This document shows, in pieces, positions 1 through 46,976 of a stretch of 46,976 nucleotides of DNA (position 1 is the first letter of the stretch; each line of letters begins with the position of its first letter). Source of the DNA: Promethearchaeota archaeon. Lineage in GTDB: Archaea > Asgardarchaeota > Lokiarchaeia > Sigynarchaeales > SOKP01. The notes beneath the pieces are model-generated. The model saw only the letters and a list, made by a program, of their open reading frames with translations, was not told where the DNA came from and ran no database searches. Made by a program: the position numbers and the translations under genes. The stretch covers positions 1 through 46,976 of the forward strand of contig JAUWBH010000022.1 of the NCBI GenBank assembly GCA_030605085.1, read 5' to 3'.

Positions 1-214
1 GAAAATTTACATATTTAAAAAAATCCTAATATTTACAATTGTTAAAACGATTTATTTTATTGAATTAAGAGCAACGAAAACAAATTGGATTTTTCTTAGA
101 ATTTCGAAATTATTTTTTAAACGATCGTAATCGCTCTCAAACAATTCTTTTACCTCAAATTCATAAGTTTTATAAAAAATCTAAAAAAAAAATAAATTAT
201 TTTTATAATTGCTC

Positions 215-1390
215 TTAATCTCTTTGACCTAATATACTTACGCTACAAATACTAAACGCTCCCCCAAGGTTATGGCCTAAACCAATCTTAGCGTCTGGAA
301 CTTGCCTTCCCTCTGCACGACCTTGAATTTGTTTAGTGACTTCTGTTAACATCCTACATCCTGTCGAACCAATTGGATGTCCGAACGATTTAAGGCCTCC
401 AGAAGGGTTAACAGCGGTCTCTCCATCCCAATTAAATGTACCGTTCTTTAATTCTTCTGCAGCTTGACCTCGTTCGCAGAGTTTTAAATCTTGGCAGTTT
501 AATAATTCTGTAATAGTAAAGCAATCGTGAACTTCCGCCAAGTCGATTTCTTTCCTTGGGTCTGTAATTCCCGCTTCCCTATAAGCCATTTCTGCTGCCT
601 TTTCTGTAGCAGGAAATGCTGTAAAGTCGTAATCAGGCCAATACCATGGAGCCATGGTATAAACAGATAGAGCGTTAGCTTTTACTAAAACGTAGTCGTC
701 AGCGTGAGCATAGCTTTCCGCTAATTCAGGACTTGTCAAGACCAAAGCTGCAGCACCATCACTCATAGCACAGCAATCGAAGCGGCCAAGAGGATCGGCA
801 ATCATTGGAGCTCTTTTAACTTGATCGATGGTGATTTTACGCCGAAAATGAGCTTTCGGATGATGAAATCCGTTATCGTGGTTCTTCACCGCCACTCGGG
901 CTAAATCTTCTCTTGTCCAACCATACTCGTGAAAACTTCTTGTAGCGGCCATCGAAAACATAGCTGGTGCGGAAGGTAATGGCAGTACTGGGTGACCAAA
1001 GATTTTAAATCCTGGAAGACCGCTTCCTCCTTCGTCCATCAATTTTTCTACTCCACACGCGAGCACTACATCGTAAGCACCACTTGCAATACCAAAACAT
1101 GCATTTCGAAAAGCATCCATTCCCGAGGCACAATAATTCTCGCATCTAGTAACTGGTTTACCGTCCAGTCTTAACGCATCTTCAAGAGTAGTGCCCGAAA
1201 GTCCTGTAAAATAATAAAAGACTCCAAGCCAAGTTGCATCTATTTCATCTTTGGTGATGCCAGCATCTTTAAATGCACCACCAGTAGCTTCCACAAGCAA
1301 GTCGTATTGATTTTTATCCCATCTTTCACCATATTTGCACATATCAGCCCCAATAATAGCGACCTTATTTGCAATTCCTTTTCTAACCAT
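215..1390 (-). CDS. Thiolase (SCP-x / acetyl-CoA acetyltransferase type)
   Basis: A full-length (391 aa) thiolase-fold enzyme that would condense or cleave acyl-CoA thioesters in the cytoplasm. The nucleophilic Cys is in NYCASG (C87). The HDCF motif carries H288 and GHPIG carries H338. The C-terminal GHNLGGAFS takes the place of the CxG loop of classical thiolases, which is typical of the SCP-x/archaeal subgroup. It starts at ATG with GGAGG 8 nt upstream and lies 14 bp after the HMGS-like gene, so the two are almost certainly co-transcribed. In archaea such pairs make acetoacetyl-CoA and HMG-CoA for the mevalonate pathway with a DUF35 protein. Related thiolase-DUF35 complexes in bacteria cleave steroid side chains or benzoylsuccinyl-CoA. 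Because the partner has lost its catalytic residues, the substrate here is open. The thiolase family call is secure. Confidence 0.93.
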   Translation of the reverse strand: MVRKGIANKVAIIGADMCKYGERWDKNQYDLLVEATGGAFKDAGITKDEIDATWLGVFYYFTGLSGTTLEDALRLDGKPVTRCENYCASGMDAFRNACFGIASGAYDVVLACGVEKLMDEGGSGLPGFKIFGHPVLPLPSAPAMFSMAATRSFHEYGWTREDLARVAVKNHDNGFHHPKAHFRRKITIDQVKRAPMIADPLGRFDCCAMSDGAAALVLTSPELAESYAHADDYVLVKANALSVYTMAPWYWPDYDFTAFPATEKAAEMAYREAGITDPRKEIDLAEVHDCFTITELLNCQDLKLCERGQAAEELKNGTFNWDGETAVNPSGGLKSFGHPIGSTGCRMLTEVTKQIQGRAEGRQVPDAKIGLGHNLGGAFSICSVSILGQRD

Positions 1391-1404
1391 TTTTTTAACC
1401 TCCT

Positions 1405-2844
1405 TTAATTCCTCCCTCTTTCAGGTCGACATTTCCAATAATAATTGTGAAAATCCGCGCCTTCATGAACTTTTCTAAACGTTAATTCAACACGCATGCC
1501 AATTTTCACATTTTCTTCTGGCTTTTCGATTTCAGTCATATCACACAGCATTCTTCCACCGCCATCTAAATCTACAACGCATCTTGGAGTAGGAACATCG
1601 TAATAGGCTCCTCCTACCAAATGGTCTAATGAAAATGTAAAAATCGTACCTTTCAATTGTAATTTTATTTTTTCCATTTGACCAACTGCTCTACACTTAT
1701 AGCAAGAAGGAATCATGCGTGGATATTGAATATTTCCACAATTTTTGCATTTATTTCCGTACATTTGATAAATTGAATCGGTCTCGCGCCACAATATAAC
1801 AGCAGAACTTTTTCTTACAAACCTATCTTTTTCGAGGAGTTTCTTGCTTTCAATCAACTTATTATAATTTTTTACCGAGATCATAGATTTTTGATGCTGT
1901 GTAAGCCCCATACGAGTCTTCGTAAGTTCTCTTAAAAGTTTTTTGTCTCTAACTTGTAGCAATATTGCGTCAGCACCGTCGCCAACCCCCGCTAAAATAA
2001 TTTTAGCGTCTGGCTTAGGTCTTTTTATATTAGCAATTAAAAGCATAAAAGGCATTGGAGTTCCAATATCTCCAACTTGGAAAAAGAGTCCATTTTGAGC
2101 TACACCTTGAGCAAATTTCATCATTTTTGCGATTCTCGCGTGCAATCTGGGATTGTTATAGTAATAAGCCGCACCCCCGATATCTTCTGGAGTTAAATTA
2201 TTCCTCTTCATAATTTCGCTCATTACTTTTATAATACTATTCGTATAAAATTTAGCATCCATTTTTACTTCAAAAGTCCGGACAAATTTATCTTTTCCAG
2301 CTCGTTTCCAAGGACCAGTAATATTTGCAGAAACCGAATAATAATCCTCAATTGAGATTGGTAATGAGTCTTCTTCAGCAACAAGTAAAGCAGCTGCTCC
2401 ATCAGAAAATCCATATTCCCACATTGTACCAGGTTCGGGGTTTCTATTATCAGCAGCAATAATAAGTATACTCTTAATGTCTTTATTTGCTTTAATTGTA
2501 TCAACAGCTCTCGTAAGAGCGGTAGTTCCTGCTTTTAGAGAATCCGTGAAGTCCGCAGTTATTATATCTTCTCTTAAGTCTAAAACGGTCGCAATTAAAG
2601 AAGCTGAGTCCTTTTCCGTGTAGACTTGAGTGGTTGACGCGAAGAAAAGACCATCTATAGATTTTGGATCGATGCCCGTCAAACAATCTAATCCAGCCTC
2701 TACTGCCATTGTTATACTGTCTTCATCGCCACTCGCCATAGCTTTTGTTCCAGGTATAATCGGAAAATCCCAAGCCTTGCCGATTAATTCCCGGGGCAAC
2801 AAATACTTAGGTAAGTAGGCGCCGTAACTTTTAATCCCTAGCAA
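1405..2844 (-). CDS. HMG-CoA-synthase-like protein fused to DUF35 Zn-ribbon/OB domain
   Basis: 479 aa: a HMGS/ketoacyl-synthase-III-like domain (about 1-310), a linker, and a DUF35 acyl-CoA-associated domain with a Zn ribbon (Cys 366, 369, 381, 384) followed by an OB fold (about 390-475). The GEDSITMAVEA segment near residue 40 is typical of archaeal HMGS. The catalytic Cys, normally in C-K-A-G-T, is replaced: this protein has S-L-K-A-G-T, putting Leu103 at the Cys position. The segment that usually holds the catalytic His (F-H-Q-P-N) reads Y-Y-Y-N-N-P, so that His also seems absent. The start is TTG with AGGAGG 6-7 nt upstream. Archaeal HMGS and DUF35 are usually separate proteins bridged to thiolase; here two are fused. 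It may be a scaffold or an altered enzyme partnering the downstream thiolase rather than a working HMG-CoA synthase. Confidence 0.85.
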   Translation of the reverse strand: MLGIKSYGAYLPKYLLPRELIGKAWDFPIIPGTKAMASGDEDSITMAVEAGLDCLTGIDPKSIDGLFFASTTQVYTEKDSASLIATVLDLREDIITADFTDSLKAGTTALTRAVDTIKANKDIKSILIIAADNRNPEPGTMWEYGFSDGAAALLVAEEDSLPISIEDYYSVSANITGPWKRAGKDKFVRTFEVKMDAKFYTNSIIKVMSEIMKRNNLTPEDIGGAAYYYNNPRLHARIAKMMKFAQGVAQNGLFFQVGDIGTPMPFMLLIANIKRPKPDAKIILAGVGDGADAILLQVRDKKLLRELTKTRMGLTQHQKSMISVKNYNKLIESKKLLEKDRFVRKSSAVILWRETDSIYQMYGNKCKNCGNIQYPRMIPSCYKCRAVGQMEKIKLQLKGTIFTFSLDHLVGGAYYDVPTPRCVVDLDGGGRMLCDMTEIEKPEENVKIGMRVELTFRKVHEGADFHNYYWKCRPERGRN

Positions 2845-3169
2845 TGTCGTACCTCCTATTTTTATTTATTTTTATATTTACATTAATTTTATTCATATAT
2901 ATTGATACCTTTTTTATTATTTGTTTTACTTTTCTTGAAAATTTGAATTTAAATTCTTTATAGTAGAAAATATTACTTCAAATATAAATTAGAGAAATTG
3001 CAATTTATGTAATTTAAATAAAGATTTTCAAAAATATTAAAAAAGTTATAATGCAAAATATATTTCTCTATTCCCTAAAGTAGCGAAATTACGAATGAAA
3101 ACCAGTTTATGGCAGTTATCCATCCAATCACTTAACTTATTAGGTTTAAGATAATAAAATAACCTACTC
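2845..3169. other. Intergenic, AT-rich; leader of the HMGS-like operon
   Basis: About 325 bp, strongly AT-rich. It should carry the minus-strand promoter of the HMGS-thiolase operon, but several TATA-like tracts compete and I cannot choose one. On the minus strand a roughly 45-codon open stretch continues past the end of the truncated ParE-like gene in another frame. I do not recognise it. Confidence 0.5.
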
Positions 3170-3367
3170 TCATCTTTGAAAGATTTTATAATTATAAATA
3201 AACTTAAATAAGGGTTTTCCCATTTGAGGAAACTTTTTTAAATATTCTATCTTCTCAAAAATTCCATTTAAAAAAAACTCTGAATAACCGGGTGAATCTT
3301 GTGATATGTAATTTAAAATATTTTTAAGATCTTTTTTAGCAGATTCAGACCATTCTATTTTAACCAT
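3170..3367 (-). pseudogene. ParE/RelE-type toxin, C-terminally truncated
   Basis: 65 aa. The N-terminus is a good match to the ParE/RelE superfamily (plasmid-stabilisation toxins that act on gyrase or ribosome-bound mRNA): V-K-I-E-W-S-x-x-A-x-x-D-L, I-L-N-Y-I-S-x-D-S, and a F-P-x-M-G-K-P-L-F turn. Family members run to about 90-105 aa. Here the frame stops just after the F-P-x-M-G-K turn, before the C-terminal strands with the usual R-x-x-Y-R-I and catalytic region. The upstream antitoxin frame overlaps it by 13 nt, the normal arrangement. It looks like a decayed pair; a single frameshift near 3175-3190 could be the lesion, but the downstream frames do not give a convincing ParE end. Confidence 0.65.
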
Positions 3368-3534
3368 TTTTCTGCCAATTTTTTGACCTGTTCATGAGAA
3401 AAAGTTCTATCTTGAGCGATATCTTCTTTAGCTTTTAGAAGCTTTTGCTTAACATAAAGATGATATATTATATCATCTAATGTAGTATCAGCCTTCTCTT
3501 GAATTTTTAAATTTTAAAATAAAAAGTTTTTCAT
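3355..3534 (-). pseudogene. ParE-partner antitoxin interrupted by an in-frame stop
   Basis: Read on the minus strand from ATG at 3532-3534, the frame gives six residues (MKNFLF), a TAA at 3514-3516, then 51 further codons ending at TAG 3355-3357, inside the toxin start. The part after the stop contains LDDIIYHLYVKQKLLKAKED and an S-H-E-Q-V-K-K-L-x-x-K-W-L tail, which matches the short antitoxins found beside archaeal/cyanobacterial ParE toxins. The ATG overlaps the TGA of the upstream membrane-protein gene (ATGA), so the three genes once formed a coupled operon. No other ATG, GTG or TTG lies in frame after the stop; only a weak ATT start could rescue it. Confidence 0.65.
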
Positions 3535-4433
3535 TTTCTTTTGATAGGTGCTCCGCAATGCTTACAGAATTCGTGATTATTCTGAATATTCGCCCCGCAT
3601 GTTTTGCAATAAAATGCTTGGATGGATCTTACTCTTCTACCCTGTTTTGTGTGGCTTCTTCCACTCGAATCAGAAACATCCGAAATAAATAAGAACCACC
3701 ACAAATTAGGAAATGCGATATCACCTTCAGAAATAATTGCTATTGCAATAACGATAATCACTACTAGAATTGCGATAACTATTCCGACGAAAAACATTAA
3801 AATACCCGAAACCGTAAGCATCCACAGATTACTTTTATAATTTTTTTTCGTTGCGACGCCAACAAAGATCATTACAAATGCTACCACGACTAAGTATAAA
3901 TAAGAAATTAAAAGAAGTGCTAAGTTTGTAAAACCAAATATAAAGCTGAAAACAAAGAAAACACCAAATACTATTAATGAGCAAAACAAAAAAACAATTA
4001 TATGCAACCAAATGTTGTACTCTTTAGCAAAAAACTTATCTCTCAAAAAAAATCCCATTAAAAATACAATTAAGACACTTCCAATGCCTAAACTTACAAA
4101 CGAATGAAAATAAATCGATAAGTCAGGTCTCCAAACAAATATCGGCATACCGATTACTCCCGTATTAAAGGCTATTATCAAATATAACATAAGAGCGCTC
4201 AGATTTTTGCCTGCTCTAGAAATAATGTAAAGTAGGACAAAGAGGATTATGTTTAGAAAAATCATAAAAGAATAAAACACGAAAAACCATCCTCTGTATG
4301 ATGCGCTTTCGAATAGTCTACCAAACAATAAATCGCTCAACAACCAGGTTATAGAACCAAGGAATATTGCTGGTAGAACTTTATAAAAGAAAATTTTTCT
4401 CTGATCCGGGGTAAGATAACTTTCAAAACTCAT
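3531..4433 (-). CDS. Multi-pass membrane protein with C-terminal zinc ribbon
   Basis: 300 aa. About seven or eight hydrophobic segments fill residues 15-250. A cytoplasmic tail then ends in a zinc ribbon: C-K-T-C-G ... C-K-H-C-G near residues 275-293. This tail is common in archaeal membrane proteins annotated only as zinc-ribbon domain-containing. No transport or enzymatic motif is visible, so no function is assigned. It starts at ATG; AT-rich TATA-like sequence lies at 4478-4494 on this strand. Its stop codon overlaps the ATG of the broken antitoxin frame downstream. It is divergent from the coiled-coil regulator gene. Confidence 0.75.
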   Translation of the reverse strand: MSFESYLTPDQRKIFFYKVLPAIFLGSITWLLSDLLFGRLFESASYRGWFFVFYSFMIFLNIILFVLLYIISRAGKNLSALMLYLIIAFNTGVIGMPIFVWRPDLSIYFHSFVSLGIGSVLIVFLMGFFLRDKFFAKEYNIWLHIIVFLFCSLIVFGVFFVFSFIFGFTNLALLLISYLYLVVVAFVMIFVGVATKKNYKSNLWMLTVSGILMFFVGIVIAILVVIIVIAIAIISEGDIAFPNLWWFLFISDVSDSSGRSHTKQGRRVRSIQAFYCKTCGANIQNNHEFCKHCGAPIKRK

Positions 4434-4613
4434 TTTTAAAATTATTACTTACATTGAACGTATTAACTTAATTTGGGAATTTATATATTTAAAGGTTTGT
4501 TAGTCTTAGTACGATAAGATTTAAATTTAAATAAAATAAGTCAACAATATTTTAAAGATAACAACTCAAACTTTATAATAAAGATTAAAAACATTGATTT
4601 TCTCATTATTTTT

Positions 4614-7319
4614 ATGCAAATGTTTAAAAAAATAGCGCAAGAAAAATTAGGATTAAATGATACTGAAGCTCTTTGTTATGAACTACTACTTATAAAAGGT
4701 AAACTTACAGCTGGCGAAATATGTGTTTATGCCAATCTTGATGAAGAAACTAATTTTGAAACAATTAAGGGAATTTTAGAAAATTTTGTTGAGAGAGGAC
4801 TAGCACAAAAACTCCCTAAGGCTAAAGGGTTAGTTGATGTTTATGTAGCGGTTGCGCCTTTCGAAGGACTAGTCAAGCTCTTAGAAGAACTTGACAGAGA
4901 AATGGGAGAGCAAAGAAAAGAGATTGAAGCTGCGTTACAAAAACTCAAAGATGAGACTAAAAAAGAACTCACAGATGTCCGCACTAATGTTGAAACTGTC
5001 ATTAAGGACGAGAAAACGGCCATTAAAGATAGCACATCCAAGGCGAACGACAATATTACTCAAGCTACTGATAAATCCACTTCAGAACATAACGAAGCAC
5101 AAGATATGTGCAAGCAGAAAATTGACGAAACAATCACCACCACAAAAGAAAGTGTAAAGACTAATATTGACAACTTCAAGAAAGAAAGTGGAGATTCTAT
5201 TATAAAATATAAAGCTGATTCTACGAATAAGGCAAATGAGACTAAGGATACAATTATTAGTAAGTTTGAAGGCATGGATAAAGACGTAGAAAATTTATTT
5301 AGCCAAGGAAAAGATCAATTTTCAACTACCCTAAATGCTGCCAAAGATAAATCTATTGCCGAGAATAAATCACAGCAAGATAAATCCATGGAAAAACTAA
5401 ATAATTGGAAAGGAAAAACATTTACAGAATTTGATAATTTATCGAAATCTACCGGAGAAAAACTGGACGAAAATTTAAGCAATTTAAAAACTAAAAACTC
5501 AGAAAATGCGATTTCTCTTAAAGAGAATATAACCAAACAATCGGACGCTATCAAAACTAACCTTGATAATAACATTACCACAGACCGAGAGAAATTAGGC
5601 GAAGTACTCACGAATCTTAGCCAACAGACCTCAACTAATTTAACTAAACTTCAGGATGACCTATCGACGGCATTAGATCAAGAAAAGTCAGCTTTAGATA
5701 CTACTTTAGAGGGACAAAAAACTAGTCTTAGCGATTATTTAAATCAAAAATTTTCTGACATGAACACCAGCTTCACTGACCAGGTTAATACTCTAGATAC
5801 GGGTCTAAACGAGCAGAAAGAAACTCTAAATAGTAAACTTGACGAGCAGATGAACAAATTAATAGAATTTGGAAAAACATTCGTAACAGAAACCAAAGGG
5901 GAATTTGCTTCTAAAATTCAATTAGTTTTGGAATTTGTTAAAGGAAAATTTAAAGAATACGAAGACGCAACTCAGAAACAATTTGATTCCATTAAAAACG
6001 AGGTGGAAACTAAATTTAAGGAATTTTCAGAAAACTCTACAGCAACTATGGTGAAATTAAAGGAAAATATGTCGTCAAATATGAAATCTGTTGAAAAAGA
6101 GATAGATGGCAAGTCAACAGAATTTAATAACGAGCTAAAATCGCAACAAGCAACCATGCTGGAGAACTTTGGAAATACGCTTTCCGAGAACACCGCTAAC
6201 TTTTCGAATCAGTTGGATTCTAATTTATCTGAAATCGGGAATGGAATAGAAAGTGCTTTAAACGATACTAAAGCGAATTTAGTACAAATAATCAACGGCT
6301 CTAAGGACGCAACGGAAAAGAATATCTCCGACATCGGCGCTGAATTTAAAGATTTAGCCACATTATTTGATGAAAAAATTACAAGTGATGTAGAAAACGC
6401 GATTACCGATATTTCTACTAAATCTGATGAGTTAAATACAAAAATATCGAGTATATTTGAAGAAAACTCCAATATTACTACTACATATTATACTGGTTTT
6501 ACAAAAAGCCTTAACAATTTTTCCAATACCTTAACTGAAAAATCTAAAACAATAGGTAGCTTAACCCAATCCAAAATAAATGAAAACCTTGATACGCTTC
6601 AGAAAGCTTATATTGAAACCATTGGGGAAGCAGTTAATAGTTTCATTTCATCCATTAATAATTTAAAAGACTCTCTCACGAAAGAAATCAAAGGTATAGA
6701 TGACGACTTTACAAAAGCAACGGATAAAATCGGAATTGATTCGTTGAATAGCATTGATACACTTTCGAATAATATGTTGATTTCATTTGATAATACGGTA
6801 AGAGGAATTACAAATCCTATCGATAAAATATTAGAAGCTGCGAGAAACACTAAAAATGTTCTCGAGAATGTTTGGGATGATGTGAAAACTATGGAACTCC
6901 TCAAGGCTGAGGGCACTTGGCAAATTGTTACGCAACATACTATTATGACTTATCTCGAATCAATGGTGAAAAGAACGAAGCTACATTTCTTAATGGTAAT
7001 ACCTTCACTAGAATTCCTACCTGTGGATGCTATCCTGAATCTTAAACCTAGCCAAAAGGTAACAATAGCATGCCAGATTAAAAACAAGGAACTTGCAGAT
7101 AAGCTAATCCAATTGCATAACATAGATCTACGCATAATAAGCGAAATGAATGTATCGGTAATAGGTGCGAATCGAGACCAAGAAGAAGCATTTTATGGCC
7201 CCATAACTAGTAATCCTAATGAAATGGTTTGTACAATAACTCAGCAAGAGGAACTCATAAAGATTATTGCTGAAATGCTGTCAAGCTATTACAGAGGGCG
7301 TTCACGAAAATATAGTTGA
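4614..7319 (+). CDS. TrmB-like regulator with giant internal coiled coil
   Basis: 901 aa. Residues 1-95 match a TrmB-family winged helix: L-G-L-N-D-T-E-A at the start, a T-A-G-E-I helix, and a wing ending in a V-Y-V-A-V-A-P segment. Residues about 95-745 are almost free of aromatic and Pro residues, rich in K, E, D, N, S and T, with recurring heptad-like leucines and isoleucines: a very long coiled coil. Residues about 750-901 (from W-D-D-V) are a globular alpha/beta domain resembling the C-terminal domain that follows the helix in TrmB proteins (A-E-G-T-W-Q-I-V ... M-V-K-R-T-K). Ordinary TrmB proteins are 250-350 aa with one short helix in this place. ATG at 4614 or 4620 both fit; no strong ribosome site is seen. 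Monocistronic, divergent from the membrane protein. The DNA-binding role is inferred; it could link distant DNA sites or tether DNA to another structure. Confidence 0.8.
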   Translation: MQMFKKIAQEKLGLNDTEALCYELLLIKGKLTAGEICVYANLDEETNFETIKGILENFVERGLAQKLPKAKGLVDVYVAVAPFEGLVKLLEELDREMGEQRKEIEAALQKLKDETKKELTDVRTNVETVIKDEKTAIKDSTSKANDNITQATDKSTSEHNEAQDMCKQKIDETITTTKESVKTNIDNFKKESGDSIIKYKADSTNKANETKDTIISKFEGMDKDVENLFSQGKDQFSTTLNAAKDKSIAENKSQQDKSMEKLNNWKGKTFTEFDNLSKSTGEKLDENLSNLKTKNSENAISLKENITKQSDAIKTNLDNNITTDREKLGEVLTNLSQQTSTNLTKLQDDLSTALDQEKSALDTTLEGQKTSLSDYLNQKFSDMNTSFTDQVNTLDTGLNEQKETLNSKLDEQMNKLIEFGKTFVTETKGEFASKIQLVLEFVKGKFKEYEDATQKQFDSIKNEVETKFKEFSENSTATMVKLKENMSSNMKSVEKEIDGKSTEFNNELKSQQATMLENFGNTLSENTANFSNQLDSNLSEIGNGIESALNDTKANLVQIINGSKDATEKNISDIGAEFKDLATLFDEKITSDVENAITDISTKSDELNTKISSIFEENSNITTTYYTGFTKSLNNFSNTLTEKSKTIGSLTQSKINENLDTLQKAYIETIGEAVNSFISSINNLKDSLTKEIKGIDDDFTKATDKIGIDSLNSIDTLSNNMLISFDNTVRGITNPIDKILEAARNTKNVLENVWDDVKTMELLKAEGTWQIVTQHTIMTYLESMVKRTKLHFLMVIPSLEFLPVDAILNLKPSQKVTIACQIKNKELADKLIQLHNIDLRIISEMNVSVIGANRDQEEAFYGPITSNPNEMVCTITQQEELIKIIAEMLSSYYRGRSRKYS

Positions 7320-7352
7320 ATTAATTTAGCAATCTAAGTATTAATTAAGTTA

Positions 7353-7360
7353 TTTTTTTT
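7353..7360 (+). terminator. T-run after the coiled-coil regulator
   Basis: A T8 tract followed by further T-rich sequence to about 7380, 34 nt after the stop codon, fits archaeal intrinsic (U-tract) termination. Confidence 0.45.
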
Positions 7361-7468
7361 ATTTATTTTCTTTTTCTATTTGCTTAATTTATAATATTTA
7401 ATAGACTTCTGAAATTTTTTTTTCCTAAAAAAGGGAGTTTCAAAAACAATCATGTATTATGAATTACC

Positions 7469-8038
7469 ATGACTAAAAAACAAATTAAACCTAGTCCATA
7501 TTTATATCCTATGCCGACAATATTAGTTGGTGCGAATGTCCAAAAAAAACCGAATTTTGTTACCATCGCTTTTTGCGGAGGGCTTCAATATAACCCCCCA
7601 TTACTTGTAGTGTCATCAGGAAAAAATCATTATACATATAAAGGCATTAAAGAAAACAATACGTTTAGCGTAAATATTCCCTCGACTAAAATGGTTAAAG
7701 TAACTGATTATGTAGGTATGAAATCAGGGAAAGAGATTGATAAATCTAGATTATTTGACGTATTTTATGGAGAATTGAAAACAGCACCCATGATTAACGA
7801 GGCTCCACTCAACCACGAGTGTAGAGTCGCAAAAATCGTAGATTTAGGTGGAACTAACGATTTTATAATTGGAGAAATAGTCCATACCTATGTAAAAGAA
7901 GAATGCTTATCTGGAAGATCACCCGATATTCAAAAATTGGATCCAATTATTTTTTCTGGTTCTGATTCTAATTACTTGAAGGTTGGGGAAATCATCGCTA
8001 AAGCTTATAAAGTTGGGCGTGATTATACATCCGATTAA
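7469..8038 (+). CDS. Flavin reductase family protein (flavoredoxin-like)
   Basis: 189 aa, full length for the FMN-binding split-barrel flavin reductases. These bind FMN and pass electrons from NAD(P)H or ferredoxin-linked donors. Family signs are the N-terminal Y-P-M-P-T-I-L-V-G strand, T-I-A-F-C-G-G, the P-P-L-L-V-V-S strand, a N-T-F-S-V-N-I-P stretch near residue 68, the Y-V-G-M-K-S-G-K-E-I-D-K loop, and C-R-V-A-K near residue 113. The archaeal flavoredoxin type often serves as an electron-transfer partner. It starts at ATG 7469 and is monocistronic, convergent with the GNAT gene. The partner is unknown. Confidence 0.85.
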   Translation: MTKKQIKPSPYLYPMPTILVGANVQKKPNFVTIAFCGGLQYNPPLLVVSSGKNHYTYKGIKENNTFSVNIPSTKMVKVTDYVGMKSGKEIDKSRLFDVFYGELKTAPMINEAPLNHECRVAKIVDLGGTNDFIIGEIVHTYVKEECLSGRSPDIQKLDPIIFSGSDSNYLKVGEIIAKAYKVGRDYTSD

Positions 8039-8087
8039 AAAAGGAAAATTAAAATATCATAATATGAAATATATTCGAAGAATAAGA

Positions 8088-8579
8088 TTAAGAATCGTCT
8101 TCGTTAAATCTTTTTTCTAACACAACAAGAATGGGATGGAAACCTGTTTTTCCAAAAACTTTAATTAACTTATCAGAGGTCCCATAACCAAGATTTATTC
8201 TTATAGAATCGCAACCCCACGATTTTAATATTTGAATCGCTTTATCCGCTAAAATCTTACCTACTTGTTTCCCAATGAACGATTTTTTAGTCGCCCAATT
8301 ATCCAGATATCCGATATACTGTCCCAATGTATTCTTTACCGCTTCAAGCATGCCCATGCCCATAACCTCGCCCGTAGTTTTATATTCAGCAATGAGGGTT
8401 ATTCTTTTTAAGTTAGGTTTAAATTGTCGTAAGCCCGAAGATTCCCGCCATTTACTTTCGTTTAGACCAATGTTATATTGGTTATGGAGTTCTCTTAATA
8501 TTTCTAAGGTGCTTAGATAATCAGAGGTCCTATAATTTCTAATGATAATATTTTCAAGATCAATTTTATCTTCAGACAT
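8088..8579 (-). CDS. GNAT-family N-acetyltransferase
   Basis: 163 aa, the size of a single GNAT domain, which moves an acetyl group from acetyl-CoA to an amine. Visible features: an N-terminal I-I-R-N-Y-R-T-S-D start, a central T-L-I-A-E-Y strand followed by G-M-G-M, the acetyl-CoA-binding loop I-G-K-Q-V-G-K-I-L-A (about 100-109), and the C-terminal G-F-H-P segment. It lies 15 bp after the longin-like gene and probably shares its transcript. The substrate cannot be told. Confidence 0.8.
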   Translation of the reverse strand: MSEDKIDLENIIIRNYRTSDYLSTLEILRELHNQYNIGLNESKWRESSGLRQFKPNLKRITLIAEYKTTGEVMGMGMLEAVKNTLGQYIGYLDNWATKKSFIGKQVGKILADKAIQILKSWGCDSIRINLGYGTSDKLIKVFGKTGFHPILVVLEKRFNEDDS

Positions 8580-8594
8580 AAATTCTTATAATTC

Positions 8595-9632
8595 TTATTT
8601 CTTTTTATTTTTGTCCAAAGATTTTAAATCAATTTTTTTCGAAAGTAATTTCTCTCCATTATGGGAAATAAAAAAGAGATATTCATTAATGTAAGGAATA
8701 ATGGGTGATATAAACAATAATTGCTCGTTTGGAAACCAAATGTCAATCTCTTGATGCATTAATTCCTTTTCAAAATAATCTTTAATATGAGTAATATTTA
8801 CGTTAATATCATTAATTTCCTTTTCGGTATTATTTTGAACTAAAATTTCTATTTCTCGGCTATCTCCTATTGGTTCTACGCTAACAATTTCGAATGGTGC
8901 TTTAAAGGCAAATCCTTCTTTGCGTCCTTTACTTAAATCGAATATTTTAATGTTGGAAAATGTGGATTTAGAGGCGCTACTAACAATATGATTGAGATCT
9001 ATTCCTTTCAACGAAAGATACGCAATCGCTTTATGTCGCTTTATTGATGATATGTCCGTTTGTTTTATTGTTCTCGAAAAGAATTCATTGCAGGTATTAT
9101 CAATTAATTCTCTCAATCTCTCCTTTAATTTTGTACCAGTAGCGATGCGTTTTTTAATTTTTGGAGTTTTTATGACTTCATCTTTAGCAATTTCACTTTC
9201 AATGATTTCAAATAATTTATCTTCAAAATTTTTGCGAATTAATTCGTATATTCTCTTAATCAATTCGTCCCCAAATAAGTTTAAATCATTTGGTAATGAC
9301 ACAATTAATACTATTGTTTCAGGAGTCTCTACTTCAAGTCCTGCCCTTCTCTTTTTTCTTTTTGATTTCGTTAAAAATTTCTTCCCAAAGTAAGTATTGC
9401 CTTTATATTCTAAATCAATGTGGTCTAAGGCGCTGACTTCCTCAATGTCCATGAACCAAATTGAATGATATTTAATCGGACGCATGATACTTTTATCGTC
9501 TTTATATTTATCATCGGGATAAATTAAAAGCGGTAGATGTCCATGTTTTTCGTCAAAATATAGCACATAAACTACACACAATTCGTCGAAAGGACTTTTT
9601 TCCGATGATCCAGACCCAAATAAATTAGCCAA
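8595..9632 (-). CDS. Longin-like protein with C-terminal beta-sandwich domain (putative)
   Basis: 345 aa, no close named family recognised. Residues 15-150 alternate strands and helices in the order of a longin/profilin-like fold: hydrophobic strand VVYVLYF (21-27), strand LPLLIYP (33-39), strand SIWFMDI, then T-I-V-L-I-V-S-L followed by a long amphipathic helix (122-150). Residues 155-225 are mostly helical and charged. Residues 240-335 form many short strands of the kind seen in Ig-like/CARDB or adaptin-ear domains (I-E-I-L-V-Q-N-N-T-E-K-E-I-N-D-I at 261-276). A Lys-rich patch at 87-97 sits between longin-like strands. No signal peptide or membrane segment, so cytosolic. Longin domains are expanded in Asgard archaea and in eukaryotic trafficking complexes. 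The domain calls come from pattern reading only. Confidence 0.5.
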   Translation of the reverse strand: MANLFGSGSSEKSPFDELCVVYVLYFDEKHGHLPLLIYPDDKYKDDKSIMRPIKYHSIWFMDIEEVSALDHIDLEYKGNTYFGKKFLTKSKRKKRRAGLEVETPETIVLIVSLPNDLNLFGDELIKRIYELIRKNFEDKLFEIIESEIAKDEVIKTPKIKKRIATGTKLKERLRELIDNTCNEFFSRTIKQTDISSIKRHKAIAYLSLKGIDLNHIVSSASKSTFSNIKIFDLSKGRKEGFAFKAPFEIVSVEPIGDSREIEILVQNNTEKEINDINVNITHIKDYFEKELMHQEIDIWFPNEQLLFISPIIPYINEYLFFISHNGEKLLSKKIDLKSLDKNKKK

Positions 9633-9955
9633 TTAATACCCATTGAATAGTAATTATAAAATCTTATAATCAAATGAATTAAATAAACCATATCGTAAAA
9701 GGTTAATTAAATAATAAAAATCATTAATTAAAACAATTTGGAAATAACAAAATTAGTAAAATAGTGGATATTGAAATATAATAATTTGATATATAAAGAT
9801 TTTAATTAGACAACATTATTAGTTAAACACGAATAAAGAGTAGTTTAGTTTGAGAAATATATAAAAAAATTTATATTAACACTTCAATTAATCATCTTTA
9901 ATCAAGATTAATATAAACTAGTAATCTAATTTTTTGCTAGAAGAGTTGATATTCT
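9633..9955. other. Divergent intergenic region
   Basis: About 320 bp between the longin-like gene and the SDR. It is very AT-rich. A TATATAAA tract at 9858-9865 is a candidate TATA box for the SDR. I see no gene, hairpin or repeat in it. Confidence 0.4.
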
Positions 9956-10837
9956 ATGATTTTAAAAGGAAAGAATATTGTAATAACTGGTTCGGGACGG
10001 GGAATAGGAAAACACATTGCTCTGCTTTGCGCAAAAGAGGGAGCAAATATCGGTTTAATGTCAAGAACAGAAAATGAATTAATTAATATTAAAAAAGAAA
10101 TAGATAATTTAGGAACTGGTGTCAAAGTAGCCATAAAAACGGGTGATATAGCTCTTTATAAAGATGTTGAGAATATCTTCGAAGGTTTTCACAACGAACT
10201 TGGTCAGTTAAATGGTGTAATTGCAAATGCTGGCTGGAGAGATTCCCAACCTTCACCAACATACGATCTTGAAGTATTCCGTAAAATTCTTGATGTAAAT
10301 ATTCTGGGCGTTTATTATACTTTTAGAGCGGCTTACCCGTTCCTGAAAATGGACGACAAGAAAGATAAAGCTAGATTTATAGTCACTGGTAGTCAGCATT
10401 ATAGGACTCCTGCTGCCAAATTTTTGCCATATACGATAGCTAAGTACGGAGCAATTGGTTTAATACATTCCTTATCTATAGAGTTTAGAAGAGATAATAT
10501 TACTTTTAACGCAGTTATGCCTACGATTGTCGATACGTACTTACATAGAGGAGCCAACGCGGAAGATGGGAACAAACCCAATAATTTCTTGAATCCATGG
10601 GATATTAGCGATTACTATTTGTATTTTTTATCAGGATACGCGAATAGAAGTAATTTCGAACTATTATTTACACTTGATTTTGAAAATGTAAAAGAATTAA
10701 TCAGAGAAGCGTCCACAGATAAAAAAGAAAATTTGGATGCGTTTCTTGGATACATCGAAGAGCTAAAACCTAAATTATTTGAAAAAGTGAATAAATTAAC
10801 GAAATTTATAGAATTTCTTTTAGCTCGAAACAAATAA
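9956..10837 (+). CDS. Short-chain dehydrogenase/reductase
   Basis: 293 aa, an NAD(P)-dependent oxidoreductase of the SDR family. It carries the nucleotide loop T-G-S-G-R-G-I-G (11-18), the A-N-A-G-W motif (usually N-A-G), the catalytic Ser in T-G-S-Q-H and the Y-T-I-A-K catalytic Tyr/Lys. An R (L-M-S-R-T) after strand 2 suggests a preference for NADP(H). The last 80 residues, rich in K and E, extend beyond the usual 250-residue core and have no recognised fold. It starts at ATG 9956; T-runs follow at 10855-10872. The substrate is unknown. Confidence 0.88.
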   Translation: MILKGKNIVITGSGRGIGKHIALLCAKEGANIGLMSRTENELINIKKEIDNLGTGVKVAIKTGDIALYKDVENIFEGFHNELGQLNGVIANAGWRDSQPSPTYDLEVFRKILDVNILGVYYTFRAAYPFLKMDDKKDKARFIVTGSQHYRTPAAKFLPYTIAKYGAIGLIHSLSIEFRRDNITFNAVMPTIVDTYLHRGANAEDGNKPNNFLNPWDISDYYLYFLSGYANRSNFELLFTLDFENVKELIREASTDKKENLDAFLGYIEELKPKLFEKVNKLTKFIEFLLARNK

Positions 10838-10992
10838 GATATTTTATTTTACTATTTTTTACTATTTTTTTTATTCGTAATTTCAAGTATTTCTACCGGA
10901 TCCAAGTTTTAAAAAAACAGAGATATAATGTAATTCTAAGATGTTAGAATCAAAAGAATTAAATTAATAAAAAATGGAAGGGGATATAAATT

Positions 10993-11700
10993 ATGATAAT
11001 TACAGATGTTAAGACGCATTTAATCCAACCTGATCTTAAGATTAAAATTGGATCGATGCCACGATTCAGGGCATCTGGTTTATATACTCAAATCATAACA
11101 AACGAGGGTATTGATGGTTGGGCTTTATCTCACTGGAACTTATCAAATATGGCTCAAAAGCAATTTATAGATGAGGCATTAACGAGATTTTTAATAAATA
11201 GAGATCCTTTTATGACAGACGATATCTATATTGATACTTATCACATGTCAAATAGAATTATGTTTGGAATACCGCAGTCAACCAGCGCTGTGCAAGTTGC
11301 ATTATGGGATATTATTGGCAAGGCAACAAAACAACCTATATATCGGCTATTAGGTGCCCGAAAACAAAAAGTTCGCGCTTACGCTTCGTTTTTTAGAGTT
11401 TATAAACCTAAGGCTGCAGTTGGAGCGGTGCAAAGCGCAGTTCAAACGGGAGGACCACATATTTTTGGTTTTGGTCACACGGGTTAATATATCATTAACT
11501 CGGAACAAATATTAGCAGCGAACCTTCATTTTATTATGGCTTCTAGATGTGAAATTTGCGAATTTCCATATTATCCAGACCAATTTCAATTTCTCGAAGA
11601 ACCTATTAAGGTCGAAAAGGGAATTGTATCCGCCTTAGAAAAGCCTGGATTAGGAGTTGAAATTAATAAACAGATGTTTGAAGAAAATAAAGTCGCATAA
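10993..11700 (+). pseudogene. Mandelate racemase/enolase-superfamily gene, internally deleted
   Basis: The first part (10993-11486) encodes an N-terminal capping domain and the start of the barrel, matching sugar-acid dehydratase/mandelate racemase proteins: W-A-L-S-H-W, A-L-W-D-I-I-G-K-A, the P-I-Y-R-L-L-G-A-R turn, V-R-A-Y-A-S. It stops at a TAA (11485-11487). From about 11510 to 11700 another frame carries the C-terminal end of such an enzyme (F-L-E-E-P-I ... K-P-G-L-G-V-E-I). The catalytic barrel strands, with the Lys/His bases and Asp/Glu metal ligands (about 180 residues), are missing. A GGAAGGGG site precedes the ATG. Inactive remnant of a carbohydrate-acid catabolic gene. Confidence 0.8.
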
Positions 11701-11932
11701 ACTTAATTTACTTTTATTTTTAATTTAGTTTCTCTATTATCCAATTTTATTATATCAGAAATCTTTGAAATCTCTTCTTAAAATATAATAATTGATCTTT
11801 ATAATAATTGGATTGAGTTCTGTTTTTAATGTTTTTATAGCAAGAAAATTCTATTTCAAAATAATTATAACATAAGATACTTAAATAAACTTAAATTTAA
11901 TATTTAAATTATTAGAGTCTATTCGTATAAAG

Positions 11933-12154
11933 ATGGAATTTAGCATTGTAATAGAGCAGGATGAAGATGGGTACTATATTGGCAGCGTTCCTGAATTATC
12001 TGGACATCATACGCAAGCTAAATCGTTAGACGAGTTGCATGAACGAATAATCGAGGCAATTGAATTATACATTGAAGTTAATAAAGATAACCTTGGAAAA
12101 CCTACAAAATTTATTGGTTTTCAAAAGGTGGAGACTAATTTTGAAGAAACTTAA
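11933..12154 (+). CDS. hicB: HicB-family antitoxin
   Basis: 73 aa, a complete HicB partial-RNase-H-fold domain. The family pattern is clear: F-S-I-V-I-E-Q-D-E-D-G-Y-Y, V-P-E-L-S-G-H-H-T-Q-A, then S-L-D-E-L-H-E-R-I-x-E-A-I-E-L. HicB neutralises the mRNA-cleaving toxin HicA and often represses its own promoter. The expected hicA follows as a 13-codon stub only, so this is an orphan antitoxin. A TATA-like TATTTAAATT lies at 11901-11910, about 25 nt upstream of the ATG, so the message may be leaderless. Confidence 0.85.
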   Translation: MEFSIVIEQDEDGYYIGSVPELSGHHTQAKSLDELHERIIEAIELYIEVNKDNLGKPTKFIGFQKVETNFEET

Positions 12155-12182
12155 TAGAGAGATAATTTTATATTTTAATTAG
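12141..12182 (+). pseudogene. hicA toxin stub
   Basis: Starting from TTG 12141, 14 nt inside the end of hicB, the frame reads MKKLNREIILYFN and stops at TAG 12180-12182. HicA toxins begin M-K-K-L-x-x-x-E-I-I, and hicB-hicA genes commonly overlap. Everything after the first helix, including the catalytic His strand, is gone. It is short, so it could be coincidence, but position and sequence agree. Confidence 0.5.
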
Positions 12183-12196
12183 AATAATAAGTGATT

Positions 12197-12580
12197 ATGA
12201 AAAACGAGATTGATCAAATAATTGAGAAGCTTTTAAACGATATAAGAAATACAACATATTTTCCTAAAATTGAATTTATTATTTTATACGGTTCATATTT
12301 GACCGATTATCATTTAGACGATAGTGATATCGATTTATGTATTTATATTGATGAAATAAAAAAAAAGCTTACTGAAATACGCCTAAATCTATTAAAAAGA
12401 TTTGACGATAAATTTGACATCCAAATGTTCCAATTACTTCCAATATATGTCCAAATTGAGGTATTAAAAGGCAAAGTACTCTATGTGAGAGATGAAGGTT
12501 TACTTTACGAAATTGCTTACGATACAATCGAAGAATACGAAGAATTTTATCCTTTTTATCAAGATTACATCAATAGGTGA
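12197..12580 (+). CDS. mntA: MNT-type minimal nucleotidyltransferase antitoxin (MntA-like)
   Basis: 127 aa from ATG 12197 (a GTG at 12191 is possible). The polymerase-beta fold signature G-S-x10-D-x-D is present: G-S in Y-G-S-Y-L-T and D-I-D 11-13 residues later. In characterised MNT-HEPN pairs this protein inactivates the HEPN toxin by adding AMP to a Tyr beside its catalytic motif. Its stop overlaps the start of the HEPN gene by 4 nt (GTGA), which suggests translational coupling. Confidence 0.85.
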   Translation: MKNEIDQIIEKLLNDIRNTTYFPKIEFIILYGSYLTDYHLDDSDIDLCIYIDEIKKKLTEIRLNLLKRFDDKFDIQMFQLLPIYVQIEVLKGKVLYVRDEGLLYEIAYDTIEEYEEFYPFYQDYINR

Positions 12581-13023
12581 AGTATTTGAGGATTGACGTA
12601 ATAAAATCTAAACTTAAAACAATTGAAGAAAACATAGATTTAGTCAAAAAACATTTTCCTGAGAAATTAGACGAGTTTCTAAAATTAGGGTTAGTTAAAG
12701 ATGGAATTTATAAGAAAATAGAAGCATCAATTCAGTTTGTTATTAGTATTTGCTCAATACTTAATTCTGATTTAAAATTGGGTATACCGTCCAATAGAGA
12801 TGAAATTATCTCGTTTTTAGTTGAGAATAATGTTATCTCAACTAATATGAGTAAGAAAATTAAAGAATTGAAGGGATTTCGAAATCTCTTAGTTCACCGT
12901 TATGGAAAAATTGACGACGAAATTGCCTTTAATGATATTAAAAGTGGTATTTCTGATTTCAATCTTTTTAAAAATGAAATCTTACAGTTTCTAAATAAAA
13001 TAAATGAGGAAAACTCTACTTAA
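12577..13023 (+). CDS. hepT: HEPN-domain RNase toxin (HepT-like, DUF86)
   Basis: 148 aa, all-helical. The HEPN active-site motif R-x4-H-x-Y is intact: R102, H107, Y109 in F-R-N-L-L-V-H-R-Y-G. HepT proteins cut RNA in the cytoplasm and are held inactive by AMPylation of the motif Tyr. GTG start at 12577 overlaps the mntA stop. Both genes look complete, making this the best-preserved toxin-antitoxin pair in the window. Confidence 0.88.
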   Translation: MKYLRIDVIKSKLKTIEENIDLVKKHFPEKLDEFLKLGLVKDGIYKKIEASIQFVISICSILNSDLKLGIPSNRDEIISFLVENNVISTNMSKKIKELKGFRNLLVHRYGKIDDEIAFNDIKSGISDFNLFKNEILQFLNKINEENST

Positions 13024-13099
13024 AATCGAAACACAAGATTGCATCCTCTGCATGTTTTTTTAAATATTTTATTTAGAGGGTTAATGTCCTAATTTTCAC

Positions 13100-13173
13100 A
13101 CTATGTAGAAATAACAAAGATTTAAATAATAGCATTTACTATGTAGAATTAACAACACTATGTTGAATTAACA
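13100..13173 (+). promoter_or_regulatory. Three 17-bp direct repeats around a TATA box (candidate operators)
   Basis: Copies at 13100-13116, 13138-13154 and 13157-13173 share the consensus ACTATGTWGAAWTAACA. Their starts are 38 and 19 bp apart, that is 2 and 1 units of 19 bp. The core TGTTGAATTAACA of copy 3 is an interrupted palindrome (TGTT/AACA). A TATA-like TTTAAATAA lies at 13120-13128, in the empty slot between copies 1 and 2, so copies 2 and 3 would cover the transcription start of the 2TM-PadR operon. The downstream PadR protein is the natural candidate binder. Confidence 0.6.
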
Positions 13174-13229
13174 ATAATAACTATTTCAACTCAAAAACAA
13201 AAGAAATATAAAGTTTTGGTGTCAAAAAA

Positions 13230-13733
13230 ATGGTTGAGAATGGAAATTTTTCAGAAGAACAATTAAGGAAAATAGCGAAGCGAAAAATTAATTATCGACA
13301 AACAGTTAAAATTCATTTCGCAGCTTTCATATTAGTGAATCTCTTATTATTCACAATCAACATAATATTCACGCCTAGTTATTTATGGGTGCTTTATCCC
13401 TTTTTCGGATGGTTTATTGGATTAGCATTACATAGTGTATCTTATTTAGTTTATGCGAAAGGCGTTTATCCATATGCGAAAAGAGGCGTAATTTTTCATG
13501 CGAGTGCTTATCTTACTGTCATGCTTCTACTGATACTTATTGATGTTCAAATTATGGCTTGGGCTGTAGGTCCTATAACATGGTCGCTCTATCCACTTTT
13601 CTTCTGGGGGTTAGGTCTAGTTGCACACATAGCAGTATATTTGATTTATCTTAGAGGAGGTATTTCTGATGGGGAAGCTAAAAGCAAGAGAGAACGATCG
13701 ATCGAAAAGGAAATACAAAAATTAAAGAAATAA
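13230..13733 (+). CDS. Duplicated 2TM-domain membrane protein
   Basis: 167 aa with four transmembrane segments in two hairpins, each like the Pfam 2TM domain (helix, W-V-L/W-S-L-Y-P, helix). The first copy spans about 25-80 and the second about 90-145. The second hairpin repeats the L-Y-P-L/F-F-F/W-G motif, so the protein is an internal duplication. The N-terminal and C-terminal ends are charged and probably cytoplasmic. 2TM domains are often fused to or encoded beside regulators. Here a PadR gene follows 35 bp downstream with a GGAGG site, so the pair looks like an operon under the repeats at 13100-13173. Function unknown. Confidence 0.75.
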   Translation: MVENGNFSEEQLRKIAKRKINYRQTVKIHFAAFILVNLLLFTINIIFTPSYLWVLYPFFGWFIGLALHSVSYLVYAKGVYPYAKRGVIFHASAYLTVMLLLILIDVQIMAWAVGPITWSLYPLFFWGLGLVAHIAVYLIYLRGGISDGEAKSKRERSIEKEIQKLKK

Positions 13734-13768
13734 TAATTTAATTATGTTCAGACGGAGGAAAAAATAAG

Positions 13769-14443
13769 ATGTGGTTAGGAAAGTTTTTAGATCTTTCAGA
13801 AGATATAAAATCGATGAGTGCTGATATAAAGAAAAAATTATTTGGGGGAGGCAAAAAGAAAAGACTTACGCCCTTGGAATTTGTGATACTTGAGAGTATA
13901 TTAAATAGCAATGGACTCTCTGGATACGATATTATGCAAAAATTGAATAAAAACTTTGCAGGAACATGGAAAGCTTATTCTGGGACAATATATCCAATCT
14001 TATCTAAACTGAAATATGCTGGATTTTTAACGCAAAAAGCTGTAAAAAGCCCAATTGGACCCCTTAAGAACATATATAAATTAACGTCTGAAGCCCAGGA
14101 ATTATTAAAGTATAAGGTCAATAAAAGCTTTTTAGATCAAATCAAATTTGTAGAGAATTTCTTAATTGAATTAACTTCAATTTATCTTAAATCATTATCA
14201 GAGGATAAACTAGAGGAAAATGCATTAAAAGTGAGGGATTTAGTAAAAGATGTAATGGAAAATGTCCTTAAAAGCTTTCATTCATCAGTTAGAATTAAAA
14301 GGAAATGCCCTGGATGTAATTCTGAAATAGATCGGGATTATGCGGAATTCTGCTCGTATTGTGGTGTATCCTTAAATCCTAAGAGTAAAGATGAAAGGGA
14401 AGGTGAATTTGATTCCACGCATAACACAAATTCTGGAAAGTAA
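13769..14443 (+). CDS. PadR-family transcriptional regulator with C-terminal zinc ribbon
   Basis: 224 aa. Residues about 32-105 form a PadR winged helix: T-P-L-E-F-V-I-L-E-S-I-L, L-S-G-Y-D-I-M, W-K-A-Y-S-G-T-I-Y-P-I-L-S-K-L. A helical dimer region follows (about 115-170). The C-terminus holds a zinc ribbon, C-P-G-C ... C-S-Y-C-G, around residues 177-197. PadR proteins are ligand- or stress-responsive repressors that usually act on a neighbouring membrane or transporter gene and on themselves. The zinc ribbon is an uncommon addition. Co-transcribed with the 2TM gene. Confidence 0.85.
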   Translation: MWLGKFLDLSEDIKSMSADIKKKLFGGGKKKRLTPLEFVILESILNSNGLSGYDIMQKLNKNFAGTWKAYSGTIYPILSKLKYAGFLTQKAVKSPIGPLKNIYKLTSEAQELLKYKVNKSFLDQIKFVENFLIELTSIYLKSLSEDKLEENALKVRDLVKDVMENVLKSFHSSVRIKRKCPGCNSEIDRDYAEFCSYCGVSLNPKSKDEREGEFDSTHNTNSGK

Positions 14444-14486
14444 AAAGAAAATCATTAAAAAAAATTTTAATTAATCTTGTTTTTTT

Positions 14487-14504
14487 ATACTTTTATAAAA
14501 GTAT
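14487..14504. promoter_or_regulatory. 18-bp perfect palindrome at the start of the NTF2-like gene
   Basis: ATACTTTTATAAAAGTAT at 14487-14504 is a perfect inverted repeat whose last bases enter the ATG at 14503. Its centre resembles a TATA box, but that would sit too close to the start for normal use. An operator site is the simplest reading; chance in AT-rich DNA is possible. Confidence 0.35.
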
Positions 14505-14976
14505 GACTAATAATCAAAAATACCCGAAAGAAATTATAACTTACGAAAAGACTACTGAAGACTCGGAGAAAACAAACGTTATTACAATTGTAAAAAACGC
14601 ATATGAAGAAAATGCAGTTAACACGGCTATAGCTTACATGAACGCTTTCAATAAATGTGATGACCTTGGGTGTGATGAAGCGCTTAATTTCCCCCATGTC
14701 CGAGTTGGGATGAAAGGAAATTTGACATTAATTGAAAAACCACCTCAATTTCCACCTAAATTCTTCGAACGATTTAATAAAGCTACTGGATGGAAACACA
14801 GTTGTTGGGACTTTAGACGAGTAGTTCAAAGTAGTCCAGATAAGGTCCATCTTGTCATTCAGTTTTCACGCTATCGATTTGACGGTATGAAAATAGGAGA
14901 ATATCCTTCATTTTGGGTAATTACTAAACAAAAGGGTCACTGGGGGATAAAAATGCGTTCAAGTTTCGCTCTATGA
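14503..14976 (+). CDS. SnoaL/NTF2-like fold protein
   Basis: 157 aa. Residues about 35-157 follow the cone-shaped NTF2 fold: helix A-V-N-T-A-I-A-Y-M-N-A-F-N, a N-F-P-H-V-R-V strand, a helix F-F-E-R-F, and C-terminal strands ending W-V-I-T-K ... W-G-I-K-M-R-S-S-F-A. The N-F-P-H-V and W-x-I-x-x-R-S endings are typical of proteins annotated as SnoaL-like or DUF4440-like. Such folds serve as isomerases, dehydratases or ligand binders; no catalytic residue can be assigned. The first 30 residues are extra. Monocistronic. Confidence 0.7.
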   Translation: MTNNQKYPKEIITYEKTTEDSEKTNVITIVKNAYEENAVNTAIAYMNAFNKCDDLGCDEALNFPHVRVGMKGNLTLIEKPPQFPPKFFERFNKATGWKHSCWDFRRVVQSSPDKVHLVIQFSRYRFDGMKIGEYPSFWVITKQKGHWGIKMRSSFAL

Positions 14977-15149
14977 GTATAATTCAAATTAGATGATCAA
15001 AGAAAAATTTACGGATTAAGTAGATGATACTTTTCGAGGATATCGACCCTGAATTTTAAGGTATTCGTAAAACAATTTATTTTTAAATTTTTCTCGTAAA
15101 TCTTTTGAATTCTCATCGTACCATAAATTATTTAATTCGTCGGGATCGT

Positions 15150-16511
15150 TTATCTTTTGTCTAATTCTTTTCTTCTCTCCGTCATTATATCTCTTAATTC
15201 TTTGGATTCCTTTGGATAATAAAAAAATGGTATTATCCATAAAAGGGTTCCAAATAACCAAATTAATAGCACTAACGATATTGCAAAAGGTAGCAAAGAC
15301 ATATTGCGTTCGATCAAGGAAGTAAGAAGCAAATTGCCTATTATTCCCCCCATATTTACCACTAAACCGTTCAATGCGTTAGCTGTACCTCTTAATTCTG
15401 GTGGACAAACTTCCGTATATATCGCAAATATATTCCCAACGCAAAGAGTTGTAAAAAAGAACCCTAAAAATCCTACAAATATAAAAAAAATCCACGAGAA
15501 AATAATTTGTAGAGGATCGGCTGTAAAGAAAGGAATTAAATAAAAACAAAAAAAGCACAATATTCCTAATATAAGTCCTGCTATTGAAATAATTACGCGA
15601 CCTCTTAACTTTCCTTTATTGAATAGGCGGTCCCCTATCTTTCCTCCTATAATAACTCCAGGAAGCGCACCAATTCCTGCTAAAAGATATATAGTTGTAG
15701 CATATAATCCGGCGTTGACATCGTTGAATTTTGTGCTTAAATAATAAATTGCCCATATTGTAAGAGTTGAGACGGCGATTCCAGAGGTTAGCATATAAAT
15801 CAATATTGCCGCAACTGACTTTTTTTTAAAAAGTTGCGCTAGACTACTAAAAGTTATTTTGTAATTGTAATTGATCTCACCTTCAAAGTCTTCAAACTCC
15901 GGTTCGGCGCGAGCTCTTTCGGGATCACTGCCCGAAAAAGAATAACTCAGTACCGTCAATAAACCTAAGACGCTCCCTAAACCGTAAGCGAACCTCCATC
16001 CATAAGGTCCTGCGTAGTTTCCCAATAATCCTCCAATTATAATTCCAATACCACTGCCTAATATTAACCCAGATTGCATAACTCCAAATTTTTTCCCTCT
16101 TTCTTTCGGCGGGTAATAATCTCCAATTACTGAGAAAGCCATCGGTAAAAAAGCTCCGAGACCAATCGCACTAATGATTATAAAAATTAGATAAAAATAA
16201 TAATTTACAGATAGAGAAACTAAACCATTTCCTATGACCCAAGTAATATTGGTAAAGACAAATACTTTTTTTCTTAAGTTTCTTTCAGAGATTTTATCTT
16301 CAAAATAACCGAAAATTAAGATGCTAATCGTTGAGACTACTAGAAATAACGCGATTACCACGCCTAACCCAAATTTAGTGGTTCCCGGAAGATATAATAA
16401 CAGATTATTTATGTTAACTGGAAAAATCCCTACGCAAAAATATACCATAAAATACATGCGCCACATTGAGTTTAAAGTCTTTTTCCTTTTTGCGTCGTAA
16501 TTTTCTTCCAT
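15150..16511 (-). CDS. MFS transporter, spinster-like
   Basis: 453 aa with 12 predicted membrane segments. The loop 2-3 region G-Y-F-E-D-K-I-S-E-R stands for the MFS signature, and F-L-P-M-A-F-S-V-I-G-D-Y-Y-P-P-K-E-R-G-K resembles loop 4-5 of spinster-type transporters. A cytoplasmic loop rich in Glu/Asp lies between helices 6 and 7. C-P-P-E-L-R-G-T-A-N-A-L marks helix 11. Start ATG. The frame ends in E-R-R-K-E-L-D-K-R at 15150, but the +1 frame continues open to 15016 with plausible charged sequence, so the true tail could be about 45 residues longer if there is a frameshift. Substrate unknown. Confidence 0.85.
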   Translation of the reverse strand: MEENYDAKRKKTLNSMWRMYFMVYFCVGIFPVNINNLLLYLPGTTKFGLGVVIALFLVVSTISILIFGYFEDKISERNLRKKVFVFTNITWVIGNGLVSLSVNYYFYLIFIIISAIGLGAFLPMAFSVIGDYYPPKERGKKFGVMQSGLILGSGIGIIIGGLLGNYAGPYGWRFAYGLGSVLGLLTVLSYSFSGSDPERARAEPEFEDFEGEINYNYKITFSSLAQLFKKKSVAAILIYMLTSGIAVSTLTIWAIYYLSTKFNDVNAGLYATTIYLLAGIGALPGVIIGGKIGDRLFNKGKLRGRVIISIAGLILGILCFFCFYLIPFFTADPLQIIFSWIFFIFVGFLGFFFTTLCVGNIFAIYTEVCPPELRGTANALNGLVVNMGGIIGNLLLTSLIERNMSLLPFAISLVLLIWLFGTLLWIIPFFYYPKESKELRDIMTERRKELDKR

Positions 16512-16616
16512 TTGTAGAATCTCTCTCTTAATATATGACTAAATTTTTAAATGTTAATGATAAAATTTAAAAGAAGTTATATATTAAACTATTCTTTCCG
16601 CAAAAACTTCATTTTT

Positions 16617-17405
16617 TCATTGAAACATACTAATTAATTCTGTTAGTTTTGATATTATTCTATTTGCTCCATAATTCGATTTAGATTTATTTTGATGAGA
16701 ATCTTGTTGATTCAAATTATAATCTGTTATTAATGTTTTATCACCAATTTCCTTGCGCCGTATTAAAATCGAATAAATTCCAGCAGCGTTAGCTCCATGT
16801 ATGTCTTCGGGTGCGTCTCCTATAAAAATAACTTCTTTAGCAAGAAGCCTTGTTTCTTTAAGAGCAAACGAAAAAATCTTTGGATCGGGTTTTTTTACTC
16901 CGACTTCTCCCGAGACTATTATTGAATCAAATAATTTAAGTAGACCTAAATCTGAAAGTAAATCGTAAATATGTGGGGGATGATCGTAGTTAGAAATAAT
17001 AGCGAGGATTTTATCCTTCTTTAATGCGTTCAACACAGGCAAAGTATCCGGATCAAATGTTAAATATTTTTCCCACGCGTTAATACATGTAATAGCGATA
17101 TCGCTTAATTCTTTTTTCTTTAAATCTATTCCTAATTCTGTACAGTGAACCTTAATCTTGCGTTCGAAAACTGTTAAACCATCGTCTTTAGAGGGAGGTG
17201 CAGGTTTTCCGAGAAAGCCGTTACAATGCTTCGCAAAAGATTCTTTTGATATTTCTAAGCCACAATTCTTTAAACAATTGTAAAAAGTTGAAAGCCAATC
17301 GGACCACGCTTTAGACATATTATTATAAATCAAAAGGGTTCCGTATACGTCGAAAAACACTCCCTTAATTGTCTTATCCAATTTTACATTACGAATATCG
17401 TCCAT
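16617..17405 (-). CDS. HAD-superfamily hydrolase
   Basis: 262 aa. All four HAD motifs are visible: D-V-Y-G-T (nucleophile D19), S-N-Y-D, the Lys in K-K-P-D-P-K-I-F, and G-D-A-P-E-D. The D-x-Y-G-T form and the helical cap (about 30-110) place it with the haloacid dehalogenase/phosphatase subfamily IA proteins. The Tyr at the second position of the DxD pair is normal for this subgroup. The final 40 residues are low-complexity and Asn/Ser-rich. A GAGGTAAC site precedes the ATG. Probably a small-molecule phosphatase. Confidence 0.88.
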   Translation of the reverse strand: MDDIRNVKLDKTIKGVFFDVYGTLLIYNNMSKAWSDWLSTFYNCLKNCGLEISKESFAKHCNGFLGKPAPPSKDDGLTVFERKIKVHCTELGIDLKKKELSDIAITCINAWEKYLTFDPDTLPVLNALKKDKILAIISNYDHPPHIYDLLSDLGLLKLFDSIIVSGEVGVKKPDPKIFSFALKETRLLAKEVIFIGDAPEDIHGANAAGIYSILIRRKEIGDKTLITDYNLNQQDSHQNKSKSNYGANRIISKLTELISMFQ

Positions 17406-17526
17406 TAATGTTACCTCTTTTCAAAATTTAATTCTGAAATTCTTTTAAATTTTATTATTGAACAAATATTATAACTATTTTGTAGCTAATTTAAAGCTTT
17501 AAATGATAAAATTAAAAGGTAATTAT

Positions 17527-18456
17527 ATGACTATAAAACTCAATCGAATTGATGTCCATCATCATGTACTTCCTCCCGAATACATCAAATCTCTGGCCAA
17601 TATCGGTGTAACCACGGCTGTAGGTGAGCCCTTCCCAGAATGGACTCCTGAGCGCTCTATATCGATGATGGATCGCCAAGGCATCGCTGTAGCAATTACA
17701 TCTGTTTCAGCCCCGGGGATTTATTTTGGAAATCGTACATTTGCTCAAGAACTAGCGCGTCAATGTAACGAATTCTCTGCTCGGATTTTAAGAAAATATC
17801 CCAAACGATTTGGTGCTTTTGCCGTGTTGCCCATACCTGATATGAAAGCTTCATTGGTTGAATTAGAATACGCACTGGACACATTAGAGTTAGATGGAGT
17901 GGTGCTATTAACTAGTATAGATGGCGTGTATATAGGTGATCCCTCGTTCAATGATCTTTTCTCCAAATTAAACCGTCGTGAAGCTGTGGTATTTGTTCAC
18001 CCTAATTCTCCCCCTCCTGATAAATTACCTATGGTTAGCTTCCGACCAGCGATTTTAGAATTTGTTTTCGATACTACAAGAGCAATAGCGAATTTAATAC
18101 ATAGCGGTACAGTAAAACGCTTTCCAAATATTCGTTTTATTTTTTCGCACGCTGGTGGAACGATCCCTTACATAACATGGAGAATTTCCTTTGGGAAGAA
18201 AAGACTCATTAATTATCTCAAACACTTCTATTACGATGTTGCTTTTTCGTCAACTCGCTATACTCTCCCTTCTCTTCAAGAATTAGTGGCCCCAACGCAA
18301 ATACTTTTTGGTAGTGATTATCCATTCCTTCCCGAACCAATGGCCGCAAAAATGATCGAACAGTTAGAAGGTTACGATAGATTCGATGCTAATATTCAAA
18401 GATCTATCGAACAAGATAACGCTCTTTCTCTTTTTCCAAGACTTACTCATCGTTAA
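17527..18456 (+). CDS. Amidohydrolase, ACMSD-like (amidohydrolase 2 family)
   Basis: 309 aa from ATG 17527, which has AAAAGGT upstream; a further ATG lies at 17503. It is a metal-dependent TIM barrel. Metal-site motifs are D-V-H-H-H at the N-terminus, V-H-P-N-S after strand 4, F-S-H-A-G-G, and the catalytic Asp in F-G-S-D-Y-P-F. Relatives include 2-amino-3-carboxymuconate semialdehyde decarboxylase and other decarboxylases or hydratases of aromatic and keto acids. Codon use looks less AT-rich than in neighbouring genes, and the family is chiefly bacterial, so acquisition by transfer is possible. Exact reaction unknown. Confidence 0.87.
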   Translation: MTIKLNRIDVHHHVLPPEYIKSLANIGVTTAVGEPFPEWTPERSISMMDRQGIAVAITSVSAPGIYFGNRTFAQELARQCNEFSARILRKYPKRFGAFAVLPIPDMKASLVELEYALDTLELDGVVLLTSIDGVYIGDPSFNDLFSKLNRREAVVFVHPNSPPPDKLPMVSFRPAILEFVFDTTRAIANLIHSGTVKRFPNIRFIFSHAGGTIPYITWRISFGKKRLINYLKHFYYDVAFSSTRYTLPSLQELVAPTQILFGSDYPFLPEPMAAKMIEQLEGYDRFDANIQRSIEQDNALSLFPRLTHR

Positions 18457-18829
18457 TGATTTTCTATTTAGAAATATTAAGAATCAATTCTTAGAAATCA
18501 GAATGATATAACTGCCTTAGACTAAACATTTTTATCGTCTTTCAAAAAGAATATATTAATCAAGGATCGTATTATCTGATATTATCAAGATGTAATAATG
18601 AGATGATGTTTAATAAATCAGTAAATTAGCGATCTATAATCAATATAAAGGATATTTTCATTTGATAATATTATGAAGACACGGGAAGTATTACGATTAC
18701 TACGAATCTCAAGACCAACATTATATTACAAAACTATATGCAAACATTAAGATATTACATAAAATTGGAAGTACTTTTTTTAATTTTTAAGTTGAAAATT
18801 CAATAATAGATTGAAATTTTACTTAAAAC
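18457..18829. other. Intergenic region carrying mobile-element debris
   Basis: AT-rich, with no complete gene. It contains the IS607 recombinase stub described separately. Otherwise I see no feature here. Confidence 0.4.
18673..18750 (+). pseudogene. IS607-type serine recombinase (TnpA), N-terminal HTH stub
   Basis: ATG 18673 opens a 25-codon frame reading MKTREVLRLLRISRPTLYYK followed by TICKH and TAA. IS607 TnpA proteins begin with exactly this type of MerR-like helix-turn-helix (T-R-E-V-x-x-L-L-x-I-S-R-P-T-L-Y). The serine-recombinase domain that should follow is absent. The match is short but specific. IS607 elements usually also carry tnpB and its guide RNA; a TnpB-type RNA end occurs elsewhere in this window. 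Confidence 0.6.
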
Positions 18830-18879
18830 TTGACTTTCAAAGATAGAAAGTTGCTAAATTACATTTTTCATTTCAAATA

Positions 18880-18975
18880 AATTTTGTCGGACATCTCTGA
18901 AATGCCTGTATTATATCATTTCAATTAAGAAAATTTTTATATTCTTTAAAAATAAATAAAAAAGCCGACAGAATT
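18880..18975. repeat. 11-bp inverted repeat flanking 74 bp
   Basis: AATTTTGTCGG at 18880-18890 pairs with CCGACAGAATT at 18965-18975 with a single mismatch. The GTCGG/CCGAC core is notable in such AT-rich DNA. It may be the ends of a small non-coding element or of a decayed insertion sequence. Confidence 0.3.
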
Positions 18976-19160
18976 CAAAAAGTCCTAACAATTATTTGTT
19001 CCTTGCCATTTAACATGATCTCGTAAGTATCTTTAATCTTGATTACAAAGAGAATGTGTTCTTAAAAATATCGTCTGGTGGCAAACCATTACCTTATATT
19101 ATCAATAATAGTACTCTTAATATGGAAAAATTTATATATCACTGGTACAAATATATATTC

Positions 19161-20870
19161 ATGGTATTCATGTTTGAAAAAAAAGTTAAAACAAAATATG
19201 GTACTTATATATATCTTTGCTTGGGACATACAAAATGGATAAACGGAAAATCCAAGCGAACATGGGAAGTCACCCTCGGCCGTAAAGATCAAATTGAGGA
19301 AATTCTGCCCATGATAAAGCGAAAGCTGTCTGGAAGCCTCCCAAAGCCCAGAGTACGTGCATTTGGTTTAATATATGGTCTATATTCGATTTCCAAAGAA
19401 CTAGAACTAAGTGATATCATCAATAAATGCGTGTCCAAACGAAAACAAGGATTTTCGGTCGGTGAATATCTTACGATCCTGGTTATAAATCGCGCAGTTG
19501 CGTTAAATTCCAAGAGCCGAGTCCAAGATTGGTTTAATAAGACCTCATTATCACGGCACTTTCAAGGGAAATCCGGCGCCTTATCTCCACAGAATATTTG
19601 GGATCAGATGAGCTATTTAGATAAGGAAACCATTAGAACCATTGAAGAATTAATATGTAAGAAATTGTTTTCTGGATTCCAACATCAATCTGATTGCTTT
19701 TTATTTGATCCAACCAATTTTTTCACCTATATTCGCGACTATAAGAAGAATTCCATCGCCCAACGGGGATATAACAAGAAAAAGAGAAATGATCTGCGGC
19801 AAATCTGTACCTCCCTGTTAGTAACCCGAAATGAGTACAATATACCGGTAATGCACGAGACCTACGAAGGAAACACCCCCGATATAACGCATTTCAAACA
19901 GGTGCTCCCCCTTATAGAACGCCGTTTTAAAGCCATTGAGCTCGAATTACCCAAGATCACGTTGGTATTTGACAAAGGAAATAATTCGAAAGACATATTT
20001 AAGTTCTTGGATTCTAAACACATCCATTTCGTCAGCAGCGTTCGACCCTCAATGAAAATTGCCAAAAAGCTCTTGGATTTGCCCTTATCAAAATACGAAG
20101 AGTTATGGAAAAAGGATAATGGACGGAAGGTATTTGGTTATCGGACTACGACAAGTGTATATCTTGGTAAAGCAAAACAAAATACATTAATCGTTACTTT
20201 TGACGAGGATACCCGTGCCTTACAGGAACACAATCTTGATAAATCAATTGGCAAGGCAATTTCGGAATTGAAGGTGTTCCTTGAGACAAAGTTAAATACA
20301 AAGCCGCAATGGAAAGATTCAGAAAAAGTGGCTTTAAAAATCAATCGAGACATTCTTAAAACCAAGAATTTACGCGCAATCATCGCATATTCCCTACAAA
20401 AAGCGAATAATCAGTTGGACTTATCGTGGAGAATTGACGATATCGCACGAGAGGAATGCGTGAAAAATTTTGGAAAATCCATCCTTTTTTCTAACAGAAA
20501 CGAGTGGAGCTTATTAGAAATAGTTAAAACATATCGCGCGCAAATCGGGGTAGAACGGCAATTTAAAGAATTGAATAAAAGGAGCAGGATTAGCGTCATG
20601 CCCATGTATCACTGGACGGATCAAAAGATAAGAGCGCACGTGTTTATTAGCGTGTTAGCTTTACTTCTCTCTAATTTACTTTATCGGAAAATCCAATTAT
20701 CTGAGATACATGGCTCCAAGGACAAATGTTTTGAGGCTTTAGAGGATATAAAAGAAATCCATCTAAATTACGACGATGATCTTCCTCCTGATGTGGTCAT
20801 TACCCAGATGTCATCCTTGCAACGCAAGTTATTTAAAACTTTGAATTTAAAGCGATTTATTAAAAAGTAA
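19161..20870 (+). CDS. Transposase, IS1634 group of the IS4 superfamily
   Basis: 570 aa from ATG 19161 (ATG 19170 equally possible). An upstream in-frame ATG at 19056 would add 35 residues that do not look like transposase. The conserved start region (Y-G-T-Y-I-Y-L, W-I-N-G-K-S-K-R) and DDE catalytic residues are visible: D183 in L-F-D-P-T-N-F-F, D271 in V-F-D-K-G-N-N, and E465 in Y-R-A-Q-I-G-V-E-R-Q-F-K. The last belongs to the Y-R-E-K signature of IS4-type enzymes. The frame is uninterrupted, so the element may be active or recent. Base use is less AT-rich than in neighbours. Confidence 0.85.
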   Translation: MVFMFEKKVKTKYGTYIYLCLGHTKWINGKSKRTWEVTLGRKDQIEEILPMIKRKLSGSLPKPRVRAFGLIYGLYSISKELELSDIINKCVSKRKQGFSVGEYLTILVINRAVALNSKSRVQDWFNKTSLSRHFQGKSGALSPQNIWDQMSYLDKETIRTIEELICKKLFSGFQHQSDCFLFDPTNFFTYIRDYKKNSIAQRGYNKKKRNDLRQICTSLLVTRNEYNIPVMHETYEGNTPDITHFKQVLPLIERRFKAIELELPKITLVFDKGNNSKDIFKFLDSKHIHFVSSVRPSMKIAKKLLDLPLSKYEELWKKDNGRKVFGYRTTTSVYLGKAKQNTLIVTFDEDTRALQEHNLDKSIGKAISELKVFLETKLNTKPQWKDSEKVALKINRDILKTKNLRAIIAYSLQKANNQLDLSWRIDDIAREECVKNFGKSILFSNRNEWSLLEIVKTYRAQIGVERQFKELNKRSRISVMPMYHWTDQKIRAHVFISVLALLLSNLLYRKIQLSEIHGSKDKCFEALEDIKEIHLNYDDDLPPDVVITQMSSLQRKLFKTLNLKRFIKK

Positions 20871-20969
20871 TTTTTCTATAGTGGCAAACATGGATATATT
20901 TTTCAATTAGAACCCATTTTATCCCATCATACAATAATAACTTTGAAAGTTAAGTAAAAATAGAAAATC

Positions 20970-20978
20970 TTTATATAG
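20970..20978 (+). promoter_or_regulatory. TATA box of the GPH symporter at 21078
   Basis: TTTATATAG preceded by an A-rich stretch suitable for a BRE. The expected start of transcription is near 21003, giving a leader of about 75 nt. The same TTTAWATAG form precedes the other transporter copies. Confidence 0.55.
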
Positions 20979-21077
20979 GAAAATGTACCTATACTTTATT
21001 TAATTAAAGTCTAGAAACTTTAATTTTTAGCATCTAAATAAAAAAATAAAAAACAATAGAAATTTGGAGAATTTAAA

Positions 21078-22487
21078 ATGACTGAAGAATCTGAATCTGA
21101 TTTATCAGAATGGGAGCAAATATCTTTGAGGAAGACGTTTCACTACTCTTTTGGTTATCTTCTTGTATTTTTTATGGGGGGATTTTTTACTGCGTGGGTT
21201 TTCTACTATTATCAAGTGGAACTTGGCTTACCTGTTCTTCTTCTGATGATTGCATATGTAATCTATGCCCTATGGAACATGATCAACGACCCTCTCATAG
21301 GATATCTTACCGATCGACCTTTTAAATGGTCTAAAAAATACGGATTTCGAGCTCCTTGGATGATGATAGGAGTAATACCATATATAATATGCTGGTGGTT
21401 TTTATTTGCAGTTCCCGATAGTTTGGTTGAGAATTCCGACCCGTGGCCACTTTTTTGGTATTTTATAATCGTATCATGTTTATTCGATTTGTTTTACTCT
21501 ATATTTAGTACACACATTAATGCCGGTTTTACCATATATTTCCGTACGGATGCTGAACGCAGGAGATCAAGCGCAATCAATACAACATTTCCGACGATAA
21601 TACAGCTCTTTATAGGATTTACAGTACCTCTTATTTATATTTATGGGGATAGAAATTCGATGATTTTAGCGCAATCTGTTGTAGTCTTATTGTTAATCAT
21701 TATTGTTATATTATTGATACCCGGGATACGTGAAACAGAGGAAATAAAGGAAGCCTTTCTTCGGGGATATCAAGAGAGAGGGAGAGATCCCTACTTTAAA
21801 ACAATAAGATTTGCGTTCACACGGAGAAATTTCGTTGCTACCCTCATCGTTTTTGTGATGTTGAGTTTAGGGGGTGCATTAGCTGGTGCATCTGGAGTCT
21901 ATTTCATGAAGGATGTCTTAAGATTGCCCATATACAACGCTGTATTCACATCATTAGCATGGTTTATTGGTTATATTTGCTTCATACCTTTCTGGAGTAA
22001 TGTTTCTAAGCGTATTAGTCATGGAAAATCAATGAAATTAAGTTGTGTATTAATCGCTTTAGTTTATCTTCCGCAATTATGGATAACAACCTTAATTGAA
22101 GCTATAATATTTGCATTTATAGGTGGCTTTGTTGCAGGTAGTTTTTGGGTCAATTTAGGGCCAGTTGCTGCAGATGTAAATGATGAGATCACAACTTCGA
22201 CCGGTAAGCATCAAGAAGCAACGTACGAGGGAATTAGAACGCTTTTTTTTCGATTGGCCTTTATTGGTATGCCTGTCATTATGGCAGTAATTTTTATTGC
22301 CACAGATTATAATCCCGATCCTCTTGCTGTACAAACACCTCTGGCAATATGGGGAATACGGATACTTGCTGGACTGATACCCTCTATTTGTGGTTTAATA
22401 GCATTTATTATCATGTATAAGTACTACGACCTCATCGGAGAGAAACAACAAGCATTCAAAAGGAAGTTAAAGGAAATGGGTCTTTAA
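21078..22487 (+). CDS. GPH-family sugar:cation symporter (MelB-like)
   Basis: 469 aa with 12 membrane helices. The family signature in helix 2 is clear: W-N-M-I-N-D-P-L-I-G-Y-L-T-D-R (about 66-80), with the following K-W-S-K-K-Y-G-x-R-A-P-W loop. In MelB of enterobacteria this helix reads W-D-x-x-N-D; here the first Asp is Asn (N67), which may alter cation coupling. C-terminal L-A-I-W-G-I-R is also typical. It imports glycosides, pentoses or hexuronides with H+ or Na+. A GGAG lies about 12 nt before ATG. It is the distant, intact relative of the array at 38.6-46.7 kb and lacks their K-L-K-x-L-x-I-Y-R end (here K-L-K-E-M-G-L). Confidence 0.9.
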   Translation: MTEESESDLSEWEQISLRKTFHYSFGYLLVFFMGGFFTAWVFYYYQVELGLPVLLLMIAYVIYALWNMINDPLIGYLTDRPFKWSKKYGFRAPWMMIGVIPYIICWWFLFAVPDSLVENSDPWPLFWYFIIVSCLFDLFYSIFSTHINAGFTIYFRTDAERRRSSAINTTFPTIIQLFIGFTVPLIYIYGDRNSMILAQSVVVLLLIIIVILLIPGIRETEEIKEAFLRGYQERGRDPYFKTIRFAFTRRNFVATLIVFVMLSLGGALAGASGVYFMKDVLRLPIYNAVFTSLAWFIGYICFIPFWSNVSKRISHGKSMKLSCVLIALVYLPQLWITTLIEAIIFAFIGGFVAGSFWVNLGPVAADVNDEITTSTGKHQEATYEGIRTLFFRLAFIGMPVIMAVIFIATDYNPDPLAVQTPLAIWGIRILAGLIPSICGLIAFIIMYKYYDLIGEKQQAFKRKLKEMGL

Positions 22488-22523
22488 GATTTGAGCGTAT
22501 AAAAAATCAAATAAAGATAAATC

Positions 22524-22538
22524 TTTTTTTTTTTTTTT
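22524..22538 (+). terminator. T15 run after the GPH symporter
   Basis: A 15-T tract 37 nt past the stop, the longest T-run in this part of the window. It fits archaeal U-tract termination. Confidence 0.5.
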
Positions 22539-22613
22539 GAATGTCATCATTAATTTTATTAAACTTTGTTTATTTTACATTTTCGTGTTCCCTTTACAAA
22601 TTGACATTACTTA

Positions 22614-23411
22614 TTATAATAGAAAATCAAGAATAGTTTTAACCACTATTTCCGTTTCTTCCGTGTAAAGTAAATGTGGGCTATTATCAAATAAAGCGAG
22701 TTTCGCTCCAGAAATTAATTCGGCTAACATTGCACCGTTTTGTGGGGGAACGAGAATATCTTTCTTACCATGCATTACCAAAGTAGGAGTATCGATATTT
22801 TTAAGTCTTCTATACGAATTAAACCTCATTACAGCACCTACTTGGCGTAAAAAGCTTTTTGGATTAGTCGGTATAATGAGGGATCTTCGTACATAATCTT
22901 CTATATATTCCGAATTGTTTTTGATAAAATCTTTGGTAAATAAAATTGGAAGCGACCTTCTAATCATTTCTTCTTGCGTCATTCCTTTTGTGTCTTGGGA
23001 TATGAGTAGTAGTACTTTTCTTGATGGAGGAACTGACTTTGACCCCCCGCAATTTGTTGAGCAGAGAATAAGTTTTTCTACCTTCTCGGGATGGATAAGG
23101 ACCAGTTCTTGAGCAATCATACCTCCCATTGAACTACCAATAACAAATGCTTTCTCTATATTTAAAGCATCCATTAAACCCGCAGTATCGTCAGCCATAA
23201 TTTTAATTGAATACTGCATATCAGGTTGGTCCGTTCTTCCAGCGCCCCTATTATCGAATATCACGGTTTTAAAACTTTTTGAAACCATTTCTATAAAAGG
23301 AGCATGATTCTTGTAAATATTGTGGTTTAGCCCCCCAATCACCATGAAAGGGTGGCCATCACCAAGAATTTCGTAATGCATGTTAATATCGTTTACTTTA
23401 ACCTTAGGCAA
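22614..23411 (-). CDS. Alpha/beta-hydrolase
   Basis: 265 aa. Complete alpha/beta-hydrolase with nucleophile elbow G-S-S-M-G-G, catalytic Asp in H-G-K-K-D-I-L-V and catalytic His in S-P-H-L-L near the end. The oxyanion region is V-I-G-G-L-N-H, and D-N-R-G-A-G-R-T follows strand 4 as in 3-oxoadipate enol-lactonase and proline-iminopeptidase-like enzymes. Start is TTG with GAGGGGA 5-10 nt upstream. It follows the SDR gene by 30 bp and is probably co-transcribed. Esterase, lactonase or C-C hydrolase are all possible. Confidence 0.88.
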   Translation of the reverse strand: MPKVKVNDINMHYEILGDGHPFMVIGGLNHNIYKNHAPFIEMVSKSFKTVIFDNRGAGRTDQPDMQYSIKIMADDTAGLMDALNIEKAFVIGSSMGGMIAQELVLIHPEKVEKLILCSTNCGGSKSVPPSRKVLLLISQDTKGMTQEEMIRRSLPILFTKDFIKNNSEYIEDYVRRSLIIPTNPKSFLRQVGAVMRFNSYRRLKNIDTPTLVMHGKKDILVPPQNGAMLAELISGAKLALFDNSPHLLYTEETEIVVKTILDFLL

Positions 23412-23441
23412 TAGAATCCCCTCTACGAATAGTTAATTTTT

Positions 23442-24347
23442 CTATATATAATCTTCAATATTTATTCCATGTTTGTGGAAATTTTCTTTCATATTGTTAA
23501 AACGCATTTCATGATATTGCAACAAAAAGTTTTCATATTCTTTAAGATCTCGACCTTTTATGGCTAAAATATCTGTTGTTGAACTCAAATCAAATATATA
23601 TAATTGATTCTTTATAATTCCCCGGATATATTTTTTTACAGCACGATCAGGCGACATACCAGCACTTGTAAAATCATCCATCATCGATTTATATACTTCG
23701 AGCAATTTTTCCTTTCCAAAAGCCTCCAGAAGTTTTGGTGGGTACCTTACTTCCGTTGTATCGAGATTAAAAATATTAGTTTTTATAACTGATGGACATA
23801 TTACTGAAACATTTATACCAACATTTTTAAGTCGTGAGTAAAGAGCTTCTGAAAGTCCAACCACGGCAAATTTTGATGTAATATAAGGAAACGGTTCTGA
23901 TGAGCCAAAAAGACCCGCTCCTGACGAGACATTTGCAATGTGACCGGAACCTCTTTCGAGCATACGCGGTAAAAAAGCTTTAATCGAATAAATTATACTC
24001 CATAAATTTGTATCGATTACTTTTTTCCAATCTTCTAAAATTATATTTTCTATGTCACCGCCAATAGCTATTCCCGCATTATTTATTAGAAGATCAACAT
24101 CCCCTAATTTGGAATAAAATTCTTTAGCAGCATTTTCCAAATCTTCAAATTTAGTTACATCACACTTACCGGCAAATACTTTCGCTCCTAGTTTTTCCAC
24201 TTCGTTTTTAACATCTTCTAAATTCTCCATGTTAATGTCTGTGATAAAAAGATTCATTCCTAATTTTGCTAAGGCGAGCGCGAAAGAACGTCCGATTCCA
24301 CTAGCAGCTCCGGTAATAAAACCGTTCTTATCTTTAAAATCTTCCAT
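23442..24347 (-). CDS. Short-chain dehydrogenase/reductase
   Basis: 301 aa. Motifs: T-G-A-A-S-G-I-G-R coenzyme loop near residue 13, D after strand 2 (F-I-T-D-I-N) suggesting NAD(H), C-D-V-T, N-N-A-G, catalytic Ser in N-V-S-S-G and Y-I-T-S-K. The core is close to bacterial SDRs acting on steroids or 3-hydroxyacyl substrates. An extension of about 60 residues follows the core. First gene of a two-gene unit with the alpha/beta-hydrolase. Confidence 0.9.
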   Translation of the reverse strand: MEDFKDKNGFITGAASGIGRSFALALAKLGMNLFITDINMENLEDVKNEVEKLGAKVFAGKCDVTKFEDLENAAKEFYSKLGDVDLLINNAGIAIGGDIENIILEDWKKVIDTNLWSIIYSIKAFLPRMLERGSGHIANVSSGAGLFGSSEPFPYITSKFAVVGLSEALYSRLKNVGINVSVICPSVIKTNIFNLDTTEVRYPPKLLEAFGKEKLLEVYKSMMDDFTSAGMSPDRAVKKYIRGIIKNQLYIFDLSSTTDILAIKGRDLKEYENFLLQYHEMRFNNMKENFHKHGINIEDYI

Positions 24348-24427
24348 ACTTTTTCGATCCTACATTGATAATAATAAGAATAATTATTCTTAATAAAATT
24401 TTAATTAATAAAATTGTCTAATGCTTA

Positions 24428-24910
24428 TTAGGATTCTTGAATCTGTTTCAATCTATTTTTAATCATTGATTTCACTTGTTCTAGCTCATTAAGAGCAATT
24501 TGATATTTACCCTGCATAAAATCGTGCGTAGCATCTAGATATAGCTTGTCGATATCTTCAGGAAATTTATCTTTTAATTTTGCTCTTGCTGCAAACACTT
24601 TAGGAGCGGTATCAATATATTTTGACCAAATTTCGTCGTAATTTTCAGGAAATCTAGGAATTCTCTTCTCTGCTTCTGGAAATGGTGGAAATCTTTTATG
24701 AGGTTCCTTTTGATACCAGTATGCTACGCTTGAATAATCGTTTTCAAAATTATTCGCATGACCATGTTCTATCGTCCATTTAATTCTTTTTTTAAATCTG
24801 ATAGGATCGTTAATATACCAACGATACATTCCATTATTTCCGGAATAGTCAAAATTTTCAACGAGGTGAAATCCTGTATAAGGTCCAGAATATTCATATT
24901 TTGAACAATT
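24428..24910 (-). pseudogene. GH172 (DUF2961) glycoside hydrolase, C-terminal remnant
   Basis: The frame is open from 25057, but family sequence starts only near 24900 (S-G-P-Y-T-G-F-H). It then follows the DUF2961 end closely: M-Y-R-W-Y-I-N-D-P-I, K-W-T-I-E-H-G-H-A-N, D-Y-S-S-V-A-Y-W-Y-Q. About 75 C-terminal residues are helical. DUF2961 enzymes (GH172, including difructose-anhydride synthase and arabinofuranosidase types) need about 350-400 aa and hexamerise; here the N-terminal half is missing. The upstream part of the frame is AT-rich, Lys-rich junk overlapping the end of the peptidase gene. Confidence 0.75.
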
Positions 24911-25002
24911 TAAAATGAAGATAATAGAAATGGGATTATAACAAAAATTTTTTATTTCTTTTTTTTTATTTCTAATTTTTGGAAAAAAAGATTTTAATTG
25001 AA

Positions 25003-26571
25003 CTATTTTTCTTCTTTTCGCAAATACATTAAGGAATTGATCAAATCTGCGATACATTGAGCAGTAGGATTCAATTTCTCAATATCAATCTTATCAAGTG
25101 TGTCCTCCGCAGTTAGGAGATAATATGGCGAACGTATCCAATGAATTATTTTCAACTCCTCAGCCTGAGTTACCAAATGACCGGCTTCGCCAATAGGTGG
25201 CGTTGCGAAAAAATTGTCAGGAATTAATATCATGCGTTCGATTTTGTGATTCTTAAAAGCTTTTATGGTGTGTGCAATTAAAATTTCATCTTGAGTCAAA
25301 AACACGGCACCTAAAGCAAGATTGCTATTAAATCTAAAATTATGAGTATTAGGATCCCCTTCAACTTCTTTTGCACACATATGCTCTAAATTTATATCAA
25401 CGATTACATTTTTTAATAAATCGTCTTTATACTTACGCGCAAATGTTTCTGCCCCGATTCCTGCATATAAATGACCTGTTGTTAATAAAAACAACATTGA
25501 TTTAGGTCTATTCTCTTTAGGAATTTTTGACCAAGCTCTTAATTGAGCAAGAACCATCGCAACTCCAGTACCATCCTCAGAAGCTCCTTGGAATGCAGAA
25601 TCAGTATGAGACGAGACCATTATCATTTCCTCTGATTGACCAGGTAATATGCCCCAAATATTATTTGCTTCACTTAATTCTTTATATCCTTCAAGAATTA
25701 ATGTGCCATGAGCATTATTAGTTTTTACTAATTCTCGTACTTTCATTCCATCGTACTTTCCTACATATAATGCGGGAATGGGTTTCATTGATGCGTCGTA
25801 CGGTCCCCAATGACTATTAACATTAGAAGGATAATCTCTTAGAATTAATACCAATCCCAGCGCTCCTCTGTGCACTGCTCTCCAATATACTGAATCTTCT
25901 CTTGGTTTCCCTCCCAATGCTTGTGGTGGGAAATTTGTAAGAGCAAAAGTTAAAATTATTTCTGTAGATTCATCAATAGAATTTGTAGGGTCTGAAATGT
26001 AATAGGGCATAGCCATTTTTAGTAATTTCCCCAACGGTAATGTAGGAAACTCAATATCTGCAACTACTATTTTACCTTCAACATTAACTTTTTTAAAATC
26101 TCTTTCGCGACCAGTTCTTACATATACTAAAGGAGCAGTTATCCCTTTTGTGTCGGTAAATTCCGTATTTAACACGTAAAAACATGGAATCTCAAAAGAC
26201 TCATCCTCAACATTTATGCTTAATTTCCAACTGGTAGCACCCCAATTTATGACCTCAATTGTTTCCTTTTTTACATTTTCAAGACCAAGTTCTTTACATG
26301 TTTTAACAAGAAAATTTTCTATTTCGTGTGCTTCTTCAGTTCCTATTCTTCTATGGGGTACGCTACAAATCCTTTCTAAATCTTTTTGAATTGTCTTTGA
26401 ATCTGGTGCTAATACATTGGTTTTAGGTTCTTTAATTTGTGGGATAATTTCTTCCGCTTTTTCCCTAATTTTTTTCATTTCTGGTATTAATTTCATTAAA
26501 TTAGAGATAAATGCTTCTCTCGACAATTTAAACTCGGTAACAGTCTTGGAATCTCCTTTACTTTCGTTCAT
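25003..26571 (-). CDS. M28-family peptidase-like protein with PA-type insert
   Basis: 522 aa, no signal peptide, so probably cytoplasmic. After about 60 helical residues comes an aminopeptidase-like start. Residues about 140-300 resemble a protease-associated insert. The catalytic core runs from 305: metal ligands H322 and D333 are in V-S-S-H-T-D-S and S-E-D-G-T-G, and another Asp/His set is in V-D-I-N-L-E-H-M. The usual G-E-E catalytic Glu pair is not seen: the matching loop reads T-T-G-H-L-Y-A-G-I-G-A, a variant found in some DUF4910/M28-like proteins. Activity is therefore uncertain. Start ATG. Confidence 0.78.
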   Translation of the reverse strand: MNESKGDSKTVTEFKLSREAFISNLMKLIPEMKKIREKAEEIIPQIKEPKTNVLAPDSKTIQKDLERICSVPHRRIGTEEAHEIENFLVKTCKELGLENVKKETIEVINWGATSWKLSINVEDESFEIPCFYVLNTEFTDTKGITAPLVYVRTGRERDFKKVNVEGKIVVADIEFPTLPLGKLLKMAMPYYISDPTNSIDESTEIILTFALTNFPPQALGGKPREDSVYWRAVHRGALGLVLILRDYPSNVNSHWGPYDASMKPIPALYVGKYDGMKVRELVKTNNAHGTLILEGYKELSEANNIWGILPGQSEEMIMVSSHTDSAFQGASEDGTGVAMVLAQLRAWSKIPKENRPKSMLFLLTTGHLYAGIGAETFARKYKDDLLKNVIVDINLEHMCAKEVEGDPNTHNFRFNSNLALGAVFLTQDEILIAHTIKAFKNHKIERMILIPDNFFATPPIGEAGHLVTQAEELKIIHWIRSPYYLLTAEDTLDKIDIEKLNPTAQCIADLINSLMYLRKEEK

Positions 26572-26651
26572 AAATCTCTCGTCTGAAATGTTTTAGTTAA
26601 TAGATCTGTTCTTAAGATATTTAAGTATGACAATCTTTAATAATAAATAAT

Positions 26652-27884
26652 TTATTTGATTTTCATTATTCCTTTTACATTTTCGACGATTGATGAAAGA
26701 ACATTTCCAATTTTATTAAAAAACCTCATATCAGCAGCCATATCGTAAGGAGTTTCTCCTAAATTAAGTATTATCAATTTTGCACCGTTTTCTTTAGCAA
26801 GTTTAACTAAATTTGCCGCTGGCGTCACAGCACAAGAAGAACCTACCACAAAATATAAATCAGCTTTTTCAGATCTTTTCATTGATTCGTACAATTCGTC
26901 ATACGGGAGTTTCTGACCAAAAGCGACGACCGACGAGATGATCCTTCCTTGACAATATGGACAAGTTGGTTGCCCCTCTTGAACGGGAATTTGTTTGTAT
27001 CCAGGACCCCATACATTTCGATCCCACTTAGCTTCCTCGTAAGTCATTTTTCTATCGCATTCTAAACATACCATAAAATTTTTGTTTCCGTGAAGCTCGG
27101 CTAATTTCTCTGGAGGGATTCCAGATTCTAAATGGAGCCCATCTGCGTTCTGGCTGATTACATAATCTACTTTACCCATTTTTAACAGTTCTACGATTGC
27201 CATGTGTCCTGAATTAGGTTTTATCAGATCCTCTGGATATGGCCTTAATGGACGGAGACCTTGGTCCCTTCTAGTCCAGAGACCGCCTGGTCCTCGGAAG
27301 TCAGGTATCCCACTTTCAGTAGAAAGCCCTGCACCCGTGAAAAAAATTAGATATTTTGAGTCTACAATCCATTGCGCAGCTAAATTGATTTTTTCTTTTA
27401 GCTCAATTTCATCTTCTTCTGTTAAAGGTTTAGATTCTGGAGGTCTAAAATCCGCATCGCGTTTTTGTATTAAATCTTTTCCTAATACGGCGTCTTTATG
27501 CATGTAAAGTTCTTTGGGACTCAACGATTTCAACGTTCTAACTAATATGGAATATATATCATGCATATCTCCGTTGGGAGCAACTTGGACAATAATTTTC
27601 CTTTTATCGTCTTTTGCTGCGACAACATGACCCTCTCCCCGAAACGATGTAGCAACTAATCGCTCAGGTGAAGCTTGTAAAACTGAAAATTTTTTTCTTG
27701 ATATAGGTATAGGCTTTATTTCCACAGCCGTCCATATAGAGAGAATTAATTCCAATTCTCCTTCGATGTCCCAATTAGTTGTAGAATATACGATCTCTTT
27801 TTGACCCTCAATTATAGTGATTGAGCGAATAGAGGGTTCTGATTTTAATAAATCCTCTGCAACACTACTATAATCAACTGACAT
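26652..27884 (-). CDS. Sir2-family deacylase with N-terminal roadblock/longin-like domain
   Basis: 410 aa. Residues about 160-405 are a complete sirtuin: NAD loop G-A-G-L-S-T-E-S-G-I-P-D-F-R-G (184-198), Q-N-A-D-G-L-H (245-251), catalytic H265 in E-L-H-G, zinc Cys 273, 276, 308 and 311, and V-G-S-S at the second NAD site. It should remove acyl groups from lysines using NAD+. Residues 1-125 do not belong to Sir2. They show the helix-strand-strand-helix-strand-strand-strand-helix order of a roadblock/LC7 or profilin-like fold (S-I-T-I-I-E-G ... E-G-H-V-V-A-A-K-D ... K-I-I-V-Q-V-A-P, then a long helix). The fusion is unusual; the domain call is mine from pattern only. Confidence 0.87.
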   Translation of the reverse strand: MSVDYSSVAEDLLKSEPSIRSITIIEGQKEIVYSTTNWDIEGELELILSIWTAVEIKPIPISRKKFSVLQASPERLVATSFRGEGHVVAAKDDKRKIIVQVAPNGDMHDIYSILVRTLKSLSPKELYMHKDAVLGKDLIQKRDADFRPPESKPLTEEDEIELKEKINLAAQWIVDSKYLIFFTGAGLSTESGIPDFRGPGGLWTRRDQGLRPLRPYPEDLIKPNSGHMAIVELLKMGKVDYVISQNADGLHLESGIPPEKLAELHGNKNFMVCLECDRKMTYEEAKWDRNVWGPGYKQIPVQEGQPTCPYCQGRIISSVVAFGQKLPYDELYESMKRSEKADLYFVVGSSCAVTPAANLVKLAKENGAKLIILNLGETPYDMAADMRFFNKIGNVLSSIVENVKGIMKIK

Positions 27885-28067
27885 TTAAATTTCTTTCCCA
27901 ATTTATTAGATCTATGTTGAATATAAGTAAATTGATATTTAAATCATTGTAAAAATCAATCAAAATGTATGTTCTCTAAGAAAGGTAAAGAATAAACCAT
28001 CTAAAAATTTAAAAATGTATACTAGGAATTTTTTATAATTAATAGAGATATATTAGTGAAAATTTAC

Positions 28068-28436
28068 ATGGGAATCATTAACCTTAATATCGACGATAAA
28101 AAGAAAAAAAAAATTGAAAAAATTCTTAACGAACAAGGCTATAGAAATATAGATGAATTTCTTCTCAATACAATCGATGAAAAAATCAATTTTCAAGATG
28201 TTCTTTCCACAGTAAAAAATTCAACTCCCCCTTTAGATAAGAGTAAAATAATAATTCCTAGCTCAATTCCAGATGGAAAGTTTCTTGGAATAGCGGAAGA
28301 TAAAATCGTAGCCATTGGTGATAATGTCCAAGAAGTTACAGATATTGTAATAAAAACTAATCCTAATAGTTTTCAAGGTATAATTCATAAAGGTAAGAAA
28401 ACTAAAAAACTTGAGTCTGTTTTTATGAGTATTTAG
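28068..28436 (+). CDS. Small protein, RHH-like start and DUF5678-like end
   Basis: 122 aa from ATG 28068 (GTG 28056 also in frame). Residues 1-40 (strand I-I-N-L-N-I-D, then two Lys-rich helices) resemble a ribbon-helix-helix antitoxin start. Residues about 70-110 (K-F-L-G-I-A-E-D-K-I-V-A-I-G-D-N-V-Q-E-V) follow the DUF5678 pattern. Proteins of this build are often paired with toxins or aspartic-protease-like genes, but no partner lies next to it. Assignment is tentative. Confidence 0.5.
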   Translation: MGIINLNIDDKKKKKIEKILNEQGYRNIDEFLLNTIDEKINFQDVLSTVKNSTPPLDKSKIIIPSSIPDGKFLGIAEDKIVAIGDNVQEVTDIVIKTNPNSFQGIIHKGKKTKKLESVFMSI

Positions 28437-28549
28437 AATAAGTAAATTCATATTTAAAAGCATTTACCATAAGAACCATATAATAAAAAATAAAAAGAAA
28501 TTAAAGGTAATTAGTCTATAAAATTTTTTTGTTAATTTTTCAGGGTTGC

Positions 28550-29326
28550 TCACTTGCCATTAGCTTTAATTAACCATTTTTCTAAAAACATGGGTAATAA
28601 AAAACCCAAATAGTAACCAAAAGCACTTAAAATCAACAATAATCTAACCAAGATAAGTCCTATAGGAGTTAAAGGCATTATAACTTCTAATAATGCGCCT
28701 ATTGTAAACATGATGAAACTAATCAGCAAAAATCGCCCTTTCCAAACAATTTTCTTCTTATCTGATTTTATGTTTTGTAACGCAAGAAGGACACCAGTGA
28801 TTAGTGAGATAATTATGGCAATTATATTAAATAATAAAGGTAAAAGAGCAGGTCTTGTCTGAAAAAATAAATAAGAGCCAACAAGTCTGTAATCGTAAAA
28901 TAATAAAGTTATTATTATACTCCAATAAATTAAACAGCAAATAATTACAAAGTATAGCGGAACATTGCTTTGAAGCTTAAATCTACTTTTCAAATATAAA
29001 TGATAAAACGAATATAGCCAAAAAATAAGTGCAAACGGAATAAATGAGATGGCAAGGAATAAATAAAAAGGAGTCTCAAATGCGTATTGAAAAAGCAAAA
29101 TCGATAAAAAACAAAAACCGCCGCCCCACCACGCAGAGCTAAGAAAAATCCAAGTAAGCCCTACCGATATAAATTCCTTTCTTTTAAGACCTTCTTTCTT
29201 TTTAACGGTAAAATAGTGAAGAAGTATCTTAACACCTATAATTATTGAAAGAATGGCAAAAATTAAGCTTCCTAACCCAGACATTAATTGTATATAAGTT
29301 AAATTCGTAATTTTAACGGCTGGCAA
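28550..29326 (-). CDS. Seven-helix membrane protein, unknown
   Basis: 258 aa with seven hydrophobic segments and short charged loops (K-K-K-E-G-L-K-R-K-E and K-S-D-K-K-K inside). I recognise no family. The topology recalls small 7TM sensor-type proteins, but no retinal Lys or histidine-kinase region is seen. The start may be TTG 29326; an internal ATG near 29284 is possible. Function unknown. Confidence 0.6.
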   Translation of the reverse strand: MPAVKITNLTYIQLMSGLGSLIFAILSIIIGVKILLHYFTVKKKEGLKRKEFISVGLTWIFLSSAWWGGGFCFLSILLFQYAFETPFYLFLAISFIPFALIFWLYSFYHLYLKSRFKLQSNVPLYFVIICCLIYWSIIITLLFYDYRLVGSYLFFQTRPALLPLLFNIIAIIISLITGVLLALQNIKSDKKKIVWKGRFLLISFIMFTIGALLEVIMPLTPIGLILVRLLLILSAFGYYLGFLLPMFLEKWLIKANGK

Positions 29327-29439
29327 ACTAAATTCCTTTTATTTTTAATAGATTTAAAACTTAATTGAATTGATAGAATAAGAAAAAAGGTTAATTTAAA
29401 AATCTTTTCAAATAAACCAATATTTCTTGAATTGATTGT

Positions 29440-32031
29440 ATGAAAGCAGTAGAAAAAATATCTTTAAACGGGTATTGGAATTTAAGCCATAAAGAAAAGT
29501 CTATTAATATAACGGCTCAAGTTCCCGGAACTGTATTTGAAGCTCTAATCGAAAAATCGACTATCGAAGACCCTTTTTATGGGGAGCGCGAGCATGAAAT
29601 GTCGTGGATTTTTGATTCCGAATGGCAATACGAGAAAAAATTTGATGTGAATTCAGATTTTTTGAAGCATTCAAAAATATTGCTCCGATTTTACGGCTTG
29701 GATACGATATCAGAAGTTTATTTAAACGACGAAAAGCTTGGTTCCACAGAAAACATGTTCCTTATGTACGATTTTGACGTAAAATCTAAGTTAAAGATAT
29801 CTAATAATGTCTTAAAAATCGTGTTCAAGAGCCCAACTAAAACTGCCCGACAGCTTATTAAAAAACATGGAATTAGATTAACTACGGGCATGGTAGCTTT
29901 TCCAGGCGTACCCTATTTACGCAAGGCTCAATATTTCTTTGGCTGGGATTGGGGACCGAAGTTGCCGGATATTGGCATATGGAAATCAGTGGAAATGATT
30001 GGATACGACAATCTTAAAATTAATTCAATCTATCCTATTCAAATAATTAAGTATAATAAAGATCCACATAATATTAAAAAGCTGGAGGAAATCTCGACAC
30101 TTAAAGTTGAATCTGTAAAACTTGATGTTAAAATAGAAATTGATTCGATAATTGAGGATGTGGGAACCCTTAACTATAAAATTAGAATCGAATTGAATTC
30201 ACAGGAGAAAGAAGTATTTTACAATGAAGTGTATCTTAAGGAAAAAAACCAAATTGTAGAATTAACTCTTACTGAACCCCACTTATGGTGGACTCACGAT
30301 CTTGGCGTTCCGTACCTTTACGATTTGACCGTTTCTATTTTAAACGATGGAGTTATTGATAAAAAAACCCAAAAATTGGGAATAAGAGATATACAACTGA
30401 TTCGAAATCCTGATAAATGGGGGGAAACATTTTACTTCTTGTTAAATGGCGTCCCAATTTTCGCTAAAGGTGCAAATTGGATTCCAATAGATAGCTTTAT
30501 TCCAAGAGGTAAAAAATTAGGTCTATATGAGATGAATTTAAATTACGCTAAGGAAGCAAACATGAATATGGTGCGCGTATGGGGTGGTGGTATTTACGAA
30601 GATGATCTGTTCTTCGAATTATGCGACGAGTTAGGAATAATGGTCTGGCAGGATTTCCCCTTTGCATGCGCTATCTTTCCATATCACGAGGAATTTACCG
30701 AAAATGTGAAAAAAGAAGCAATTCAAAACATTAAACGATTAAGGCATCATCCATGTCTAGCGTTATGGTGCGGAAATAACGAGATTGAGCAACTATGGAA
30801 ATTGTTATTATTACTATCAAACATCTCCGACCTTGATACAATATCTAAATTTAAAAAGAGCTATATTAATCTGTTTGAGATAATTCTTCCCGGTTTGGTC
30901 AAAGAATACGACCCTACCCACCCATATTGGCCGAGTTCCCCTACAAATGGACGCTTTCAAGAAAAGGCAGATCCAAATTCCCCAGATAAAGGAGATTCAC
31001 ACTTCTGGCGGGTCTGGCATGGGGGTGCTCGCTTTAGCGCTTATAGAAGTTTCAACTCCCGCTTCATGTCGGAATATGGATTCGAATCTTTTCCTTCGAT
31101 GAAAACAATTACGACCTTCTGTCCACCAGATCAATATAGGTTCTATTCTCCTATAATGGAAAATCACCAAAAAAATTCTGCAGGGAATAAGAAAATAATG
31201 AGATATATGAGGAGACGCTTTTCAATTCCAAAAAAATTCGAACAACGCGTTATCCTCTCTCAAATTACCCAAGCGGAGGCGATTGAATACGGAGTTGAGC
31301 ATTGGCGGCGCAATCGGAACGATTTTCATTGCATGGGGTCGCTTTATTGGCAACTGAACGACTGCTGGCCCGTAGCAAGTTGGTCCTCGTTAGATTATTA
31401 TGGTCGTTGGAAGGCTTTACATTATATTGCAAAGAAAATATACAAACCTTTTTATACAAGCGTTAAGGAAGAAAGAAATTATGTGGAATTATGGATAACT
31501 AACGATATGAGATTTTCTCGGGAAGGTATATTAAATTGGAACATCCTAAATTCGCAAGGAACAATTCTATTAGAAGGTTCAGAAAATGTTAGGGTTCCAC
31601 CATGTAGTTCTATGATGGTCAGAAAAGTTGATGTCTCTACAATAAACAAAAGTATTGACGATATAAGAAACAATATTGTTTTTTTCTCTCTTGAATCGGG
31701 TGAAACTGTCCATCGTGGATTTCGTTTATTTGATAATCCTAAAAATTTTCCATTAAAAGATCCTGAAATTTCATTCGTAGTAAAAGAACTCGATAAAAAT
31801 AAAGATCTTTATTCCATTAATATGAACTCTAGAAATATTGCCCTTTATGTTTATATTGAATCAGACATAATTGATTTTATCGCTTCGGATAATTATTTTT
31901 CAATGGAATCTGGTGGAGCTAGAACCATTACTCTTAAAATCGTAAAGATCCTTAGATCTGATAAAGAACTTGTTGGCAAAAAAATATTAAATTCGTTTGA
32001 GGTCAAATCCCTATACGATTTAATTCAATAA
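29440..32031 (+). CDS. Beta-mannosidase, glycoside hydrolase family 2
   Basis: 863 aa, full length for GH2 beta-mannosidases. It removes terminal beta-mannose from manno-oligosaccharides. Order: sugar-binding jelly-roll domain (about 8-190, with Q-V-P-G-T-V and G-W-D-W-G-P), Ig-like domain, TIM barrel (from about 330) and C-terminal beta domains. Acid/base E448 is in C-G-N-N-E and the nucleophile E545 in M-S-E-Y-G-F. V-R-V-W-G-G-G-I-Y-E and Y-W-Q-L-N-D-C-W-P are classical for this group. No signal peptide, so substrates must be imported, perhaps by the GPH symporters. A TATA-like TTTAAAAA (29395-29402) gives a short leader or none. Confidence 0.93.
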   Translation: MKAVEKISLNGYWNLSHKEKSINITAQVPGTVFEALIEKSTIEDPFYGEREHEMSWIFDSEWQYEKKFDVNSDFLKHSKILLRFYGLDTISEVYLNDEKLGSTENMFLMYDFDVKSKLKISNNVLKIVFKSPTKTARQLIKKHGIRLTTGMVAFPGVPYLRKAQYFFGWDWGPKLPDIGIWKSVEMIGYDNLKINSIYPIQIIKYNKDPHNIKKLEEISTLKVESVKLDVKIEIDSIIEDVGTLNYKIRIELNSQEKEVFYNEVYLKEKNQIVELTLTEPHLWWTHDLGVPYLYDLTVSILNDGVIDKKTQKLGIRDIQLIRNPDKWGETFYFLLNGVPIFAKGANWIPIDSFIPRGKKLGLYEMNLNYAKEANMNMVRVWGGGIYEDDLFFELCDELGIMVWQDFPFACAIFPYHEEFTENVKKEAIQNIKRLRHHPCLALWCGNNEIEQLWKLLLLLSNISDLDTISKFKKSYINLFEIILPGLVKEYDPTHPYWPSSPTNGRFQEKADPNSPDKGDSHFWRVWHGGARFSAYRSFNSRFMSEYGFESFPSMKTITTFCPPDQYRFYSPIMENHQKNSAGNKKIMRYMRRRFSIPKKFEQRVILSQITQAEAIEYGVEHWRRNRNDFHCMGSLYWQLNDCWPVASWSSLDYYGRWKALHYIAKKIYKPFYTSVKEERNYVELWITNDMRFSREGILNWNILNSQGTILLEGSENVRVPPCSSMMVRKVDVSTINKSIDDIRNNIVFFSLESGETVHRGFRLFDNPKNFPLKDPEISFVVKELDKNKDLYSINMNSRNIALYVYIESDIIDFIASDNYFSMESGGARTITLKIVKILRSDKELVGKKILNSFEVKSLYDLIQ

Positions 32032-32255
32032 ATAATCTTTATTAAATTGGATTTTCCTTTCAATGATAATTATAAATATGTAAATATAATATCATATATG
32101 ATCGTATTAAATTACTACTCTTGATATTCAATTATTACTTCTCAAGGAAAAAATTATTGATTTTAAATCATATCAATCAAATTTAGAAAGATATTCTGCT
32201 AACTCGTGGATTACTCCTGGCTTATTTGAAAAATATTTAAAGGAGGGAAAAAAAT

Positions 32256-32600
32256 ATGAGTGAAAGGTTGTCAATTGTAATACCTTTAGAATTAAATAAA
32301 GAAATTGAAAAAATACAAAAAATTTTAAAAATGGATAAAAGCTCTGCAATACGACATTTATTATCCAAATCCATTCAAGAGGTAAAAATTGAGATTGCGC
32401 TTGAAGAATATAGAAAAGGAAAAGTTTCCTTTGGAAAAGCTTCGGAGATTGCAGGTATTAATCTTTGGGAATTCATTGACATTTGTCACCGCAATAAAAT
32501 TCAATTAAATATGTCAGAGCAGGAAGCGGATGCGGGAATTAAAAAGATTGCAGAATTGGATCTTGAAAAATATAAAAAGAAGCTGCAAAATTCTAAATAA
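32256..32600 (+). CDS. RHH plus UPF0175-type antitoxin
   Basis: 114 aa. Residues 1-45 are a ribbon-helix-helix start (L-S-I-V-I-P-L-E-L ... D-K-S-S-A-I-R-H-L-L). Residues about 48-95 match the UPF0175 pattern: A-L-E-E-Y-R-K-G-K-V-S-F-G-K-A-S-E-I-A-G-I-N-x-W-E-F (20-residue fragments of it suffice). UPF0175 proteins are antitoxins normally followed by a PIN or DUF3368 nuclease; here a 100-aa protein of unknown family follows. GGAGGG site 9 nt before the ATG. Confidence 0.78.
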   Translation: MSERLSIVIPLELNKEIEKIQKILKMDKSSAIRHLLSKSIQEVKIEIALEEYRKGKVSFGKASEIAGINLWEFIDICHRNKIQLNMSEQEADAGIKKIAELDLEKYKKKLQNSK

Positions 32601-32666
32601 TAGAAAATATTCTTTAAAATAATTCCTAAATAATTCAAATGTTGAAAAATCAAAGGCAATTACATA

Positions 32667-32969
32667 TTGCTATTAGTTATTGATTTTAAAAAACATTTAA
32701 AATTATTTTACGGAATTTCCGAAAAGAGAATATATAGTGGAAAAATCTATAATATCGAAGATGATGTTTTAGACCAGATTTTTGATGTTATAATATCTGA
32801 CTTTTCGAAATTTGCTCTCGAATTATATTCAAGTCATACTACAAATAAAAAGCAAGAAGAATATCTACTAAAAATAATCAAGAAACCTAAAACAGATAAG
32901 GACCGTTTTGAAAGAATCTGGAAAGATTATGTCTTTGCATTAAAAGGAGCTTACAAGATGAATGATTGA
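32667..32969 (+). CDS. Small unknown protein downstream of the UPF0175 antitoxin
   Basis: 100 aa starting at TTG 32667, with AAAGG upstream. Helical, with W-K-D-Y-V and K-I-I-K-K-P segments; no match to PIN, RelE or HEPN motifs that I can see. It begins 66 bp after the antitoxin, the position of a toxin gene. It might be a new partner type or a remnant. Confidence 0.45.
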   Translation: MLLVIDFKKHLKLFYGISEKRIYSGKIYNIEDDVLDQIFDVIISDFSKFALELYSSHTTNKKQEEYLLKIIKKPKTDKDRFERIWKDYVFALKGAYKMND

Positions 32970-33047
32970 ACTCTTGAAAAATTAATTATAAAGTTTTATT
33001 TTTTTATTTTTCTAATTTTATCTTAAAAATTGCATATTATATAAAAT

Positions 33048-33476
33048 CTAGTCGTTTTTAGCCGATTTTTTAACTGGATCTACTCTCTTAATTCTTTTTG
33101 TTTTATCAAAATCTGTATCGTGTGAACAGATTTCCTTAATATTATTTTCTAATAAACTTGCTGCGATTAATGAGTCACGTCCTCCGATCTTATACTCTTC
33201 AGCAATTTCAAAAGCGAGTAAAATTGTTGAAACAGTTATCTCTAACACATTAATATTTTCTGAGTCTATAATAGAAATTAATCTTTTTTTAACCTCTGAT
33301 TCGTTAAATTTATACGCTCTAACTAAAGCATGATAACTTTCCATAAAAACAATGGCGGGGATTGACACAGTTTCCTTTCCCTCAGCAATTTTTTTTAAGA
33401 GTTTTTTACATTCACTGTGTTCAGGTAAATCTCTACTTAACGCATAAACAATTATATTCGAATCCATTCCTTTCAT
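33048..33476 (-). CDS. PIN-domain ribonuclease (VapC-like toxin)
   Basis: 142 aa from ATG 33476, the ATGA overlap with the antitoxin frame; a GTG at 33485 is also in frame. PIN acidic residues are visible: D in G-M-D-S-N-I-I-V-Y-A, E in A-I-V-F-M-E-S, D in I-G-G-R-D-S-L-I-A-A and the terminal S-H-D-T-D-F-D. These coordinate Mg2+ for RNA cleavage, so the toxin looks catalytically complete. Confidence 0.85.
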   Translation of the reverse strand: MKGMDSNIIVYALSRDLPEHSECKKLLKKIAEGKETVSIPAIVFMESYHALVRAYKFNESEVKKRLISIIDSENINVLEITVSTILLAFEIAEEYKIGGRDSLIAASLLENNIKEICSHDTDFDKTKRIKRVDPVKKSAKND

Positions 33477-33625
33477 AACTCCCACATACTTTTAGTTGAT
33501 TTTATTGCGTCAATTCCTTTAGCACCATCAGACAATGGATTATCCAATATTTCTAATAATTTGTTTTTACTCTCTGACTTCTTTCTGATTTCGTGGCAAA
33601 AAATTAGATATTCCGCAATTTTCAT
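33473..33625 (-). CDS. Short antitoxin of the PIN toxin
   Basis: 50 aa from ATG 33625 to TGA 33473, overlapping the toxin start as ATGA. It reads MKIAEYLIFCHEIRKKSESK and continues with a helix, then an acidic-to-basic tail. No start is available further upstream (a TAG precedes in frame). GGAGG lies 14-18 nt upstream. Its size, position and overlap fit a VapB-type antitoxin; the fold is not recognised. Confidence 0.6.
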   Translation of the reverse strand: MKIAEYLIFCHEIRKKSESKNKLLEILDNPLSDGAKGIDAIKSTKSMWEL

Positions 33626-33660
33626 GTTTAGTTTAGCAGCCTCCTATTTTATCCTGACCA

Positions 33661-33700
33661 CTCAAGAAAACACTTCCATTCAGGGAAGTGATGAATTGAG
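33661..33700. repeat. Nested hairpin at the left of an ORF-free element
   Basis: CTCAA (33661-33665) pairs with TTGAG (33696-33700), enclosing CACTTCC (33671-33677) paired with GGAAGTG (33684-33690). The loops are short. It resembles a subterminal hairpin of the IS200/IS605 kind. Confidence 0.45.
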
Positions 33701-33781
33701 ATTGAGGAGAATTCACTAAATCGTCGCACTCCTTTTTTTTAAATTCTCTCAGAATATATTATAATTAGTTCCTTCTCTTTG

Positions 33782-33942
33782 GTTGGATAACCAACGACTA
33801 CAAAAAGAAACGGAACTCTACCGTTGGAACGATGGGAAGTCAAGCTTTTGGAGAAAGCGTAAGACTCGGGACGATTCCCCGAATCTTGACGAGCTGTTTT
33901 CTATGAATTAGGAATCCATTTCCTTTAGTTGGTGGTAGTTCA
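33782..33942 (+). ncRNA. TnpB-type omega-RNA-like structured end, no tnpB gene
   Basis: Less AT-rich, hairpin-dense DNA. Stems: GTTGG/CCAAC (33782-33786, 33791-33795); AACGG/CCGTT (33809-33813, 33821-33825); GTCAAG/CTTGAC (33839-33844, 33885-33890) enclosing CTTT/AAAG (33845-33848, 33854-33857) and TCGGG/CCCGA (33866-33870, 33878-33882), a three-way junction; then CCATT/GGTGG around CCTTTAG. It ends GGTGGTAGTTCA at 33931-33942. The blocks GGGAAGTCAAG, GATTCCCCGA, GAATCC and TGGTAGTTCA are those I know from 3' ends of archaeal IS1341-type tnpB elements, where this RNA guides TnpB. The sequence right after 33942 would be the guide. No tnpB lies upstream. Confidence 0.6.
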
Positions 33943-34353
33943 ATTCCCACCACTTATCCTTTAGTTTATTATCTATTATTATATTAATTCTTATATATGT
34001 AAGTGTGTAATACATGCTTAAAAAAAAAAAAAATTAAAAGACTATATCGCTAATATTATTAATAAAATGAGATTAACCTTTTAGGAGTTTTTAAAGTCTC
34101 TTGATCTGTTATAATAGTATAATTATGATGATTGCGAATATGCGTAACCGGATAATCATCTCCTGGTATTTGGTACAGGATCTGGATTAATTACACCTGA
34201 AGTTTGGTAAACTCTCGATATTGAAAAATAATATGGAAGAAAAATAAAAACCATTAAATCTCAAGAAAATTTTTGAAAAAATTATATAAGCAAATAAGCA
34301 AAAAGACAATCTTAAGGCTAAAATTCAAATTTTAAGATTTATTATTTAAAATT
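33943..34353. other. Intergenic; contains an unrecognised minus-strand open stretch
   Basis: AT-rich, with an A13 run near 34021. On the minus strand 34190-34059 is open for about 43 codons without a start, containing P-G-D-D-Y-P-V-T-H-I-R-N and K-T-P-K-R-L-I-S-F-Y before TAA. It reads like the end of a real protein, perhaps a gene remnant, but I cannot name the family. No other gene is seen. Confidence 0.4.
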
Positions 34354-34614
34354 ATGATAACTTTAGAAGTTGCACTTGAGAGTGCAAAAAGATTTATTGC
34401 AAAAATGAAGGGCTTAGACATGAAACTTAGTGGAAGACCTTTAATTGATTATTTAGATTTTTATATTGTAAGAAAAGAAGAAACTTCAAATCATTATACT
34501 TTATTTATTAATTTAAACGATAATCTTTATAGTTCAAATCGTGCGAGTTTCAAAGTCGGGGTAAATAAAGAAACGGGGAATGTAGAGGATATTGAGCGGA
34601 TTTTTGAAGAATAA
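34354..34614 (+). CDS. Small unknown protein upstream of a PIN gene
   Basis: 86 aa. Helix at the start (A-L-E-S-A-K-R-F-I), then strands ending in V-G-V-N-K-E-T-G-N-V-E-D-I, a PepSY-like turn. It ends 11 nt inside the PIN gene, so the two are coupled and it may be the antitoxin. No DNA-binding motif is seen. Confidence 0.6.
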   Translation: MITLEVALESAKRFIAKMKGLDMKLSGRPLIDYLDFYIVRKEETSNHYTLFINLNDNLYSSNRASFKVGVNKETGNVEDIERIFEE

Positions 34615-35056
34615 AATCATAGTGGATACAGGTGTATTATTAGATTATTTCAAACTTCTACTCGATTCCATGCGCAATAAATTAAATAAAGAGAGGAGGG
34701 ATCAACTAATCCGTTTCATAGAGTTATTTGAAGGAAGAAACCTTTTCATAGTACCTCAAGTTTTAGCTGAACTCTACTCGTTATTAAAAAGAGAAGCTAA
34801 ACCATCAGAGTCCAAATTGAAACATTGGTTAGAACTATTAGAAGAACCACATATTAAGCATATTATTGAAAAATATATAAATAAAGAGGATATTCTAAAA
34901 GAAAGAAAATATTTAGAATTTGGATTTACAGATATAGCTTTAATGAAAACCCTGAATAAAAATAATTTTTTACTTTCAACTGATTTTAAACTAATTAACT
35001 TTTGTAAATTTAAAGGATTAAACGCTTATCATATTGAAGAGATCTTCGTAAAGTGA
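34604..35056 (+). CDS. PIN-domain protein (VapC-like)
   Basis: 150 aa from TTG 34604 (TTG 34592 also possible). PIN residues: D in I-I-V-D-T-G-V-L, E in V-L-A-E-L-Y, D in F-G-F-T-D-I-A-L, and D in L-S-T-D-F. A helix-rich insertion lies between. It overlaps the preceding small gene by 11 nt. Predicted Mg2+-dependent ribonuclease toxin; the partner is not a known antitoxin type. Confidence 0.8.
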   Translation: MKNKIIVDTGVLLDYFKLLLDSMRNKLNKERRDQLIRFIELFEGRNLFIVPQVLAELYSLLKREAKPSESKLKHWLELLEEPHIKHIIEKYINKEDILKERKYLEFGFTDIALMKTLNKNNFLLSTDFKLINFCKFKGLNAYHIEEIFVK

Positions 35057-35134
35057 TTACTTTACTAATCATCACTAAAAAGATTTTCTTATTTTACTCC
35101 CACAATCTATACGACGAATAAGATTCCCATCATT

Positions 35135-37042
35135 CTATTCAATCGCTTCGTGGATTATTCTTCCTTGGGAATGTTTAGGTCTTGGAATTTGTAGAAGGTG
35201 AGATAGCGTTGGTGCTATATCCATTAAATTAACGGCATTTTTCAGTTCGATTCCTTTTTTAAAATCAGGTCCCTTCATTATTAGCGGGCAACTAACTGTG
35301 AAATTACCAAAATTAGTAGTTGGCAAATAGTAAGCATGAGCTCCGAAGCAATTACGAGCGTTATAAGCTTCTGGCTTTGCCATTTGTGAAGGGGTACGCT
35401 CGGCAGCGTTGAGTTGTTCAAGTCTACCATCAAAAATCTGGTACGGAGGATTTAAGAAATAAATTATATCTCCAACTCTTTCTCCATTCTGTCCGAGAAA
35501 CGCTGCTTCTTCTCTCCTTAAAGCGAGTCTTACGATTTTATCTCCGGTTCCGGGATCCCTCATGTTGAGGAGTGTTTGTATAACATCGTCTCTTACAGAC
35601 TCGTACTTCGATTGGCTAACAATTCCATTAGGATCTCTTCCTTTGAGGTTTACCCAGATGTAAGGAGGTTCTAAATATGGGAAGGCCAAAGTTTTATTCC
35701 AATCAATCATAAACTTCTTTTTGGAATTTTTCCATTTATAGGTTAGGAGTCCAGATCTCATTAGTGCTGAGGGGAGATTAGCTATTTTCCAAGCAGGCAC
35801 GGCACCATGATCCGCTAATAAAACAGTTATGGTGTCTTCGTCGACGCAAGTCTTCATTACTGATTCCACAAGCTCATCAACTATTTTATACGCCGTTCTA
35901 ACGTTCTCAGTCGCCTTTTCAGCACTTTTTTCTGTATAGAAAGGAGAATCCTTGTAGAGATATGCCAATTCTTTATGGTTTACACTGTCTAAGATATGAG
36001 TATGAAAGAAGCAAAGGTCCCATCCTATGTGCTTTTTTGCGTAGCTAATAGCTCGAGCTAGAGTTTGCGCCTCTCTTCTTGCGTATAATAGATACGATTC
36101 TACTTTCCCGGGAATCATATATTCTACTTCTTGATCCTTCGGGGCAACATCGTAATACATTGCATTCGTAATAATATCTTTTCCAAGGGAATCGGGATTA
36201 GTCCATCCTTTTGTGTTATAAAGAGTCGTGCGTTGAATTTTTAAAAGGCTCCCGTCGCGAGCTAATTCTAAAAATCTAACCTTGAATATACAAGGTAATA
36301 TACCATAAGTAGTTGACAAATCTACTGAGATCCAATCGCTCCATTCTTCCTTTTTCAATATTTGAATTCCCTTCTCTGAAAATAATGGCAATAAAATAGC
36401 GTTATATCCTTGCCCCTCGGTATCTAAAAGGTAGATTTTAAGAGATTCTGGATTTTCGACAGTACTATGTTTTATTTCAATAAAAGCTTGGAGGATTGGT
36501 GCGGGACTTTCAAGATTCTCATCTGATTCCTTAGATTTGGATAATCGTAGAGAAGGATTCGACGCATTACTTGAGAAAGTGTAGAGACTTGGAGGAGATA
36601 ATATTTTAGGTAGCGATTCGGGAATTGGCCACATAAGAAGGCTCATAGCTCCTTTTTTAAAATTGCTAGGCCAACCTGCCGGGTAATTTATGACGAAAGG
36701 CGTTATTCCATGTCTATCAGAAACATCCCACATATATTCGGCTTGGCAATATCGCGAAAGTTGAGTCCTAGATCTATGCTTTAAGCCAAGGTCGAGGGGT
36801 TCACCTGGAATGTGTAAATAAAAGCTTGTAGCACCATGAACTGCGGTCGTCGCTCCAGTGGCTATAGTTGTCCAATTTGTAGGAGTGTCGCAAGGTGGGC
36901 AGGAATAGGCTTCTCCTAGTATTCCATCCTCCACCAAACGAGTGATGTTGGGCAAGATTTCCTCGTCCATAAACTTTTTTAAAAGGCAGAGAATGGCTTG
37001 ATCTACACCAATAAGTAGAACTTTCTTTCTTCTTTGCTCCAT
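35135..37042 (-). CDS. Alkaline-phosphatase-superfamily phosphodiesterase
   Basis: 635 aa, larger than typical (about 450-550). Metal ligand D14 is in I-G-V-D-Q-A; the nucleophile region is C-D-T-P-T-N-W-T-T-I-A-T-G-A (T54) and ends in A-V-H-G-A. H-T-H-I-L-D-S-V-N-H gives the second Asp/His pair, L-L-A-D-H-G-A the third, and F-G-A-H-A-Y-Y the last His. M-D-I-A-P-T-L-S-H-L-L is the usual C-terminal anchor of the fold. This is the nucleotide pyrophosphatase/phosphodiesterase branch, common in archaea with poorly known substrates. An insertion of about 150 aa (residues 150-310) follows the first motif. No signal peptide. Confidence 0.88.
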   Translation of the reverse strand: MEQRRKKVLLIGVDQAILCLLKKFMDEEILPNITRLVEDGILGEAYSCPPCDTPTNWTTIATGATTAVHGATSFYLHIPGEPLDLGLKHRSRTQLSRYCQAEYMWDVSDRHGITPFVINYPAGWPSNFKKGAMSLLMWPIPESLPKILSPPSLYTFSSNASNPSLRLSKSKESDENLESPAPILQAFIEIKHSTVENPESLKIYLLDTEGQGYNAILLPLFSEKGIQILKKEEWSDWISVDLSTTYGILPCIFKVRFLELARDGSLLKIQRTTLYNTKGWTNPDSLGKDIITNAMYYDVAPKDQEVEYMIPGKVESYLLYARREAQTLARAISYAKKHIGWDLCFFHTHILDSVNHKELAYLYKDSPFYTEKSAEKATENVRTAYKIVDELVESVMKTCVDEDTITVLLADHGAVPAWKIANLPSALMRSGLLTYKWKNSKKKFMIDWNKTLAFPYLEPPYIWVNLKGRDPNGIVSQSKYESVRDDVIQTLLNMRDPGTGDKIVRLALRREEAAFLGQNGERVGDIIYFLNPPYQIFDGRLEQLNAAERTPSQMAKPEAYNARNCFGAHAYYLPTTNFGNFTVSCPLIMKGPDFKKGIELKNAVNLMDIAPTLSHLLQIPRPKHSQGRIIHEAIE

Positions 37043-37208
37043 TTATTTTTACCCGATTCGTAATATATAATCTAATTAATCTGAATTCTAAAAAATATAT
37101 AAAATAAAAAGAAGAAAACAAAAAAAATTCACGATTTAAAAGATATAAAATATTTTTCTAAAAACACTTTACGTCTACCTGATTCAGTAGGGTTAACGGT
37201 TTATTTTA

Positions 37209-37646
37209 TTATTCTTCTTTTTCAGTTGGAGTTGGTGAGGGTTGTTCTGATCTGGCTAACGCTAAAACTTGTCCAACAAGCGCGATTTGTGATGCACCTT
37301 TGACCTTCCCTCCTGCCATCTTTCTAAGCCATTTCCCTGTTTTCCAGGTACTCGCGTTCATCATATCTGCCAATGTAGCTTCAAAGTAACCCCACCAAAA
37401 AAGCTTTTTTCTGCTTAAATCTTTTTTATTTGTATTTCTTATTCCCTCTACAGTAATAACGTCATCTTTGATTGTAATTAGCGCAGCCCATTTACCGTCT
37501 TTGGGATTAAAAAGAACTCTAGTTCTCTGGCCTTTTATTAAATACTTGCACTCTTCCGTATCTTTAACAGAGATTATGGTATTATTCATAAGCGACGCAA
37601 GTCCTCGAAGCTTTTGCTTTTTAGGTTCTGGTTTTTCTTCAGACAT
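37209..37646 (-). CDS. SCP2 sterol-carrier-like domain protein (copy 1)
   Basis: 145 aa from ATG 37646; a TTG nine bases earlier is in frame. It looks like an SCP2 domain: the G-x-R-T-R-V-L-F strand, W-A-A-L-I-T-I-K-D-D strand, and a C-terminal K-M-A-G-G-K-V-K-G-A-S-Q-I-A-L hinge. SCP2 proteins bind acyl chains or sterol-like lipids. About 60% alike to the divergent copy at 37994. The C-terminal tail is Pro/Glu-rich. The match is moderate; other lipid-binding folds cannot be excluded. Confidence 0.68.
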   Translation of the reverse strand: MSEEKPEPKKQKLRGLASLMNNTIISVKDTEECKYLIKGQRTRVLFNPKDGKWAALITIKDDVITVEGIRNTNKKDLSRKKLFWWGYFEATLADMMNASTWKTGKWLRKMAGGKVKGASQIALVGQVLALARSEQPSPTPTEKEE

Positions 37647-37655
37647 TTTAATCAA

Positions 37656-37984
37656 TATGAATTTTTTTTTTTCTAATTTTATATCAATGCTTTTTTATTT
37701 TATTAATTATTAATTATTAATTTAATTAAAGGTGAAATAAAAAATAACTTGAGATATTATAGTCAAAAAAATCAATAACATTTATACCAAATATTATCAA
37801 ATAATATTATTTTTGTAATTATTTCGAAAATACACATTCATCTAATACTTATTAAATAATTAAATACAATGATCAATTTATAATATAGAAAATAATATTA
37901 TTGAAAAGCATAAAATCATTAATTTTATATAATAATAAAACTAAATTCTTTAATTAAAAGAATAATAATAAAATCGTTTTTAAA
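37656..37984. other. Divergent spacer of the SCP2-like pair
   Basis: About 330 bp, nearly all A and T, between two divergent paralogues. It should carry both promoters; many TATA-like tracts make a choice impossible. No repeat or gene seen. Confidence 0.4.
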
Positions 37985-37993
37985 TTGATAAAA

Positions 37994-38407
37994 ATGACTA
38001 CCGAAAAACCTAAAAAACCAAGGCTTAAAGGATTTGCGATGTTAATAGGACGTCTTATCGATTCTGTAAAAGATACCGAAGAATGTCAGTATTTAATAAA
38101 AGGCTCGAAAACACGAGTTCTTTTAAATAATTTAGAAGGGAAATGGGCAGCGCTAGTTACAGTCAAAGATGGCAAAATCACCGTCCAAGGGATACCAAAC
38201 ACGCCTAAAAAAAATTTAAAGAGGAATAAACTCCGGTGGTGGGGCTTTTGGGAATTTCCTAATTTGTCATACATGCAAACTGCTGGCGATTGGAAAAGCG
38301 GAAAATGGATTAGAAAAATGGCGAGTGGGAAAGTAAAAGGTGCAAGCCAAATAGCCATAGTAGGCCAAATTTTAGCCTTGGCCCGACCTAAGGAAAAGGA
38401 AGAATAA
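37994..38407 (+). CDS. SCP2 sterol-carrier-like domain protein (copy 2)
   Basis: 137 aa from ATG 37994; as in copy 1, a TTG lies nine bases upstream in frame. Aligns along its whole length with copy 1 (shared V-K-D-T-E-E-C, Y-L-I-K-G, W-A-A-L, K-V-K-G-A-S-Q-I-A). The two look like a duplicated and inverted pair. Lipid or acyl-CoA binding is the likely role; the thiolase operon in the window offers a matching context, though 35 kb away. Confidence 0.68.
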   Translation: MTTEKPKKPRLKGFAMLIGRLIDSVKDTEECQYLIKGSKTRVLLNNLEGKWAALVTVKDGKITVQGIPNTPKKNLKRNKLRWWGFWEFPNLSYMQTAGDWKSGKWIRKMASGKVKGASQIAIVGQILALARPKEKEE

Positions 38408-38431
38408 TTCTTTTTTAAATTGTAAGAAAAA

Positions 38432-38440
38432 TTTTTTTTT
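38432..38440 (+). terminator. T9 run after SCP2-like copy 2
   Basis: Sits 24 nt past the stop, within a T-rich tract to about 38452. Confidence 0.4.
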
Positions 38441-38500
38441 ATTTCATTTTTTATAATCATTTTATTTTTTCTATTTACAACCTTTCTATTCGTGAGATTT

Positions 38501-38530
38501 TTTCCAATTATTATATCCATTTATTCTTTT
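38501..38530 (+). repeat. Dispersed 30-bp motif of the transporter array (copy 1 of 5)
   Basis: Consensus TTTYYAATTRYTATATYCAT followed by TTATYCTTT. Copies: 38501-38530, 40145-40175, 42096-42125, 43358-43390 and 45071-45097. Each lies just after a transporter copy or before the next leader, marking the edges of duplicated units. Confidence 0.6.
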
Positions 38531-38552
38531 AATTTGATCAAAAGAGTTAACA

Positions 38553-38560
38553 TTTAAATA
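38553..38560 (+). promoter_or_regulatory. TATA box of GPH copy at 38674
   Basis: TTTAAATA, 114 nt before the ATG; a GGAG ribosome site lies 9 nt before the start. Confidence 0.45.
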
Positions 38561-38673
38561 CAGTGATGTCATAATCATTTATTTAATAACGTAAATTTAA
38601 ATACAAATTCAAACGAATTAAAAAAAAATCAATATATTAAAGATTAAATAATAGAAATCAAGGAGAATTAATT

Positions 38674-40094
38674 ATGGCTATTGAAGAAGATCTGGACGAA
38701 TGGAAAATAGCAAAAACTAGAAAAATGTATTCCTATGCTTCCGGCTATGTGGCTACAATCTTTTTATATATGTAACTCTTCCCCTTTTGTATTTTTATTA
38801 CGAAGTCGAGGTTGGTTTATCTGTTATATATGTGGGCATTGCATTTGTAATTTTTGGGATTTGGAACATGGTCAACGACCCTCTCCTAGGGTATTTGACT
38901 GAGAAGCCTTTCAAATGGACTAAGAAATGGGGACTTCGAGCTCCCTGGGTCGTTCTTACTTCTATCCCGGTTTTACTACTTTATTACTTTATGTTCGCTC
39001 CACCTCTAGGTGCTGGTGATTTGATCATCTTTCTCTGGTTTATAATCATCACGTGTTTGTTCGACACGTTTTTCTCTATCTTCAACGATCATGTTTACAG
39101 CGGTTACACTAACCAATTTCCTTCAGAATACGAACGGAGAAAATCATTTGCAATAGCGTCAGTTTTTCTGGCTGTAGGGGTTCTCGGTATGACCGTTGTA
39201 AGTAGTGCAATAATAGTGCCCGGGGATTTAAAAACTTATCAGACATTCGCTATAATATCGCTTATAGTTATGATGGTTATGATACTTATTCTTTTTCTTG
39301 GAATAAAAGAGTCAGCCGAGATGAAAGAAATGTTCCTTCGGGGATTTGAGAAGGAAGACAAACCAAGCTTTTTTAAAACGGCGAAAACTGCACTTACAAC
39401 AAAAAACTTTGTGGTATCTTTAATTGGTTATACGTGTCAAGTAACAGCCACAACATTAGTGCTAGCTTCTCAACTCTATATGTATGTGTATGTTTATGAA
39501 TTGGACTGGGGGTTATACGCTATCCCTACTATAATAGGTATAGGAGCTTGGTTAGGATTTATACCCTTTTGGTCTAACTACGCTCGCAAGCATGGGTTCA
39601 AGAAAACATATTGGGTAGCTTTTGTTGGCCACGGCCTTTCTCTCATACCCTTTCTGTGGGCAGGGGCTTTCACAGACGGTATGGGAACTGTGATAGAAGT
39701 TACTATATATACTTTTATTATGTATGCGTTTTTTTCTGGGGAAGTTATCATGCTTATGCCCGTAGCCTCGGATACTTATGACCTGGTCGCGACGAAGCTC
39801 GGACAACGCATAGATGCGACCATGGTTGGAGTTAGAACCTTTTTCTTCCGCATTGCTATTGTCATCCAAGGAGTTGTTTTTACAGTGGTATCCATTGTCA
39901 CTTTATTTGATCCCGATCCTGCCGCTACTACACAACTTCCTATAGCTGTATGGGGGATTCGCGTTAAGGGGTATTTAATACCAGCAATTATAATGTTTTT
40001 AATGGGATTACTATTTAGAGCGTTTTACACACTTGAAGGTGCCGAAAAAGAAGCGCTGGTAAGGAAGCTCAAAGAACTAGCACTTTATCGTTAA
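38674..40094 (+). pseudogene. GPH symporter, frameshifted near the N-terminus
   Basis: From ATG 38674 the frame reads MAIEEDLDEWKIAKTRKMYS and 14 more residues, then TAA at about 38773. The remaining 435 residues continue in the other frame (from about 38770: Y-V-T-L-P-L-L-Y-F-Y-Y-E-V-E-V-G-L). A change of one base in the T5ATATATG tract near 38760-38770 restores a 470-residue protein like the intact copies. The helix-2 motif W-N-M-V-N-D-P-L-L-G-Y-L-T-E-K and the tail K-L-K-E-L-A-L-Y-R are intact. It is either a recent pseudogene or a sequencing error. Confidence 0.85.
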
Positions 40095-40175
40095 AGTGAT
40101 ATTTTAAATTTAAATCTAAAATTTTTAAATTTTTTTTATTTTACTTTTTCCAATTAGTATATTCATTTATCTTTA

Positions 40176-40360
40176 TCTGGGTACCACCAACGAGGGTTAC
40201 TACGGTTGTCTTTTTATGGTTTATAATGGTAATTTGTTCGACATATTTTTTAAATCTCGAACCTAATTTTCTTCAGAGTACGAGCGTAGAAGATCTTTGC
40301 ATTAACGATGCTTTTACTGGATTTTAGGGTTATCGAGCTGGGTATTGTAGCTGGTGGATT
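40176..40360 (+). pseudogene. Internal fragment of a GPH gene
   Basis: Nucleotides align with positions about 40945-41160 of the next gene: shared CTTTTTATGGTTTATAATGG-like block, TTGTTCGACA, AGTACGARCGTAGAAGATC and CTTTTACTGGRTTT. About 45 nt for the N-D-H-V-Y-G-G-Y loop are deleted and stops interrupt all frames. Debris of an older transporter copy. Confidence 0.75.
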
Positions 40361-40430
40361 GAAAGATTATTTTATTTATTTATTGTCTTTTGTCGAGACT
40401 GTTCGATAAGTGTACATACACGGATTTTTC

Positions 40431-40556
40431 TACCTTTTTAGAAATGCAAATTTCAATTAATTACGTAAGTAATTAAAGAATAATAAAAGAAGAACATTTA
40501 AATAGAAAAAGGTATCTATAATTAACTTAATTAACACAAATTTAAATACAAATTTA
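40431..40556 (+). repeat. Duplicated leader of the transporter genes
   Basis: About 120 bp that recur at 43443-43553 with roughly 90% identity by eye and an 8-nt gap. It starts CTTTTTARAAATGCAAATTT, includes the TATA box and ends AACACAAATTTAAATACAAA. The promoter was therefore copied with the gene. Confidence 0.75.
40497..40505 (+). promoter_or_regulatory. TATA box of GPH gene at 40624
   Basis: TTTAAATAG inside the duplicated leader, about 120 nt before the ATG. Confidence 0.5.
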
Positions 40557-40560
40557 AACA

Positions 40561-40596
40561 AATTAAACAAATTAAACAAATTAAACAAATTAAACA
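40561..40596 (+). repeat. Tandem 9-bp repeat, four copies
   Basis: AATTAAACA four times, with a degenerate copy just before. It lies in the leader of the GPH gene, between TATA box and ribosome site. A matching set occurs at 43549-43584. Confidence 0.8.
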
Positions 40597-40623
40597 AAAA
40601 TAATTAAATAAGGAGATATAAAG

Positions 40624-42045
40624 ATGGCTATTGAAGAAGATTTGGACGAATGGAAAATCGCATCTACGAAGAAAATGTATTCCTATGGTTTCGGCTATGT
40701 TATTATCAATTATTTTCTGTACGCTGGTTTTGCGTGGGTTATCTGGTTTTATGAGGTCGAGCTCGGTTTAGCTATTATATATTTAATGATCGCATATGTA
40801 ATCTTTGCAATATGGAACATGGTAAACGACCCTCTCTTAGGTTACCTCACTGAGAGACCTTTTAAATGGACGAGAAAATACGGATTCCGGGCCCCCTGGG
40901 TTATTATTACTGCATTTCCTATCCTGATACTCTATTATTTTATATGGACCCCACCAGCCGGCGCGAGTCAGTTGGTTCTCTTTTTATGGTTTATCATCTT
41001 CACATGTTTGTTCGACACATTCTTTTCGATTTTTAACGACCATGTTTACGGCGGTTACACTAACCAATTTCCCACAGAGTACGAACGTAGAAGATCATTT
41101 GCAATAACGACGCTTTTACTGGGTTTTGGGGTTACTGGGCTAGGTGTTGTAGGTAGTATAATGATAGTAGAAGGGGACCCAAGCTCTTTCGTAAGACTCG
41201 CAATAGTAGTAATTATAATTATGGTAGTTTTAACGGTTCTTCTTTTACTTGGAGTAAAAGAGTCAGATGAGATGAAAGAGATGTTCATTAAATCGTACGA
41301 GCAAACTGAACAGATAAAATTTATGAGAACGATGAAAACTGCGCTTAAAACAAAAAACTTTAGGATATCTTTAATCGGGTATACGTGTCAAATAACAGCA
41401 ATGACTTTAACTGGAGCTTCTATGCTCTATATGTATCTTATTGTTTGGGAGTTTGAGACCATGACACCCTATATCATCCCACAATTGTTAGGTTTAGCAA
41501 CATTTTTGGGAATGATACCCTTTTGGTCTAACTACGCCAAAAAGAAGGGATTCAAGCAAACATATTGGCTTTGCTTTGTATTACATGGCATATCGTTCAT
41601 ACCCTTTTTATTCATTACGACAGAACTTGGATATCCACTCTTCTATATGTTGATATGTGTATTTGCATTAGTTCAAGGCGTGTTTTATTGTGGTGAGGTC
41701 ATTATGCTAATGCCTGTTGCTTCGGACACTTACGATTTGGTCTCTAGTGAGATAGGAAGGCGCGTAGACGCGACTCTGGTTGGAGTGAGAACCTTTTTCT
41801 TCCGGATATCATTTATCATAGTAATTCTTGTCATAGGATTTATACATATCCTTACGGGTTTCGATCCAACACCTGGAGCAAAACAGACACAAATGGCAAT
41901 AATTGGAATTCAAGTTCATGCATATTTAATTCCAGCAATTATAATGATTGTAATGGGATTCGTATTTAGAAAACACTACACGCTTGAAGGTGCCGAGAAG
42001 GAAGCTCTTGTAAGGAAGCTCAAAGATATGGAAATCTATCGATAG
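40624..42045 (+). CDS. GPH-family sugar:cation symporter (intact array copy A)
   Basis: 473 aa, 12 membrane helices, AGGAG site before the ATG. N-terminus M-A-I-E-E-D-L-D-E-W-K-I-A-S-T-K-K-M is shared by the array. Helix 2 carries W-N-M-V-N-D-P-L-L-G-Y-L-T-E-R (N65 where MelB has Asp55; N68 and D69 kept). The cytoplasmic motif P-V-A-S-D-T-Y-D-L-V and G-V-R-T-F-F-F-R lie in the second half; the end is K-L-K-D-M-E-I-Y-R. Imports a saccharide or uronide with a cation; substrate unknown. T8 at 42078-42085 follows as a likely terminator. Confidence 0.9.
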   Translation: MAIEEDLDEWKIASTKKMYSYGFGYVIINYFLYAGFAWVIWFYEVELGLAIIYLMIAYVIFAIWNMVNDPLLGYLTERPFKWTRKYGFRAPWVIITAFPILILYYFIWTPPAGASQLVLFLWFIIFTCLFDTFFSIFNDHVYGGYTNQFPTEYERRRSFAITTLLLGFGVTGLGVVGSIMIVEGDPSSFVRLAIVVIIIMVVLTVLLLLGVKESDEMKEMFIKSYEQTEQIKFMRTMKTALKTKNFRISLIGYTCQITAMTLTGASMLYMYLIVWEFETMTPYIIPQLLGLATFLGMIPFWSNYAKKKGFKQTYWLCFVLHGISFIPFLFITTELGYPLFYMLICVFALVQGVFYCGEVIMLMPVASDTYDLVSSEIGRRVDATLVGVRTFFFRISFIIVILVIGFIHILTGFDPTPGAKQTQMAIIGIQVHAYLIPAIIMIVMGFVFRKHYTLEGAEKEALVRKLKDMEIYR

Positions 42046-42205
42046 GCTGAATTCTAATAAAAATCTTAAAATATAAATTTTTTTTCTTTTTATCCTTTTT
42101 CTAATTGCTATATTCATTTATTCTGTGGTATTTTATACTTTTTCCAGATTATAAAAAAAGAAAAAGCTAAGTATGTAAGTAAACTTTCAAATAATTAATT
42201 ATGGA

Positions 42206-42778
42206 GTGCCCTTTGCTATGGGAATATTGCCTTCTTTGGTTGGTGTGATCGTTTTTATGGCAATTATTCCATTCTGGAGCAACTTTGCAAAGAAACGTGG
42301 GTTCAAGAAAACATATTGGGTATGCTTCTTAGGTCACGGAATTACATTTATACCCTTTTTGTTCATAACGGATATATATATACATACTATATGTGTTGGT
42401 GTTATGTACGGTTTTTACTCAGGCGAAATCATTATGCTTATGCCGGTCGCCGCGGATACTTATGATCTGGTCTCTTCGAAGATGGAAAAGCGCGTAGATG
42501 CAACGCTTGTTGGCGTTAGAACCTTTTTCTTTCGAATTGCTTTTATCGCTACCGGTATTATCCTTCCGGTAGTGCACATTCTTACATTATATAGAGCTAC
42601 TGATCAGCTCGCAGCGCAAACCCCATTGGCAGTGTGGGGGATTCGCTTTCACGCAGCACTGATTCCAGCGATCATTTATATTATTATGGCATTAATATTT
42701 AGACAATTTTATACACTTGAAGGAGCCGAGAAGGAGGCTCTTGTAAGGAAGCTCAAAGAATTGGAAATCTATCGTTAA
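42206..42778 (+). pseudogene. GPH symporter, C-terminal half only
   Basis: Open for 190 codons from GTG 42206, starting at V-P-F-A-M-G-I-L-P, which aligns with the V-P-F-V-L-G-I-L-P of the gene at 43631 (residue about 275). Helices 1-6 and the N-D-P motif are missing, and no promoter or ribosome site is evident. The second half is perfect, including P-V-A-A-D-T-Y-D-L-V and K-L-K-E-L-E-I-Y-R. A deletion removed the 5' half. Confidence 0.8.
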
Positions 42779-42806
42779 CATCAAGTCTTAATTTTAATCT
42801 TATCAC

Positions 42807-42819
42807 TTTTTTTTTTTTT
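42807..42819 (+). terminator. T13 run after the truncated GPH copy
   Basis: A 13-T tract 28 nt past the stop. Confidence 0.45.
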
Positions 42820-43093
42820 CTTACTTTTTTTTTATAATCATTTCATCTTTTCTATTTATGACCTTTCTATTCTTCATATATTTGAAATCGGAAATTAGAA
42901 GAAAATTGAATTCTTATGTAGAAGTGATACGAAAAACTTGTAGAAGATTAAAATCAACCCAAATAACAGAACAAAAAGATATAGGATGGACTCTAATGCT
43001 TTATTGTATGCCTTTTTGGCATAATTAAACCAGTAAGTTTTTAATCTAAAAAATTCAACTAATCTCCCCCAATATGCTTTATTTCTTGAATTC
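42820..43093. other. Spacer between GPH remnants
   Basis: Starts with a copy (42831-42880) of the sequence at 38447-38495 (TTTATAATCATTT, CTATTTA, ACCTTTCTATTC). The rest holds only a 70-codon minus-strand open frame (42895-43107) with one hydrophobic stretch, which overlaps the transporter tail remnant and is probably not a gene. Confidence 0.4.
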
Positions 43094-43129
43094 CTAAGGA
43101 AGCTCAAAGAATTGGAACTCTATCGTTAA
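43094..43129 (+). pseudogene. Last 12 codons of a lost GPH copy
   Basis: Reads L-R-K-L-K-E-L-E-L-Y-R then TAA, nearly the same as the end of the array proteins (V-R-K-L-K-E-L-E-I-Y-R). The rest of that gene is gone. Confidence 0.7.
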
Positions 43130-43390
43130 ATTGAAATTTTAAATTTACATCATATAATTAATTTTTTTTTTTAATTATCTTTTTTCGAATTACCGTTGAT
43201 TTTAGTTGTAAAAAATTTGGAAAATCTTGGACATTTTATCTTTTTTTAACTATAAATAGTATAAGAGTATCAATCTCATGACAGAATACGACTAGTAGGG
43301 AACACGATTTAAATGAAAAATCAATAAATTTAATATTTTTTTTTTAATTTGATTATACTTTTTCTAATTATTATATTCATTTATTCTTTA

Positions 43391-43437
43391 TCTGGGTACC
43401 ACAGACGGGGAATACTACGGTTATCTTCTTATAGTTT
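43391..43437 (+). pseudogene. Short internal GPH fragment
   Basis: Matches the beginning of the fragment at 40176 (TCTGGGTACCAC, ACTACGGTTRTCTT, TAGTTTATAA). The same debris therefore precedes both duplicated leaders, showing that debris, leader and gene were copied together. Confidence 0.6.
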
Positions 43438-43494
43438 ATAACCTTTTTAAAAATGCAAATTTCAATTAATTACGTTAGTAATCAAAGAAGAAGA

Positions 43495-43503
43495 TTTAAA
43501 TAG
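43495..43503 (+). promoter_or_regulatory. TATA box of GPH gene at 43631
   Basis: TTTAAATAG in the second copy of the duplicated leader, about 130 nt before the ATG. Confidence 0.5.
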
Positions 43504-43548
43504 AAAAATGTATCTATAATTAACTTAAATAACACAAATTTAAATACA

Positions 43549-43584
43549 AATTATACAAATTAAACAAATTAAACAAATTAAACA
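43549..43584 (+). repeat. Tandem 9-bp repeat, second set
   Basis: AATTATACA followed by three copies of AATTAAACA, at the same place in the leader as the set at 40561-40596. The copy number differs, as expected of slippage. Confidence 0.75.
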
Positions 43585-43630
43585 AATTCTTATATTAAAT
43601 AATTAAACAAGAAATAAAGGAGAATTAACT

Positions 43631-45019
43631 ATGGCTATTGAAGAAGATCTTACTTCATGGGAGATAGCTTCTACGAAAAAAATGGTATTTATTGCCCTTG
43701 GCTATGTTGTTATCAATTCTTTGGTTGGTTTGACGATAATGTACTACTTTTATACGGTTGAGGTCGGTTTACCTATATCGTATATGATAATAGCAATGGT
43801 GCTATTTGGGGTATGGAACATGATCAATGATCCCCTTTTAGGCTATTTAACAGATCGACCTATGAAATGGACGAAAAAATACGGATTACGGAGACCCTGG
43901 ATCGTAATTAGCGCGTTCCCGCTCTTAATATTTTATGTCCTTATCTTTACTCCACCATTTGGCGCAAGTCTTCTAGTTTTATTTTTATGGTTTATAATCT
44001 CAACGTTTTTATTCGACACCTTTTTTTCCATTTACAACGACCACGTATATGGAGCTTATACGAACCAATTTCCTTCAGAGTATGAACGCAGAAGATCATT
44101 TGCGATAGCAACAATTTTAATGGCTTTTCTAATGACTGGTCTGGGCCTTATATCGTTCGTTATTATCAAATTCGGGAGACCGGAAACGTTCGCGACAGCT
44201 GCGATAGTAACTGTTATTATACTGGGCGTTTTTAATATTTTTGTTTTTATCGGAGTAAAAGAATCAGAAGAGATGAAAGAAATGTTCCTTAAAGGATTTG
44301 AGAAAGGAGAAAAAAAAGGTTTTATTGGTACGGTGAAAACTGCGCTAAAAACAAAAAACTTTAGGGTATCTCTAGTTGGCTATACCGTTTCCATAACTGC
44401 TGTTAGCTTATGGGGTGCGTCAGGTGCCTTCATGTTAAGGTATGTACTTAAAGTGCCATTTGTCCTAGGAATATTACCCACTTTGTCAGGTGTGGCAGGT
44501 TTCCTTTTATTAATTCCATTTTGGTCTAATTATGCTAGGAAACATGGATTCAAGAAATGCTACTGGACATGCTTTATATTACATGGTCTTAGTTTCATAC
44601 CCTTTTTATTCATAACGGATATTATAACGTATACTATATTCGCATTTATTATGGGTTGCTGTTACTCAGGTGAGGTTATTATGCTTATGCCTGTTGCTTC
44701 GGACACTTACGATTTGGTCTCTAGTAAAATTGGAAAACGCGTTGATGCAACTTTGATAGGAGTGAGAACATTTTTCTTCCGACTTGCATTTGTCGTCCAA
44801 GCTCTTGTCATTGGTGGGATACAAATTTTTACCATGTTTGACCCAGCTGTAGAGGTTCAGTCACCATTAGCAATATGGGGGATTCTTATTCACGCAGCCC
44901 TAATCCCAGCAATTATGTATCTTGTCATGGGTTTAATATTTAGAAAATACTATACACTTGAAGGACCCGAAAAAGAAGCGCTGGTAAGCAAGCTCAAAGA
45001 ACTCGATATCTATCGTTAA
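43631..45019 (+). CDS. GPH-family sugar:cation symporter (intact array copy B)
   Basis: 462 aa, 12 membrane helices, AAGGAG before the ATG. Helix 2 has W-N-M-I-N-D-P-L-L-G-Y-L-T-D-R (Asn again in place of MelB Asp55). F-Y-T-V-E-V-G-L-P, P-V-A-S-D-T-Y-D-L-V and the K-L-K-E-L-D-I-Y-R end are as in copy A. The two differ mostly in the helices that line the substrate path, so they may carry different sugars. Both are driven by near-identical leaders. Confidence 0.9.
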   Translation: MAIEEDLTSWEIASTKKMVFIALGYVVINSLVGLTIMYYFYTVEVGLPISYMIIAMVLFGVWNMINDPLLGYLTDRPMKWTKKYGLRRPWIVISAFPLLIFYVLIFTPPFGASLLVLFLWFIISTFLFDTFFSIYNDHVYGAYTNQFPSEYERRRSFAIATILMAFLMTGLGLISFVIIKFGRPETFATAAIVTVIILGVFNIFVFIGVKESEEMKEMFLKGFEKGEKKGFIGTVKTALKTKNFRVSLVGYTVSITAVSLWGASGAFMLRYVLKVPFVLGILPTLSGVAGFLLLIPFWSNYARKHGFKKCYWTCFILHGLSFIPFLFITDIITYTIFAFIMGCCYSGEVIMLMPVASDTYDLVSSKIGKRVDATLIGVRTFFFRLAFVVQALVIGGIQIFTMFDPAVEVQSPLAIWGILIHAALIPAIMYLVMGLIFRKYYTLEGPEKEALVSKLKELDIYR

Positions 45020-45052
45020 GGGGAAATTTTAAATTCAAATCTTATAAATTAA

Positions 45053-45065
45053 TTTTTTTTTTTTT
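45053..45065 (+). terminator. T13 run after GPH copy B
   Basis: A 13-T tract 34 nt past the stop. Confidence 0.45.
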
Positions 45066-45216
45066 ATCTTTTTTCTAATTACTATATTTATTTATCTAAT
45101 TAATTTGATAAAAGATTATTCAAAAAACATTATCATAACTCCTACATAATACCAATAATCGTAGATATTTCTGAAACCTTTTTTACAATTGTAATTCGAA
45201 AAACCCACTCAAAATA

Positions 45217-45225
45217 TTTATATAG
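45217..45225 (+). promoter_or_regulatory. TATA box of the broken GPH copy at 45324
   Basis: TTTATATAG, about 100 nt before the ATG; unlike the other copies no ribosome site precedes the start. Confidence 0.45.
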
Positions 45226-45323
45226 AACTTGTTAGTTATACTTAATTTAGTTATCAAATATTTAACACAAATTCGACTATATCAATTAAATTTTTAAAAT
45301 AAAAAAATAAATGCGAATTAAAT

Positions 45324-46719
45324 ATGAGTGAAGTAGAATTAGAAGAAGAATGGGGCATCGCACCTACGAAAAAAATGATTTGTTTTGGATTTGGATATCT
45401 CGTTGTTGCTTATCTATTAGGCGCTTTTTCAGGCATTGTTTTCTATTATTAAGAAGTGGAAGTAGGTTTACCCGTACTTTTAGTAGGTCTTGCATTTGTA
45501 ATCTATGCGATCTGGAATATGTTCAACGATCCTCTTTTAGGATATTTAACAGATAGATCTTTCAAGTGGACTAAGAGGTGGGGTTTCCGTGCTCCTTGGA
45601 TCGTGCTTTCTGCCTTTCCGATTTTAATATTTTATTTTTTGATTTTTACACCTCCTTTTGATGCGAAGACGGATCCTTTGTTAGTCTTTTTATATATGTT
45701 AATTATAACTGCTTTATTTGACACATTTTTTTCAATTTATAATTCTCAAGTATATGCTGGCTACACGAACCAGTTTAGAACGGAATACGAGAGAAGAAAA
45801 GGATTTTCAATAATTGTAGCCGTAGCAGGATTTGGCGTAGTTGGTATGGGTTTTATAGGACCGCTTCTTATTAAATACGGGGACAGGAGCACATTTATTT
45901 TAACTGCATTAATAGTAGTTATAATTTTAGCCGTTGCTAATATTTTTCTATTTCTCGGAATAAAAGAGTCAGAGGAATTAAAAGAGAGCTTAGGCAAAGG
46001 ATTTGAGAGTACTGAAAAACAAGGCTTCTTTGGGCTAATGAAAACTGCGATTGGACGAAAAAATTTTGCGATATCTCTCATTGGATATACCGTAGTTATA
46101 ACAGCGCAAACTTTAGCCGGAGCTTCTGGTATATACATGATGAAGGATGTTTTTAGATTGCCACTATTATGCAATATTCACTGGTATAGCGGGTTTTACT
46201 GGATATATATTATCAATACCATTCTGGTATAATTTTGCTAGGAAACATGGGTTTAAGAAAACCTACTATGTAGCATTGTTCTTTTCTGGCCTTTGTTACT
46301 TACCTACATTATTTATAACGGAAATATGGCAAGCTGTCATATTTACTTTTATAGGCGGTATTCCTTTCGCTGGCTATACCATCATGTTTATGCCAGTGGC
46401 GTCGGATAATTTTGACGATGTTGCAACGGTGATTGGTCGTCGCCAAGACGCAGCGCTTCAGGGAATAAGAAATTTTTTCTTTCGTATTGCCATTGTCGTT
46501 CAAGGAGTTGTCTTGACAACGATACACATTATTACGGCGTACAATCCAAGTCCTGGAGCTGTACAGACACCGCTCGCAATATGGGGGATTAGAGTTCACG
46601 CGGGGCTTATACCAGCAATCCTAATGCTTGTAATGTCGTTTATTATGTGGAAATGGTACGACCTCGAAGGCGAAAAGAAAGACGAAATGGTTCGCAAAAT
46701 GCGTGAAATGGGGCTTTAA
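45324..46719 (+). pseudogene. GPH symporter with a premature stop and a frameshift
   Basis: ATG 45324 opens MSEVELEEEWGIAPTKKMIC and continues to codon 43, where TAA (45450-45452) replaces the residue before E-V-E-V-G-L-P. The same frame then runs to 46232. A one-base change near 46160-46170 (after V-F-R-L-P-L) shifts the true continuation (Y-A-I-F-T-G-I-A) into the frame ending at 46719. With both repaired it is a 465-residue symporter, closer to the gene at 21078 (tail K-M-R-E-M-G-L, Y-M-M-K-D-V-F-R-L-P). Two separate lesions make a true pseudogene more likely than error. Confidence 0.85.
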
Positions 46720-46823
46720 GTTTTATAATTTAATTACAAAATCAAAACTTTTTTTATTATTATTGTATCTAATTTTAAAACCTACACAACTCATATTATT
46801 ATAAGAATATTTAAAATAGCTAA

Positions 46824-46976
46824 ATGTGGCTGCTTTTGACAGCAAAATATCGGGGGATTATATTAAAAGAACAAGATGCTCAAACTCTCAGTGATCTCGA
46901 AGCATTAATGGTATCAGAAGGAGCACCTCCGTCGTTTAGGTTTATTACTCAAAACAATCGAGTCATAAAGTTATTC
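46824..46976 (+). CDS. Start of a possible leucine-rich-repeat protein (partial)
   Basis: Open from ATG 46824 to the window end (51 codons). E-A-Q/D-A-Q-T-L-S-D-L-E-A-L-M, then P-S-F-R-F-I-T-Q-N-N-R-V-I-K-L-F, has the form of the lead-in and first repeat of archaeal LRR proteins (F-x-x-x-x-N-x-V-x-x-L). A TATA-like tract lies only 15 nt upstream, so the true start may be later. Tentative. Confidence 0.5.
   Translation, partial: MWLLLTAKYRGIILKEQDAQTLSDLEALMVSEGAPPSFRFITQNNRVIKLF

Follow-up and report, generated by a model that had tools for sequence, protein, structure and literature searches.

How a protein whose two ends resemble the halves of a normal TrmB transcription regulator comes to carry about 650 further residues between them, and what such a protein might do, are the questions raised by a gene near one end of contig JAUWBH010000022.1 from a Promethearchaeota archaeon (assembly GCA_030605085.1), positions 1 to 46,976 of which form the window analysed here. 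The gene is one open reading frame on the forward strand, from an ATG at 4614 to a stop at 7319, and encodes 901 amino acids; coordinates, strand and length are those given in the first-pass annotation of this DNA. Its parts are as follows.

4614..7319, + strand: whole gene, 901 aa plus stop (open reading frame; relatives found)
4614..4865, + strand: head, residues 1-84, TrmB-type winged helix (Pfam TrmB; profile matches to TrmBL2 and TrmB)
4749..4793, + strand: recognition helix, residues 46-60, with Lys52 at the Tyr position of ordinary TrmB proteins (alignment)
4896..6848, + strand: hendecad rod, residues 95-745, within predicted helix 84-761 with three breaks (periodicity, AF2 model)
6849..6914, + strand: rod-tail joint, residues 746-767, end of the helix and then a low-confidence stretch (AF2 model)
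6915..7316, + strand: tail, residues 768-901, PLD-like and of TrmB/TrmBL2 type, without the catalytic His and Lys (fold comparison, alignment)

Judged from sequence comparison, this is a real gene, because the relatives P0002-P0004 align with it across the 901-residue protein at 51-59% identity and because changes between the window and L002 are far fewer at codon position 2 than at position 3 (0.06 versus 0.45 in the head, 0.23 versus 0.51 in the rod and 0.15 versus 0.53 in the tail). Its closest relatives (P0002-P0004 and L001-L003) belong to Loki-type archaea; P0003 carries the precomputed label PF28217.1. The genes of the window that were scanned with Pfam are mostly ordinary metabolic or transport genes, with no labelled SMC, ScpA or ScpB gene in the window, and no neighbour of the gene recurs among five Loki-type loci save for a generic dehydrogenase match; the L001 and L002 loci have neighbours in common with each other. 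Elsewhere in the window, a 164-aa frame at 10993-11487 (+) resembles, on inspection by eye, the first part of an enolase-superfamily enzyme and may be a broken gene, and a DDE transposase gene lies at 19056-20870 (+) (Pfam DDE_Tnp_1, 35.8 bits).

Both ends of the protein have the TrmB fold, as had been proposed from the letters of the sequence, the head by Pfam and profile comparison and the tail by comparison of folds; the first-pass annotation had reckoned with the absence of a structural match between either end and TrmB, and this did not occur. The winged helix read at the N terminus is borne out by a match of residues 11-82 to Pfam TrmB (PF01978; 27.6 bits, just above the cut-off of 25.6) and by a head profile (alignment A5) that finds TrmBL2 (E 9e-6) and TrmB (E 1.8e-4) among PDB sequences, although the head has a pLDDT of just 52-61 in the full-length AF2 model. 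The corresponding tail profile gave no relative among PDB sequences, so that a comparison of folds was needed, and by Foldseek the predicted structure of the tail is a PLD-like fold nearest to TrmB and TrmBL2, with TrmBL2 as the top match; the TrmB-type C terminus thus stands as a predicted structure and finds no counterpart at the level of sequence profiles. The tail (~134 aa) matches residues 111-242 of TrmB alone, and the protein ends there, leaving no sugar-binding second subdomain. In what we take to be the register of the phospholipase D HKD motif, neither the catalytic His nor the catalytic Lys is in place in any of the nine aligned rows.

The nearest known system is TrmBL2 (TK0471; PDB 5box, 5bpd, 5bqt), a chromatin protein of the Thermococcales that is also the best sequence match of the window head and that likewise consists of a winged-helix head, an amphipathic helix and a PLD-like tail lacking the sugar-binding subdomain. 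It differs in being 264 aa long, with a short helix and an intact R-x-Y motif, whereas the window protein has ~680 predicted helical residues and no such Tyr. TrmB of Pyrococcus and Thermococcus (PDB 2f5t, 3qph) differs in its 338 aa, its sugar-binding subdomain and its DNA-reading Tyr (excerpts of PMC4158304).

A helix is also predicted where the dimerising helix follows the winged helix in TrmB proteins, but what is a linker helix in TrmB is here hugely extended, to the ~680 residues just mentioned. The hydrophobicity of residues 96-745 has a period of 3.674 residues (11/3 = 3.667), seen as one sharp Fourier peak with a normalised power of 77 at 3.68 and 0.00 at 3.5, while the maxima in 200 shuffled sequences averaged 4.9 (sd 1.2; largest 8.4). 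The phase is coherent over ~600 residues, drifting from -24 degrees at residue 123 to -139 degrees at residue 717, with no step between overlapping windows larger than 22 degrees. Peaks at 3.663-3.675 are seen in the window protein and in each of 12 relatives, and an SMC arm gave 3.505 in the same analysis. The rod is thus a hendecad structure; the heptads that had been annotated are ruled out by the period and by the lack of power at 3.5. The description of the middle as rich in K/E/S/T/N and poor in aromatic residues was accurate, and residues 101-741 contain a single proline, at 735.

A single-chain AF2 model of the full-length protein, of moderate confidence (mean pLDDT 66.8, pTM 0.35), places helices at 84-266, 274-418, 423-560 and 568-761; the pLDDT of the rod is mostly 58-76, falling to 45-50 near two of the breaks. 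The helix prediction, moderate as its confidence is, and the continuous core stripe both argue against a disordered middle. With a rise of 0.15 nm per residue, 650-680 residues of straight helix would measure ~97-102 nm, close to the 90-100 nm first estimated. The two central bins of the stripe consist of 66-73% I/L/V/M/F and 2-5% Ala, and hendecad cores are said to require either small residues or a higher oligomer (excerpts of PMC9858780). Applied to a rod core with much I/L/F and little Ala, this rule would make three or four chains more likely than two.

The head had been described as DNA-binding, and this is the part of the first reading that has become doubtful. One tyrosine of the recognition helix is singled out for DNA reading in a review of the TrmB proteins (excerpts of PMC4158304), and TrmB and TrmBL2 carry R-x-Y in that helix. 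The Tyr is found in 17 of 19 rows of ordinary Asgard TrmB proteins (the other two have one Arg and one gap) and in none of 33 aligned rod proteins, even with two columns on either side included; the window protein has Lys52 in its place. The ordinary rows come from 18 stretches of five Asgard genomes (32 ORFs, 26 matched, 19 used), and include a chance match that reads as the gap (L095_1) and, as the single Arg row, a protein (L102_0) that resembles the short member L051 described below. The net charge of the recognition helix is -4 in the window protein, with means of -1.3 for the rod family and -0.4 for ordinary TrmB proteins and with overlapping ranges. Since the recognition Tyr is missing, we file the window protein on its sequence as TrmB-derived and not as a TrmB regulator. 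Loss of the Tyr does not exclude DNA binding, because MreA of Methanosarcina lacks it and nevertheless regulates (PMC4158304, same excerpts). The head is at the same time the most conserved part of the protein (6% change at codon position 2 relative to L002, against 15% in the tail and 23% in the rod), and it is probably constrained for something other than canonical operator reading. With the DNA-reading residues gone from so conserved a domain, what the head grips appears more likely to be a protein, or the backbone of a nucleic acid, than an operator.

The same architecture, which the first-pass annotation had suggested looking for in other archaea, recurs widely in the phylum, to whose 227 genomes the genome searches were confined: the tail profile matches 185 of them at E 1e-5 or better and leaves 42 without a match. 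Forty-five members were examined, one of which (L052) had no stretch between its matches and was dropped; where the head had no match, the scored stretch starts at residue 1. The 11/3 period is present in 39 of the 44 scored members (peak 3.62-3.70, above the largest of 50 shuffles), a sample that includes close relatives and is not one of independent cases. The five exceptions are L042 (3.71, below its shuffles), two L041 genes (3.730 and 3.735), L045 (3.585) and the short L051 (3.395). The linkers of the 39 range from 487 to 1509 residues, leaving aside a cut gene (L044) with 135; among six relatives at 51-59% identity, four are 903-905 aa long and two are longer (1021 and 1216 aa). Because the rods vary to this extent, they do not form a universal ruler.

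Pfam TrmB matches in five genomes fall into two size classes, in that 14 of 109, counted by size, are in frames of 728-1405 aa, whereas frames of 478-727 aa contain none. All five genomes looked at contain proteins of ordinary TrmB size alongside the long members. A tree of the tails (61 rows) supports the subfamilies well and their deep forks weakly. The rod of L003 (8001-11651, +) has been lengthened by three tandem copies of 105 residues in which the 11/3 phase is not exactly kept; its peak of 57.5 over 955 residues, compared with 97.5 over 641 residues for the window, is weak for its length, and lies at 3.62 (17.5) on a coarse grid and at 3.669 on a fine one. Alignment A7 was made without L005, which has masked residues.

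Several members depart from the common plan. L051 (5364-6326, +) is a 320-aa relative with the family tail and a short linker lacking the period, and might either preserve the ancestral size or have lost its rod secondarily. In L041 (5272-7251, + and 7343-9637, +), L042 (6830-9091, -), L044 (1-1431, +) and L045 (5293-7647, -) the TrmB tail lies in the middle of the protein with more sequence after it, and in L041, L042 and L045 a similar gene of 413-423 aa adjoins. The rod members of L047 (7043-9322, -) and L050 (6942-9302, -) lie near genes that resemble, by eye, small Rab-type GTPases.

Searches of the protein collection found close relatives alone, whether by head (3 of 661 candidates) or by tail (5 of 224); a full-length search kept four among the 7986 candidates sharing most words, of which two are named, both Asgard. 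A scan of genome contigs gave no loci with the single protein as query and eight with alignment A1. Among the titles and opening lines of abstracts listed, we found no paper on TrmB ends separated by a long rod. Martinez-Goikoetxea and Lupas (2023) reportedly surveyed hendecad coiled coils on a large scale, and their survey may include this family.

We consider it an even proposition that a TrmBL2-type protein has here been turned into a multimeric structural spacer or tether. The short dimerising helix of TrmB proteins would have been drawn out into a hendecad coiled coil of ~650-680 residues, or ~100 nm, along which several chains, probably three or four, would associate in parallel. The winged-helix heads would then lie together at one end of the rod and the catalytically dead tails of PLD type at the opposite end. 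In this arrangement the protein might keep two sets of partners ~100 nm apart or pack through its rods into larger assemblies. The bridging or tethering role first suggested would fit the modelled shape of the protein. Long and largely hendecad rods are also found in FilP and Scy, scaffold and cell-division proteins of actinobacteria (Scy exceeds 1000 residues), although these have a DivIVA-type N terminus and Ala-rich cores (excerpts of PMC9858780), whereas the window protein combines TrmB-type ends with a core poor in Ala. SMC condensin arms are likewise long coiled coils between DNA-related end domains; they differ in their heptad period and in having ATPase and hinge domains, which the window protein lacks.

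The main rival, to which we attach distinctly less probability, is a bridge or tether of the chromosome itself, in which the heads bind DNA, perhaps non-specifically through a basic wing, the rod spans ~100 nm and the tails bind other DNA, the membrane or an SMC-type machine. The kinship of both ends with a chromatin protein and the charge of +3 on the wing of the window protein are consistent with it. It is weakened by the loss of the DNA-reading residues, with an acidic recognition helix in the window protein, and by the behaviour of TrmBL2 itself, which coats DNA into stiff filaments and forms no DNA cross-bridges (excerpts of PMC4877046).

The genomic neighbourhood in the Heimdall/Hod clade also speaks for such a bridge, since each of the 11 genomes that carry the rod gene of this group has it next to genes of the SMC complex. 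A ScpA-like gene, named by its place and by its relatives in other SMC clusters and without a Pfam name, adjoins in 10 of these, with SMC as well in nine; in the eleventh (G008) the rod gene is at a contig end with two ScpB genes on its other side. In L006, L007 and L083-L086, the loci with long enough flanks, the order runs SMC, ScpA-like gene, rod gene (opposite strand) and two ScpB genes. A twelfth genome of the clade (G056), with a close ScpA-like gene, has no rod gene there, but a 100-base scaffold gap begins ~240 bases past ScpA and makes this genome uninformative. Against the connection, the rod gene is missing at each of the seven SMC loci read in other Asgard genomes (L067-L073, of which three are short contigs), the clade conserves unrelated genes on the flanks just as well, and the SMC-side proteins are members of the family whose orthology to the window protein is unsupported, the deep forks of the tail tree being weak. 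With evidence from one clade and none of the seven other loci, SMC partnership was set aside as the main explanation, and the link to the SMC cluster is only a lead. The Heimdall/Hod SMC cluster contains two different ScpB-type (kite) genes (Pfam SMC_ScpB, 56-66 bits against a cut-off of 27.4), for example at 5873-7048 (-) and 7066-7626 (-) in L006 and at 5995-7233 (-) and 7253-7813 (-) in L007; a 2020 paper argued that archaeal Smc complexes are without kite subunits (PMC7055376).

The spacer or tether that we prefer requires the rod to be extended. It might instead fold back in hairpins, with four helices of ~140-190 residues in a bundle of ~25-30 nm, so that the head meets the tail as in an ordinary TrmB and the protein serves as a regulator or sensor. 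The breaks of the AF2 model at 267-273, 419-422 and 561-567 would yield the even number of helices that this arrangement needs. We regard it as improbable: the hydrophobic stripe keeps its phase across all three breaks, with a coherence of 0.997 that 0.4% of 500 random-phase trials attained, for which reason we read the breaks as bends of the model or hinges and not as hairpins, the sole proline is not at any of the breaks, and AlphaFold is known for spurious bends in long coiled coils (excerpts of PMC11676326).

More improbable still is an amphipathic helix of the 11-residue kind that binds lipid or membrane in the manner of apolipoproteins. Pfam Apolipoprotein (PF01442) does match the middle with 103.4 bits against a cut-off of 90, ApoA-IV is among the PDB sequence matches (E 2.9e-5) and the 11/3 period also speaks for it. 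The stripe, however, is narrow, with two of 11 bins strongly and two half hydrophobic, and is made of bulky I/L/F, and the hydrophobic share of the rod (0.297) equals that of the SMC arm (0.297), the protein with which it was compared. The Apolipoprotein score would then be caused by the common 11-residue period; the matches to Baculo_PEP_C, to DUF7605 and to NCBIfam ZorA, the last with a score of 21.1 where the cut-off is 190, were likewise set aside as reflecting common period and composition.

That an ordinary TrmB transcription regulator has simply had its linker grown by neutral expansion, as its TrmB ends, the faster change of the rod and the tandem duplications in L003 might suggest, is very unlikely in view of a period that runs through the whole rod and through most of the members, the lost DNA-reading residues and the persistence of long members beside proteins of ordinary TrmB size.

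No known prokaryotes are more closely related to eukaryotes than the Asgard archaea, and to our knowledge little is known of the organisation of their chromosomes and cell interior. The wide occurrence of relatives in the phylum suggests that the window protein serves as a structural tether and not as a gene switch. For these rod genes, names assigned automatically, such as "TrmB regulator" and "apolipoprotein", are misleading. Across the phylum, the predicted rods are far longer than SMC arms (about 47 nm; excerpts of PMC5344682), and with ends derived from a chromatin protein in which the DNA-reading residues have been replaced, they offer a concrete and testable target. More tentatively, they may represent an Asgard class of giant hendecad rods, predicted to be ~75 to 225 nm long, derived from chromatin-type TrmBL2 and often present as several per genome, that would serve the nucleoid or the cell interior as tethers or as a skeleton and would be tied in the Heimdall/Hod clade to the SMC condensin.
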